From Polyangiaceae bacterium (GTDB lineage: Bacteria > Myxococcota_A > Polyangia > Polyangiales > Polyangiaceae): 53,422 nucleotides of DNA. This document shows, piece by piece, positions 1-53,422 of the stretch; position 1 is the first letter of the stretch, and every line of letters starts with the position of its first letter. A program made the position numbers and the translations under genes. The notes below the pieces were generated by a model. That model was not told the DNA's origin. It worked only from the letters and a program-made list of their open reading frames with translations, and searched no databases. The DNA is taken from contig WQZB01000027.1 in NCBI GenBank assembly GCA_009780955.1, forward strand, positions 1 to 53,422, in the 5' to 3' direction.

Positions 1-174
1 CGCCTCGCTCTGCTCGGAACTCGGCAAAAATACTCGGTCCGCAACCTGCTCGGGGCTCGCGGCGGGCCCGAGGAGCCCGCGTAAGCGTACGTTGTGGTAC
101 GTGCGCAGGCACCGCAGGGCCCAGCAAACGCGTTACGCGCAATCGCGGCGCGCAGCAGGCGGGCAAACATGCTC
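1..174. other. Left edge, no gene supported
   Basis: No recognisable gene. On the minus strand a frame is open from an ATG at 170, four bases after the rplI stop, and runs off the left edge. Its Ala/Arg/Pro-rich translation resembles no protein family I know, so it may be chance in GC-rich DNA. A small inverted repeat, GCGGGC (62-67) with GCCCGC (75-80), could form a hairpin downstream of rplI, but no T-run follows it on either strand. Confidence 0.3.
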
Positions 175-639
175 TTACTTTTTGACGTGCTTGACGACTT
201 CCACCTTGAGCGTTGCCACAACGTCCGTCATCAGCTTGACTGGAATTTCGAACGTGCCAAGCGCCTTGATCGGCTCGGAAAGGTGCATCTTCTTTCGATC
301 GATCTCGACGCCAGCGGCCTTGGCCGCCACTTCGATCTCTTTGGTTGTGACAGAGCCAAAAAGCTTGTCGTCGTCGCCAACGGTGCGCGCCACGGTAAGC
401 GTGAGCGCACCAATCTTTTCGGCCAAGGCTTGGGCCTCTTTTTTTGCCTTGTCTGCCTTGGACACGGCAACCGCCTTTTCATGGTTGATGCGGCTGATTG
501 CACCCGTTGTTGCTGCAACGGCGAGGTTGCGCGGAATAAGAAAATTGCGCGCGAAGCCTGGACGAACTTTGACAAGCTCTCCAGATTTGCCAACGTTTTC
601 CACATCGCGCTGCAAAACGACCTGAAGGTTCATCGCCAT
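175..639 (-). CDS. rplI: 50S ribosomal protein L9
   Basis: A 154-residue protein of the usual L9 length (about 148-150). The N-terminal 23S rRNA-binding domain is plain from the run DVENVGKSGELVKVRPGF followed by ARNFLIPRNLA, which is diagnostic for L9. A charged helix rich in Lys and Glu (about residues 52-75) connects it to the C-terminal domain ending VEVVKHVKK. The chosen ATG at 639 has GGAG six bases upstream; a second ATG at 633 is possible. It is the last gene of prs-rplY-pth-rpsF-rpsR-rplI, 12 bases after rpsR, and is surely co-transcribed with rpsF and rpsR. Confidence 0.97.
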   Translation of the reverse strand: MAMNLQVVLQRDVENVGKSGELVKVRPGFARNFLIPRNLAVAATTGAISRINHEKAVAVSKADKAKKEAQALAEKIGALTLTVARTVGDDDKLFGSVTTKEIEVAAKAAGVEIDRKKMHLSEPIKALGTFEIPVKLMTDVVATLKVEVVKHVKK

Positions 640-651
640 GGCCCGCTCCGC

Positions 652-939
652 TTAGCTCGTAACCGTGAAAGGCAGAAGTGCGATGTTGCGTGCACGCTTG
701 ACCGCAAGCGTGACCTTGCGCTGATGCAGAGCGCAGTTACCGCTGATGCGCCGGGGAACGACCTTACCCCGTTCGGACACGAAGTACTTGAGTGCCTGCG
801 GATCTTTGTAGTCGATACTTACGGCCTTGTCCGCGCAGAACTTGCAGACGCGCTTCTTGCCGCCGCGACGCCGTCCAGGGGCGTCGGCATTGAGATCTGG
901 CGTTCTGCCAAAATCTTTATCGTCATCCATCATTGCCAT
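652..939 (-). CDS. rpsR: 30S ribosomal protein S18
   Basis: A 95-residue S18, the partner of S6 on the platform of the small subunit. Family features are the basic [17 protein letters not shown] segment with a CxxC pair, [18 protein letters not shown], and [22 protein letters not shown] near the C-terminus. The frame stays open upstream to 1005, but I chose the ATG at 939 because AGGAG lies at 951-955 with 11-base spacing and the upstream residues ([12 protein letters not shown]) are not S18-like. It follows rpsF by 66 bases and precedes rplI by 12. Confidence 0.95.
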
Positions 940-1005
940 AATTGTAAATTCTCCTGAGGATTGAAGCTTGTTGGCTTTTTTGAAAAGAAGAGACAGGAAT
1001 TCCAA

Positions 1006-1596
1006 TTAGGAAACTTCGTCGTCACCTTCTTTTGATTCCTCGCCTTCTTTCGATTCATCGCCTTCGCCGATGTCGTCGGACTCGCCCGCCTCGTCGCCCG
1101 CGAACTCATCGTCGCCGCCTTCGCCACCTTCTCCGCCATCGCCGCGGGCCGAACGACGCTCTTCGCCAATGTCGAGAAGGCCGAGTGCACGTTCAGGCGA
1201 TTCTTCCTTCTCCTCTTCGACGGGAAGTTCGAGGCGCTGGAACTTGATTTCTTCTGGATCGACCGTAACCAGAGCGACATCAACGTTGTCGTTCGTTTGA
1301 ACGGTTTGGAACTTGAGCACCGAGTCTTGGAGCTTGAGATTGCGTTCGACCTCCGCAACAAGGCCACCGCGGCCCACGTATTTCACGTAGACGTAAACGC
1401 CTTTTTTCTGCTTCGCGACAGGGTATGCGAGCTTGCGACGGCCCCACGCTTCCACTTTTACGAGCTTGCCGTTGTCGCGAGCCACCACGTCCGCCACACG
1501 TGCCTGCACCTTGTCAGCGGTGTCGGCGTCGACATCGGACCGCAAAATATAGATGGTTTCGTATTCCCTCGATTTGAGGGCCTGAGCCTCGGCCAT
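1006..1596 (-). CDS. rpsF: 30S ribosomal protein S6 with long acidic tail
   Basis: Residues 1-110 are a normal S6: YETIYILRSDVDADTADKV, WGRRKLAYPVAKQKKGVYVYV, and a beta strand ending in FQTVQTNDNVDVALV. S6 usually ends at 95-135 residues. Here a further 80 or so residues form a low-complexity, strongly acidic tail rich in Glu, Asp and Gly (repeats of the type SKEGEESKEGDD). E. coli S6 is known to receive post-translational C-terminal glutamates, so an encoded acidic tail is notable. The ATG at 1596 is preceded by GGAGA. It is the first gene of the rpsF-rpsR-rplI group. Confidence 0.95.
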   Translation of the reverse strand: MAEAQALKSREYETIYILRSDVDADTADKVQARVADVVARDNGKLVKVEAWGRRKLAYPVAKQKKGVYVYVKYVGRGGLVAEVERNLKLQDSVLKFQTVQTNDNVDVALVTVDPEEIKFQRLELPVEEEKEESPERALGLLDIGEERRSARGDGGEGGEGGDDEFAGDEAGESDDIGEGDESKEGEESKEGDDEVS

Positions 1597-1639
1597 GATC
1601 TCTCCTTATGGATCACCCAGCGTTATGTTGCGGGGAGCC

Positions 1640-1656
1640 CACGAGCGAAGCCCGTG
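1640..1656 (-). promoter_or_regulatory. Hairpin in the rpsF leader
   Basis: In the 124-base gap between pth and rpsF the minus strand contains CACGGGCTTCGCTCGTG, a 7-bp stem (one G-T pair) closed by a three-base loop, 44 bases upstream of the rpsF start. S6-S18 autoregulatory leaders are known upstream of rpsF in many bacteria. I cannot confirm the conserved features of that motif here, so this is only a candidate for translational feedback control. Confidence 0.25.
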
Positions 1657-1720
1657 AGCAAGGATTTTCTCGCCAACATTTGACGAGGGGTGGCTCTTTA
1701 GCAAGCGCTGCGCGTGACGG

Positions 1721-2326
1721 CTACTTCTTCTTGCCCGGCCCACCAATTTTGCAGTTGACGTCGTTCATTGCTGCGGTGACGCCCTTTGCAACAACTTTCT
1801 CGATGGCAGTGCACGCACGGCCCAGCACGTCGCCAAGCTCGGTCAACTCGATCGCGTTGAAATCTTGCAGCACGTACGAGGCAACGTCACCGCGAAAGTT
1901 CGCGGGCGGGCGGCCAATGCCAATGCGAACGCGCACGAAATCGGCAACGCCAAGATGGCCAATGATGCTGCGCAAGCCATTGTGACCTGCATGCCCGCCA
2001 CCCACCTTCAAGCGGATGTCTTGCCAGGCAAGATCGAGCTCGTCGTGCACCACAACGATCGCCGCGGGATCGACTTTCAGAAACGCTGCGGCAGGCTGAA
2101 CCGACTCGCCCGAAAGATTCATGAATGTTGCAGGCTTTAGCAGCGCAACCGGGTAACGCGCACTGTCAACGGCAAGATCGCCCTTCGTCAGCTCACCGCG
2201 ATATTTCTCTTTGAAGTTGGCAAGGCCGTGAAGCTGCGCGAATCGCGTGACGGTCAAAAATCCGACGTTGTGCCGATTCTGCTCGTACTTGCGCCCCGGA
2301 TTGCCGAGCCCGACAACAAGAACCAC
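1721..2326 (-). CDS. pth: Peptidyl-tRNA hydrolase
   Basis: A 201-residue cytoplasmic esterase that releases tRNA from prematurely dropped peptidyl-tRNA. Family motifs are LVVGLGNPGRKYEQNRHNVG (Asn9 and catalytic His19), KPATFMNLSG, VVHDELDLAWQDIRLK (catalytic Asp) and GGGHAGHNGLRSI. The start is a GTG at 2326. No convincing Shine-Dalgarno sequence precedes it, because a 121-bp hairpin repeat ends nine bases upstream and forms its leader. The Lys-rich C-terminus (GGPGKKK) is ordinary. It lies between rplY and rpsF, the usual bacterial order. Confidence 0.97.
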   Translation of the reverse strand: MVLVVGLGNPGRKYEQNRHNVGFLTVTRFAQLHGLANFKEKYRGELTKGDLAVDSARYPVALLKPATFMNLSGESVQPAAAFLKVDPAAIVVVHDELDLAWQDIRLKVGGGHAGHNGLRSIIGHLGVADFVRVRIGIGRPPANFRGDVASYVLQDFNAIELTELGDVLGRACTAIEKVVAKGVTAAMNDVNCKIGGPGKKK

Positions 2327-2335
2327 GAACGTTAG

Positions 2336-2456
2336 ACCGCTTTCAAGTTGGCGCGAGGTCGAGGCGGGGCCGAGGAGCGGACCGGAACAGCCTGCTTCGG
2401 CTTTGAGGACCGCACCGCAGGCCCCAACGATGAGATCGCGACAAATCGAAAGCGGT
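2336..2456. repeat. Family 1 hairpin element, copy R1 (121 bp)
   Basis: Full-length copy in forward orientation. It starts ACCGCTTTCAAGTTGGCGCGA and ends with the inverted form CGACAAATCGAAAGCGGT. Between the arms lie GAGGAGCGGACCGGAACAGC and a GC-rich complement. The last base is also the final A of the rplY stop codon on the minus strand. It fills almost the whole rplY-pth gap inside an operon and so becomes the 5' leader of pth. The left flank is TTAG; I see no target-site duplication. Confidence 0.9.
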
Positions 2457-3193
2457 CACTTCTTCTTTGCGTCCTTGGCGGCCGGCGGCACCGAAGCCTT
2501 GCCACCAGCCGCTGCTGCAGGAGCCTTTCCAGCGGGTGCTGCCGCAGGAGCAGCGCCAGCGGCCGGAGCCGCTGCAGCACCCGCTCCTCCCGCACCCGCC
2601 GCAGTGGCTTGAGCTTCTTCGGTGCGATCTTTCTCGGGCGCAACGATAGAAACTACCGTTTGCTCGGCTGGGAGGCGAACCTCAACGCCTTCGGACAACG
2701 GTAGATCTTTCGCGTGAAAGGCGTCGCCCATTTCGAGATGCGTGATGTCGATCTCGATCTTCAGTGGGATGCGGTCTGGCAGGCATCGAACCGGCACGCT
2801 TCGGTAAACCTGACGCACGATGCCCCCCTGAACCGTGCCGGCAGCCTTTCCCGTTGTGATGAGCGGAACGTCGACGTCAACGGGACGATCGAGCTTCACT
2901 TCGATGAAATCGACGTGCTCGAGCGCGCGAGTGACGGGATGGTACGCGTACGTTTTGATCATGACGAGCATGTCTTTTTCGTCATCGACCTTCATCTGCA
3001 ATACGCTGTTTTGCCCGCGCTCGCTTTTGAGAACCGTGAGAATGTCTTTCGGCAAGACAGCGAGCGATATCGTTGCGAGACCTTTGCCATAGGCCACCGC
3101 AGGCACTTGCCCGGCGTTGCGAAGGCGGCGCGCAGCACCCTTTCCTCCGGCGGTACGGGTCGTTGCGGTGACGTTATGCATGGCGGCAGACAT
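2456..3193 (-). CDS. rplY: 50S ribosomal protein L25 (Ctc type)
   Basis: A 245-residue CTC-type L25, the 5S rRNA-binding protein. The N-terminal L25 domain reads RTAGGKGAARRLRNAGQVPA and VAYGKG, followed by AYHPVTRALEHVDFIEV. The C-terminal TL5 domain contains GTVQGGIVRQVYRSVPVRC and LEMGDAFHAKDL. The last 60 or so residues are an Ala/Gly/Pro tail with a Lys end. I chose the ATG at 3193 because GAGGAG precedes it by nine bases; the frame is open 17 codons further upstream but without L25 similarity. It lies downstream of prs, the usual arrangement. Confidence 0.95.
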   Translation of the reverse strand: MSAAMHNVTATTRTAGGKGAARRLRNAGQVPAVAYGKGLATISLAVLPKDILTVLKSERGQNSVLQMKVDDEKDMLVMIKTYAYHPVTRALEHVDFIEVKLDRPVDVDVPLITTGKAAGTVQGGIVRQVYRSVPVRCLPDRIPLKIEIDITHLEMGDAFHAKDLPLSEGVEVRLPAEQTVVSIVAPEKDRTEEAQATAAGAGGAGAAAAPAAGAAPAAAPAGKAPAAAAGGKASVPPAAKDAKKK

Positions 3194-3289
3194 GGGGCGT
3201 GCTCCTCGACGAAACTTTAGACGGAACGAGAGGCGCGGACGCATAGCAGAGAATGCAGCACCGCGGTAGGGGGATTCGGCTTACGCGGT

Positions 3290-4234
3290 TTACGCAAAGA
3301 GCGAGCTCACCGAGTCCGACATGTGAATGCGCTTGATGGCTTCGCCAAGAATGCGCGCCATGCTAACCTGTTTAATTTTTGAGCAGGTTTTTGCGGCCGC
3401 CGACAGCGGAATCGTGTCCGACACAACCACCTCATCGAGAGGCGAGTCGGAAATGCGCTGAATGGCAGGTCCGGACAGGACACCGTGCGTAGCGCACGCT
3501 ACAACCTTGGCCGCACCGAAATCGAGCAGCGCTTTTGCGGCTCCCGTAAGCGTGCCGGCTGTGTCGATCATGTCGTCGACGATGATGCAGTTCTTCCCGG
3601 CGACATCGCCAATGAGATTCATCACCTCGCTGACGTTCGCGCGCTCGCGGCGCTTGTCAACAATGGCAAGGCTCGCATTCAAGCGCTTCGAGTAGGCACG
3701 CGCGCGCTCCACTCCGCCCGCATCCGGCGAGACCACCACGGCCGAAGAATCGAACTTCTTCTTGAGGTAATCGTCGAGCATGATGGGCAAGCCGTAAAGG
3801 TGATCGAACGGAATGTTGAAAAACCCTTGAATTTGCCCGGCATGCAGATCGACCGAGACAACGCGATCAACACCAGCGGCTTGAATGAGATCGGCAACGA
3901 GCTTCGATGTGATGGGCGTGCGTGGCGCGACCTTTCGGTCTTGCCGAGCGTAGCCGTAATACGGGATCACTGCGGTAATGGTGGAAGCCGATGCCCGACG
4001 GAGCGTGTCGGCCATGATGAGCAGCTCCATCACGTGATCATTCACCGGGCTCGACGTTGGCTGGATGATAAAGGCATCGACACCACGGACGTTTTCGTTG
4101 ATCTCGCAGAACGTTTCGCCGTCGCTGAAACGTTGGACCTTGACCTTCCCGAGAGGCGTTTCGAGGTACGCCGCAATCGCTTGCGAGAGCTCGGGATTGG
4201 CGTTGCCAGAAAAGAGGCAGACCTTCTTGAACAC
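3290..4234 (-). CDS. prs: Ribose-phosphate pyrophosphokinase
   Basis: A 314-residue enzyme making PRPP from ribose 5-phosphate and ATP, the precursor for nucleotides, His, Trp and NAD. Class I motifs are present: [16 protein letters not shown], the flexible loop [30 protein letters not shown] (Mg-binding) and the PRPP loop [12 protein letters not shown]. The GTG start at 4234 has GGAGGG eight bases upstream. It heads the block ending in rplI. Repeat R2 lies 25 bases upstream, so promoter elements lie in or beyond that repeat. Confidence 0.97.
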
Positions 4235-4259
4235 GCGCGCAGCCCTCCGCCGGAATTAG

Positions 4260-4380
4260 ACCGCTTTCAAGTTGACGCGAGATCGAGGCGGCGGCGAGGA
4301 GCGGACCGGAACAGCCTGCTTCGGCTTTGAGGACCGAACCGCAGCCGCCAACAAAGAGATCGCGTCAAATCGAAAGCGGT
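4260..4380. repeat. Family 1 hairpin element, copy R2 (121 bp)
   Basis: Full-length forward copy, from ACCGCTTTCAAGTTGACGCG to TCGCGTCAAATCGAAAGCGG plus T. It lies between the divergent genes prs and the RlmI-like methyltransferase. It is the only full copy not at a gene 3' end, and so may overlie the prs promoter region or mark a lost gene. Left flank TTAG. Confidence 0.9.
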
Positions 4381-4441
4381 AAACGGCGCGAGGTGTAGCC
4401 GCCGACTCAGGGGCTGTCAACCTGTGCGACGCAGCGCCCAC

Positions 4442-4480
4442 ACCGCTTTCGATTTGACGCGATTTCAGCGTTGCCGCCTG
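4442..4480. repeat. Family 1 single end, R2b (remnant)
   Basis: The sequence from 4442 (ACCGCTTTCGATTTGACGCG, then ATTTCAGCGTTG) matches the right end of copy R7 read in reverse, for about 35 bases. It is an isolated end 61 bases from R2. It overlaps the TTG codon (4471) that opens the methyltransferase frame. Confidence 0.75.
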
Positions 4481-5760
4481 CTACGGCGAATTCCGTGAAA
4501 CACCGTTTGCAGCCTTGGCCCCGCGCTGGCGAGGAAGACATTGTCGTTTCGCAAAAAGGCGCCGAATCGGCGCGCCGCGGCCACCCATGGATTTTTCGTT
4601 CTGCGGTGCTTCATCCAACCGGCACTCACGGTGCGGCCAGCCCAGGCTCAATCTGCCGAATCGTCACCGAATCACGCGAAGTGCTTGGTTGCGGTATCTA
4701 CGATCCAACATCGCCCATTGCAGCGCGGATCTGGGGGCTCGGCCCGAACGCAAAATTGAATGCGGACACTTTCCGGGTCCGCGTCGAGCGTGCGCTCGCG
4801 ATCCGTCGCACGCTTTTTCCTGATGCGCATACAACGGCGTATCGCATCCTCAACGGCGAGGGCGATCGCGTTCCCGGCTTCGTTCTCGACCGCTACGGAG
4901 ATGTTGCCGTTCTTCGAATCGACGGCGATGCTGCCCGTCATCTCGCCCCTGAAATCACACGCCACCTCGATTCGCTCCTGCAGGGCGAAGGCATCACGAC
5001 CTTGCTCGAGCGCGAATCTGCGCGCGTCGGGCGCACCAGCACGACGCAATCCAAAGGCATTGGCAGTGGGCGTGTCAATGTCCGCTTCGGTCCCGAGCGC
5101 GGCCAAGTGCATGTGACCGAACACGGCGTTCCGTTCGTGGTCGACGTCATGCACGGGCAGAAAACAGGCGCGTTTCTCGATCAGCGCGAGAATCGGAAAC
5201 GCATCGGCGAGCTCGTGGCAATGCGCCTTCGCGCCGGGCTATCGGCGCGCGTGCTGAACCTGTTTTCGTACACGGGTGGTTTTTCGCTCCGCGCGGCTCT
5301 GGCGGGCGCAACGGTGACGAGCCTCGACATTGCGCCCCGAGCGCACCTCGTGGCAGAGCAGAGTTTTGCGGCGGCCGGTGTCGCGCCGCAAAAGCATGAA
5401 TTCGTCGTGGCCGACGCCTTCACGTGGCTTGCCGAAGCCAAACGCCGCGGCCAATCGTGGGATGTCGTCATTAGCGATCCACCAAGTTTTGCGCCGAGTG
5501 AGCGCACAAAGCCAAAAGCAATGGCCGCCTACCGAGTGCTTCATCGCGGGTGCGCCAATGTGCTCGCACAGAACGGGCATCTTGTTTTGGCTTCGTGCTC
5601 GAGCCACATCACCTTGGAAGACTTCGCTACGACGTTCGACGATGCCAGCCTTGGTCGGAGCGATCTCGAGATGATCGAAACCTTCGCGCTGCCTGCTGAC
5701 CACCCCACATTGCCAAGTTTCCCTGAGGGGCGATACCTTAAACTCGTTATTCTGACATAG
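4471..5760 (+). CDS. RlmI-like class I SAM-dependent rRNA methyltransferase
   Basis: A 429-residue protein of the RlmI/YccW family (23S rRNA m5C methylation). An N-terminal PUA-like domain is marked by VSQKGAESARRGHPWIFRSA. The Rossmann domain follows: LNLFSYTGGFSLRAA near residue 260 is the SAM-binding loop, SLDIAPRAH follows it, and the active-site motif VISDPPSFAPS lies near 332. The first start is TTG at 4471, inside a repeat remnant; a GTG at 4495 or a later codon may be the true start. The exact rRNA target is inferred from the family only. Confidence 0.88.
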   Translation: MPPATANSVKHRLQPWPRAGEEDIVVSQKGAESARRGHPWIFRSAVLHPTGTHGAASPGSICRIVTESREVLGCGIYDPTSPIAARIWGLGPNAKLNADTFRVRVERALAIRRTLFPDAHTTAYRILNGEGDRVPGFVLDRYGDVAVLRIDGDAARHLAPEITRHLDSLLQGEGITTLLERESARVGRTSTTQSKGIGSGRVNVRFGPERGQVHVTEHGVPFVVDVMHGQKTGAFLDQRENRKRIGELVAMRLRAGLSARVLNLFSYTGGFSLRAALAGATVTSLDIAPRAHLVAEQSFAAAGVAPQKHEFVVADAFTWLAEAKRRGQSWDVVISDPPSFAPSERTKPKAMAAYRVLHRGCANVLAQNGHLVLASCSSHITLEDFATTFDDASLGRSDLEMIETFALPADHPTLPSFPEGRYLKLVILT

Positions 5761-5782
5761 CTCGATACGTGGGGTTAAGCAC

Positions 5783-6784
5783 TTGTCACACATGAAATCT
5801 GCAACGGCAGAGAACACGCAAGATGTCACGTCGCTCGATGACTTCCTCGTTGACAACGGTGCAGGTTGGCGCCTTGCAATGACACGAACGACGTGCGGCG
5901 TCGCGGCCGGCACGCGGCCTGTCATCATCGTTCCGGGCTATGGAATGAATTCGTTCATCTTTGGCTTTCATCCTGGTGGGCCGTCGCTCGCCCAGTGCCT
6001 TGCGGCGCGCGGCCTCGAGGTTTGGACGGTCGATTTGCGCGGTCAGGGCAAGTCAATTTGCACCACTGGCACGAAGCGCTACGGCATCGCGGAGCTCGCC
6101 GTGGAAGACATTGGCGCGGCCGTCCGCCATGTTCTTGCAACCACCAACACGGGTGCGTGCAAAGTCGATCTCATTGGGTGCAGCCTTGGCACCGCGCTGG
6201 CGTTCGCTCACGTCGCGTGCGTGCCCAATGCACCCGTAGAGGCCATCGTTTCCATGGCAGGTCTGGTAACGTGGAAAGAAGTTCACCCCATAGTTCGCTG
6301 GGTGTCTGCATCGCCTCGCCTTGCCGGAATGCTTCGTTTCAAGAACACGCGCCACATGGCTCGCATTGCCCTGCCCGTCATTGCGACGATCGCGCCAAGC
6401 ATTCTCTCAGTATATTTGAACCATCGATCCTCCGACCTTTCGCAAGCGTCGCGCATGGTACAAACCGTCGAAGATCCACACCCCATGATGAACCGCGAGA
6501 TTGCCGAGTGGATCCAGCGAGGCGATCTCGTGGTTCGCGGGGTCAATGTTTCTCGCAAGCTGGGCGAGCTCAAAAACCCGCTATTTTGCATTGTCGCCAA
6601 CAACGACGGAATCGTGACTCCGGCAACCTCGCGGCACACCTACGATGCCATCGGCTCGTCAAGGAAAGAGCTTCTCATCGTAGGCGACCGCGACATGCCC
6701 ATCGCCCATGGCGATCTGTTCGTATGCCGCGGTGCTCAAGAGCGTATCTTTATGCCAATTGCAGATTTCTTGCTGCAAACCTGA
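5783..6784 (+). CDS. Alpha/beta-hydrolase fold protein
   Basis: About 333 residues. After a short leader the fold begins with RPVIIVPGYGMNSFIFG (oxyanion region), then WTVDLRGQGKS, the nucleophile elbow GCSLG (Ser134), ANNDGIVTP carrying the likely acid and AHGDLF carrying the likely His. The substrate cannot be deduced. TTG at 5783 has GGGG eight bases upstream; ATG at 5792 is the alternative. It follows the methyltransferase by 22 bases on the same strand and may be co-transcribed. A family 2 hairpin begins 12 bases after its stop. Confidence 0.85.
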   Translation: MSHMKSATAENTQDVTSLDDFLVDNGAGWRLAMTRTTCGVAAGTRPVIIVPGYGMNSFIFGFHPGGPSLAQCLAARGLEVWTVDLRGQGKSICTTGTKRYGIAELAVEDIGAAVRHVLATTNTGACKVDLIGCSLGTALAFAHVACVPNAPVEAIVSMAGLVTWKEVHPIVRWVSASPRLAGMLRFKNTRHMARIALPVIATIAPSILSVYLNHRSSDLSQASRMVQTVEDPHPMMNREIAEWIQRGDLVVRGVNVSRKLGELKNPLFCIVANNDGIVTPATSRHTYDAIGSSRKELLIVGDRDMPIAHGDLFVCRGAQERIFMPIADFLLQT

Positions 6785-6795
6785 ATGTGTTGGTC

Positions 6796-6930
6796 GTAGG
6801 GGCGCCATTCATGGCGCCTGACCCCGGCATTTTTTTGGAATCCATACCCTTGGCCGATACCAAGGGCGCGATGAATCGCGCCCCTACCAACGAAACGCAT
6901 TCGTGGGGCGTATGGCCCATACGCCCCTAC
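6796..6930. repeat. Family 2 composite hairpins, locus A
   Basis: Three hairpins. First, GGCGCCAT/ATGGCGCC at 6801-6818 with loop TC. Second, GGGCGCGAT/ATCGCGCCC at 6864-6883 with loop GA. Third, GGGGCGTATG/CATACGCCCC at 6905-6927 with loop GCC. The constant clamp GTAGGGG...CCCCTAC and the linker CCAACGAAACGCATTCGT (6887-6904) join the units. The locus lies between two convergent genes. The CTA at 6927-6929 in the last clamp is the TAG stop of the minus-strand methyltransferase. Confidence 0.85.
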
Positions 6931-7562
6931 ATAAATCTGCATTCAAGCTCGTAAAATAATACGGGGGCATCTTTCTTTGCCCAAAGCCCACAACCGACAG
7001 GCACATAATGTCGACGAAGATGTGTGCGGTACCAGGCTCCCGTGCGGGCGTGCACGTTCACGTCTGTTTTTGTAGCGTCAATGACTTCGCGCAAATCTTT
7101 TTTGGTAATGGCTTCGAGGTAAAGAAACCCGCCGGTCATGGCGCCAAGGTTGTCGATGGCTTTTTCGGCCTGCTCGTTGTCGAGATACGGCAAAACGCCT
7201 TGGCATAGGACGAGATCGTAGGTTTTGTCATCGCGCCATTTCGTAATGTCGCGCAATTCGTGGCCATAGGTTTTGCATGCATAAGGGCTTACCTCGATGC
7301 TAAAATATTTTATTTTTGGCCTTTGCTTGGAAAACCAATCGCGCCATGCCCCAACGCCCGCGCCCACGTCGAGCACCGTATCGATGGGGAATTGCCACCA
7401 GTCGAGCAGCGACGTCATGGCCGTGCAAAGGCGGGCAATCTCTGTTGGGCCATGAACGCGTGTGCGGCGCTCCACATAATAGCGATTGTAGTAAGCCGCA
7501 TCGAATACTTCGGCTTTTCTCGTTTGCCGCGCTTCCCTCGCTTGCCTAGCTTTGCGTGCCAT
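6927..7562 (-). CDS. Small class I SAM-dependent methyltransferase
   Basis: A 211-residue protein. A basic N-terminus of Arg/Lys/Ala repeats (MARKARQAREARQTRKAE) precedes the Rossmann core: VLDVGAGVGAW at 63-73 binds SAM, YFSIEVSPYACKTYG is motif II and YDLVLCQGVLPYL motif IV. The ATG at 7562 lies five bases after the stop of the MacB-like permease, so it is the last gene of the efflux operon. The frame is open further upstream but only inside that permease gene. The substrate is unknown; modification of an exported compound is a guess from context. Its stop codon lies in a family 2 repeat. Confidence 0.8.
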   Translation of the reverse strand: MARKARQAREARQTRKAEVFDAAYYNRYYVERRTRVHGPTEIARLCTAMTSLLDWWQFPIDTVLDVGAGVGAWRDWFSKQRPKIKYFSIEVSPYACKTYGHELRDITKWRDDKTYDLVLCQGVLPYLDNEQAEKAIDNLGAMTGGFLYLEAITKKDLREVIDATKTDVNVHARTGAWYRTHLRRHYVPVGCGLWAKKDAPVLFYELECRFM

Positions 7563-7567
7563 CGTGC

Positions 7568-8797
7568 TCACTCGTAACGCAACGCATCGATGGGATCGAG
7601 CTGCGATGCCTTTCGCGCCGGGTAAAGCCCAAACACAATGCCAACGAGCGCGCTGAAAAGAACCGAGACCACGATGACATCCACCTGAATGGCCATTGGC
7701 CACTTGAACTTTGCCGCAAGCCACCAAGCGACACCAACACCGAGCGACACGCCAATCAACCCGCCCGCAATCGAAAGCACGAGCGCCTCGATAAGGAATT
7801 GGAGAAGAATGCTCATCGGCTTTGCGCCAATGGCCATGCGCACGCCAATCTCGCGCGTTCGCTCGGTGACGCTCACGAGCATGATGTTCATGATGCCAAT
7901 GCCACCCACCACGAGCGACACAGCGGCCACGCTCGCAAGGAGCGTGGTTATGGTGTTGGCGCTGTCCTGCTGAGCGCTAGCAATTTCGGCAAGGTTTCGA
8001 ATCGAAAAGTCGTCGTCAATACCAGGCTGCAGGTGGTGCCGATCGCGCAAAAGCGTTTTGACATCGGCAAGCGCGCGCCCTGTTGTCTCTGAGCTTGTAG
8101 CTTGCACATAAATCTGGCCAATGAGAAACTTGCCGAGACCTCCCTGAATGCGATGCGCAAACGTCGACGAGGGGATGAACGAGGCATCGTCGTAATCTTG
8201 GCCCATGGGCGACTGGCCTTTTTTCGAAAGCACGCCAACAATCGTAAATGGCGTATTGCCAATGCGCACAGACTGGCCCACTGGGTTCGACGTGGGACCG
8301 TAGAGTCGGTCGACAACGGTTTGCCCAAGCACCACGACCTTCGTGCCGCTATCGACATCTTGCTGGGTAAACGCCTCGCCTTGGGCAATGGGCCAGGCGC
8401 GGATCTGGAACAACTCGGGGGTCGTGCCGGTAACGCTCGTCGTCCAATTCATTTCTTCGCTGACGAGCGACTGGGTCGAGCGAAGCGACGGAGCGACGAG
8501 GCGCACCGTGCCGATCTCGTTCTTGATGGCTGCCATGTCATCCCACGTGAGCGTGGGCATCGAGCCGTAACCGCCAAACGAGCCGCCCGACGTCGTCGAA
8601 CCTGGCAATATGATGAGAAGGTTCGTTCCCATGGCAGAAAACGCGGCTTCGACTTGCGCTTTTGCTCCCGCACCAATGGCCATCATCGCGATGACCGCGG
8701 CAACGCCGATGATGATACCGAGCGTTGTCAGAAACGAACGCATCTTGTTTCGCAACACAGCGCGAAGCGCGATACGAAGCGTGATGAGAGGATTCAT
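7568..8797 (-). CDS. MacB-type ABC transporter permease
   Basis: A 409-residue FtsX-type permease. One membrane helix near residues 20-42 (SFLTTLGIIIGVAAVIAMMA) is followed by a large periplasmic MacB core domain (about 45-270). Three further helices include VSLVVGGIGIMNIMLVSV and the C-terminal YPARKASQLDPIDALRYE signature. In E. coli MacB the ATPase and permease are fused; here they are separate genes overlapping by four bases (ATGA type). The predicted role is mechanotransmission to expel a drug, peptide or lipid through MacA and TolC. Confidence 0.92.
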   Translation of the reverse strand: MNPLITLRIALRAVLRNKMRSFLTTLGIIIGVAAVIAMMAIGAGAKAQVEAAFSAMGTNLLIILPGSTTSGGSFGGYGSMPTLTWDDMAAIKNEIGTVRLVAPSLRSTQSLVSEEMNWTTSVTGTTPELFQIRAWPIAQGEAFTQQDVDSGTKVVVLGQTVVDRLYGPTSNPVGQSVRIGNTPFTIVGVLSKKGQSPMGQDYDDASFIPSSTFAHRIQGGLGKFLIGQIYVQATSSETTGRALADVKTLLRDRHHLQPGIDDDFSIRNLAEIASAQQDSANTITTLLASVAAVSLVVGGIGIMNIMLVSVTERTREIGVRMAIGAKPMSILLQFLIEALVLSIAGGLIGVSLGVGVAWWLAAKFKWPMAIQVDVIVVSVLFSALVGIVFGLYPARKASQLDPIDALRYE

Positions 8798-9528
8798 GAT
8801 TGCGGCCTCTCCGCTTTCGGAGGCGACGCTGCCATGCGCGGCGCATGCCGAGTGTCTTCGAGGATCAATCCGTCTTTCACGACCACGACGCGCGTGGCGT
8901 ATTCGGCAATATCCGGTTCGTGTGTTACCAAAACCACGGTAATGCCAGCCTTGCCTAGCTCTTGAAAAAGCCCCATGACCTCGATGCTTGTTTTCGAGTC
9001 GAGGTTTCCAGTGGGTTCGTCGGCAAGGATCACTTTAGGCTCGCCAACCAATGCGCGTGCAATGGCAACGCGCTGCTGCTGACCGCCGGAAAGCTGCGCT
9101 GGCGTGTGATCGAGCCGCTGCCCCAAGCCCACACGCTCGAGTGACAGAGCGGCGCGCCGATGGCGCTCTTTGGCGTGCACTCCTCGGTAAACGAGCGGCA
9201 GCTCGACGTTCTCGAGCGCACTCGTGCGGGCCAGCAAGTTGAAGTTCTGGAAAACGAAGCCAAGGACTTCGTTGCGCGTTTCGGCGAGCTCGTCGCGATT
9301 CATCTTTGCTACCTGACGGCCCGCGAGCCGATAGGTGCCCAAGGTTGGCCGATCGAGGCACCCGAGAATGTTCATGAGCGTCGATTTGCCAGAGCCCGAC
9401 GCTCCCATGATGGCAACGAACTCGCCGGAGTCGATATCGAGCGACACGCCGCCGAGCGCGTGAACCTCGACGTCGCCGGTTTGGTAAATCTTCTTCACGT
9501 CGCGAACGACGATGAGCGGCTCGGCCAT
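8794..9528 (-). CDS. MacB/LolD-type ABC transporter ATPase
   Basis: A 244-residue nucleotide-binding subunit. Walker A is GASGSGKST, the Q-loop lies in [13 protein letters not shown], the signature is [16 protein letters not shown], Walker B is [12 protein letters not shown], and the H-loop is VLVTHEPD. It drives the FtsX-type permease encoded just downstream. Its ATG shares a base with the TAA of the upstream adaptor gene (TAATG), which suggests translational coupling. The C-terminus runs 20 or so residues beyond the usual domain. Confidence 0.94.
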
Positions 9529-10853
9529 TAGAACATGCGCCCCATGCGCGGCTGTCCCCCTCCGGATGGGCCGCCTCCACCCTGACCTGATGAAGTTTTG
9601 CCCCCGACATTCACGTCGATGACCACTTCGTCACCTGGCTTCACATCACCGCGAACGACCTCACTCACGGTGCCGTCGGAAAGACCCGCGGCGACGCTGA
9701 CAGGCTGCGCAATACTCCCACGCTGAACATAAACCGTACGGCGCTCATTACCTTCCTGCTTTCCTCCGCCACTGCCGCCACCGCTGCCTGGCGGCCTCTG
9801 GCGGCGTGGCGCCGATGCGCCCGCTGTGGCGCTACCAGCAGCACCAGCAGGCGGCTCGGCAACGCCGACAGCCGATGCAACCTCGGGCGGCGGACGAAAG
9901 CGCAAGGCTGCATTCGGAACAGCCACGGCGTCCTCACGCTCGGCGTACACAATCGTCACCGTGGCCGTCATGCCAGGACGCAAGCGCTGATCGGAGTTGT
10001 CGACGTCGATCACCGCATCGTAGGTGACGACGTTCTGCACGGTTTGCGCCGCGTTGCGAATCTGACCAACTATGCCCTTGAAGGTTTGCCCGGGATACGC
10101 ATCCACGGTGAACGTTGCATCCATGTTCTCCGCCAAGCGCCCGACGTCACCCTCGGCCACGTTCGTGTGCACCTGCATCTTTCGCAGATCTTCGGCGATG
10201 GTGTAGAGGATCGGCGCTTGAAGCGACGACGCCACGGTTTGCCCAACATCGACGCTGCGCGAGATCACCGTTCCGTCGATGGGCGAAAAGATGTCCGTGT
10301 ACGAGAGATTGACCCTTGCTTGATGGAGCGCGGCATCCGCTTGCGCGAGGTTCGCAACAGCCAAGTCCGTCGACGCTTTGGCGACAGCCACGTTCGTTTC
10401 CGCGGTCTGGAGATCGGCGGCAGACGCAAGTGATTGCTCAGCGAGCGCCTGAGTGCGGGCCAGCACGAGCTCGGCGTCTTTCTGCTTTGCCCTCGCGCTC
10501 ACGAGGCTTGCTTTGTTTTGGACGGCGTTCGCATCTGCCTGCTCCACCGCGGCTTGAAAGAGCTGCGGATCGATCTTTGCGATGAGCTCGCCTTTCTTGA
10601 CGATGGAGTTGTAGTCTGCAGTCAGTTTCGCGACGCGACCGCTGACTTGCGCTCCGACTTGCACGGTGACCGTGGCTGCAAGCGTGCCGCTGGCAGTCAC
10701 TCGCGCAGAGATTTTGCGCTTCTCCACCGGCGCCGTTTTCCACACGATGTCCGGTGTGGCGTGCGCCTTTTGCCAACGAAAGACGCCAAACGCAATGCCC
10801 GCGACGACAACGAGAGCAACGATCCAACCAACGTACTTTTTTATGAAGCTCAT
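9528..10853 (-). CDS. MacA-like periplasmic adaptor
   Basis: A 441-residue membrane-fusion protein. A single N-terminal membrane anchor (VGWIVALVVVAGIAFGVF) is followed by a lipoyl-like half (VQVGAQVSGRVAKLTADYNS), an alpha-hairpin of about 90 residues rich in Ala/Gln/Lys (VEQADANAVQNKASLVSARA), the second lipoyl half (SPIDGTVISRSVDVGQTV) and beta-barrel domains. A Gly/Ser/Pro-rich insert near residue 350 and a Gly-rich end are unusual. It bridges the ABC transporter and the TolC-like channel. Start ATG 10853 overlaps the upstream stop (ATGA). Confidence 0.92.
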   Translation of the reverse strand: MSFIKKYVGWIVALVVVAGIAFGVFRWQKAHATPDIVWKTAPVEKRKISARVTASGTLAATVTVQVGAQVSGRVAKLTADYNSIVKKGELIAKIDPQLFQAAVEQADANAVQNKASLVSARAKQKDAELVLARTQALAEQSLASAADLQTAETNVAVAKASTDLAVANLAQADAALHQARVNLSYTDIFSPIDGTVISRSVDVGQTVASSLQAPILYTIAEDLRKMQVHTNVAEGDVGRLAENMDATFTVDAYPGQTFKGIVGQIRNAAQTVQNVVTYDAVIDVDNSDQRLRPGMTATVTIVYAEREDAVAVPNAALRFRPPPEVASAVGVAEPPAGAAGSATAGASAPRRQRPPGSGGGSGGGKQEGNERRTVYVQRGSIAQPVSVAAGLSDGTVSEVVRGDVKPGDEVVIDVNVGGKTSSGQGGGGPSGGGQPRMGRMF

Positions 10854-12448
10854 GAAGCACCAGTGCAGCGCGCGAGTGCAAAGAGCGCAGCGAGGCGGGC
10901 ACTCACGACATTGAACTCGCTGAGTGCGAGCTCAATCTCCGCCTGCCGGAGCGAAGAAGCGGCAAGGACCAGTTCGAGGCTCGTCACCTGACCCACCTGG
11001 TACTCAATTTTGGTTAGTTGGTCGACTCGTGATGCGAGATCCCGCGCCTGCCGAGCCACTCCAAGCGACGTTTCGGCAACGCCAATGTTGCGGCGTGTCT
11101 GTTCGATCTGGATCGTGACCGAGCGCTGAGCAGCTTCGAGGGCATAGTTCGCCTCATCGCGCAGCGCGCGATTCGTGCGCAGCGCGCCGTAGCGTGCGCC
11201 GCCGTCCCAGATCTGGAACGACAGAACCCCCTGCACACTCCACGTGGTATTCGGAGCGGCACCTGTATTTTGGGTCGTTGTCGAGAGCGTGCTGCCGAGC
11301 GACAGTGTTGGTAAGAAGGAGAGCTCCACGTCGTGGATGTTGCGTTCAGCCACCTCCACGCGCTTTTTGGCGGCTGCAATGTCAGGCCGAGCGTCCTGGT
11401 GGTCAAGCGCCGGGCACGAGTGCACCGCGCCCCCGAGAACGCCGTCGAGTTTCATCGTGGGCGGCACACCGATCGCCTCGGGCAAGCCGAGCGCGAGGCC
11501 GAGTGCCTCGCGCGCTTTGCGAAGCGACTCGTCACCCGTCACGAGCGTTGCGCGCGCATTGGCGACGTCCTGATCGGCGCGTACGACGTCAAGACCTGTT
11601 GCCGTTCCGAGGTTGCGTTTGCGCACGGTGATCTCACGCTGCTCGAGGGAGCTGCGCAGGCCAACGCGATTGAGTTCCGCGATGCGTTCCGCTGCCACGA
11701 CGCCGATGATCGACGTTGCGAGGTTGAGCGTGATCGTGCGCATCGTGTCGTCGGCGGAGAGTGTTTGCACTTCTTCGTTCTTCTTGGCCGTGCCGATCGC
11801 ATGCCACGATTGCACGTTGATGAGCGACTGAGAGAGCGTGATGTTGCCAGAGACGTAGTCGGTCTGTGGCGTTTTGAGTGTGCTCGTTTCGCTTGCGACA
11901 GCCCCCGCAAAGGCCGCAGTCTCGTTGACGATGAACTGATGCGGCAGAGTCCCCGTTGCGTTGATGGTGGGGAGCACGGCGGAGAGCGCCGTGCGGGTCT
12001 GCGCTTCGGCGCGGCGCACCTCGGCGTACGCTGTCGCGAGATCTGTGGATCTTGCATGCATTAGGGCCAGCGCATCGCGCCAGTCGGAAAGTTGACGCTT
12101 GGCTGCGGGCACGGGTGTGAGCATGGCATCCTTGACGTCGATCTTCGGAAGCGGCGGCAAGGTAGCCCCGGGAGCCGGCGCGGAAGGACGCACCGCGGCC
12201 GGGGTGGTGACGATTGGACTCGCTGTGGACGGTGGGACTGGTGCTGGTTGCGCTGGCACCTGCCCCGGCACCTGATTGGGCACCTGAGCAAGCGCGGGCG
12301 CTGCTCCAGTTGGCGTTGGCGGCGTTGGTGCGGGCGTGACCGGCGACGGGACGGCTGCAGGCTGTGCGACCGCAGCGCCTTCGTTTCGGAAGACGGCGAC
12401 AGCGACTGCCGAAGCGGCCATGACAGACCGAAAAGTACGGGAATTCAC
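10850..12448 (-). CDS. TolC-family outer-membrane efflux protein
   Basis: A 532-residue outer-membrane factor. The N-terminus has a secretion signal (VMAASAVAVAVF) and then about 80 residues very rich in Pro and Ala, a possible periplasmic spacer not seen in E. coli TolC. Two outer-membrane efflux repeats follow, with typical coiled-coil segments (LATAYAEVRRAEAQTRTALS; LRDEANYALEAAQRSVTIQI). It is the first gene of the operon tolC-macA-macB(ATPase)-macB(permease)-methyltransferase. The 156-base gap to the divergent kinase gene must hold its promoter. Confidence 0.92.
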   Translation of the reverse strand: MNSRTFRSVMAASAVAVAVFRNEGAAVAQPAAVPSPVTPAPTPPTPTGAAPALAQVPNQVPGQVPAQPAPVPPSTASPIVTTPAAVRPSAPAPGATLPPLPKIDVKDAMLTPVPAAKRQLSDWRDALALMHARSTDLATAYAEVRRAEAQTRTALSAVLPTINATGTLPHQFIVNETAAFAGAVASETSTLKTPQTDYVSGNITLSQSLINVQSWHAIGTAKKNEEVQTLSADDTMRTITLNLATSIIGVVAAERIAELNRVGLRSSLEQREITVRKRNLGTATGLDVVRADQDVANARATLVTGDESLRKAREALGLALGLPEAIGVPPTMKLDGVLGGAVHSCPALDHQDARPDIAAAKKRVEVAERNIHDVELSFLPTLSLGSTLSTTTQNTGAAPNTTWSVQGVLSFQIWDGGARYGALRTNRALRDEANYALEAAQRSVTIQIEQTRRNIGVAETSLGVARQARDLASRVDQLTKIEYQVGQVTSLELVLAASSLRQAEIELALSEFNVVSARLAALFALARCTGAS

Positions 12449-12471
12449 GGCGTGATACGATGCCTAAGCGT

Positions 12472-12486
12472 TTCTTGAATCAAGAA
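12472..12486. promoter_or_regulatory. Inverted repeat upstream of the efflux operon
   Basis: TTCTTGA-A-TCAAGAA is a perfect 7-bp inverted repeat around one base, 23 bases upstream of the TolC-like start and in the only divergent promoter region between the efflux operon and the kinase gene. Its size and position suit an operator for a dimeric repressor, but no regulator gene is adjacent. Confidence 0.4.
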
Positions 12487-12604
12487 GATTCCAACAATGT
12501 GAATGCGTTTGTCCACGAAGGGCGGCCTTACACGCGGCGCAGGCCTGCTAGCAAGCCGCGAACAACCTGGAGGCTAGACATATCCAAGTGATACAGTCTT
12601 CGAT

Positions 12605-13900
12605 GTGAGCGATTTTCGGCAGCCTCTAGGCACGCGCAGCGAGGCGAGTTCCGAACGAGAGCGGCCCCCAACAGATCCTTCAGCAAGGCCGCTCGTGCCC
12701 GGCGCGCCACGCACGCCTATGCCCGCTTCGAGAACGTCGACAGCCACATATGTGGCGCCGTTTCCAACGAACCCCAATACGGTGCCCGTGCCAGCGCCGT
12801 ACAAAAGCCAACCCATCCCCCCGCTCGTCCCGCAAGCGTTCCCACTTTTGCCATCGCTTGGTGCGGCTGGCACGACGCAAATTCCCATTCCCCCTGCCCC
12901 GCCCCCCATTCCCCCTCCCCCAAGCACGCCGCGCTTGATTCCGACAGCTGCTGTCGCAATGCCGCCCACGGCATCCGCGATCGCACCCATGCCGCCGTCC
13001 CAAGCGAGTCCAGCAAGCCTCCAATCACCAATGTCCGTGCCATGCATCACGGTGCAATATCCAACCGTCGGCTCGACGCTGACCAGCGTGCGCGGCAGCT
13101 ACGTCGTGCGTGCTGTGATTGGCTCGGGCGAGTTCGGCGCCGTGTACGAGTGCATTGGGCCGTTCGACCAGATCTACGCGGTAAAAATGGTACGGCCAGC
13201 GAATCGTCCGTATGCCGAAGTGCAGGCCGAGTGGGCGCGCGAAGTGCAGCGGCTTTTCTCGCTTAGGCATCCGAATGTTGTCTACATTTACGACTCGTTC
13301 GAGCAGGGTCACCTTTGCTACCTCGCGCTTGAACGGTGCGATCATGCCCTAAAAGACATGCTCGGCACGCCGATGCAAGAGGGCCTCGTGATCGAAATCT
13401 CTCGCCAACTTCTTGCCGCCGTGCAGTTTCTCCACGACAACGACGTCGTGCACGACGATCTGCACGCCGGCAACGTGCTCATTACACACAACGATCGCCC
13501 GACGGTGAAAATCAGCGACTTCGGCATCAGCCACGAGCTCCGCGGAATGCCAGCGGTTCGCCCGAACGTCGTACACCACGCCATCATGGCACCCGAAATT
13601 CTCGCCACCGGAAACACCAGCCGCCAGAGCGACCTATACCAGGTAGGTTTGCTACTCTATTGGATGCTCACCGGTGAGCCAGCCATTCACCTCGATGTTC
13701 CCTACCAAGAGCTCGTTCGGCAAGTTGCCGAAGGTGAGCCGCGCAAGCGCGCGGAGGCCCTTGGCATACCGCTCGGGCACCTCATCGCGAAGATGCTGCG
13801 ACGGCGCGAGGCCTTTCGCTATTCGAGCGCACGAGAGGTATGGGCCGATTTGCGGGAACTGCCGGCATGGCGACAACGCCACTTGTTCCCGGCAAAATAG
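12605..13900 (+). CDS. Ser/Thr protein kinase-like protein with Pro-rich N-terminus
   Basis: 431 residues starting at GTG 12605 (an ATG two bases earlier reads straight into a stop). Residues 1-165 are low-complexity Pro/Ala/Ser/Thr. The kinase fold follows: GSGEFGAVYECIG near 173 (Gly loop), AVKMVRP with the ATP-binding Lys, and SDFGIS near 304 (DFG). The catalytic loop near 282 reads HDDLHAGN instead of HRDLKPEN: Arg and the usual Lys are replaced, but Asp and Asn are kept. It ends soon after the fold and has no membrane helix. It is 18 bases from the next kinase gene. Confidence 0.88.
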   Translation: MSDFRQPLGTRSEASSERERPPTDPSARPLVPGAPRTPMPASRTSTATYVAPFPTNPNTVPVPAPYKSQPIPPLVPQAFPLLPSLGAAGTTQIPIPPAPPPIPPPPSTPRLIPTAAVAMPPTASAIAPMPPSQASPASLQSPMSVPCITVQYPTVGSTLTSVRGSYVVRAVIGSGEFGAVYECIGPFDQIYAVKMVRPANRPYAEVQAEWAREVQRLFSLRHPNVVYIYDSFEQGHLCYLALERCDHALKDMLGTPMQEGLVIEISRQLLAAVQFLHDNDVVHDDLHAGNVLITHNDRPTVKISDFGISHELRGMPAVRPNVVHHAIMAPEILATGNTSRQSDLYQVGLLLYWMLTGEPAIHLDVPYQELVRQVAEGEPRKRAEALGIPLGHLIAKMLRRREAFRYSSAREVWADLRELPAWRQRHLFPAK

Positions 13901-13918
13901 CCGTCTTCCATCCATTGG

Positions 13919-15253
13919 GTGAAACACGTGACGAATCAAAAAGCGGTTGCGACCCATCAGCACTTAGGCCGATATGAGATCGTAGCCAAGATTGGCGGCG
14001 GCGGCATGGCGTCCATTTACATCGGGCGCGCCATAGCGGCCGATGCCGACGACACCGACGAGCTCGTGGCACTCAAGGTCATTCGCGACGAGTACGTAGA
14101 CGACGAACGTTACTCAACGATGTTCATCGACGAGGCCCAGATCCTTGCGCAGCTCTCACACCCCAACGTGATCCGCACGCTCGAGTACGGCGTCAGCGGT
14201 CGACACCGCTTCATCGCCATGGAGCTCTTGTCAGGCCGAACCTTTGCGGACGCTTGGTTCGCACTCGAAGCCCGTGGCGAAACGCTTTCGCCGCGGCTTG
14301 TCGCGTGGATTTGCGCACGCGTTGCCGAAGGTCTACATGCCGCACACGAGCTTGTCGACAGCAGCGGCACAAGGCTCAACGTCATTCATCGCGATGTCAA
14401 CCCCGCCAACATCTTCCTCACACACAAGGGTGAAATAAAACTCATCGACTTTGGGCTGGCGAAGGCAACCATTCAATCGTCGAAAACTCTCGGCGGAATC
14501 GTGAAGGGCAAAATTCCATATCTTGCGCCCGAGCAGGCGCGTGGCCAACCCATCGATCGGCGCGTCGACATTTATGCGCTTGGCGCAACGCTGTGGGAAG
14601 CGTCAACCATGAAGCGCCTTTTCAAACGCGACTCTGACGTTGCCACGCTCATGGCAATTCGCGATGCCGTTGTGCCCGACGTGCGAACGCTCGTAGAAAA
14701 CTTCCCTGAACCGCTGTGGAAGATCATCGATCGTGCAACCCAAGCTCGCCGCGACGATCGCTACCCAACCGCTGAAGACGTGCGCGCCGATCTCGACGCA
14801 TTCGTTGGTGACGGAGCCGAGCTCCCGAAAGAGCTGTCGAATATGCTCACGCGCCTGTTTCCAGGCCACGAAAAAGAACACGCCAACTGGCTGCACAAGG
14901 CCTTTGCCGCGCAGACTGAAGCCAATACGATTCGGCCGCCTGCTCCGGTGCCAACGGCGTCGTCGAGCATGCTCGACGACGCCGACGATGTCTCCGACAT
15001 TCGGCAGACGATTCCATCTTTGCCTTTGTTCCCAACGCAACCTGTCGAGCCAACCGCGCAACCCGAAAGCCGTCCGAACGCCATCAAGTCGCAAGGACCA
15101 ACGCTCCGGCCGATGCCAATTCTTGAGCGCGAACACCCGCTAGTCTCGCTGGCGCACGAACGCTCGCCATCGCCGCCTCGACACGTGTGGTTGCCAACCC
15201 TCATCATCGTGGTTGTGGTCGTCGTGCTCGCACTGGTCCTCGCGTCAACTTGA
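13919..15253 (+). CDS. Membrane-anchored Ser/Thr protein kinase
   Basis: 444 residues. The Hanks-type catalytic domain is complete: IGGGGMASIYIGR (Gly loop), VALKVIRDEY (Lys), HRDVNPANI near 157, DFGLA near 178, and YLAPEQARGQPIDRRVDIYA. A Pro-rich linker of about 100 residues follows. One C-terminal membrane helix (LPTLIIVVVVVVLALVL) ends the protein, so there is almost no extracytoplasmic domain. The start is GTG 13919. The final codons AST and the stop lie inside a family 1 repeat end (R8), so the original C-terminus may have been longer. Confidence 0.92.
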   Translation: MKHVTNQKAVATHQHLGRYEIVAKIGGGGMASIYIGRAIAADADDTDELVALKVIRDEYVDDERYSTMFIDEAQILAQLSHPNVIRTLEYGVSGRHRFIAMELLSGRTFADAWFALEARGETLSPRLVAWICARVAEGLHAAHELVDSSGTRLNVIHRDVNPANIFLTHKGEIKLIDFGLAKATIQSSKTLGGIVKGKIPYLAPEQARGQPIDRRVDIYALGATLWEASTMKRLFKRDSDVATLMAIRDAVVPDVRTLVENFPEPLWKIIDRATQARRDDRYPTAEDVRADLDAFVGDGAELPKELSNMLTRLFPGHEKEHANWLHKAFAAQTEANTIRPPAPVPTASSSMLDDADDVSDIRQTIPSLPLFPTQPVEPTAQPESRPNAIKSQGPTLRPMPILEREHPLVSLAHERSPSPPRHVWLPTLIIVVVVVVLALVLAST

Positions 15254-15260
15254 AAGAGGT
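15238..15260. repeat. Family 1 single end, R8 (remnant)
   Basis: CCTCGCGTCAACTTGAAAG at 15238-15256 followed by AGGT matches the left end of the 121-bp element read in reverse, with one mismatch in 23 bases. It supplies the TGA stop (15251-15253) of the membrane kinase. The rest of the element is absent. Confidence 0.7.
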
Positions 15261-15288
15261 CCGACGCTTCGTGATAGCGTCAGGTGCC

Positions 15289-16128
15289 ATGACTGACTCA
15301 ACGGACGTGTTGCATGCACATGGAAAAGTGGCGCTCGTCACTGGCGGGTCGAGCGGCATTGGTCTCGCGTTCGCGCGCATGTGGGTAAGGCGCGGTGGGC
15401 GCGTCGCCCTCGTGGCGCGCACGGCGTCAAAGCTCAAAGCCATTGCCAAAGAGCTCGACGAATCGCGCGCAGCCGCGGCGTTCCCGCTCGACGTGCAGAA
15501 CCTCCAAGCCCTCGTCGCCTTGCCCGCAGAAGTTGTCGCCAAATTCGGTCGCCTCGATGTCGTCGTCAACAACGCCGGCCTCACTCACCGCGGCAGCTTC
15601 GACAAGTTCGACGCCCTCGACCTCGCCAGCGTCATCACCACGAACCTTGCGGCTCCCGTGGTTCTCACGCGCGCAGCCGCCCCCCACATCGCGCCTGGCG
15701 GCTCGATCATCCAAATCGCAAGCATCGCCGGAATGTTCCCTGTTGCCGACGAAGCGGCCTACAGCGCGTCAAAGGCGGGGCTGCGCTTTTTCGCACGAGC
15801 CATTGCGGGCGATCTCGCGCTGCGCGGCGTTCATTCGGGTTGCGTTTGCCCTGGCCCAGTTGACACAGATTTTCTCGGCGATCTCACCCACGTTTCGGAC
15901 ATTGTCCTGTCGCAGCCCATGATCTCCGCGGAAGATGTCGCTGTCGGAATCATGAAGTGCATCGACGACAAGTTGGGCGAGCTCGCATTGCCACGGTACT
16001 CGGGCAAATTTGCAACGTTAGGCTACCTTTTGCCTAAAGCTGCCAAGATCGTGCACCCCTTGCTCGAGAAGCGCGGAGCGAAAAACCGTGCTCGTGCCAT
16101 CGCCAAAAAACGCGGTGTGTCACTTTAG
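15289..16128 (+). CDS. Short-chain dehydrogenase/reductase
   Basis: A 279-residue classical SDR. The cofactor loop is TGGSSGIG, followed by AFARMWVRRGGRVALVART. VVVNNAGLTH holds the structural NNAG motif. The catalytic triad is Ser in IIQIASIAGMFP and YSASK (Tyr and Lys). The C-terminal half ends in a Lys/Arg-rich stretch. The substrate is unknown. I chose the ATG at 15289 because homology begins right after it; the frame is open back to 15187 only inside the kinase gene and repeat R8. Confidence 0.9.
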   Translation: MTDSTDVLHAHGKVALVTGGSSGIGLAFARMWVRRGGRVALVARTASKLKAIAKELDESRAAAAFPLDVQNLQALVALPAEVVAKFGRLDVVVNNAGLTHRGSFDKFDALDLASVITTNLAAPVVLTRAAAPHIAPGGSIIQIASIAGMFPVADEAAYSASKAGLRFFARAIAGDLALRGVHSGCVCPGPVDTDFLGDLTHVSDIVLSQPMISAEDVAVGIMKCIDDKLGELALPRYSGKFATLGYLLPKAAKIVHPLLEKRGAKNRARAIAKKRGVSL

Positions 16129-16160
16129 CTTCGCGGGCTGCGTGGTAGCCTTTGCGGCAT

Positions 16161-16994
16161 ATGCGCTTCGTTAATCATCCAGGCAGTAACCTTCTTGCGA
16201 TTGCCATTGCAACAACGCTCGCCATGGCTGCGTGCGGCGGGTCGTCCAACACGAGCAATGACTCGGGCGCCTATTCTACGTCGGGCCACAACTCGGGCAG
16301 CTCGTCGGGCCACGATGGCGGCTCGAGCAGCGGACCTACGGGTGGCACTCCCGGCGTCAGCCTTGGCGACACGCACACCGGCATTTTCAACTACGGTCCG
16401 GTCGACTGGGCACAAACGCAGTGGCATAACGCCTGCGCCGGCGACGACGGCTACCCGTCTCAAATTGAAACCCTTGAAGGCACCCTTCTCGCTGGCGTGA
16501 GCAACGTCGTAGGTACTCCTGGACCGTACTGCGATGCATGCGTCGAAATCACATCGACCAATGGCCGATCCCTCATTGCACGCGTCGTGACATACGGCGT
16601 TCTGGTCAGCGCGGGCGATTTGGATCTCAGCCCGGAAGCATACAATGCACTTTACACGAATGAGAACTCACGCAACATGAGCTGGCAGCTCGTTACGTGC
16701 CCTGGGACCGATCCACTCTATTTCCAGTTTCTAGGTGCATCGAGTTCGGGCTGGTCGAAACTCTGGATTCGAAACCCGCGTGTGGCCGTCGCGAAACTCG
16801 AGGTAAAAAGCACGAATCATCCTAATTTTACCTCGATACCAATCGATTCAGACGGCGGCTTCAACGACTCTCCTCGTGGCTTCGGCAACGGCGCATTCAC
16901 GTTGCGCGTAACAGGCATAGACGGCAGCACCTTCGAGCAATCGTTCGACAGCTACCCGTCGGGCAAGCTCGTCGCAGGCTCAGGCAATTTGTAA
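16161..16994 (+). CDS. Expansin-like lipoprotein
   Basis: 277 residues. A signal peptide ends in a lipobox (LAMAAC, Cys25), then a Ser/Gly/Asn/His linker of about 45 residues. The rest resembles bacterial expansins (EXLX1 type): a double-psi barrel with CDACVEI and the diagnostic DLDLSPEAYNAL (the conserved Asp-containing loop), then a C-terminal beta domain with SGWSKLWIRNPRVAVAKLEV. Expansins loosen cellulose or other wall polymers without hydrolysis. Myxobacterial prey or plant-debris degradation is a plausible setting (inference). ATG 16161 chosen; TTG 16152 is possible. Confidence 0.75.
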   Translation: MRFVNHPGSNLLAIAIATTLAMAACGGSSNTSNDSGAYSTSGHNSGSSSGHDGGSSSGPTGGTPGVSLGDTHTGIFNYGPVDWAQTQWHNACAGDDGYPSQIETLEGTLLAGVSNVVGTPGPYCDACVEITSTNGRSLIARVVTYGVLVSAGDLDLSPEAYNALYTNENSRNMSWQLVTCPGTDPLYFQFLGASSSGWSKLWIRNPRVAVAKLEVKSTNHPNFTSIPIDSDGGFNDSPRGFGNGAFTLRVTGIDGSTFEQSFDSYPSGKLVAGSGNL

Positions 16995-16997
16995 TAG

Positions 16998-17118
16998 ACC
17001 GCTTTCGATTTGACGCGATCTCTTCGTTGGCGGCTGCGGTGCGGTCCTCAAAGCCGGAAGAGGCTGTTCCGGTCCGCTCCTCGCCGCCGCCTCGACCTCG
17101 CGTCAACTTGAAAGCGGT
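16998..17118. repeat. Family 1 hairpin element, copy R3 (121 bp, inverted)
   Basis: Full-length copy in reverse orientation, ACCGCTTTCGATTTGACGCG at the left and CGCGTCAACTTGAAAGCGGT at the right. It exactly fills the space between two convergent genes. The expansin TAA ends three bases before it (TAATAG), and the TAA of the Cys-rich lipoprotein gene overlaps its last base. A TAG flanks it on both sides and could be a 3-bp duplication. Confidence 0.9.
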
Positions 17119-17573
17119 TAGTTGGTGGCGCCGCACGTGGCCGTGCGCCCGTTCACCGTCAAGCACCCAGCGGCTGATCCGCAAACCGATTGACATGCAC
17201 ACGTCACGTCGCTCCCGCAGCTTGCAGGAATGTCGCTGCAACCTTGCAAAATGTCCGCGCAGTTTGGGTTGATGCACCCTGGGCTGCCGTTGCTGCAAAC
17301 GTCCGGTGTCCAACCGTAGGGACAACTCGTGCTCACCACGCAGGCTTCTTTCGCGGTGCACTGGCGGTAGAGACAAAACTGCGTATCGGTACACGTGGCC
17401 GATCCGCACACGCCCGAGTCGGGATCAGAAGAACTGCTGTCTTCGGGAACGATGGTGCAAGCCGCAACGAAGCCGGAGATCGCGGCAAGTGCAGCGAGCG
17501 CAACGGCGACCGCAGTAGCCGTCCTACTCCGCAAAGTGCGCCGCACTTTCAAGCCGATCGAGACGCGCGCCAT
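17118..17573 (-). CDS. Small Cys-rich lipoprotein
   Basis: 151 residues. A signal segment (VAVALAALAAISGFVAAC) ends in a lipobox with Cys39, followed by an acidic Ser/Asp linker and about 90 residues with some 17 cysteines in CxxC-like spacing (GSATCTDTQFCLYRQCT; CACQSVCGSAAGC). Such disulfide-rich lipoproteins are frequent in myxobacteria; no function can be assigned. The start is ATG 17573, or GTG 17546. The 5' end overlaps the coiled-coil gene upstream by up to 50 bases. The stop is shared with repeat R3. Confidence 0.65.
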   Translation of the reverse strand: MARVSIGLKVRRTLRSRTATAVAVALAALAAISGFVAACTIVPEDSSSSDPDSGVCGSATCTDTQFCLYRQCTAKEACVVSTSCPYGWTPDVCSNGSPGCINPNCADILQGCSDIPASCGSDVTCACQSVCGSAAGCLTVNGRTATCGATN

Positions 17574-17904
17574 GGTCGTCGATGGTGGTGTCGAGCTTGG
17601 CTTCGACGCGCTTCACGTTGCTGGATGTTTCGAGTACGGCAATCTGCGTCATCTTCACGTTCCGCACGAGATCATCGGTCTTCCGCACGAGATCATCGGT
17701 CTTGACGTTCAGTGCCTCTACGACAATCTGCATGATCCCCATGTTCCGTTCGAGGTCGTCGACCTTGACGCTCAGTGCATCGATTTTTGTGTCGAGCCGT
17801 GTCTCGAGCTCTTTCAATTGCCACGAGGTCACCATGTTCTGGCGCAAGTCGCGCACCTCGGACAAGACCTGCTCCATCAACTTCTCAAGCCTGTCTGGAC
17901 TCAT
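17524..17904 (-). CDS. Coiled-coil protein of unknown function
   Basis: 126 residues, almost entirely heptad-patterned: LEKLMEQVLSEVRDLRQ, LKELETRLDTKIDALSVKV, KTDDLVRKTDDLVRNV, VKRVEAKLDTTIDDHGARL. There is no signal peptide or membrane helix. I chose the ATG at 17904 because GGGG lies eight bases upstream. A perfect 21-bp tandem duplication adds exactly one heptad. It could be a cytoplasmic oligomerisation or scaffold protein. It lies between the tRNA gene and the Cys-rich lipoprotein gene. Confidence 0.6.
   Translation of the reverse strand: MSPDRLEKLMEQVLSEVRDLRQNMVTSWQLKELETRLDTKIDALSVKVDDLERNMGIMQIVVEALNVKTDDLVRKTDDLVRNVKMTQIAVLETSSNVKRVEAKLDTTIDDHGARLDRLESAAHFAE
17660..17701. repeat. 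21-bp tandem duplication (2 copies)
   Basis: Two identical 21-bp units (17660-17680, 17681-17701), each starting TTCCGCACGAG. In the coiled-coil gene this repeats one heptad (TDDLVRK/TDDLVRN), so the reading frame and heptad phase are kept. Confidence 0.9.
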
Positions 17905-17974
17905 GACCATCACCCCTAGCATTGCCGCCGGCTCGCGCGACCCGAAAGCTCCCCAAAAATCGCTAAAAAACCAG

Positions 17975-18046
17975 TGGGCGCAACAGGATTTGAACCTGTG
18001 ACTTCAACCGTGTGAAGGTCGCACTCTACCGCTGAGTTATGCGCCC
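17975..18046 (-). tRNA. tRNA-Val (anticodon CAC)
   Basis: On the minus strand a 72-base cloverleaf: acceptor GGGCGCA/TGCGCCC, D-arm CTC-AGCGGTA-GAG, anticodon stem CGACC/GGTTG (one G-T pair) with loop TTCACAC giving anticodon CAC, T-arm ACAGG-TTCAAAT-CCTGT and discriminator A. The 3' CCA is not encoded (CTG follows). It reads the GUG codon of valine. Confidence 0.93.
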
Positions 18047-18115
18047 GCTCGTGTGTTGCCAACCAAACTCTTAGCTCGAGTGACCACCGGCATTCAAGCA
18101 TCATCACGGATCCAG

Positions 18116-18151
18116 ACCGCTTTCAAGTTATCGCGTCAAATCGAAAGCGGT
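18116..18151. repeat. Family 1 deletion derivative, R4 (36 bp)
   Basis: ACCGCTTTCAAGTTA joined directly to TCGCGTCAAATCGAAAGCGG plus T: both ends of the element with the 85-bp middle missing. The right part encodes the last residues and the stop of engB on the minus strand. Left flank CCAG. Confidence 0.85.
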
Positions 18152-18780
18152 TGCAGCAGACGCGCCCATAGCTCCTCGCGCCCCATGCCGGTGTCCGCGC
18201 TCGTGCCTATGACGGCTACGCCTGCATCATGCATAAGCTTTTTAATCCGAGGCTTGTGCATGGAGCGCGGAAGCTTATCAAGCTTGGTCGCGGCGATGAC
18301 AACCGCGAGCTCGGAGCGCACAGAAAGAAACTTGATGAGATCGAACTCTTCTTGCTCGAGACCGCGACGCGCATCGACGAGGACGACTACACCCTTAAGA
18401 GTCGTGCGATCGTGAAGATAGCCCTCGAGAAGAATCTTCCAGTCGCGCGACTCGGTTTTCGAAACTTTCGCGTAGCCGTAACCTGGCAGATCGACAAATA
18501 CGAGGTTCGGTCCGCCAGCAACACGCACATCGAAAAAATTGATTTGACGCGTGCACCCAGGTGTCCGGCTCGTTCGCGCAAGGCCGTTGCGCGCGGCAAG
18601 CATGTTCAGCAAACTTGATTTGCCAACGTTCGAACGACCTGCAAACGCGATTTCAATTTCATGCGGAGGTGGCAACTGGTTTGTCGATGATGCGCCCGCG
18701 ACGAACTCCGCGCTCGAGATGCGGACCACACTTTTCGCGCCACTCTTTGCTCTGGGATCGCGTTCGCTGTCGCTCTTCAT
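18136..18780 (-). CDS. engB: Ribosome-biogenesis GTPase EngB/YsxC
   Basis: A 214-residue GTPase needed for assembly of the large ribosomal subunit. G1 is GRSNVGKSSLLN, G2 includes TSRTPGCTRQINFF, G3 is DLPGYGYAKV and G4 is ATKLDKL. A polar N-terminus of about 35 residues precedes the domain. The last codons, PLSI and stop, are encoded by repeat R4, so the natural C-terminus was replaced. The start ATG 18780 overlaps the murJ stop (ATGA), so it is translationally coupled as the last gene of the operon. Confidence 0.95.
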   Translation of the reverse strand: MKSDSERDPRAKSGAKSVVRISSAEFVAGASSTNQLPPPHEIEIAFAGRSNVGKSSLLNMLAARNGLARTSRTPGCTRQINFFDVRVAGGPNLVFVDLPGYGYAKVSKTESRDWKILLEGYLHDRTTLKGVVVLVDARRGLEQEEFDLIKFLSVRSELAVVIAATKLDKLPRSMHKPRIKKLMHDAGVAVIGTSADTGMGREELWARLLQPLSI

Positions 18781-20387
18781 GTTTTGCCCACCATGCGCGT
18801 CAGACGACGGCGGATTGGCCCGGCGATCTCGCCGAGTTCACGCACGCCAAGGCCCCACGCGGAAACAATGTAAAGCACACAGAAGACCATGGCACCAACG
18901 AGGCCTGGCAGCGAGCGACCAATGGAGCCGGCAAAAGCTCCTGTCACGACTCGGCCGCCACCCCAGCCACCAACGCCAGCAATCAGGGATGCGAGTGCAA
19001 TTCGGACGGACGACGAACCGAGCTCGGCAGCACGCACCGTGCCAAGCCGCCACCTTACCCCTACGAGAAGAAGCGCCGCTTGCACAAAGCTTGAGCCCGC
19101 AACGGCCATGCTGATGCCAACGTGCCCAAACGGCCCGCGCAGCGCAAGTGCTAGAACGATGAACGCGGCGAGATCGATCGCGCTCACGACAACGGGGGTG
19201 CGCGTGTCGCCGAGCGCGTGAAGCGGAGGAATCAGTTGGCGTGCAGCAGCTACGGTGAAGATCGCTCCACCCTGCCATGCAAGCGCACGAGCCGTCTGGT
19301 GCGCCGCTTCGGCATCGAAGTGACCGCGCTGAAAGAGCAGGACGACGAGGGGTTCACCGATCGCGACGAGCGCCGCGCTTGCAGGCACCGCAACGAAGAG
19401 CGAAAGGCGCATGCCATGCGCCCACGTCCGAGCGAGTTCTTCGCGGTTGCCATGAGCCGCAAATCCAGCGAGCGACGGCAGCGCCGCCGTTGACAGCGCC
19501 ATGACGAAGATCCCTTGAGGGAAGTCGCAAAGGCGTGAGGCCCAATAGAAATAGCTCTGTGCGCCTTCGCCAAGCTCGGAAAGCAGACGGCGCGAAAGCG
19601 TAAGATCGACGTAGTAGACGCCGAGACCGAAAGTCATGGGCACGATGCGGCGCAGCATTTCCCGAACACGGGGATCGCGAAAGTCGAGCACGGGGCGGAC
19701 GGCGTAGCCGATTTTTCGAAGTGCGGGCAGTTGTGCTCCCACTTGGAGTACACCGCCAACGAGCACGGACACTGCAAGCGCAATGGATCCATCGAAGCCA
19801 CGTGCCTCGAGCGGCGAGCGCAGTGTGAATGCACCCACGATGAGCGCCACGTTGAACAGGCCCGGTGCGAAAGCAGCTACGGCGAATCGTTTCTTTGCAT
19901 TCAGGGCTGCCATGCCCATGGCGGCTGTTCCCATGAAGAAGATGTACGGGAACATGATGCGCGTGAGCGTTACCGTGCGCTCGAATTTGCCCGGCGTATC
20001 GCGGTAGCCGCCGCCGAAAAGGCTGGTGAGCGGCGGCGCGAAAACAACACCGAGAAGCGAAACGACCACGAGCGCCAGAAGCGAGACGCCGCGAGCGCGC
20101 GCGAAGAAGGCGCGAGCCTCTTCGTCGCCACCCTGTGCGAGCGTAAGCGACAGAACCGGCACGACAGCGCTCGACACGGCGCCTTCGGCAAGAAGCTGCC
20201 TCAATGCGTTGGGGATCGTCAACGCGACGGAGAAGGTATCGGTTTGCCCGCGCGTGAACATGGCTGCAATGACGACGTCGCGCCCGAACCCCAGCACGCG
20301 TGAAAGCAATGTGCCGGCGCCGACGATGCCAGCGCGACCTACGAGGCGCTCGCGTTCTTGGCGGCCTTCATCGTTGGCATCGTTCAC
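18777..20387 (-). CDS. murJ: Lipid II flippase MurJ
   Basis: A 536-residue MviN/MurJ protein that moves lipid II across the inner membrane for peptidoglycan synthesis. About 14 hydrophobic helices are visible. The N-terminal signature is GTLLSRVLGFGRDVVIAAMFTRG followed by DTFSVALTIPNALRQLLAEG, and the later segment LPSLAGFAAHGNREEL is also typical. I chose the GTG at 20387 because it overlaps the TGA of the DUF971 gene in a GTGA junction. The frame remains open to 20438 but without family similarity. Confidence 0.95.
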   Translation of the reverse strand: MNDANDEGRQERERLVGRAGIVGAGTLLSRVLGFGRDVVIAAMFTRGQTDTFSVALTIPNALRQLLAEGAVSSAVVPVLSLTLAQGGDEEARAFFARARGVSLLALVVVSLLGVVFAPPLTSLFGGGYRDTPGKFERTVTLTRIMFPYIFFMGTAAMGMAALNAKKRFAVAAFAPGLFNVALIVGAFTLRSPLEARGFDGSIALAVSVLVGGVLQVGAQLPALRKIGYAVRPVLDFRDPRVREMLRRIVPMTFGLGVYYVDLTLSRRLLSELGEGAQSYFYWASRLCDFPQGIFVMALSTAALPSLAGFAAHGNREELARTWAHGMRLSLFVAVPASAALVAIGEPLVVLLFQRGHFDAEAAHQTARALAWQGGAIFTVAAARQLIPPLHALGDTRTPVVVSAIDLAAFIVLALALRGPFGHVGISMAVAGSSFVQAALLLVGVRWRLGTVRAAELGSSSVRIALASLIAGVGGWGGGRVVTGAFAGSIGRSLPGLVGAMVFCVLYIVSAWGLGVRELGEIAGPIRRRLTRMVGKT

Positions 20388-20761
20388 GGACGTGGAAGCT
20401 CGGACCGCTCGAACCCGTTGTCGGCACCAGGGCGACACTCATCGCAATAGCAGAGCGCACGAAGATATGTGTATGAGTAAATCCCTCCGTCGTGGCCGTC
20501 ATGCCACGTAAGCCGGAGTGCATAATTGCCAACCGAAACAATTGCATCGAGTGCAATCTGATTTTCCGAGGGGTATTGGAACTTGATGGCGCCGGTGTGC
20601 CCTTGGCAGCCAGCGCACGGGCAATAGCCACGCAGGATGTCGTGCGGATAAATGCTTTTGTGGCCGTCGCCCCAATCGATTTCGGTTCGCGTTGCGCCGC
20701 GTGGAGACCTGACCGCCTTGCATTGAAACCGCGAGTCCATTGCCCTCGAGTCCATTGCCAC
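20384..20761 (-). CDS. DUF971-domain protein
   Basis: About 125 residues. The DUF971 (gamma-butyrobetaine hydroxylase-like N-terminal) fold is recognised by IDWGDGHKSIYPHDILRGYC, CPCAGCQGHTG, and GNYALRLTWHDGHDGGIYSYTYLR. Cys residues in CPCAGC and a C-terminal CYCDEC suggest metal binding. Such domains occur in Fe-S cluster-related and carnitine proteins, but the function of the stand-alone form is not established. The start could be GTG 20761 or ATG 20755/20740, since a 15-bp duplication repeats the ATG. It lies three bases after recO. Confidence 0.8.
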   Translation of the reverse strand: MAMDSRAMDSRFQCKAVRSPRGATRTEIDWGDGHKSIYPHDILRGYCPCAGCQGHTGAIKFQYPSENQIALDAIVSVGNYALRLTWHDGHDGGIYSYTYLRALCYCDECRPGADNGFERSELPRP

Positions 20762-20764
20762 GGC

Positions 20765-21469
20765 TTATAGCGCCACAAAGCCGGTGTGTGCCACCATGGC
20801 CTCTTCGGCGATCGCGATAAGTTCACTTGCTTGCGCGTCAGTCATTGCCCACTCGTCTCTGCGCTCTTGCATATGCGCTGCGATTGCTCGCAATTCAGCC
20901 GGCATGGTGCGCCTGCTACCGCCACATTGCATGCACACGAGCCCCCCGCCGCCAACGTCAAGAAACGCCGAACGACCCTCGGGACACAACTTCGCGCACC
21001 GTATGCAGCGCTGAAAGTCGAGCCCGTAGCCAACCTCGGCGAGCAGCCTAAAACCGAATGCCGCGAGCTGCCCAAGCTGTTCATGTGAACCGCTTTCTAA
21101 GCTGTCAAGAAGCTCCCCCAACTCGATCCACACCGCAGGCTCGGGGGTTTTTGCAGGGCAGACGTGGCGGACCCACCGCAAGGCACGACCGGCAACTTCC
21201 ATGGAAGCGAGACTCGATACGATGCCCTGACGTGCGCGGCGAATTTGCGCTTCTTTTAGTACGCCAAGCTCGCGCCCCCGATCTTCGACACGCACGAAAA
21301 GTTCGTGCATTGGTTCCAGCACGCCCCCGAAGCGTTTCGTTGACCGACGCGCACCGCGAACAACCGCGCTGATTTTGCCTTCTGCCTCCGTGAAAAACGT
21401 TGCGATGACGTCTGACTCACCATACGGAACACTGCGCACGAGCAGCGCCGCGGAGCCAAAAATCTTCAC
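20765..21469 (-). CDS. recO: DNA repair protein RecO
   Basis: A 234-residue recombination mediator of the RecFOR pathway. It starts with the OB-fold SAALLVRSVPYGESDVIATF and GKISAVVRGARRSTKRFGG, has a helical middle, and the zinc-finger pairs CIRCAKLC and CMQCGG as in most bacterial RecO. The GTG at 21469 fits the start of the OB fold and lies four bases after the upstream stop. The longer open frame to 21721 is only the other frame of the HTH gene. Confidence 0.9.
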   Translation of the reverse strand: MKIFGSAALLVRSVPYGESDVIATFFTEAEGKISAVVRGARRSTKRFGGVLEPMHELFVRVEDRGRELGVLKEAQIRRARQGIVSSLASMEVAGRALRWVRHVCPAKTPEPAVWIELGELLDSLESGSHEQLGQLAAFGFRLLAEVGYGLDFQRCIRCAKLCPEGRSAFLDVGGGGLVCMQCGGSRRTMPAELRAIAAHMQERRDEWAMTDAQASELIAIAEEAMVAHTGFVAL

Positions 21470-21473
21470 AAAA

Positions 21474-21914
21474 TTAGACCCGCAACACGCGTTCTGCCAT
21501 GGTAGACGACAGCTCGGGCGGCATATCCCGCCCCCGCGGCTTGAGCACGATTGACAAAGCAAGCGTAAAGAGAATGAGCAAAAGAACGAGCGCGATGGCC
21601 ACGCCGAACCTTCGCCCCTGCCCTTCACGCGCAGCATGAACCGGCGAAGCGATTGGCAGCGGCGCAACCGTAGCAACGCGCCGACTCGAGACGTAACGGG
21701 CAACCACATCGTCGGCGGCAAGACCGACAGCCCGCGCGTACGACTTCAAAAAACCACGGACGAAAACTTCGCCTGGTAGATCGTCGAAGTGGTCTTGCTC
21801 GATGGCTTGGAGCGTGGAGACCGGAATGCGCGTGACACGCGAGACCTCGGCAAGGCCCATGTGTTTCTTCTCGCGCTGGCGCCTTAGGCTGGTTCCGACC
21901 GTGTCGATACTCAC
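21474..21914 (-). CDS. RodZ-like HTH membrane protein
   Basis: 146 residues. An N-terminal HTH_25-type domain (VGTSLRRQREKKHMGLAEVS, RIPVSTLQAIEQDHFDDLPG, FVRGFLKSYARAVGL) is typical of RodZ and related proteins. A linker leads to one membrane helix (VAIALVLLLILFTLALSIVL) and a short tail. The large periplasmic domain of RodZ is absent. I chose the GTG at 21914, with GAGGA five bases upstream. It heads the operon leading to murJ, which agrees with a cell-shape role. Confidence 0.8.
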   Translation of the reverse strand: MSIDTVGTSLRRQREKKHMGLAEVSRVTRIPVSTLQAIEQDHFDDLPGEVFVRGFLKSYARAVGLAADDVVARYVSSRRVATVAPLPIASPVHAAREGQGRRFGVAIALVLLLILFTLALSIVLKPRGRDMPPELSSTMAERVLRV

Positions 21915-22092
21915 GTCGTTCCTCGGATGTGGGAGAGTAACCGCATGACCTCGACGAAACCTCGCATTAATCCGAATCAAGAGGCTCGTCAACCGTGAAC
22001 ATTCTGCGTAAAAATCAACGAAGGCATTGAGGTTTTTTCGCTCGCAATCTCACGGGCTCACGGGCGGAACTTGCTGGTAGTACACAGTGGAC

Positions 22093-22686
22093 ATGAGATC
22101 GCCCAGAGTCGCGAGCGAGCAGCGCATCACGAAAGAAACGTCGATCGAAGTGGAAATCGGTATCGACGGCACCGGCAAAAGCCACATCGAAACGCCCGTG
22201 CCGTTTTTTTCCCACATGCTAGACCAGATCGCCAAGCATGGCCTGTTCGATCTAACCGTGCGTGCCGCGGGCGACGTAGCCATCGATGGTCATCACACGG
22301 CCGAAGACGTTGGCATCGTGCTTGGTCAGGCGCTCGGTCGCGCACTTGGCGACAAGGCGAAAATCGCACGCTACGGCTGGGCAACGTTGCCGATGGATGA
22401 AGCGCGCGCAACGTGCACACTCGATCTTTCGGGTCGCCCGCTGTTCGTTTGGGAGGGGATTATGCCGAAGGCGAAGATCGGCACATGGGACACGGAACTG
22501 ACCGAGGTTTTCTTTGATGGGTTTGCGCGCGGCGCCGCGTGCAACCTACACGTTGTGCTGCACGCGGGCTCGAACCTGCACCATATGACCGAGATCTGCT
22601 TCAAGGCATTCGCAAAGGCGCTTTGCGCAGCCTGCACGATCGATCCGCGCGCGGAGGGAATTCCATCAACGAAAGGAAGCCTGTAG
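22093..22686 (+). CDS. hisB: Imidazoleglycerol-phosphate dehydratase
   Basis: A 197-residue monofunctional HisB, step six of histidine synthesis, which converts IGP to imidazole-acetol phosphate. Two metal-binding halves are visible: TPVPFFSHMLDQIAKHGLFD then DGHHTAEDVGIVLGQAL, and later GSNLHHMTEICFKAFAKAL. ATG 22093 chosen; GTG 22087 is possible. No other his genes are nearby. The TAG stop touches repeat fragment R5. Confidence 0.96.
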   Translation: MRSPRVASEQRITKETSIEVEIGIDGTGKSHIETPVPFFSHMLDQIAKHGLFDLTVRAAGDVAIDGHHTAEDVGIVLGQALGRALGDKAKIARYGWATLPMDEARATCTLDLSGRPLFVWEGIMPKAKIGTWDTELTEVFFDGFARGAACNLHVVLHAGSNLHHMTEICFKAFAKALCAACTIDPRAEGIPSTKGSL

Positions 22687-22712
22687 ACCGATTTCAAGTT
22701 GGCGCGATTTCA
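22687..22712. repeat. Family 1 single end, R5 (remnant)
   Basis: ACCGATTTCAAGTTGGCGCG then ATTTCA. This matches the left end of the 121-bp element with one or two changes, joined to the GCGATTTCA subtype seen at R2b and R7. It starts on the base after the hisB stop and ends seven bases before the stop of the convergent VWA gene. Confidence 0.7.
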
Positions 22713-22718
22713 TTAGTG

Positions 22719-24440
22719 TTAGCGCCTGATGTCGAGTCGATCGTCGCACGCAAAGACCACTTCCGTGGAGCCACTTTGGCGAACGAGGTCACATGTGTCT
22801 GCACAGAACTGGATTCTCGTCGGCGCTGCTGCATTGTCGAAGTGCCAACCATCTGGCGCGGAGCAATTCGGGCTGTAGGGGAGTGTCTGTTCAGTCTGCC
22901 CTGGAGGCGTGTACACAATATTGATTTTATTGAAATCGATTGTTCGACCGTCTGGCGGATCCGGTATCGCGAAATCGCAGCTCACGACCTGAAGACGGAT
23001 GTCGTTCAACGCAGCAAGAAGTGCCGCGCTCGTTTCCGCTGGATCGGTGGCGACGTCGACTTGGATGAGGGATGTACCGCCCGCGGTCGCAAGGACGGTG
23101 AGATTGTAAACGTCCGGGCCGACACCAATGACGTATGTTGGGATCGTTGCGCTGACGGCTGCGATGGCAGCGGCGCTGGCCGCCAGATTCGCGGCGGAGT
23201 TGACGTCGGCGTAGTCTTGCGCCGGATCAACGCCGTTGACGCAGCCATAAACGGGAGCAGGAGGAAAGGTGCAACAATACGGCTCGCCATCCGTGACGAG
23301 GACAATGACCGTCCTCTCTGCCGGGTGTGCGGAGATGATCGCCTCCGCTTGATAAATGGCTCCGTTGACGGCAGCAAGCGTGGGGGTATCTGCCCTTCTC
23401 GGGGCATGGGTGTTGATCGCAGCCGTGAACGGCGCGCTGTCCGGAAGCGCGGTGAGCGGCACACTTGGGGTGTAGTAATCCGATGCGTTGCATGAGTTCG
23501 TAGTGGTCGGAAAGAACGTAAGAGCGGCGTTGATGCCCGCTGAGCCACTGTCCCCGAAGAAAGTCTCCATGGCATTGGTAACAGGAATCCAGCGCTCCGC
23601 AGGATCGTAGTCTTCATACACATTGTCACCCATGGTGCCGGACCTATCGAGCATGACGACCAGATTCTCGGGCGCAACTTCGAGAGGTACTGACACTGAG
23701 ACGGTCTCTTCGCAGGGGTTCGGCACGGTACATAGGATGTTGCACGTCACGGGTTGGAAGAAGCAGCCAGCCTCCAGATCCGCGGCCGTGATACCACCGG
23801 GTCCGCAGTCACATATGCCTGCAACAAGGGTGCATCCACAATCGTACCGGGCATCGCCTGCTGCCCTATCGGCTAGTATGGTTGCCGTTGTGCAGCTGGT
23901 GAAATTCCAAGACTTCGCAGCATTCTCCGTGGTGCAGAGAATATGGTTGGTATTCATCCCCGGATTCAGGACATCCTCGGCGGACTGGTTCGGGAAGGCC
24001 AGCGATCCAATGTCGGTGGAGTCGTAGCAGGTGAAGTTGTGTGTCCCGTCGTTGATCTGCGTCCCCTCGCAATCGGGTTCCGAGAACAACTCATAACTGA
24101 AATTCCAATTCGCGGGAGGGTTGTCCGCGGAGGGACAGAGATTCGAGATCACAAGGGGGGCGCCAGTGGCGCTCTCCACCAGACTGCCATCCGCAGCGAA
24201 GTTGAAACACGGGCATTCATCCTCTGGGTGAGGGGTCAGCGACGCGATGCATCGGTATTGCGGATCGGGCGCGGTGCGCGAGCCGCAGATGCGGACGGAA
24301 TTGCCTGCAAAATCGCCACCCGCAATGGCAAATGTCATCGAGGCATTTCCGCCGCTGTTCCCTCCATTCGTCGAATTCGACGAGCACGCATAAATCAATG
24401 CGGCGACGAGCACCGGCGCGAACGCAACACGGCCTTTCAT
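22719..24440 (-). CDS. VWA-domain lipoprotein with a duplicated N-terminal module
   Basis: 573 residues. A signal peptide ends in LIYAC (lipobox, Cys19). Residues 30-240 are a Cys-rich module with no family I recognise (RICGSRTAPDPQYRCIAS; FSYELFSEPDCEGTQIND). Residues 255-470 are a von Willebrand A domain: VVMLDRSGTMGDN is the metal-site DxSxT, and VLVTDGEPYCC holds its Asp. A Cys-containing tail follows. It is probably a surface or periplasmic binding or adhesion protein. The N-terminal module and promoter are nearly identical to the gene at 52447. Confidence 0.85.
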   Translation of the reverse strand: MKGRVAFAPVLVAALIYACSSNSTNGGNSGGNASMTFAIAGGDFAGNSVRICGSRTAPDPQYRCIASLTPHPEDECPCFNFAADGSLVESATGAPLVISNLCPSADNPPANWNFSYELFSEPDCEGTQINDGTHNFTCYDSTDIGSLAFPNQSAEDVLNPGMNTNHILCTTENAAKSWNFTSCTTATILADRAAGDARYDCGCTLVAGICDCGPGGITAADLEAGCFFQPVTCNILCTVPNPCEETVSVSVPLEVAPENLVVMLDRSGTMGDNVYEDYDPAERWIPVTNAMETFFGDSGSAGINAALTFFPTTTNSCNASDYYTPSVPLTALPDSAPFTAAINTHAPRRADTPTLAAVNGAIYQAEAIISAHPAERTVIVLVTDGEPYCCTFPPAPVYGCVNGVDPAQDYADVNSAANLAASAAAIAAVSATIPTYVIGVGPDVYNLTVLATAGGTSLIQVDVATDPAETSAALLAALNDIRLQVVSCDFAIPDPPDGRTIDFNKINIVYTPPGQTEQTLPYSPNCSAPDGWHFDNAAAPTRIQFCADTCDLVRQSGSTEVVFACDDRLDIRR

Positions 24441-24463
24441 TGGAACCTCCCATTCGGCAGAGG

Positions 24464-24481
24464 TTGCAATACGCGTTCCGT
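24464..24481 (-). promoter_or_regulatory. Sigma-54-type promoter of the VWA lipoprotein gene
   Basis: On the minus strand, ACGGAACGCGTATTGCAA gives the GG-N10-GC spacing of RpoN promoters (GG at 24479-24478, GC at 24467-24466) with TTGCA at the -12 box. It lies 26 bases upstream of the ATG. The same element precedes the paralogue at 52447. A start about 12 bases downstream would leave a short leader containing GGGAGG. Confidence 0.6.
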
Positions 24482-24511
24482 TACCTCATCCAGTCATACG
24501 GTCCACTCCTG

Positions 24512-25279
24512 TCAGTCCTGTTTTGTCGCGGCAATGACAACGTGGGGGTAAGGCAGAACGTCGGGCACACGAACCATGCGTACGTGAAAGCCCAGCGAAG
24601 TGAGCATGGAGCCCCAAACGCGGTGGTGCCGGTAGCTCAAAGGCTCGTTATAACCCACCATGACGCGGTCGAGCAGCTCGGTGAACTTCAGGCCAAAAGC
24701 GGGCTCGGTCGTGATGTCTTTGATCACGAGGATGCCGCGCGGCATGAGCAAGTCGCGCAGCCGGCGCAGCATGGGCAGCTGATCGGCCTCGGGAATGTGG
24801 TGCATCACGTCGAGCACGTAAGCACCGGCAAAAGTGCCGTCGATCGCAACCTGGCGCGCATCGCCGACAAGGAACGTGTGGTTGCGCAGACCAAGGCTAT
24901 CGCAAACGCGCCTCGCCATCGCAATGCGTCGAGCATTGGGGTCAACACCAACGACGCGTCGCGATGGCTGGGTCTGGCCAAAATACGCTGCAAACAAACC
25001 AAAACCGCAGCCGATATCGAGGACGCGACCCTCGTCGGGCAAGAGCAAATCCATAATGCTTAGTAGCTTTGGACGCATAATGCCGAACCGCACATTGGCG
25101 TATGCACGCTCCACCGGCGGAAGCGCGCGTGCAACGCGCATAATGGCCTTCCTACCGTAAATCTCGGGCGCAAAAATAGGCTTCTCATCGTTCTGGTTGC
25201 GCGTCAGCACGCGAAGCCATCGCGTGGAGATGGGTTCGCGATCGAGCGACGAGGATGTGCGTGCCGGCCTTGGCATCAT
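24512..25279 (-). CDS. Class I SAM-dependent methyltransferase
   Basis: 255 residues. After a polar N-terminus the Rossmann core reads RVLDIGCGFGLFAAYFG (motif I, near 85), VVGVDPNARRIAMARRV (motif II), YVLDVMHHIPEADQLPMLRRL (motif IV region) and LLMPRGILVIKDITTEPAFG. The C-terminal GYNEPLSYRHHRVWGSMLTSLGF segment resembles small-molecule or lipid methyltransferases. The substrate is unknown. The start ATG 25279 lacks a clear Shine-Dalgarno sequence. It is a single-gene unit. Confidence 0.82.
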   Translation of the reverse strand: MMPRPARTSSSLDREPISTRWLRVLTRNQNDEKPIFAPEIYGRKAIMRVARALPPVERAYANVRFGIMRPKLLSIMDLLLPDEGRVLDIGCGFGLFAAYFGQTQPSRRVVGVDPNARRIAMARRVCDSLGLRNHTFLVGDARQVAIDGTFAGAYVLDVMHHIPEADQLPMLRRLRDLLMPRGILVIKDITTEPAFGLKFTELLDRVMVGYNEPLSYRHHRVWGSMLTSLGFHVRMVRVPDVLPYPHVVIAATKQD

Positions 25280-25484
25280 TTGCGTGCCATTAGCACGAGA
25301 GCTTCATCGCAGAAACGAGAGGGTGAACTCACGCGGTTGGGAGCGCATGCATGACGACTTTCAATTCAGGGTGATCAGGCGCACCCGAGCTAACGCACCG
25401 GCACGATAGATAGGCCTACCGTCACGATGCCAATGGCAAGCAGCTTGCTTTGCTCCGTCGTGAATAAAAAGAGAGGGGGCAGAA

Positions 25485-26552
25485 ATGGAAAAGATGCGCG
25501 CGACCGTATTCGTCAACAAGGGGAAACTCGAGCTCCGCGAAGTCCCGCGCCCCGAGCCTGGCCATGGGCAAGCGCTCGTCAAAGTTACGCTAACGACCAT
25601 TTGCGGTACCGACATTCACATTCTGCGCGGTGAGTACCCCGTTTCGAGCGGGCTCACGATTGGTCATGAGCCGGTGGGTGTCGTCGAGGCGGTCGGCCCC
25701 GGCGTCAATGGCTTCGCGAAAGGCGACCGCGTCATCGTCGGTGCCATCACCCCGTGCGGGCAGTGTCGCGCGTGCTTATCGGGCAAAAGTTCACAATGCA
25801 GCCATGGTGGCGATGGGTACCAAGCCATGGGTGGTTGGCGCTTCGGCAACACGATCAACGGCTGCCAGGCCGACTATGTCCTCGTGCACGACGCACAAGC
25901 GAATCTCGCCAAAATTCCCCCCGACCTCACCGACGAAGACGTGCTGCTTTGCACAGACATCATGTCCACTGGTTTTGCCGCAGCCGAACACGGCGGCGTG
26001 CGCATTGGCGACTCCGTGGTCATCTTCGCGCAAGGTCCCATTGGCCTGTGCGCAACGGCGGGCGCGTGTCTCAGCGGCGCATCGTTCATCATCGCCGTTG
26101 AAGGCATCCCCAAGCGACAAGAAATGTCGCGCAAAATGGGCGCCAACGTTGTGCTCGATCCGAAGCAGCAAGACGTTGTCGCCGAAATCAAGCGTCTGAC
26201 GGGCGGCGGTGTCGATGTTGCAATCGAAGCGCTCGGCAAGCAAGTCACCTTCGAGTCGTGCGTTCGCAGCGTGCGCCCGGGCGGCACGGTTTCAAGCATT
26301 GGCGTTTACTCAGGACACCTCGAAATACCGCTCGAGGCCATCTCCGCCGGCCTCGGCGATCACACGATTCGCATGTCGCTCTGCCCGGGCGGCAAAGAAC
26401 GCATGCGACGACTCATGTCGGTCGTGGCCTCGAAGCGCTTTCCGTTCCGCGAGTTCGTCACGCACTCGTACCCGCTCGCGAACATCCTCGAGGCATACGA
26501 CTTGTTCAGCAACCAGCGCGACGGTGTTCTCAAAGTCGGCATTCGTCCGTGA
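25485..26552 (+). CDS. Zinc-dependent alcohol dehydrogenase
   Basis: 355 residues of the medium-chain dehydrogenase family. Catalytic zinc ligands are Cys40 (ICGTDIH) and His61-Glu62 (GHEPVG). Structural zinc is bound by Cys91, Cys94, Cys97 and Cys105 (PCGQCRACLSGKSSQC). The nucleotide fold includes VVIFAQGPIGLCATAGA. The GGWRFGNTINGCQADYV segment resembles the NAD(P)-dependent secondary alcohol dehydrogenases of clostridia, so secondary alcohols are a reasonable guess. ATG 25485 has GAGGGGG five bases upstream. The 205 bases before it hold nothing I recognise. Confidence 0.92.
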   Translation: MEKMRATVFVNKGKLELREVPRPEPGHGQALVKVTLTTICGTDIHILRGEYPVSSGLTIGHEPVGVVEAVGPGVNGFAKGDRVIVGAITPCGQCRACLSGKSSQCSHGGDGYQAMGGWRFGNTINGCQADYVLVHDAQANLAKIPPDLTDEDVLLCTDIMSTGFAAAEHGGVRIGDSVVIFAQGPIGLCATAGACLSGASFIIAVEGIPKRQEMSRKMGANVVLDPKQQDVVAEIKRLTGGGVDVAIEALGKQVTFESCVRSVRPGGTVSSIGVYSGHLEIPLEAISAGLGDHTIRMSLCPGGKERMRRLMSVVASKRFPFREFVTHSYPLANILEAYDLFSNQRDGVLKVGIRP

Positions 26553-26583
26553 TTCCGTGACACGGATCGCCGGCACGGCCAAA

Positions 26584-26604
26584 TGTACTCTCTAGCGTAG
26601 TACA
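26584..26604. promoter_or_regulatory. Inverted repeat upstream of the aldo/keto reductase
   Basis: TGTACT-N9-AGTACA, a perfect 6-bp dyad 51 bases before the reductase ATG. The half-site spacing of one helical turn plus suits a repressor or MerR-type site. No regulator gene is adjacent. Confidence 0.4.
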
Positions 26605-26624
26605 ACCAGCACATACCGAATGGA

Positions 26625-26656
26625 TGTATGGTGCCTCGCCAAGGAGGCACTATACA
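26625..26656 (+). promoter_or_regulatory. Hairpin burying the Shine-Dalgarno of the aldo/keto reductase
   Basis: TGTATGGTGCCTC (26625-26637) pairs with GAGGCACTATACA (26644-26656) in a 13-bp stem containing one G-T pair, with loop GCCAAG. The strand on the 3' side contains the GGAGG ribosome site, and the stem ends on the A of the start codon. This is either an mRNA structure that blocks initiation or a DNA operator overlapping the leader. Confidence 0.6.
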
Positions 26657-27630
26657 TGCAAACACGACGACTCGGCACGCTCACAGTTTCGGCCCTTGGC
26701 CTTGGCTGCATGGGCATGAGCGATTTTTATGGAGTCCGCGACGAGGCAGAGTCGATAAGGACGATCCACCGCGCCATCGAGCTCGGAATCAACTTGCTCG
26801 ACACCGCTGACATGTACGGTCCTCACACAAACGAACAGCTCGTGGGGCGCGCCATCAAAGGCTACCGCGACAAGGTCATTGTTGCCACCAAGTGCGGACT
26901 CGTACGAGGACCGAACGACACGCGCAGCGTCAACGGCAAGCCAGCATATATCAAAGCATCGTGCGACGGCAGCCTAGAGCGCCTCGGAATCGACGTCATC
27001 GATCTCTATCAGCTTCACCGTGTCGATCCTGAAACGCCCATCGAAGACAGCGTTGGCGCCATGGCCGATCTGGTGCGCGCCGGCAAAGTGCGAATGATTG
27101 GTCTTTCCGAAGCCAATGCTGCCACGCTGCGCCGTGGGCACGCCACCTATCCGCTCACGTCGGTGCAAAGTGAGTATTCCCTCTGGACGCGCGATCACGA
27201 GCCAGAGACTTTGGACGTTTGCCGTGAACTAGGCATCGGATTTCTCGCCTACAGCCCACTCGGGCGCGGCTTTCTCACCGGGCAGATCCGACGCTACGAA
27301 GACTTCGCGCCCGACGACATACGACGAACCTCGCCACGATTTCAGGGGGACAATTTCGCCAAGAACCTTGCACTCGTCGACGAGGTCGTTGCCATCGCGA
27401 AGGAAAAGGGCTGCACGGCTTCCCAGCTTGCGCTCGCGTGGGTGCTGTCGCGCGCCGATTTCATCGTGCCAATTCCGGGAACGAAACGCCGCACGTACCT
27501 CGAAGACAACGTTGGCGCGCTGAACGTGAAACTCACCGCCAAAGACATTCAACGCATCGAAACCGCGTTTCCAAAGGGCGCAGCGTCGGGCGCAAGGTAT
27601 CCCGCCGGCATGTTTATTCAAAAGAAATGA
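26656..27630 (+). CDS. Aldo/keto reductase
   Basis: A 324-residue TIM-barrel NADPH oxidoreductase. The N-terminus is [21 protein letters not shown]. The catalytic tetrad is visible as Asp and Tyr in [16 protein letters not shown], Lys in VIVATKCGL and His in LYQLHRVDP. The cofactor site near the C-terminus reads [17 protein letters not shown]. It is similar to the plant auxin-induced/YakC type. ATG 26656 follows GGAGG. The RBS lies in a strong hairpin and a second dyad lies upstream, so the gene is probably tightly regulated. Confidence 0.93.
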
Positions 27631-27664
27631 TGATGATCTAACGCTCGCCGCGATCGCGATATAG

Positions 27665-27785
27665 ACCGCTTTCAAGTTGACGCGAGGTCGAGGCGGCGGC
27701 GAGGAGCGGACCGGAACAGCCTGCTTCGGCTTTGAGGACCGCACCGCAGCCGCCGACGAAGAGATCGCGTCAAATCGAAAGCGGG
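27665..27785. repeat. Family 1 hairpin element, copy R6 (121 bp)
   Basis: Full-length forward copy, closest to the consensus I derived; only the last base differs (G for T). It lies between convergent genes: 34 bases after the reductase stop, and overlapping the end of the 27770 gene, whose last codons and stop it encodes. Left flank ATAG. Confidence 0.9.
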
Positions 27786-28489
27786 CGGCGGCGGCGTTTG
27801 TCGAAGATGCCGGACGAATCGCGCAGATCAGGAGCAGCAAGCAGCGCAGCCTCGGCGAGCAACACCGCTTGCCGACACGCGAGCTCGAGCCGCGTGGCCA
27901 CAGCTGCGAGCTCGCCTTCGAGCGCGCGCGTGTCCTCTTCGGACATCGGGGCAAACGACATCACACGATGCCAGTTATCGAACGCGCGCCTCAAGTCGGC
28001 AAGCGCGGAGGCGGCCGATGCGTACCTGTCGTCGGTGAGCATGCGCTTTGGGTAGCTGGCATCGAGCCTTCGTGCGAATTCCGTGCAAAATACATTGAAA
28101 TCGTCTCGGTTTGCGCGCCTCAAAGGCACAATCTTGAGATTCGCGTAAAGCGCCTCAAGAAGCGGAGATCGCTCGCCTGCTGCCTCGCGAATCGAACCAT
28201 GCAACGCCTCCACCGCATCGATGGCCGCGGCCTGCAAGACGCGCCCTCGCTCTTGCTTCACGGCTGCAAGCTCCGGCAAGTGCAGAAAGCGGTCTAGATC
28301 GTTATCGCTTTGCGGCGGATTCATTCCATCGAGCTCTTGCGCGAGGCACTGACGAGCAGACGCAAGCCACGAGGTTTCGCGCGCAAGTTCGGGCCGGTCC
28401 GCAAGCGCAGCCGCCGCGCCCTTGATTCGATGATCGAGCAGCTCGGCATAAACTACAAGATCAAATGCCTCGAGCAGAGTCATGGTCAT
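27770..28489 (-). CDS. Hypothetical helical protein
   Basis: 239 residues that I do not recognise. It is almost all alpha-helical by composition, with Ala/Leu/Arg-rich amphipathic segments (LADLRRAFDNWHRVM; ELAAVATRLELACRQAVLL). It has no signal peptide, no membrane helix and no obvious catalytic motif. The C-terminus KRRRRPLSI and the TGA stop come from repeat R6, so the gene was trimmed or extended by the insertion. It is divergent from a kinase gene 44 bases away. Confidence 0.65.
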   Translation of the reverse strand: MTMTLLEAFDLVVYAELLDHRIKGAAAALADRPELARETSWLASARQCLAQELDGMNPPQSDNDLDRFLHLPELAAVKQERGRVLQAAAIDAVEALHGSIREAAGERSPLLEALYANLKIVPLRRANRDDFNVFCTEFARRLDASYPKRMLTDDRYASAASALADLRRAFDNWHRVMSFAPMSEEDTRALEGELAAVATRLELACRQAVLLAEAALLAAPDLRDSSGIFDKRRRRPLSI

Positions 28490-28533
28490 GAGCCATCGCT
28501 TCCCTTAGCAAGACACGATGCTAGTTTCACAAT

Positions 28534-29856
28534 GTGCTTTTGCCTGGGCAATCGTTCGCTCGTTACGTGATTGAAGCGCCAATCGGCGAAGGCGGAATGG
28601 GTGAGGTGTACCGCGCTTACGACGAGAAGCTTCGCCGCAAAGTTGCGCTGAAAGTTTTGCACACGGATCTCGCCATACCCAACGCCGCGGCGCGCCTGGT
28701 GCGCGAAGCTCGCGCGGCCGCCGCGCTGTCGCATCCAAACACAGTTTCCATTTTCGATCTTGGCGAATACGACGGCCACATCTACCTCGTGATGGAGCTC
28801 GTGATTGGCGCGCCGCTACGCGCGTACATCGACGAACAAAGCGTGCCCATCACCCAGAAGCTTCGTTGGCTCGCCGGCGCGGCACGCGGAATCGGAGCCG
28901 CACACAAGGCGGGGCTCGTGCATCGCGACATCAAGCCGACCAACGTGATGGTGTCGAACGACGGCGTTGTCAAAGTACTCGACTTCGGGCTCGCCAAACC
29001 TATTGAGGCAGCGAGCTTGAATACCGATGTGGGCATGGTCGCCGGAACACCTCGTTACATGGCGCCGGAGCTTTTTACGGGCGCAAGTGCCAACGCAAAA
29101 AGCGATCAGTATTCGTTCGGCGTCATGGCATACGAGCTTCTTTCTGGGGGTGAGCATCCCAAGGCTTTTGGTCCTGTTCCAGCAGCACTCGACTCGATCG
29201 CGCCGGAGATCACACCCGCGATCGCTCGCCTTGTCGCGAGAACGTTGTCACGCGCGCCCGAAGACAGGTTCCCGACGATGAACGACGTTGCCATCGCGCT
29301 CGATCACGAGAGCGGCGTCGAGAGCAGCACAATCGCCGAGCCTCTGGAGGTAGACAACGGTGTAAGGAGCGAGGAGAGTTCCACGCTGCGTGAACCTCGC
29401 CCCGAGCACGCAGCCACGCCAAGCGCGTTCGCACCAACCGATCTCGCGATCCCAAGCCAAAGCCCAACGCTCACGGAGCACTTGGAGCCACGACGGCGTT
29501 CTGCGTTTTTCGGTCCAGCTGCTGCCTTTGCATTCGTCGTTTTCTGCGCCGCAGCAGCGAAGTTCTACGTGTTCGCAGATGATGCCGGCGGTGCGCTCTC
29601 CGCCCCTCCAGCAGCGGATTCGGACGCAAGCATGTCTCTCGATGCCGGCGACGAGGCTTGGGAGCTTCCAACATTCGTTGATTCTGCGATCAGCGTTGTA
29701 GGCGAAGACGCTGGCGACGCAGATGCCAGCGAGCTCGCAGACGCAGGGGAAAACCCCACGACGCAATCCGACGCAAGCTGGCGCGTTGTACCAATTGACG
29801 ACTTTGCCGATCCCTGGCTCAAGCCCAAAGACAAAGCGAGCACCCCACCAAGTGAT

Positions 29857-29865
<9 letters not shown>
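28534..29865 (+). CDS. Membrane-anchored Ser/Thr protein kinase
   Basis: 443 residues with a complete Hanks-type kinase: IGEGGMGEVYRAYD (Gly loop), KVALKVLH (Lys), VHRDIKPTNVMVS near 130, DFGLAKP, and GTPRYMAPELFTG. After a Ser/Glu-rich linker a single membrane helix (AAAFAFVVFCAAAAKFYVF) separates it from an Asp/Ala-rich extracytoplasmic tail of about 100 residues. It begins at GTG 28534. No Shine-Dalgarno sequence is obvious. The 3' end overlaps the convergent trpS stop by nine bases. Confidence 0.92.
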
Positions 29866-32422
<2,557 letters not shown>

Positions 32423-32426
32423 CGAG

Positions 32427-33044
32427 GTGACGCACCGGTTCCTTCGATTCGTGCTTTCGATGACGCCGATTGCGCTTGCCGGGCTAGGCGTGATTGCGAG
32501 CGCGTGCAACGCATGCGGCCGCAATCCGAGCAGCAGTTCAAACGCGCCATCCGCCGAGGCGGCAGCGGCCAACGCGGCGCGCACTTCAGCGCCTGCCGAC
32601 GCGGGCCCCGTCGCCGTGCGCGACGTGGCGCTGTGGACGCACGCAAAAGACGGCAACATAGAAGATTTGGCCGCGCTCGCCACACATGAAGGGGCAGCCG
32701 GGCTCGTCGAGGCAGCAGCAGACCCTGAACTTCGCGCGACGGCTCTGCGCGCGATGGGCGCGGCTCCAGGATACGCGCAAACGCCATTCCTCGCGCAAGT
32801 GGCCGCTGGCAAGAGCACCGACGACGCGCGCCTTGCACTCGATGCGCTGATTGAAATCGCTGAGAGGGTGCGCCGCCAAGACGACGCCGAAGACGCGGGC
32901 GAGCTACGAGAAGCGTGCGAGCAAATCCTTGCACTTGCCAAAGACACGAAGCAGCCAAACGATCGGCGCGTGCCGGCAATCCGTGCGCTGCGAATGCTGC
33001 CGTGCCCCAAAACTGGCATACCAACAGAACTAGATGCGCGCTAA
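32427..33044 (+). CDS. Lipoprotein with HEAT-like helices
   Basis: 205 residues. The hydrophobic start LSMTPIALAGLGVIASAC is a signal peptide with a lipobox, followed by a Ser/Ala linker. The rest is helical, with short repeats (LAALATHEGAAGLVEAAADP; DARLALDALIEIAERV) like HEAT/Armadillo repeats. GTG 32427 is chosen; ATG 32406 would overlap thiC. The 3' end overlaps bioB by 11 bases, so thiC, this gene and bioB probably form one transcript. No function is assignable. Confidence 0.65.
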   Translation: MTHRFLRFVLSMTPIALAGLGVIASACNACGRNPSSSSNAPSAEAAAANAARTSAPADAGPVAVRDVALWTHAKDGNIEDLAALATHEGAAGLVEAAADPELRATALRAMGAAPGYAQTPFLAQVAAGKSTDDARLALDALIEIAERVRRQDDAEDAGELREACEQILALAKDTKQPNDRRVPAIRALRMLPCPKTGIPTELDAR

Positions 33045-34026
33045 CGTCATCGCACAAATGTCCGAAAATTGCGCTGCCCGAAGCTTCACTCGCGAATACG
33101 TTCGCGCCCTCTACGACAAGCCCCTGTTGCCGCTCATCGACGAAGCGCGCCGCACCCACCTTCTTCATCACCCTGACAACGAAGTCGAACTTTGCACATT
33201 GCTTAGCGTGAAAACCGGCGGCTGCTCGGAAAACTGCGGCTACTGCTCGCAGTCGAATCACCACGAAACTAAAGTCAACGCCGAGAAAATCGCCGACCTC
33301 GACGAAGTGATGGGCAGCGCACGGCGCGCGAAAGAAATCGGCACAACGCGCCTCTGCATGGGCGTTGCTTGGCGCGAGGCGAAAGACGGCCCCGCGTTTG
33401 ACCGCATTCTCACAATGGTCAGTCGCGTCAAAGAATTGGGGCTCGAAACATGCCTCACCGCGGGCATGCTCACCTACGCACAAGCCATGCGCCTGAAAGA
33501 AGCCGGGCTCGACATGTACAACCACAATCTCGACACGAGCCGCGAGCACTACCCGTCGATTGTCTCGACGCGCAGCTACGACGACCGGCTGCGCACGCTC
33601 GCAACCCTCCGCGAGGCCGGCATCAAGGCTTGCTCAGGAGGGATCATCGGCATGGGAGAAAGCGCCGGCGACCGCTGCGAAATGCTCCGCACGCTCGCGA
33701 ATCTCGATCCGCCACCGGAAAGCGTGCCCATCAACGCACTTGTTCCTGTAGAAGGCACGCCGCTCGAGCATATGCCGCCCGTCGATCCCCTCGATCTCGT
33801 GCGCACAATTGCCGTTGCGCGCATCCTTATGCCCAAAGCGCGCGTGCGCCTTTCAGCAGGTCGCTCGTCCTTGTCGCGCGAAGCGCAACTCATGTGCATG
33901 CTCGCAGGCGCCAACTCGATTTTCTTCGGCGACAAACTCCTCACGACGCCGAATTCAAACGAGAGCGATGATCTCGATTTGCTGCGTGCCGCCGGCCTGA
34001 AGGCCATGACACAACCGGCGTTGTAA
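33034..34026 (+). CDS. bioB: Biotin synthase
   Basis: A 330-residue radical-SAM enzyme inserting sulfur into dethiobiotin. The cluster motif is Cys64, Cys68, Cys71 (GGCSENCGYCSQS). Other BioB runs are AGLDMYNHNLDTS, GGIIGMGES, and NALVPVEGTPLE; the C-terminal ANSIFFGDKLLTT is diagnostic. Start ATG 33034, or ATG 33058. The stop codon TAA is in GTAAGGGC, a variant of the family 2 clamp. No other bio genes are in the window. Confidence 0.97.
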   Translation: MRANVIAQMSENCAARSFTREYVRALYDKPLLPLIDEARRTHLLHHPDNEVELCTLLSVKTGGCSENCGYCSQSNHHETKVNAEKIADLDEVMGSARRAKEIGTTRLCMGVAWREAKDGPAFDRILTMVSRVKELGLETCLTAGMLTYAQAMRLKEAGLDMYNHNLDTSREHYPSIVSTRSYDDRLRTLATLREAGIKACSGGIIGMGESAGDRCEMLRTLANLDPPPESVPINALVPVEGTPLEHMPPVDPLDLVRTIAVARILMPKARVRLSAGRSSLSREAQLMCMLAGANSIFFGDKLLTTPNSNESDDLDLLRAAGLKAMTQPAL

Positions 34027-34110
34027 GGGCACGATTCATTCGGGCGCCATAAATGGCGCCCCTACGATGCGTTTTTCTGGTTGTAGGGGCGCGATTCATC
34101 GCGCCCTAAT
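34023..34110. repeat. Family 2 composite hairpins, locus B
   Basis: Two hairpins in opposite linker orientation to locus A. The first is GGGCGCCAT/ATGGCGCCC at 34042-34061 (loop AA). The second is GGGCGCGAT/ATCGCGCCC at 34087-34106 (loop TC). The clamps are CCCCTAC and GTAGGGG, with the linker GATGCGTTTTTCTGGTT between. The locus fills the space between convergent bioB and a glycosyltransferase gene. Confidence 0.85.
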
Positions 34111-34117
34111 GCCGCGG

Positions 34118-35551
34118 TCAACCGCCGATCTGCGGGTGAACGCGCCTCTTCTTCTTGTGCGGCTCGCTCGACGGACGAACGTGGCCCGCAAGGTATACGC
34201 CGCCATTGAATGTCGACCACGTGCGGAAGTGCTGAAACGTGGTCATCCACTGGAGCAAGCGCGGGCCCTCCATAGCCGGGCGAATGCCACACGCGGCTGC
34301 GTGCTCTTGCGCGTGCCGGAATGCTTCCGCCATGCGGTGCTGCACGGCAAAAGGAGAGCTCTGTTCACGGGCGATCTTCGATGCGGTTTTGCCAAGGTGT
34401 GCGCGCTGTTGCGGGTTCGAGAGAAGATCGAGCACGGCTCGTCCGAACGCGGCATCGGCATCGCGCTCGCCGAGCGAGCCCTTGCCTGGCGAAAGCAATA
34501 CGCCATTGACCCGATCTTTGATCTGCGAGCTGACCCCCATGCCGTCAGCGAAAGCAACCGTGGGCGTACCGCACCAAAGTGCCTCGCCGAGAACGTTGCC
34601 GTACGTCTCGCTGAGCGAAGCATGCAGGAAGACGTCGGCGTACGCGTAGTAATCCGGCATTTGCGTAAATGACACTTCGCCTGGGAAAAAGACGCGATCG
34701 CCGACGCCTTCTTCGCATGCCACACGCTTGTAGTAGGCCGTGTCTGGGCCTTCGCCAAGCAACGTTAGGGTGGCCTCTCGATCGACCGATGCCACATGGT
34801 TGGCGAAAATGCGAATGACTCGATCTTGAGCCTTTTCACGCGTATGGCGGCCCGCGCAAAGCAGCCGTGCGCCACTCCACGCCGCGGGGCTAGCGCCGCT
34901 CAAATGTGCAAAAGGATCGGGGCCGAGCGGCTTGTCGAAAATCTCGGGCTGCACCGCGCGCGGGATCACATGGATGGGCGCGGTGACGCCACGCTCGCGC
35001 CAGTACGACCGCAAGCCTTCCGACAAGACAACGAGGCCGTCGGAGTTGTTGTAGATGTTCGAGAAGAGTTTTTCGTACGGCCGCTTGAGCGTGAGCTCGA
35101 GACCCGCATTGACCCAACCGAGCTTCGCAAGACGCTCGGGCAAAAGCACGTCGTAGGCCGCTGCAAGATGCGTGGTGTTTACACAGAGCAGCGGCGTGCC
35201 GCGCATTTTGCGAAGCCACACGCCGAACTCGAGAAGCAGGCTCGTGGTTTGCGCGAAAACGAGATCGAAGTTCCAGCGACTCGCGTCGTAAACCCATGCT
35301 TCGAGAGGAAGCGGAAGATAAACACCTGGATAAGTTTTTAGTGGCACGCTTGGAAGCGCAACGGTACCTGGAGCAAGCTCATCGGGCGTTGCGTCGGGAT
35401 CCTCAGGGCCGATCAGTGTGACCTCGTGACCACACCGACGCAATTCTTGATACAGGAACCGTGTCTGGAACGCTGCACCGTTGGCATAGGGAATACGGGT
35501 GAAGTCACTGAGAATGGCAACGCTGAGCGGGCGGCCGTGCCGTGCCGACAA
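34118..35551 (-). CDS. Glycosyltransferase family 4-like protein
   Basis: A GT-B fold. The N-terminal half starts SVAILSDFTRIPYANGAAFQ and continues with RFLYQELRRCGHEVTLIGPE. The C-terminal half has ARLLCAGRHTREKAQDRVI, LTLLGEGPD and SLSETYGNVLGEALWCGTP (Glu-x7-Glu). A Lys/Arg tail (KKKRRVHPQ) ends it. The start is doubtful. An ATG at 35737 exists, but its first residues are antisense to the clear start of the divergent glycosyltransferase, so I use TTG 35551. It probably acts in polysaccharide or glycolipid synthesis. Confidence 0.8.
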   Translation of the reverse strand: MSARHGRPLSVAILSDFTRIPYANGAAFQTRFLYQELRRCGHEVTLIGPEDPDATPDELAPGTVALPSVPLKTYPGVYLPLPLEAWVYDASRWNFDLVFAQTTSLLLEFGVWLRKMRGTPLLCVNTTHLAAAYDVLLPERLAKLGWVNAGLELTLKRPYEKLFSNIYNNSDGLVVLSEGLRSYWRERGVTAPIHVIPRAVQPEIFDKPLGPDPFAHLSGASPAAWSGARLLCAGRHTREKAQDRVIRIFANHVASVDREATLTLLGEGPDTAYYKRVACEEGVGDRVFFPGEVSFTQMPDYYAYADVFLHASLSETYGNVLGEALWCGTPTVAFADGMGVSSQIKDRVNGVLLSPGKGSLGERDADAAFGRAVLDLLSNPQQRAHLGKTASKIAREQSSPFAVQHRMAEAFRHAQEHAAACGIRPAMEGPRLLQWMTTFQHFRTWSTFNGGVYLAGHVRPSSEPHKKKRRVHPQIGG

Positions 35552-35677
35552 AGCAGCGAACGGGGCTTCGCGAGAGCCCGTTTCGAGCCGATCGAGCGAT
35601 GAAAACGCCGATTGTTGGGCAAAGCCACTCCGCGTACGAGCTTGCGCATGCGGCGGCGTGCTAACGGGAGCCGCGCC

Positions 35678-36940
35678 ATGAAGATTGTCGACGTAACCGA
35701 ATTCTATTCCGATAGAGGCGGCGGTGTTCGAAGCCATTTGTCGCTCAAAGGTCACATTCTGTGCCAACTGGGACACGACCACGTCGTTCTTGCCCCTGGA
35801 AGGCAGGACTCAGTCAATACGGTCGAGACCGCCGGAAGCGATGGCGGGCGAGCACGTGTCATTCGCATTGGGGGGCCGGCCTCTCCTTACGATGCGAGTT
35901 ACCATCTGCTCGCCCGATTCGACAAGATTCGGGCGATCGTTGCTCGAGAAAAACCCGATGTTCTTGAAATCCACTCGCCGTACTTGGCCGCACTCGGAGC
36001 GCTACGAGTGTCGCCACACCACTATGGCATTCGCACCTTTCAGTGGCACTCCGACTTCATCGATACGTACGCCGGAGTGCTTGCAGCATCCGTAGCAGGC
36101 AGAAGCGGCCCGCTTGGCCCCTCTTTCGCGCGCGTCCTTGGGCCGGCAACGCGTCCGCTTTGGGGCTTGGTGCGCGGCATTGCTCGGAGGTGCAGCGCAA
36201 CTTTGGTCGCATCCCAATGGCAAGTCGACAAGCTTACCCTGCACGGTGTTCCGCGCGTAAGGCGCGTTCCGTTCGGCATCGAACACACGATTTTTCAGCC
36301 GAGCGCGCGCAGTCGGCAAGCACGACGCGAGCTTTTGGCACTTGCAGGGCGCGATGCGAACGCAGAAACGACGGTGCTCGTCGGCGTTGGGCGCTTCGCG
36401 GTCGAGAAGCGGTGGGATGTCGTCATCGACGCTTTCCTTCGCATTCGAAGCGATCCACGTGTTCAACAAGCGCGCGATGCCATTCTCGTTTTGTTCGGTG
36501 ACGGACCCGAACGCGATCGAATGAAAGCACGCGCAAGCCACTCCGCCGACGTGATCATGCCGGGGTTCGTGAAAGACCGCAAAGAGCTCGCGCGCATGCT
36601 TGCAAGCGCCGACGCGCTCGTGCACGGCTGCCCGTTCGAGACCTTCGGTCTTGGCATCGCAGAAGCAATGAGTTGTGGGGTGCCGTGCGTTGTGCCCGAC
36701 CAGGGGGGCGCTGCCGAAATGTACATTCCGGAAGCCTGTGAAAAGTACATTTCGGGCGACGCGAGCGCATGTGCACTGGCGGTGCTTTCGCTCATCGACC
36801 GGCTGCGTACAAACGCGCCTGCCATGCGCGATGCAGCGGCCAACGCGGCGCGCAAGCTACCGAGCGTGCGCGAGCAGTTCGAACGCCAAATGGCACTTTA
36901 CGACGAACTGACGCGCGGCATTTGTCGTCGCGGCCCCTGA
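35678..36940 (+). CDS. Glycosyltransferase family 4 protein
   Basis: A 420-residue GT-B enzyme. MKIVDVTEFYSDRGGGVRSH and HILCQLGHDHVVLAPG form the acceptor domain. Donor-domain motifs are LVGVGRFAVEKRWDVVIDAF, LVLFGDGPERD and PFETFGLGIAEAMSCGVPCV (Glu-x7-Glu). ATG 35678 is preceded by GGGAG eight bases upstream. It resembles glucosyl or mannosyl transferases of cell-envelope sugars; the substrate is not deducible. It is divergent from another glycosyltransferase, suggesting a two-gene module. Confidence 0.9.
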   Translation: MKIVDVTEFYSDRGGGVRSHLSLKGHILCQLGHDHVVLAPGRQDSVNTVETAGSDGGRARVIRIGGPASPYDASYHLLARFDKIRAIVAREKPDVLEIHSPYLAALGALRVSPHHYGIRTFQWHSDFIDTYAGVLAASVAGRSGPLGPSFARVLGPATRPLWGLVRGIARRCSATLVASQWQVDKLTLHGVPRVRRVPFGIEHTIFQPSARSRQARRELLALAGRDANAETTVLVGVGRFAVEKRWDVVIDAFLRIRSDPRVQQARDAILVLFGDGPERDRMKARASHSADVIMPGFVKDRKELARMLASADALVHGCPFETFGLGIAEAMSCGVPCVVPDQGGAAEMYIPEACEKYISGDASACALAVLSLIDRLRTNAPAMRDAAANAARKLPSVREQFERQMALYDELTRGICRRGP

Positions 36941-37026
36941 TCTCTTCCCCCAACGGCGCGCGTGAACTACGAACGGCTTTACGCAAGCGCCTTTGCCCTC
37001 ACACCGAAGTCGCTGCGCAAGATCTC

Positions 37027-38055
37027 ATGCCCCCCACCGACGCCATCCAGAAATCTCCCGAGTCCATCATTCCGCTCACGCGGCCTGGCAGCGAGCTCGA
37101 TCACCTTGCCGACCTATACCGGCAGATGCTTCTCATCCGCCGCCTCGAAGAGGAAGCCGCACGCGCCTACGCACAAGGGAAAATAGGCGGCTTTTTGCAC
37201 CTGTACATCGGTCAAGAAGCCGTTGGCGTGGGCGCCATCGCGGCGATCAAACACGAAGACTATGTCGTCACGACCTACCGCGATCACGGCATTGCCATCG
37301 CCAAAGGCATGACCCCGCGCGCGCTCATGGCCGAACTGTACGGCAAGGCAACAGGGTGCTCTGGCGGCCTTGGCGGCTCGATGCACATGTTCGACACCAA
37401 GAACGGAATGCTTGGCGGTCACGGCATTGTGGGTGGCCACATTCCGCTCGCCGCAGGCGTTGCGTTCGCGTCGAAGTACCGCGCGGATGGCGCAGTCACA
37501 CTCTGCTTTTTTGGCGAAGGAGCCGTCAGCATTGCCGGCTTCCACGAAGGCCTGTCGCTCGCCGCGCTTTGGAAGCTGCCCATCGTCTTCATTTGCGAGA
37601 ACAACGAATATTCCATGGGCACGCCATTGGAACGCACGATGAATGTCGAAGACGTCACGCTCAAAGCCCTCGGCTACGGCATTGACCGCAATCGCTTCTT
37701 TGCCGACGACGTTCTTGAAGTAGAGCAGCGCATTGGAACAGCCGTGGCACGCGCACGCGAGCTTTCGCTACCCACACTCGTCGAAATTCGCACGTATCGT
37801 TTCCGCGGTCATTCGATGAGCGATCCAGCGAAGTATCGCACGCAAGACGAGCTCGAAAAGCACAAAAAGCGCGATCCAATCCTTCGCGCGCGCGCAGAGC
37901 TCACCAAAAATGGCTACGACGAAGCTCGCCTCGATGCGCTGGAAAACGGAGTTTCAGCCGAGGTTTCCGACGCTGTGAAATTCGCAGAAGAAAGCCCTGA
38001 GCCCGACGCTTCGATCTTGGAACCAACGACGTACGACGGTCCGTTCGCAGCCTGA
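37027..38055 (+). CDS. pdhA: Pyruvate dehydrogenase E1 alpha subunit
   Basis: A 342-residue thiamine-diphosphate-dependent subunit. Motifs are RRLEEEAARAYAQGKIGGF, GQEAVGVG, YRDHG, KATGCSGGLGGSMHMFD and the ThDP/Mg motif GEGAVSIAGFHEGLSLA ending ICENNEYSMGTP. The phosphorylation-loop-like YRFRGHSMSDPAKYRT is typical. ATG 37027 is chosen; upstream sequence is the end of the glycosyltransferase gene. It is the first gene of pdhA-pdhB-pdhC. Branched-chain 2-oxoacid use cannot be excluded. Confidence 0.93.
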   Translation: MPPTDAIQKSPESIIPLTRPGSELDHLADLYRQMLLIRRLEEEAARAYAQGKIGGFLHLYIGQEAVGVGAIAAIKHEDYVVTTYRDHGIAIAKGMTPRALMAELYGKATGCSGGLGGSMHMFDTKNGMLGGHGIVGGHIPLAAGVAFASKYRADGAVTLCFFGEGAVSIAGFHEGLSLAALWKLPIVFICENNEYSMGTPLERTMNVEDVTLKALGYGIDRNRFFADDVLEVEQRIGTAVARARELSLPTLVEIRTYRFRGHSMSDPAKYRTQDELEKHKKRDPILRARAELTKNGYDEARLDALENGVSAEVSDAVKFAEESPEPDASILEPTTYDGPFAA

Positions 38056-38094
38056 GAACGCCAAGTAAGACAGAGAAGACAAAGGAAGATAACG

Positions 38095-39096
38095 ATGCCG
38101 CGGGTCATCCGGTTCCGAGAAGCGCTTCGCGAAGCCATGATCGAAGAGATGGAGCGCGACGACCGCGTTTTTCTCATGGGAGAAGAGGTCGGTTACTACC
38201 AAGGTGCGTACAAAGTCACAGAAGGCATGCTCGAGAAGTTCGGGCCGCGCCGCGTGATCGACACTCCCATCGCCGAAGGCGGTTTTGCAGGCATCGGCAT
38301 CGGTGCGGCCATGGTGGGGCTTCGGCCGATCATCGAGTTTATGACGTGGAATTTCTCGGCAGTCGCGTTCGATCAAATCTTGAACGGAGCGGCGAAGATT
38401 CGGCAAATCTCCGGCGGGCAGTTGAACTGCCCCATTGTTTTCCGTGGCCCAAACGCAAGTGCCAAACAAGTCGGCAGCCAGCATAGCCAGGCGATGGAGC
38501 ACTTCTACGCGACGGTGCCAGGTCTCAAGGTTGTGGCGCCTGCATTTCCGGCTGACGCCAAGGGCCTGATGAAATCCGCCATTCGTGACAACAATCCCGT
38601 GCTCTTCATGGAGTCGGAAACTCTTTACAGCATCAAAGGCGATGTGCCCGAAGGCGACATCATCGTTCCGCTGGGCAAAGCGCAAATCATTCGGCCCGGC
38701 ACCGACTGCACGATCGTCACCTATTCACGCATGGCGCACGTGGCGATGGAAGCCGCGATGACTCTCGAAAAAGAAGGCATCTCTGTCGAAATTCTCGATC
38801 TGCGATCGCTCCGCCCTCTCGACGAAGACGCCATCGTGCAGTCGGTACGCAAAACGCATCGCTGCGTCGTGGTGCACGAAGGTTGGCCGTACGGCGGCGT
38901 TGGAGCCGAAGTTGCCGATCGCGCGCAGCGCCTAGCGTTCGACTGGCTCGATGCGCCGATTCTTCGAGTCACCACGTTCGATGTGCCCATGCCTTACAAT
39001 GCAAAGCTCGAAGAGCTTTGCACGCCACAACCCGAGCGCGTGATCGGCGCCGTCAGGCGTGTGGTCTCGCGCGGACGCGCAGCACGCAGCACTTGA
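38095..39096 (+). CDS. pdhB: Pyruvate dehydrogenase E1 beta subunit
   Basis: A 333-residue partner of E1 alpha. It starts RVIRFREALREAMIEEMERD and has FLMGEEVGYYQGAYKVTEGM, DTPIAEGGFAGIGIGAAM, QLNCPIVFRGPNASAKQVGS and HSQAMEHFYATVPGLKVVAP. The C-terminal domain reads EILDLRSLRPLDEDAIVQSV and VVHEGWPYGGVGAEV. It is complete and of usual length, 39 bases after pdhA, with GGAAG before the ATG. Confidence 0.95.
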   Translation: MPRVIRFREALREAMIEEMERDDRVFLMGEEVGYYQGAYKVTEGMLEKFGPRRVIDTPIAEGGFAGIGIGAAMVGLRPIIEFMTWNFSAVAFDQILNGAAKIRQISGGQLNCPIVFRGPNASAKQVGSQHSQAMEHFYATVPGLKVVAPAFPADAKGLMKSAIRDNNPVLFMESETLYSIKGDVPEGDIIVPLGKAQIIRPGTDCTIVTYSRMAHVAMEAAMTLEKEGISVEILDLRSLRPLDEDAIVQSVRKTHRCVVVHEGWPYGGVGAEVADRAQRLAFDWLDAPILRVTTFDVPMPYNAKLEELCTPQPERVIGAVRRVVSRGRAARST

Positions 39097-39143
39097 AATC
39101 GAACTCGCTCTTTTAGACCTGAATAGACCTGAAGGCGGACGCA

Positions 39144-40580
39144 ATGGCCAAGATCCTCAACATGCCCAAGCTCTCTCCCACCATGGAAGAGGGTGTGCTC
39201 GTTGCGTGGCACAAGAACGAAGGCGACAGCGTTGACATTGACGATCTGCTCGCAGAGGTCGAAACCGACAAAGCAACGATGGAGTTTCGCTCGTTCGACA
39301 AGGGCACGCTCCTGAAAATTCTCGTGCAGGCCGGCGAAAGCGTAAAGCTTGGTCAGGCCGTGGCTGCGCTCGGCAATGCCGGCGAGAATGTCACCGAGCT
39401 TATCGCGCAGGCAGCGGCGCCCGCACCAGCACGAACCACCTCGCCCACATTACCAGTGCCATCGCCCGCTCCAGGCGCCGCCGCGCCCGCACCAGTGGTC
39501 GTGGCCCCACCGCCGCAAGTGCCGTTTCAGCCGGTAAGCCGTGGCAGTCTTCTCACACGCACCGAACGCGAAGCTGCCGACGCCGAGAGCGCAGACACCG
39601 AGGCGGGCGCGGCGGATGCGACGGGAGCAACAGGACAGGTTCTCGCTTCCCCTTACGTTCGCAAGGTTGCGCGCGAACGGGGAATCGATCTCACAGGCGC
39701 GCACGGCACTGGCGTTCATGGGCGCATTGTTCCGGCCGATCTCGATTCGCTTGCTACGCGTCCGCCTAGTTCCGATAGCGCTGGCCATGCCGGAGCCGCC
39801 GTTGCGCAAGGGGCTCATGCGCCTGCGCCAACACCTGCTTCGTTGGCCGCGCCCGAAGTGCGCCCGCTGTCGCCAATGCGCAAAACAATCGCGCGCCGCC
39901 TTGCGAATTCTAAGGCTAGCGTACCGCACTTCTACCTCACCATCGACGTTGATGCCGAAGCCCTCGTGGCGCTGCGCGAGCTGATTAACGGTCAGCTCGC
40001 CGAGGTTGGTAAGAATACGAATCAGAAGAAGGCGAGCGACGAGGCCAAGCCTCTCAAAGTTTCCTTGAACGATCTGCTCGTCAAAGCCGTTGCAGCAGCG
40101 CTCGTTCGTGTGCCGGAATGCAACGCGCAGTTTGACGACAATGCAATCCTCGTCCACCGACGCGTCGACATCTCCGTGGCCGTCGCCATCCCTGATGGCC
40201 TTGTCACGCCGGTGGTGCGCAACGCCGATCAGAAAAGCGTGGTTGCCATTGCCAGCGAGATTCGCGATCTCGCGTCCCGTGCACGGGCCAAAAAGCTTTC
40301 GCCCAAAGAGATGAGCGATGGCACCTTTTCGATCTCAAACCTCGGCATGTTTGGCATCGACGAGTTCTCCGCCGTCATCAACCCGCCCGAGGGTGGCATC
40401 CTTGCCGTGGGTCGAGTTCGGCACGAGCCAGTCGTCAAAGACAGCGCGGTTGTCCCTGGCAAAAAAATCGCGATGACGCTCTCGTGCGATCACCGCGTCA
40501 TCGATGGCGCTGCGGGTGCCGCCTTCCTCGCCGAGCTCCGATCGCTCATAGAACACCCAATGCGGATCCTCACCGGGTAA
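39144..40580 (+). CDS. pdhC: Dihydrolipoamide acetyltransferase (PDH E2)
   Basis: 478 residues in family order. A single lipoyl domain (LSPTMEEGVLVAWHKNEGDS; lipoyl-Lys43 in ETDKATMEF) is followed by an Ala/Pro-rich linker, a peripheral-subunit-binding domain (SPYVRKVARERGIDLTGAHG), a second linker and the catalytic domain (SPMRKTIARRLANSK; active site SCDHRVIDGAAGA with His). No E3 (dihydrolipoamide dehydrogenase) gene follows in the window, so E3 must be encoded elsewhere. Confidence 0.96.
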   Translation: MAKILNMPKLSPTMEEGVLVAWHKNEGDSVDIDDLLAEVETDKATMEFRSFDKGTLLKILVQAGESVKLGQAVAALGNAGENVTELIAQAAAPAPARTTSPTLPVPSPAPGAAAPAPVVVAPPPQVPFQPVSRGSLLTRTEREAADAESADTEAGAADATGATGQVLASPYVRKVARERGIDLTGAHGTGVHGRIVPADLDSLATRPPSSDSAGHAGAAVAQGAHAPAPTPASLAAPEVRPLSPMRKTIARRLANSKASVPHFYLTIDVDAEALVALRELINGQLAEVGKNTNQKKASDEAKPLKVSLNDLLVKAVAAALVRVPECNAQFDDNAILVHRRVDISVAVAIPDGLVTPVVRNADQKSVVAIASEIRDLASRARAKKLSPKEMSDGTFSISNLGMFGIDEFSAVINPPEGGILAVGRVRHEPVVKDSAVVPGKKIAMTLSCDHRVIDGAAGAAFLAELRSLIEHPMRILTG

Positions 40581-40654
40581 GAGCGTGTTTACCAGCCTGC
40601 TGCGCAAATCGATGCGTCGGTTGGGCGCTGCGGTGCCTGCGCACGTACGAAAAA

Positions 40655-41692
40655 ATGCGAGAGGCGAAAAACTCATTTGTCGCGACTGCTTCGATTGTCG
40701 CGGTCGTTACGCTTGCAGCTTTGGCCGTGGCAGGCTGCGAGCGCGAGGTGTCGTCTCCGCTCGGCGGCCTTACCCAATCACGCTACCCCGCACGCATCGC
40801 ATCGTTCGAGCTGGGTCTGGGGCGCGTTGGAAATTACGCCCCAGCGTCAGGCATCGTCGCCCTGCGCCCCGTTGCCGAAGGACGCGTGCGCCTACCTGGC
40901 GGACATTTCATGATGGGCTCGACCACCCGCGACATGCGCGCCGCCACGGAAATGTGCATGCGTGAAGCGCTCGGCTCCGAGTGCGAAGACAACACGTCCC
41001 CATCAAGCCCCGCCCCCATCATTCGCGCTGAAGGCCACACGCACGAAGTAACGCTCTCGCCATACGAAATCGATCGCACCGAGGTGACGGTGCGCGCTTA
41101 CAAAAGGTGCGTTTCAGCTGGCGGGTGCGCGCCCGCGGCGTTCTCTGTCGGCGACGCTCGCTACGACATGCCGGATTTTCCAATCACGCACGTGCGTTGG
41201 GAAGACGCCGTCGCGTATTGCGCGTGGGCTTCCGGTCGCTTGCCAACCGAAGCCGAGTGGGAGTTCGCTGCAAGCGGCCCGGCTGGTCGCGTCCTTCCTT
41301 GGGGCAATGTCGAGAACTCGCGTCTGGCCAACCACGGCGCATTTGCTGTCGATCCGACGGACGGCTCGGATGGCTTCGTTGGTCTCGCACCGGTTGGCTC
41401 ATTCCCCGACGGCGCGACGAGCACGGGGCTCTACGACATGGCGGGCAACGTGGCCGAATGGGTATTCGATCTCTACGCTCGCGACGCGGACGGCTTCGGC
41501 TATTCGCGCGCGGCCGAAGTCGATCCTGCGGGGCCCGCATTCGGTGGCGAAGGGCATGTCGTCCGCGGTGGATCGTACCGCGACGGCATGTTCATGCTGC
41601 GAACGGCTGCGCGTAGCGCGTCGGTTATCGCGACACGCGAGATCGGTTTCCGATGCGCGTATTCGGTAACCGCGAAGTATTCACGGTATTAG
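40655..41692 (+). CDS. SUMF1/FGE-fold lipoprotein
   Basis: 345 residues. The signal peptide ends in the lipobox VAGC, about residue 28. The formylglycine-generating-enzyme fold follows: GGHFMMGSTTRDM, YEIDRTEVTVRAYKRC, PITHVRWEDAVAYCAWASGR, LPTEAEWEFAASG and MAGNVAEWVFD. In the final segment VVRGGSYRDGMFMLRTAARS the catalytic Cys of true FGE is not present, so it is likely a non-catalytic, sugar- or peptide-binding relative. It begins 75 bases after pdhC. Confidence 0.85.
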   Translation: MREAKNSFVATASIVAVVTLAALAVAGCEREVSSPLGGLTQSRYPARIASFELGLGRVGNYAPASGIVALRPVAEGRVRLPGGHFMMGSTTRDMRAATEMCMREALGSECEDNTSPSSPAPIIRAEGHTHEVTLSPYEIDRTEVTVRAYKRCVSAGGCAPAAFSVGDARYDMPDFPITHVRWEDAVAYCAWASGRLPTEAEWEFAASGPAGRVLPWGNVENSRLANHGAFAVDPTDGSDGFVGLAPVGSFPDGATSTGLYDMAGNVAEWVFDLYARDADGFGYSRAAEVDPAGPAFGGEGHVVRGGSYRDGMFMLRTAARSASVIATREIGFRCAYSVTAKYSRY

Positions 41693-41705
41693 ATGGGAGA
41701 GCGTT

Positions 41706-42626
41706 ATGCGCATTGCTCACTTTTCCGATATTCACCTACTCGCGCTCGATGGTGTGGGCGCGACTCGATTTATTAACAAGCGTTTCACGGGTTGGGTAAA
41801 CCTCAAGGTAAAACGAGGCCACAAGCATCGGGTATCGCATGCGCGCGCGGTCATGCGCGAAATCGCACGCGCCAACGTCGACCACGCGATCCTCACCGGC
41901 GATCTTACGAACCTCGCGCTCGAAGGTGAATTTGCCGCAGTACGCGCATTGCTCGAAGCCGAACTTGGCCTTGCTCGCGATCAAATTTCGGTTGTACCAG
42001 GCAACCACGATTTGTATACGCACGGCTCCCTTCGTGCGCGGCGCTTCAGCGCGTTCTTTGCACCCTATGTCAAGAGCGATTTACCGGAGCTCGCTGCGGC
42101 AATTCCGCTCGGCCTTTTTCCGTTCGTCAAGCTCCGTGGTCCCGTTGCCATCATCGGTTTGTCGAGCGCTGTGCCCAGGCCCCCGTTCATCGCTTCGGGC
42201 GAGCTTGGTCGCGAACAAATTGAAGCTCTTGTTCGCATTTTGGCGCACGACGAAGTGAAAAAGCGCTCAATCATTGTTGCCTTGCATCACCCTGCGCACA
42301 ATCCGCCGTCGAAAATGAAAACGCTGGCCGAAGGTCTTTGGGATGCAAGTGCCCTCGCCTCAGCGCTTGCGCACCTCGACAAGGGCATTATTTTGCATGG
42401 CCACCTCCATGTTCGCCAACAGAAGCCGCTGGCAACGCACGCCGGCGAGCTCATTGTGCTTGGCGCGACGAGCGCTTCGCTTCATGACGACGAAAACGAG
42501 CACAAAATGGCAGGTTTCAATGTGTACGAATTCGACACCGACGGAGAACTAACCTCTGTTCAGGCGCACGTTTACGAGCCCCAAACGGATAGCTTCCGGA
42601 CCGCGCCAATTCCAGTCATTGGATAA
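41706..42626 (+). CDS. Calcineurin-like metallophosphoesterase
   Basis: 306 residues with all five metallophosphoesterase motifs: FSDIHLL (DxH, Asp8 and His10), TGDLTN (GD), PGNHD (GNHD), ALHHPAH and HGHLHV. It is a dinuclear-metal phosphoesterase; the substrate, perhaps a cyclic nucleotide or phospholipid, is not deducible. It is 13 bases downstream of the SUMF1-like gene and probably co-transcribed. The stop TAA lies six bases before repeat R7. Confidence 0.9.
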   Translation: MRIAHFSDIHLLALDGVGATRFINKRFTGWVNLKVKRGHKHRVSHARAVMREIARANVDHAILTGDLTNLALEGEFAAVRALLEAELGLARDQISVVPGNHDLYTHGSLRARRFSAFFAPYVKSDLPELAAAIPLGLFPFVKLRGPVAIIGLSSAVPRPPFIASGELGREQIEALVRILAHDEVKKRSIIVALHHPAHNPPSKMKTLAEGLWDASALASALAHLDKGIILHGHLHVRQQKPLATHAGELIVLGATSASLHDDENEHKMAGFNVYEFDTDGELTSVQAHVYEPQTDSFRTAPIPVIG

Positions 42627-42632
42627 AATGAA

Positions 42633-42800
42633 ACCGCTTTCAAGTTGGCGCGAGTTCAAGGCGGCGGCGAGGACCGGACCGGAACAGCCTCTCTGGCTTT
42701 GGTGCGTGTGCTGGTAGCACACGCACACGCCGTCGCACGGCTCCGTCAGAGGACCGGACCGCAGCCGCCAACGATGAAATCGCGTCAAATCGAAAGCGGT
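42633..42800. repeat. Family 1 hairpin element, copy R7 (168 bp, with insertion)
   Basis: Both ends and flanking arms as in the 121-bp form, but the loop is replaced by about 47 extra bases. These contain a perfect 10-bp hairpin (GTGCGTGTGC at 42702-42711, GCACACGCAC at 42717-42726, loop TGGTA). It lies between convergent genes: the phosphoesterase TAA is six bases before it, and the cold-shock gene TGA overlaps its final base. Confidence 0.9.
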
Positions 42801-43018
42801 CAGCCGAATTGCGCCCCCGTTTGGCGCAACACGTTGATGGCTTGAAGCCCCTTGGGGCCTTCTTTGATTTCGAACTCGACCGTCTCGTCTTCGAACAGGC
42901 GCCGACGGCCATCGCCCGAAATTTGCGAATAGTGAACGAAGACGTCGGGACCGCTGTCTTGCTTGATGAAGCCCCAGCCCTTTTCGTCGTTGAACCACTT
43001 CACCTTGCCCACTGCCAT
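42800..43018 (-). CDS. Cold-shock domain protein
   Basis: A 72-residue CspA-type single-stranded nucleic acid-binding protein. RNP1 is KGWGFI (Trp where most have Phe) and RNP2 is DVFVHYSQI. MAVGKVKWFNDEKGWG is the standard start, with a GGAGG-like TGGAGG upstream. The C-terminal GPKGLQAINVLR is usual. It is monocistronic; the TGA stop is shared with repeat R7. Confidence 0.95.
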   Translation of the reverse strand: MAVGKVKWFNDEKGWGFIKQDSGPDVFVHYSQISGDGRRRLFEDETVEFEIKEGPKGLQAINVLRQTGAQFG

Positions 43019-43245
43019 CGGGATGCCTCCACTTCACGTATTCGATCTCGACATTTCGCCTCGAACACGCACCGTGCGCCGTGCAAGGAAGACCCGCATA
43101 GCGCTGCCGTTTTCGGGAGTGGTACCGTACGGGAGGAAGCTGCGAGACGTCAACTCGGATCAGCCCAATTTTATGCAGCATATACGTACTACATCATACG
43201 ACGTTTCTCGCATTTGGTAGTGATAGTGATAATTGGCAATAAGAA
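43019..43245. other. Leader and spacer upstream of the cold-shock gene
   Basis: Together with locus C this forms a stretch of 384 bases without a gene. It must hold the cold-shock promoter and a leader of up to 200 bases on the minus strand. I see no clear promoter box or open frame. The AT-rich part (43176-43245) is unlike the surrounding coding DNA. Confidence 0.4.
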
Positions 43246-43394
43246 GGCAGGCACAAGGCCTGCCCCTACACGCATATTCGTCATTTCGTAGGGGCACCCC
43301 TTGTAGGTGCCCAACACAGGGCAGGCACGGAGGCCTGCCCCTACAACCAACAAGACGCATTCGTTCGTAGGGGCGGCCCCCTGTGGCCGCCCCC
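43246..43394. repeat. Family 2 composite hairpins, locus C
   Basis: Four hairpins in tandem. GGCAGGC/GCCTGCC is at 43246-43264, GGGCACC/GGTGCCC at 43292-43312, GGGCAGGC/GCCTGCCC at 43319-43340 and GGGGCGGCC/GGCCGCCCC at 43370-43393. The clamps are CCCCTAC and GTAGGGG; the linker ACAACCAACAAGACGCATTC joins the third and fourth. The last hairpin is fused to CGAAAGCGGTCA, which looks like a family 1 end and contains the spoVR stop. Confidence 0.85.
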
Positions 43395-43402
43395 GAAAGC
43401 GG

Positions 43403-44962
43403 TCAAGTGCGCATGTGACGCGTTGCGTGCTCCCGCCCATCGTAGCGAACCATGACGTGCTTGCCCTCGATTTGGGTGTGAAGGTTGACGGGGCGTTTCC
43501 AAAGGCGAAAAAGGCTTCGCATAACCTCGCGTGCGTAATCGGCGCGCAGGTCGAGCCCCTGGTGATCGTGGCGCAGCACAAGCTCGCCACGGTTCTCGTA
43601 GTTCGCGTCGTCGACGTAGACAAATGGGTTGCCTGCATTCGTCATCTGGAAAAGAAGCTTATTTTTGATTTGCTTGAATTCGCGTGACTCGATTTCATAA
43701 CGGTCGTTGCGATGGGACCATGAAAAGCTGAAAAGATTTTGGTCGCGGCAGAACTCGGCAGTGAGGAATTCGTCCACGAAGGTGACATCGTTGTATAGTG
43801 CACGCACTTCGAAGATTTTCTTTTGACCAAGACCGAGCCGCAAATTCCAATTCTTTTTCGTCGCAAGGTCGTCGCACTCCTCCCACTCTTTGCCAAACTG
43901 TCCCTTGTTCCAGCGCTCTTCGATGTTGCGATAGAGTTCCACACCAAGCTTGTACGGGTTCAGCCGTCCGCCGCTCGTTGCGAGCACACCGGCGTTGTTG
44001 TCGGCGTAGTCGATGATTTCGGACGCATCGAGAATTTTCGTCGTCAAAAGCGTCGAGTGCCAGTAGCTCGCCCAGCCTTCGTTCATGATTTTCGTCTGCA
44101 TCTGCGGGACGAAGTAGAGCGCCTCTTCCCGGATGATCTCGAGAATGTCATGCTCCCACCGCTCGAGCGGAGCGTTATCCATCAAGAATTTGAGCACATC
44201 GCGCTCGGGGTGTAGAGGATTCCTTTTCTCGCGCTCTTTGTCGGCTTCCATCTTCCTGCGTTGCTGCTCGAGGTACTCTTCGGGGTTGATGAACGACTCC
44301 ATGTAGTCTTTGGCACGTAGGCGCGGGATCTCCGTTGCCTTCTCGTCCTCGTCGAGGCTTTTCACCGGCCGCTTACCGCGGAATGCGGCATGCGGATCGA
44401 TAAGGTTTTCGATGCTAAGGCATTGATCGACAAAGTCCTCGACCTTGCTCATGCCCTGGCGTGCCACATGGCGGCGAACTCGCGCGCCGTGGTTGGCCAT
44501 TTTGTCGATCCAGCGGCGGTTCGGATCGTAGTTTTTGGGGCGCTTTGCTGGATCGGTCGTTGTGCCACCTGGGTCGAGATCGGTAGAACGAAACGAGAAG
44601 TTATTCTTGAAAAAATCGACGTGCCCGCACACGTGAGCCATGACAATCTTCTGATCGGTCAGCGAATTTCCCTCGAGAAGGTAGGCATACGACGGATTGT
44701 TGTTGATGACCATCTCGTAGATCTTGGATAAGCCATACTCATAAGTTTTCGCGAGCCGCTCGTATTCCATGCCGAAACGCCAATGCGGGTAGCGGTTCGG
44801 AAAGCCGCCGTACGCGGCAATCTCGTTCATCTGGTCGTAGGTGAGGATCTCATAAACCGTTGGGAAGAAATCGAGGCCCGCCGCGCGGGCAAACGCCTCG
44901 ATTTTCTCCTGCTCTTTCGCCAGATACGAAGGCAGTGCAGTCCGTAACGCGAATTCGCTCAT
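43403..44962 (-). CDS. spoVR: SpoVR family protein
   Basis: 519 residues of the SpoVR/YcgB family. The N-terminus has [39 protein letters not shown]-type sequence in short runs ([18 protein letters not shown]), then [13 protein letters not shown] (His/Cys), [10 protein letters not shown], and a C-terminal [14 protein letters not shown]. The family is linked to spore cortex and stationary-phase functions; its biochemistry is unknown. ATG 44962 lies one base after the YeaH stop. The TGA stop sits at a repeat junction. Confidence 0.93.
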
Positions 44963-44963
44963 A

Positions 44964-46076
44964 CTACGCACCTTTTCCAAGAAAGTCCTTGATGCTCCCA
45001 ATAATGGCATCTTTGTCGCGGATGTCGCTCGTGACAACGCGCTCGTCTTTGCCGAAATGCTCTCGCAAATCTTTGATGAATTGCCCAGATCCATACGGGC
45101 TCTCGACCTGGCCGTAGGCGAACATGTTCACACGCGGCAGCAATTTTTGCCTGATAATGTCAATGCAACTCAGCGTGTCATCCATCGACCAGTTGTCGCC
45201 ATCGGAAAAATGAAATGGATAGATATTCCACTCTTCCGGCGGGTAATGCTCGTCGATGAGTTGCGAGCAAAGCTTGTAGGCGCTGGAGATCATGGTGCCG
45301 CCCGATTCGCGCGTATGAAAAAAAGTCTCGCGGTCGACCTCGCGCGCGACCGCGTCGTGGACGACATAACGGCTTTCGAGGCCTTTATATTGTTTGGAAA
45401 GCCACATATCGATCCAGAAGCTTTCGACACGCACAATCTCTTTCTGTTCGTCGCCCATCGAGCCGGATACGTCCATCATGTACAGAATGACAGCGTTGGC
45501 CACGGGCTCTGATTCGGTTTTCCAGCTTCGGTAACGCTTGTCATCGGGAATCGGTACAATGATAGGCTTTTCCGGCGCGTACGAGCCCATGGCAATTTGA
45601 CGTTTGAGCGCTTCGCGGTAGGTGCGCCGGAAATGGCGAAGCGATTCGGGACCCACGCGACGAATGCCCGTGTAGCGATCTTTCTCGTTGATGATCTTGC
45701 TTTTGCCTTTGTCTTGAATGTCGGGGAGTTGAAGCTCCTCGCCCAAAATGACCGCAAGCTCGTCAAGCGTCACGTCCACTTCAAGCACATGCTCGCCCGC
45801 ACCCTGTCCAGCCCGCTTGCCCGCGCCGTCGCTCTGCTCGCCCTCGCCACCAAGGGGATCGCCCGGACTGCCGTCGCCCTGCCCCACACCGCCCTGCTGC
45901 TTGTCGCCGAAGCGAAGGCGCGGAATATCGATTTGTGGGACCGGAATCGAGACAAGGTCTTTGCCTTTGCGACCGATAAGCTCACCCTGCGAGATGTATT
46001 TGCGCAGGTTTTGGCGAATCTTGCCGCGCACGATCGCACGAAAGCGCGAGTGATCCTGGTCGACCTTCAAAGACAT
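44964..46076 (-). CDS. YeaH/YhbH family (DUF444) protein
   Basis: A 370-residue protein. [19 protein letters not shown] starts it; a Gly/Gln/Asp-rich low-complexity segment (about 58-95) is followed by a VWA-like domain with [15 protein letters not shown] (metal-site DxSxS), [18 protein letters not shown] and [13 protein letters not shown]. In E. coli and Bacillus relatives it is part of the PrkA-YeaH-SpoVR group used in starvation or sporulation. Here the prkA kinase gene is absent; dnaE2 lies on the other side of a repeat. Confidence 0.92.
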
Positions 46077-46111
46077 CGCGAAACCTTAACCACATTCGGG
46101 AGCCCCACATA

Positions 46112-46184
46112 GGGCACCCACCAGGGGTGCCCCTACAGCCAACAAAACGCACATTCGTAGGGGCGTATGGCCATACGCCCCTAC
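46112..46184. repeat. Family 2 composite hairpins, locus D
   Basis: GGGCACCC/GGGTGCCC (46112-46132, loop ACCAG) and a perfect 22-base palindrome GGGGCGTATGG/CCATACGCCCC (46160-46181), with clamps CCCCTAC and GTAGGGG and the linker AGCCAACAAAACGCACATTC. It lies between the dnaE2 stop and the start of the YeaH gene (both minus). Confidence 0.85.
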
Positions 46185-46214
46185 ACGCAGACGCACCGCA
46201 CCGCCATCAAGCGG

Positions 46215-49200
46215 TCAGTGGAAATCTCGGCTTGTGGCCGCCATCTCTGGCAGCTGCGCATCCAGTGACTTCATGCGATCGGCAATAACGTAAATGACAT
46301 TTTCTGGCACCCCTGGCACATTGTCCTGGGCAAGACGTTTCTTGCTCTTGTCGCTGCGCTCGATTTTCCCGTGCACCATGAGAAGGCGGGAGGATTTTGC
46401 TATATTACGATATTTGTCGAAAATGCGCGACCAGAGAAGGAGATTCAAAAATCCGAATTCGTCTTCCATGGTCACGAAAACAACCCCACTTGCCGTGGCC
46501 GGTCGCTGCCGGCAGATGACGAGCCCCGCCACGGTGACGCGCGAACCCGATCGCAGCAAAAGGCAATCGCGTGACGACTTGATTCTGCTCGAAAGCCGAG
46601 CGCGAAGAAGCTTCATGGGATGATCGTGATTTGAGATGCCCGTACGCTCGTAATCGAGAACAAGCTGCTCGGCGCGTGACATCGGCGGAAAGAAGGTGCG
46701 CGGCTCGCTCGTCTCGATGCCGCTCCACATGCCCATGGGCCGCGGCAATGCGGCTTTCCAAATGGCCTCACGCCGCCCACCCGACAGAATATCGAGCGCC
46801 CCTGACTCGGCCAATGCAATAAGTGCTTTTTTGTCGAGGCATACGCGCGCGCTGAGATCTTCGATGCTCAAAAAGAGATGCTCTTGGCGAGCGTTTTCAA
46901 TAGACCGAGAAACCTCCTCGCTGAGACCAAGAACGAGGCGTAGCCCAAGACGAATGGAATCGGATGACGGGCAGGTGCAGTCCCAGCCGCTTTCGTTCAC
47001 GTCGAGCGGCAAGAGCCGAACACCGTGGCGTTGTGCGTCTTGAAGCAACGTGGACGGCGAATAGAAACCCATGGGTTGGCTGTTGACGAGCGCCGCCGCG
47101 AAGGCCGCAGGATGGTGCACCTTGAGCCACGCGCTTGCATAAACCAAAAGCGCAAAGCTTGCTGCATGGCTTTCGGGAAAACCATATTCGCCGAAGCCCT
47201 GAATTTGCTGATACAGACGCTTGCCAAAGGCTTCGGAGATGCCGCGCTCGCGAAAGCCTGAAAGCAAACGCTCGCGATGCATTTCGAGCTTGCCGGTCTT
47301 GCGCCATGCAGCCATGTCGCGACGCAATCGGTCGGCTTCGCCGCCGCTGTAGCCCGCACCCGCAATCGCAATTTGCATGACTTGCTCTTGGAAAAGCGGA
47401 ACACCAAGCGTGCGCTCGAGAATTGGCGCGAGAAGCGGATGGGGCGGGTCAGCCCTTTCTTCGCCCGAGCGGCGCCGCAAGTACGGATGCACCATGCCAC
47501 CCTGAATGGGACCCGGGCGCACAATGGCGACTTGTACGACGAGATCATAAAATTTACGCGGCAAAAGACGCGGGAGCATGGCCATTTGCGCGCGGCTTTC
47601 GATCTGAAAAACGCCGACGCTGTCAGCCTTGCAAAGTGCATCATACACGCAAGGATCTTCCGCTGGAATCGCCGCAAGCCTTTCGATGGCCGATCCGGTA
47701 ACAACGCCCGCCGGTACTTCGGCTAGCCCCTGGACGAGATCGAGGCACTTGCGAACCGCCGTGAGCATTCCGAGACCGAGCACATCGATTTTGAAAAAAC
47801 CAAGCGTGTCGATGTCGTCTTTGTCCCAAGGAATGATTGTTCGATTTTCCATGGTCGCAGGCTCGATGGGCGCGACGGCCGACAAGGGCGAGGCCGAAAG
47901 CACGAAGCCTCCCACGTGAATCGACAAATGCCGTGGGAAACCGGCAATGGCCCGCGCCATCGTGAGCGTTTGGCGCACGCGTGGATCGTGCAAGCTGAGG
48001 CCAATCGTTTTTAGGCGCGATTCGCTCAGGGCCGAAATGCCATCCCACCACGTAACGACACCCGAGAGCCTACCCACCTCATCGAGCGACAAGCCAAAGA
48101 CTTTGCCCACCTCGCGCAGCGCGCTCTTCGATTGGTACGAGATGACTTCGCTTACCATCGCAGCGCGATCGCGCCCGTAAACTTCGTAGATTTCCTGGAT
48201 GATTTCTTCGCGGCGCTCATGCTCGAAGTCCACGTCGATGTCTGGCGGCTCGCGGCGCTCATTCGACAGAAAACGCTCGAAGAGCAAATTCGAACGCGCA
48301 GGATCCACCGCGGTGATGCCAAGGCAATAACAGACAGCGCTGTTTGCGGCACTTCCCCTGCCTTGGCAAAGAATGTCACGATGGCGTGCCATGTCGACAA
48401 TGGCGCGCACCGAAAGGAAGTACGGCGCGACTTCAAGCTTCGTAATGAGCAGAAGTTCTTTTTCGATCTGTGCCGCAACCGACGCGGGCACGCCTTGGGG
48501 GCCATATCGCTCTCGTGCGCCGTCGTAAGTCAGGCGGCGAAGGGCTTCATCCGCCGTTTCGGAGATGCCACCACCACGAAAGTCACGATGCACGAGATCG
48601 GTCAGCTCGTACGGAAATCGGTACGAAAGCTCTTTGATCGAAAATTGGCAACGGTCGGCAATGAATCGCGAGCGCTCAACCCATGCATGGTGCACAGAAA
48701 AGAGCCGCTCGATTTCCTCTTCGCTTTTGAGGTACGCCTCGGCATTGGGCAACAGATGGCGCCCGGCTTCATCAAGCGTTTTGCCTTCGCGAATGCAATG
48801 AAGAACATCGAACATGGACTTGTCTCGTTGGCGAGCAAACAGAACATGGCCTGTGGCGCACACAGCAACGCCCCCATTGCGCTGCGCCTCGAGCGTGCGA
48901 ATCACGCGCGCACGATCTTCACCGTCTTTGTGCAAGAAAATGGCAATGGAAAGACGATGGCCAAAGGCGCGCTTGAGAACATCGATGGGAAGCGTGGCGT
49001 CGGCAAGCGCCCAAAGCCCCTCCGCCTTTTCGCACACCCGAGAAAGTGCAATGCCCGCAAAAGTGTTGCGCGGAAGTTCGTCCTCGTCGAGATGAGCGCG
49101 AGTGCCAGTCTGCTGCGATCTGGGGTGACGCGCATGGCTTTCGGTAAGAATCTCACATAAATTCGTGTATCCTACATGGTTTTCGACGAGCACCGTGAGT

Positions 49201-49499
49201 GTGCTTGCCTTGCCGGACATGCCCTCGTAATCATGGTAATCGTCGTGATCGCCAAGGCCATCGCGTTCAAGCGTGAGCTCGCAACCGACAAGGATACGAA
49301 CGCCGCATTTTTGCCCTTGTTCGTAGGCACGCACAATGCCGTAAAGGCCATCGCGATCGGCAATGGCCATTTCGCTATAACCGAGCGAAGCGGCGCGCGC
49401 GACCATGGTTTCTGGAGATGATGCGCCAGAAAGAAAGCTGAAATTCGTGCGTGCTGTGAGCTCGACGTATCTGGTTCTACGTGACGTTCTGCGTGACAT
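46215..49499 (-). CDS. dnaE2: Error-prone DNA polymerase DnaE2
   Basis: A 1094-residue C-family polymerase used in damage tolerance with ImuA/ImuB. The N-terminal PHP domain starts YVELTARTNFSFLSGASSPE with LGYSEMAIADRDGLYG. The catalytic palm has GRGSAANSAVCYCLGIT and the two Asp of PPDIDVDFEHERREE near residue 418. The C-terminal HhH and OB-fold regions are present (RVTVAGLVICRQRPATASG). ATG 49499 overlaps the imuB stop by one base (TGATG). It is the last gene of imuA-imuB-dnaE2. Confidence 0.96.
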   Translation of the reverse strand: MSRRTSRRTRYVELTARTNFSFLSGASSPETMVARAASLGYSEMAIADRDGLYGIVRAYEQGQKCGVRILVGCELTLERDGLGDHDDYHDYEGMSGKASTLTVLVENHVGYTNLCEILTESHARHPRSQQTGTRAHLDEDELPRNTFAGIALSRVCEKAEGLWALADATLPIDVLKRAFGHRLSIAIFLHKDGEDRARVIRTLEAQRNGGVAVCATGHVLFARQRDKSMFDVLHCIREGKTLDEAGRHLLPNAEAYLKSEEEIERLFSVHHAWVERSRFIADRCQFSIKELSYRFPYELTDLVHRDFRGGGISETADEALRRLTYDGARERYGPQGVPASVAAQIEKELLLITKLEVAPYFLSVRAIVDMARHRDILCQGRGSAANSAVCYCLGITAVDPARSNLLFERFLSNERREPPDIDVDFEHERREEIIQEIYEVYGRDRAAMVSEVISYQSKSALREVGKVFGLSLDEVGRLSGVVTWWDGISALSESRLKTIGLSLHDPRVRQTLTMARAIAGFPRHLSIHVGGFVLSASPLSAVAPIEPATMENRTIIPWDKDDIDTLGFFKIDVLGLGMLTAVRKCLDLVQGLAEVPAGVVTGSAIERLAAIPAEDPCVYDALCKADSVGVFQIESRAQMAMLPRLLPRKFYDLVVQVAIVRPGPIQGGMVHPYLRRRSGEERADPPHPLLAPILERTLGVPLFQEQVMQIAIAGAGYSGGEADRLRRDMAAWRKTGKLEMHRERLLSGFRERGISEAFGKRLYQQIQGFGEYGFPESHAASFALLVYASAWLKVHHPAAFAAALVNSQPMGFYSPSTLLQDAQRHGVRLLPLDVNESGWDCTCPSSDSIRLGLRLVLGLSEEVSRSIENARQEHLFLSIEDLSARVCLDKKALIALAESGALDILSGGRREAIWKAALPRPMGMWSGIETSEPRTFFPPMSRAEQLVLDYERTGISNHDHPMKLLRARLSSRIKSSRDCLLLRSGSRVTVAGLVICRQRPATASGVVFVTMEDEFGFLNLLLWSRIFDKYRNIAKSSRLLMVHGKIERSDKSKKRLAQDNVPGVPENVIYVIADRMKSLDAQLPEMAATSRDFH

Positions 49500-50848
49500 C
49501 AGTCGAACCAACCGCGAATACGTGACAGACCGCTTGCGCGATCGATTTCAACCCACGCAGGCGCCTGTTCTACCCACGCGTACACGTAATCGACGCTCGT
49601 GGCGCGCGGGCGTGGCGCGCGCCACCATTCGACTGACTCGAGGCGTGTGAGCAAGCGAACGATGCGCATGCCACTGCGCGGCATGGCAATGGGCCGGTCG
49701 AGCATGCGAGTGGGCTCGGGAACGCTCGAGAGCATGCGCTTGCGACCGTGGGGCTCGCCCTGGCCAACAGGGACAAAGCGCGATCGATCCTTGGGTTGCC
49801 AGGCGTCGCCAAGGGCAAGCTTTCCCACGGCGAGCAGGCCCAGATCAGCCGCGAGCTCGGCGACCAAACGCGGCAACACGCGCGCAGCTTTGGGGAGCGG
49901 ATCGAAGAGAGAGAGCGCACTTTGCGGCTTGTGTACGAGTAGTGGTGCGCGAAGTTTCGCCGACAGAACGGGCGCGCGAAGTCTGCTTTCGGCCGAGAGC
50001 TGTTCGAGTTTTGGTCGCAGCGCGGAGAGCAGATCAGAGGCGCGCGACAGCGGCGAAGGCAAATCGAGCACGATGATCTCTTCGTGTTTCGAAGCATCTT
50101 CGAGGAGCGCGCGATCGAGCGAGAGTACGAGCTCCAAACGCGATGTAGCCACGGCGCGACTTTCGAGACGTGATGCGAGGCGATCCGTCAGTGTTTTGGT
50201 GACGAACACGAGGGCTTCGGTGTCGGTCACGCCATACTCGAAGGGCACCTCTTCTTCTGGAATGGACGGCGGAACGTACGGCGTGAGCGGCGCGCGATCG
50301 TCGCCTTCGGCAAGCGCGAGAACGACCGCCGCGCGCGCACCAAGCCGTGAGGCGAGCGATGCGCGAGGCAGCGACGTGAGATCGCCCACGCTCCGCACAC
50401 CAAGCTTGTGGAGCCAGCGCACATCGCTTTCGGGCAAAGGCAAAGCGGAGATATTGATGAGAGCCATGGCCTCCGCATTCTTTCCAGGCGGAACAATGCC
50501 AATCTTTGTGAGCGACTGCGCGCACGCCGCAGTGTCTTGCCTGGCTAGTTCGTGAGCCAAAATGGCCGCAACACGCGGCCCATCCGCACAAACAACAGCA
50601 CACGCATGCCCTTGTTCGACCATGGCGTTCGCAAGATGCGTAGCAAGTGCCTGCTCGCCCTGCGCTTGGTTGGGCCCGTAGAGGTGCGCACACCCCGTGA
50701 TATCGACCCAAACGACATTACCGTGCGATGCTCGTTCGCCTTGCTCGAACGCTACGGTGGCACCAAAGCAAAGCGCGATCTCCGCGAGCCGCGCGAGTTC
50801 CCCTTGAACGTCCCGCAATGCCGGCAAGTGGATCGCACAGATTCTCAT
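49499..50848 (-). CDS. imuB: ImuB, Y-family polymerase-like mutasome protein
   Basis: 449 residues. The Y-family fold is recognisable from MRICAIHLPALRDVQ, WVDITGCAHLYGPNQAQGEQ and the helix-hairpin-helix LHKLGVRSVGDLTSLPRASL. The acidic residues needed for polymerisation are mostly missing, as in known ImuB, which acts as a scaffold recruiting DnaE2 to the sliding clamp. The C-terminal WWRAPRPRATSVDYVYAWVE resembles the ImuA-C/DnaE2 interaction region. ATG 50848 overlaps the imuA stop (ATGA). There is no obvious clamp motif. Confidence 0.9.
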   Translation of the reverse strand: MRICAIHLPALRDVQGELARLAEIALCFGATVAFEQGERASHGNVVWVDITGCAHLYGPNQAQGEQALATHLANAMVEQGHACAVVCADGPRVAAILAHELARQDTAACAQSLTKIGIVPPGKNAEAMALINISALPLPESDVRWLHKLGVRSVGDLTSLPRASLASRLGARAAVVLALAEGDDRAPLTPYVPPSIPEEEVPFEYGVTDTEALVFVTKTLTDRLASRLESRAVATSRLELVLSLDRALLEDASKHEEIIVLDLPSPLSRASDLLSALRPKLEQLSAESRLRAPVLSAKLRAPLLVHKPQSALSLFDPLPKAARVLPRLVAELAADLGLLAVGKLALGDAWQPKDRSRFVPVGQGEPHGRKRMLSSVPEPTRMLDRPIAMPRSGMRIVRLLTRLESVEWWRAPRPRATSVDYVYAWVEQAPAWVEIDRASGLSRIRGWFD

Positions 50849-51447
50849 TTGCGTGGAAGAGACACTTTGAGGGAGACGGGCCAGGGTAAGGGGCGCGGGG
50901 TGGATGCATTCGTCAAGAGAAGGAACCTTGTGCCGTTCTCTTCCGAAGCGAGTGCGAGCTTGCGCACGATGACCGAACCATCGACACGCGGACGACGTCG
51001 ACTGCCAACCGTGAGGTTGCCAGAAAGGCCTGAGTGCGCATCAACGACGACGAGATCGAACGCGCCCGAGATTGCGATCTTCACGACGGTGCGCGCGAGC
51101 GACGCCGGATCGGGCCGGATGACGAGAAGCCGATCGAGATCGACCCGAGCTTGAGCAACCGAAGGCGCGTAAAGCGATGGCGCATTGGTTGGATTCACCC
51201 ATGCGCACCACGCCCGCGCGTTGTTTTCGTGCACATCGCGCGCCGCCCGGAGGGCAATGGTGGTTGCGCCGCCGCGCATAGCACCCGCCACGCCCTGGAT
51301 GCCACTCATGGGCGCGGCGAGCTCGACGACGCCGCGAGGCCCTGGCAGCGACGCGACCCCCCGCATGACGCCGAGCCGAGCGAAGTCGTGTGCGAGATCA
51401 GAAAAATCACGCAATTTTGAGGCATGAGCAGCATTCATACTGAACAT
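50845..51447 (-). CDS. imuA: ImuA-like RecA-fold protein
   Basis: About 200 residues. It is identified mainly by context: it is directly upstream of imuB and dnaE2 with ATGA coupling. The RecA-like core has VVELAAPMSGIQGVAGAM in the position of a Walker A loop, but without a GKT/S, so ATP binding is doubtful. Walker B-like AFDLVVVDAHS follows. The start is uncertain: ATG 51447 or 51438 both lie in the LexA-type box, and ATG 51366 is another choice. There is no Shine-Dalgarno, so the mRNA may be leaderless. Confidence 0.75.
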   Translation of the reverse strand: MFSMNAAHASKLRDFSDLAHDFARLGVMRGVASLPGPRGVVELAAPMSGIQGVAGAMRGGATTIALRAARDVHENNARAWCAWVNPTNAPSLYAPSVAQARVDLDRLLVIRPDPASLARTVVKIAISGAFDLVVVDAHSGLSGNLTVGSRRRPRVDGSVIVRKLALASEENGTRFLLLTNASTPRPLPWPVSLKVSLPRK

Positions 51448-51458
51448 AATATCAGTAT
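51437..51458. promoter_or_regulatory. LexA-type SOS box
   Basis: ATACTGA-N8-TCAGTAT is a perfect 7-bp palindrome that contains CTG (51440-51442), exactly ten bases, and CAG (51453-51455), the E. coli-type LexA consensus. It overlaps the start of imuA and lies 38 bases upstream of divergent larE. LexA control of imuA-imuB-dnaE2 is established in other bacteria. Confidence 0.8.
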
Positions 51459-51496
51459 TTTCTGCCGACGCAAGACCGCGTGCTACACAGCGAGCC

Positions 51497-52378
51497 ATGT
51501 ACGTTCGCAACGTTCGCATCGAGATGCCCGATGATCCAGCGCTCGCGCGCCTCGCCACCATTTTGCGCAGCATGGGTTCGGTGCTCGTTTGCTATTCGGG
51601 CGGCATTGATAGCGCTTTCGTACTTGCGGTCGCCCACCGCGTGCTCGGCGACAAGTGCGTTGCCATGACCGCGGTAAGCCCAAGCCTCGCGTCGTTCGAG
51701 CGCGAACAAGCCATTGCCATCGCCCGTCAGATCGGCGTACGCCACGAGCTCGTCGAGTCACGCGAAATCGACGACGACAATTATGCAAAGAACGACATCG
51801 ATCGCTGCTTTCATTGCAAAAGCGAGCTTTATCGCGAAGCCTTGAAAAGAAAGATGGAGTGGGGGCTCGCCGAAGTCGTAAGCGGCACGAACATCGACGA
51901 TCTCGGCGATTATCGCCCAGGCCTCGATGCCGCAAAAAAGGCCGGTGCGCGCAGTCCTCTCGTGGAAGCCGGGCTCGGCAAGTCCGAGGTGCGTCGACTC
52001 GCACAGCTTCTTGGCATGCCCATCTGGGATAAACCCGCTGCGGCATGCTTATCGAGCCGTTTACCCTATGGAACTAGGGTGACACGCGAGCGACTCAATC
52101 AGATTGATGCGCTCGAAAAAGCCATTCACGATCTTGGAATTCGCCAGGCGCGCGTGCGCTGGCACACACTTGAAGCCACCAGCCATACCCTCGAAAGTGC
52201 CATGGCACGCATCGAAGTTGCACAGACCGAAATGACGAAAGCGTTCGAGATGCGTGAGGCAATCGTGGCGACCGCAAAGCGTCTCGGCTTCTCGTACGTC
52301 ACACTCGACCTCGCGGGCTACCGCACTGGCAGCCACAACGAGGTGCTTAGAGACCGCCGCGCGCTCCCCGTGATTTAG
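51497..52378 (+). CDS. larE: LarE-like ATP-dependent sulfur transferase
   Basis: A 293-residue PP-loop protein. The ATP motif is SGGIDS (34-39). The sacrificial Cys of LarE is matched by Cys184 in AACLSSRLPYGTRVT. An additional pair, Cys104 and Cys107 (RCFHCKSELY), makes three cysteines as in the 4Fe-4S-type LarE described for Thermotoga. LarE converts the larB product during synthesis of the nickel-pincer cofactor. No larB or larC is in the window, so another sulfur-transfer role is possible. The first ATG is at 51497. Confidence 0.85.
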   Translation: MYVRNVRIEMPDDPALARLATILRSMGSVLVCYSGGIDSAFVLAVAHRVLGDKCVAMTAVSPSLASFEREQAIAIARQIGVRHELVESREIDDDNYAKNDIDRCFHCKSELYREALKRKMEWGLAEVVSGTNIDDLGDYRPGLDAAKKAGARSPLVEAGLGKSEVRRLAQLLGMPIWDKPAAACLSSRLPYGTRVTRERLNQIDALEKAIHDLGIRQARVRWHTLEATSHTLESAMARIEVAQTEMTKAFEMREAIVATAKRLGFSYVTLDLAGYRTGSHNEVLRDRRALPVI

Positions 52379-52407
52379 ATCGCTGCGGTACTCTGTGGAC
52401 GAGGTAA

Positions 52408-52423
52408 CGGAACACGCTTTGCA
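52408..52423 (+). promoter_or_regulatory. Sigma-54-type promoter of the second lipoprotein gene
   Basis: CGGAACACGCTTTGCA has GG (52409-52410), ten bases, and GC (52421-52422), the RpoN spacing, with TTTGCA at the -12 box. A start about 12 bases downstream would give a leader of about 13 bases holding GGAGGGG. The same block, with only a few changes, precedes the gene at 22719-24440. Confidence 0.6.
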
Positions 52424-52446
52424 CCTCAACCAGGCGGAGGGGTCCA

Positions 52447-53422
52447 ATGAAAGGCCGTATTGCATTCGCACCGGTGCTCGTCGCCGCGTTGATTTATGCG
52501 TGTTCGTCGAATTCGACGAATGGAGGGAACAGCGGAGGAAATGCTTCGATGACATTTGCCATTGCGGGTGGCGATTTTGCAGGCAATTCCGTCCGCATCT
52601 GCGGCTCGCGCACCGCGCCCGATCCGCAGTACCGATGCATCGCGTCGCTGACACCTAACCCAGAGGATGAATGCCCCTGTTTCAACTTCAGTGCGGATGG
52701 CAGTCTGGTAGAGAGCAATGGAGCACCCGTCGTGATCTCGGACCTCTGCCCCTCCGCGGACACGCCGCCCGCGAATTGGAATTTCACCTATGAGCTCTTC
52801 TCAGAACCCGATTGCGAGGGGACGCAGATCAACGACGGGACACACAACTTCACCTGCTACGACTCCACCGACATTGCATCGCGGGCCTTCCCGAACCAGT
52901 CCGCCGAGGATGTTCTGAATTCGGGTCTGAATACCAACCATATCGTCTGCGCCACGGAGAATGCTTCCAAGCAGTGGAACTTCACGAACTGCGCAACGAC
53001 CACGACACCCGCCGATATAGCCGCGGGCGCATCTCGCTACGACTGCGGATGCACCCCTGCTGCAGGCACATGCGACTGCGGGGCTGGTGGTGTCACCGAA
53101 ACGGACTTGGAAGATGGCTGCGCGTTCGATCCCGCGACATGCGAAATCGTATGCACCTCCTCACCCGTGTTACCGCAGGGGGCCTGCTTGGCGGCAAGCG
53201 CACTGTCCATCCTCGTCAGCGGCAGGAACGTCACCGCGTATGTCCCTCACAATAGCTGGAGCGGGATCATTTCGCCGAACGAAGGTCCGGATGTTTCGCT
53301 TGTCAACCTCGAGGGCACGAGCGTCACGCCAACCCGCATTCCAACCAACGGGCTGGTCGTTTCTTGTGCCTCGAACTCGGTCACCGGGCAAACCGTGTGC
53401 GTCGACAAAACTAGCACCGAAG
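52447..53422 (+). CDS. Lipoprotein paralogous to the VWA lipoprotein (truncated by window)
   Basis: 325 residues before the right edge; no stop is seen. The first 240 or so residues match the N-terminal module of the 22719 gene almost throughout (MKGRIAFAPVLVAALIYACS; RICGSRTAPDPQYRCIAS). After the shared CT pair (VCTS against LCTV) the sequences diverge completely: here ASALSILVSGRNVTAYVPHN and later CASNSVTGQTVCVDK appear, with no VWA domain so far. It is a lipoprotein (lipobox LIYAC, Cys19). The C-terminal function is unknown. Confidence 0.85.
   Translation, partial: MKGRIAFAPVLVAALIYACSSNSTNGGNSGGNASMTFAIAGGDFAGNSVRICGSRTAPDPQYRCIASLTPNPEDECPCFNFSADGSLVESNGAPVVISDLCPSADTPPANWNFTYELFSEPDCEGTQINDGTHNFTCYDSTDIASRAFPNQSAEDVLNSGLNTNHIVCATENASKQWNFTNCATTTTPADIAAGASRYDCGCTPAAGTCDCGAGGVTETDLEDGCAFDPATCEIVCTSSPVLPQGACLAASALSILVSGRNVTAYVPHNSWSGIISPNEGPDVSLVNLEGTSVTPTRIPTNGLVVSCASNSVTGQTVCVDKTSTE

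Follow-up and report, generated by a model that had tools for sequence, protein, structure and literature searches.

The locus between imuA and larE raised the question of whether a short palindrome located there serves as a LexA operator, which type of LexA site it represents and which of the flanking genes it would control. It was analysed within a window of 53,422 nucleotides from a member of the Polyangiaceae, and the coordinates of its features are collected in Table 1. The palindrome is a 22-base inverted repeat (ATACTGAACATAATATCAGTAT) with CTG-N10-CAG inside. As stated by an earlier, sequence-only reading of this DNA, it overlaps the start of imuA (ATG at 51438-51436, minus strand) and is separated by 38 bases from the ATG of larE (51497). 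The same reading had called the box perfect, which held for its 7-base arms only: the inner 8 bases fail, and 16 of the 22 positions are self-complementary. The genes imuA, imuB and dnaE2 all point leftward and abut one another in an operon-like arrangement. Among the gene names given previously, LarE and DnaE2 were confirmed by profile matches (TIGR00268 and NF004225, respectively), whereas ImuA and ImuB were assigned only through weak matches and position. An Rfam scan of positions 51000-52000 at gathering scores gave no match.

Table 1. Features of the imuA-larE locus, with positions in the window and the basis of each assignment.
Feature	Position	Strand	Basis and remarks
dnaE2, error-prone polymerase	46215..49511	-	NF004225, 1244 bits; coordinates with provisional start codon
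imuB, Y-family polymerase-like	49499..50848	-	Weak Pol IV-like match and operon place
imuA, RecA-like mutasome accessory	50845..51438	-	Weak RecA-like match and operon place; ATG overlaps operator end; probably leaderless
Putative LexA operator	51437..51458	-	imuA strand ATACTGATATTATGTTCAGTAT; core CTG-N10-CAG at 51455-51440; imuA-locus conservation and matrix score
Probable imuA -10, TATTAT, inside operator	51446..51451	-	Inferred from box-position composition
Probable imuA -35, TTGCGT	51468..51473	-	16 bases ahead of the -10
GCTACACAG, host form of the GCTAGATA-like (GCTA) element	51482..51490	+	Inferred larE promoter element
larE, divergent neighbour	51497..52378	+	TIGR00268, 302 bits against a cut-off of 150

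Taken as a palindrome alone, the box is at the chance level of the window, in which arm pairs with this geometry and CTG-N10-CAG sites each occur 7 times (the imuA box counted in both), as would be the case for a fortuitous palindrome without regulatory role. Its exact form, TACTG-N10-CAGTA, has a single occurrence in the 4.2 Mb genome. For comparison among relatives, ImuA was sought in 58 genomes and the best 30 loci were taken, 29 of which were alignable (L062 was left out). CTG-N10-CAG was found near the imuA start in 27 of the 29 aligned loci, the host's own included, ending in GTTCAG in 26 cases and in GATCAG in one. In a further locus (L060), GTTCAG was intact but one base of CTG differed, and the box was absent from one of the 29 (L064). 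In total, 28 of the 29 aligned loci, counting that of the host, had a box at imuA, and all 28 scored at least 16 bits with a family matrix, although this figure is partly circular because most of those sites trained the matrix. The matrix was derived from imuA promoters in 26 further genomes of the family, leaving out the host's own site, L060, L062 and L064, and the host imuA box scored 33.2 bits with this matrix trained without the host genome. The best score in 600 shuffled 360-base stretches was 14.0 bits (the shuffles preserve base composition only), and roughly 0.0001 genome matches would be expected at the 33.2-bit level if G+C is 55%, and fewer at higher G+C (window G+C, 59%). The box was kept although the ImuA proteins of the relatives are only 36-72% identical. 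The imuA consensus is approximately ACTGRTANTNTGTTCAGTATG, in which CTG and GTTCAG are strict and the fourth base is free; part of the strictness of CTG and GTTCAG reflects selection, because sites were chosen as CTG-N10-CAG ending in GTTCAG or GATCAG, with L060 as the sole near miss. In one relative (L056), two box-like sites of 22.6 and 31.4 bits were observed upstream of imuA, 21 bases apart and on opposite strands. As judged from the family matrix, it is conservation far beyond chance, not the palindrome alone, that makes the box significant. Its maintenance at the imuA start in such diverged relatives, together with the presence of the same box at recA, speaks against a chance palindrome despite the chance-level counts and makes that explanation extremely improbable.

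The composition of the conserved box suggests that it sits on the probable imuA -10 element: T predominates at its positions 5, 8 and 10 (24, 19 and 24 of 26, respectively) and A at position 6 (15/26). A TTG was found 15-18 bases upstream of the predicted -10 in 17 of 27 loci, taking the form TTGCRC in 11 of those 17. A scan of positions 51300-51600 for strict sigma-70 consensus sequences reported no promoter. With the C of CTG counted as 0 and the core end as 16, an in-frame imuA start occupies position 17 or 18 in 14 of 27 loci (ATG in 13, GTG in 1); a further 12 have it between 19 and 31, while one locus (L036) has no in-frame start after the box, just an in-frame ATG within it. These positions fit an imuA mRNA that would be leaderless or nearly so.

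The same box recurs at recA. This gene was present in 35 of 35 genomes, mostly in two copies each, and the best 30 loci were scored; from the weaker second copies, that of the host was considered separately. The matrix was the imuA-trained one, and the result is hence non-circular: of the 30 recA loci scored, 20 had a box of at least 15 bits, among them 12 of 12 within the genus, and the 10 loci below 15 bits all lie outside the genus. The host recA box, AACTGAACAAAAAATCAGTA, scored 27.3 bits and is located 78 bases upstream of the recA ATG. The second host recA (L065:978-2159, genome C8) has no LexA box (1.8 bits); M. xanthus has two recA genes as well, and recA1 is reported to be without a box in the accessible part of the respective study (PMC9705874). 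A sequence-only model was additionally built from 34 hand-chosen boxes, 20 taken from the 28 found at imuA and 14 from the 20 found at recA. Up to an E value of 10, it gave exactly two genome matches, imuA (E 0.02) and recA (E 0.04), both of which had trained the model, with 150 of 581 candidates scored.

The host encodes one LexA, predicted to be self-cleaving. It is the single S24/LexA protein in the genome (LexA_DNA_bind, 92.6 bits; Peptidase_S24, 97.8 bits; TIGR00498), and its AAG and GDSM motifs align with those of solved LexA. At the host lexA promoter, a full box was not found (best score 1.8 bits), and a GTTCAGTA half stands before the start. The lexA promoters of the genus contain TTGAC, then GTTCAGTA, ahead of the start codon, with the CTG missing at the right spacing, and autoregulation of lexA via this weaker half-box is possible. 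In the host, the promoter (L005:2229-2255) reads GTTCAGTACGCTGAAC directly before the GTG start; CTGAAC follows GTTCAGTA in most loci of the genus.

Genome-wide, the pattern CTG-N7-GTTCAG was not enriched (13 matches vs 24 in a reversed control). A larger regulon based on this pattern was rejected after scoring of 12 of the 13 sites (all except one at L262), as the 10 sites besides imuA and recA fell below 14 bits. Also rejected was a third exact CTGA-N6-GTTCAG site (C56, between two ORFs that by eye resemble a lipoprotein and a sigma-54 regulator), which scored 11.0 bits and is probably due to chance. A separate site, CTGCTTGGATGTTCAGG (L257:1501-1516; genome C15:15342-15357), scored 13.6 bits and lies 36 bases ahead of the ATG of a DEAD/DEAH-box helicase gene, with lspA divergent. 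It resembles the M. xanthus pafBC box and may represent a third LexA target.

With regard to its type, the box had been described as E. coli-like and contrasted with the Myxococcus motif, and neither description could be maintained. The E. coli SOS box is TACTGTATATATATACAGTA. The host site shares its outer arms, TACTG and CAGTA, but has the form CTGA-N8-TCAG, without CTGT or ACAG, and the 11 CTGT-N8-ACAG sites of the genome do not include the imuA box. Six-base strictness is moreover limited to the GTTCAG half in the relatives. When the LexA proteins were aligned, the segment that we take to be the recognition helix read STNGVNDH in the host and SPNAAEEH in E. coli. An E. coli-type site was ruled out by the CTGA/TCAG half-site, the free fourth base in the relatives and this helix difference; the resemblance arises because this particular copy happens to have symmetric outer arms. 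By its sequence, the site appears to be of a myxobacterial LexA type, with GTTCAG as the strict half and CTG as the looser half. The SOS motif published for M. xanthus, as given in the accessible part of the report, is CTRHAMRYBYGTTCAGS (PMC9705874). By hand count, the imuA-strand site CTGATATTATGTTCAGT fits 13 of its 17 positions, and the GTTCAG half, common to both, is matched exactly.

This likeness bears on the identity of the regulator. In the same partial source, gel shifts with M. xanthus LexA are described as clear for lexA and recA2 and weak for pafBC, with a recN site left unbound (PMC9705874). The GTTCAG half and the spacing of the host box match the motif of the sites shifted and, like the recurrence of the box at recA, argue against binding by another damage regulator, for instance a PafBC-like or XRE-type protein. 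Such a protein would be in keeping with the mere half box at the host lexA promoter and with M. xanthus, for which the available text reports damage genes that do not depend on LexA, and also DdiA, a second regulator, which acts on dnaE2 (PMC12288472); for the present locus, we regard it as very unlikely. Since the box is conserved at imuA and the same box occurs at recA, a pairing typical of LexA control, it is, with high probability, the operator through which the single host LexA represses imuA-imuB-dnaE2. The comparative evidence thereby gives strong support to the operator proposed for this operon in the sequence-only reading. LexA bound to the box would occlude both the -10 element and the start codon of imuA, excluding RNA polymerase. 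Upon DNA damage, RecA would be activated and LexA would cleave itself, and the operon would be switched on together with recA, whose promoter has the same box. The larE gene, with its own putative start element, would probably remain outside the switch.

The alternative for larE, also raised from the sequence, is a single operator for both directions, at which LexA would repress larE as well as imuA and render larE damage-inducible in the host. In favour of this alternative, a divergent larE is present in the fetched stretch of 14 of the 29 aligned imuA loci. Conversely, larE gave 45 matches, of which 30 loci were examined, and an imuA match lay within about 420 bases upstream in 12 of these 30. 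The box followed imuA, being found within 300 bases in 12/12 of the imuA-adjacent larE loci as against 0/18 of the others at a threshold of 8 bits. The latter (14 from the same family and 4 from other families of the order) contained no box, none scoring above 7.8 bits, and in some of them (e.g. L091, L070 and L072) the same contig carries imuA at a distance of 0.9 to 6 kb. The box was likewise kept in 14 of the 15 imuA loci without larE in the fetched stretch, some of which (G002, G003 and G031) have larE 2 to 6 kb from imuA on the same contig, beyond that stretch. A LarC (PF01969) gene elsewhere in the genome (C1) has no box (5.7 bits).

A GCTAGATA-like element, a possible promoter element, was observed just upstream of several larE starts among loci L066-L095, both imuA-linked and in some cases unlinked. 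Of the 12 imuA-adjacent larE loci, 11 have this GCTA element at distances from the box that range between 26 and 142 bases, the twelfth (L071) having no such element near the larE start, and the bases beyond the box on the larE side are not conserved as a -10; both observations speak against a shared operator. In the host, GCTACACAG begins 26 bases past the box core, the smallest distance among the 11 loci, so that the larE -35 region would abut the box and bound LexA could hinder larE. Control of larE through a shared operator is therefore unlikely as a conserved function, given the boxless larE loci without adjacent imuA and the variable spacing, and incidental repression of larE is possible in this host, where the likely larE promoter directly adjoins the box. 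Most probably, LarE is a bystander, linked to the box by position and not selected for SOS control.

The range of the box was surveyed by searching for ImuB in 14 genomes via named loci and scoring the fetched stretches with the matrix. A box of at least 17 bits was detected in the ImuB stretch of 11 of the 14 genomes, namely three Sorangium cellulosum, two Polyangium, Minicystis rosea, three Labilithrix, Polyangiaceae ACE_MYX1 and Myxococcales SG8_38 (in which ImuB was matched only weakly and ImuA not at all). No box was found in the other three, comprising two Sandaracinaceae (4.0 and 14.0 bits) and Myxococcales bin5 (11.7 bits). This survey overlaps the set of 58 genomes, at least 3 of the 11 being repeated, as the three Labilithrix correspond to G009, G012 and G007. 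The host belongs to the same genus as two genomes recorded as Labilithrix sp. and to the same family as the third. For this family of soil bacteria, to which Sorangium, Polyangium, Minicystis and Labilithrix belong, the box supplies a LexA motif that can be tested. In the open-licence literature, judged by titles and the opening of abstracts, no description of a LexA box in Polyangiaceae or of LarE under LexA control was found.

In Caulobacter and other bacteria, imuA-imuB-dnaE2 operons are SOS-regulated through a LexA motif different from that of the host. The three-gene operon is common to both, with a LexA-type operator predicted here, whereas in the host the operator, the probable -10 element and the start codon fit within about 20 bases. 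The kind of system, a LexA operator at an SOS mutagenesis operon, is accordingly already well known, and it is the difference from M. xanthus that is useful. With the M. xanthus SOS box, as known from recA2 and lexA, the host box shares the GTTCAG half, a CT(R) opposite it at equal spacing and its occurrence at a recA gene. Unlike the M. xanthus box, the sites of the host family are A/T-rich inside, and most have a T after GTTCAG. Moreover, the polymerase operon, a probable direct target in the host family, is not reported as one in M. xanthus: as far as the accessible text goes, the direct LexA targets reported are recA2, lexA and pafB-pafC-cyaA only, and dnaE2 is among the LexA-affected genes but counted as indirect (PMC9705874). 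A second partially available study describes a lexA mutant in which ImuB falls but DnaE2 does not change, and a rise of ImuB with mitomycin C (PMC12288472). Set against these reports, the imuA box of the family suggests direct LexA control of damage-induced mutagenesis, which therefore seems to be a family feature absent from the model M. xanthus, where it is not so reported. We consider it an even call whether the LexA regulon of the family has shrunk to little beyond recA and the polymerase operon, with a stretch of about 20 bases combining operator, -10 element and leaderless start. If so, the LexA site and the initial ImuA codons would constrain each other, and the outcome would be the reverse of that in M. 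xanthus, in which recA2 and lexA were kept under LexA and the polymerase operon was not.
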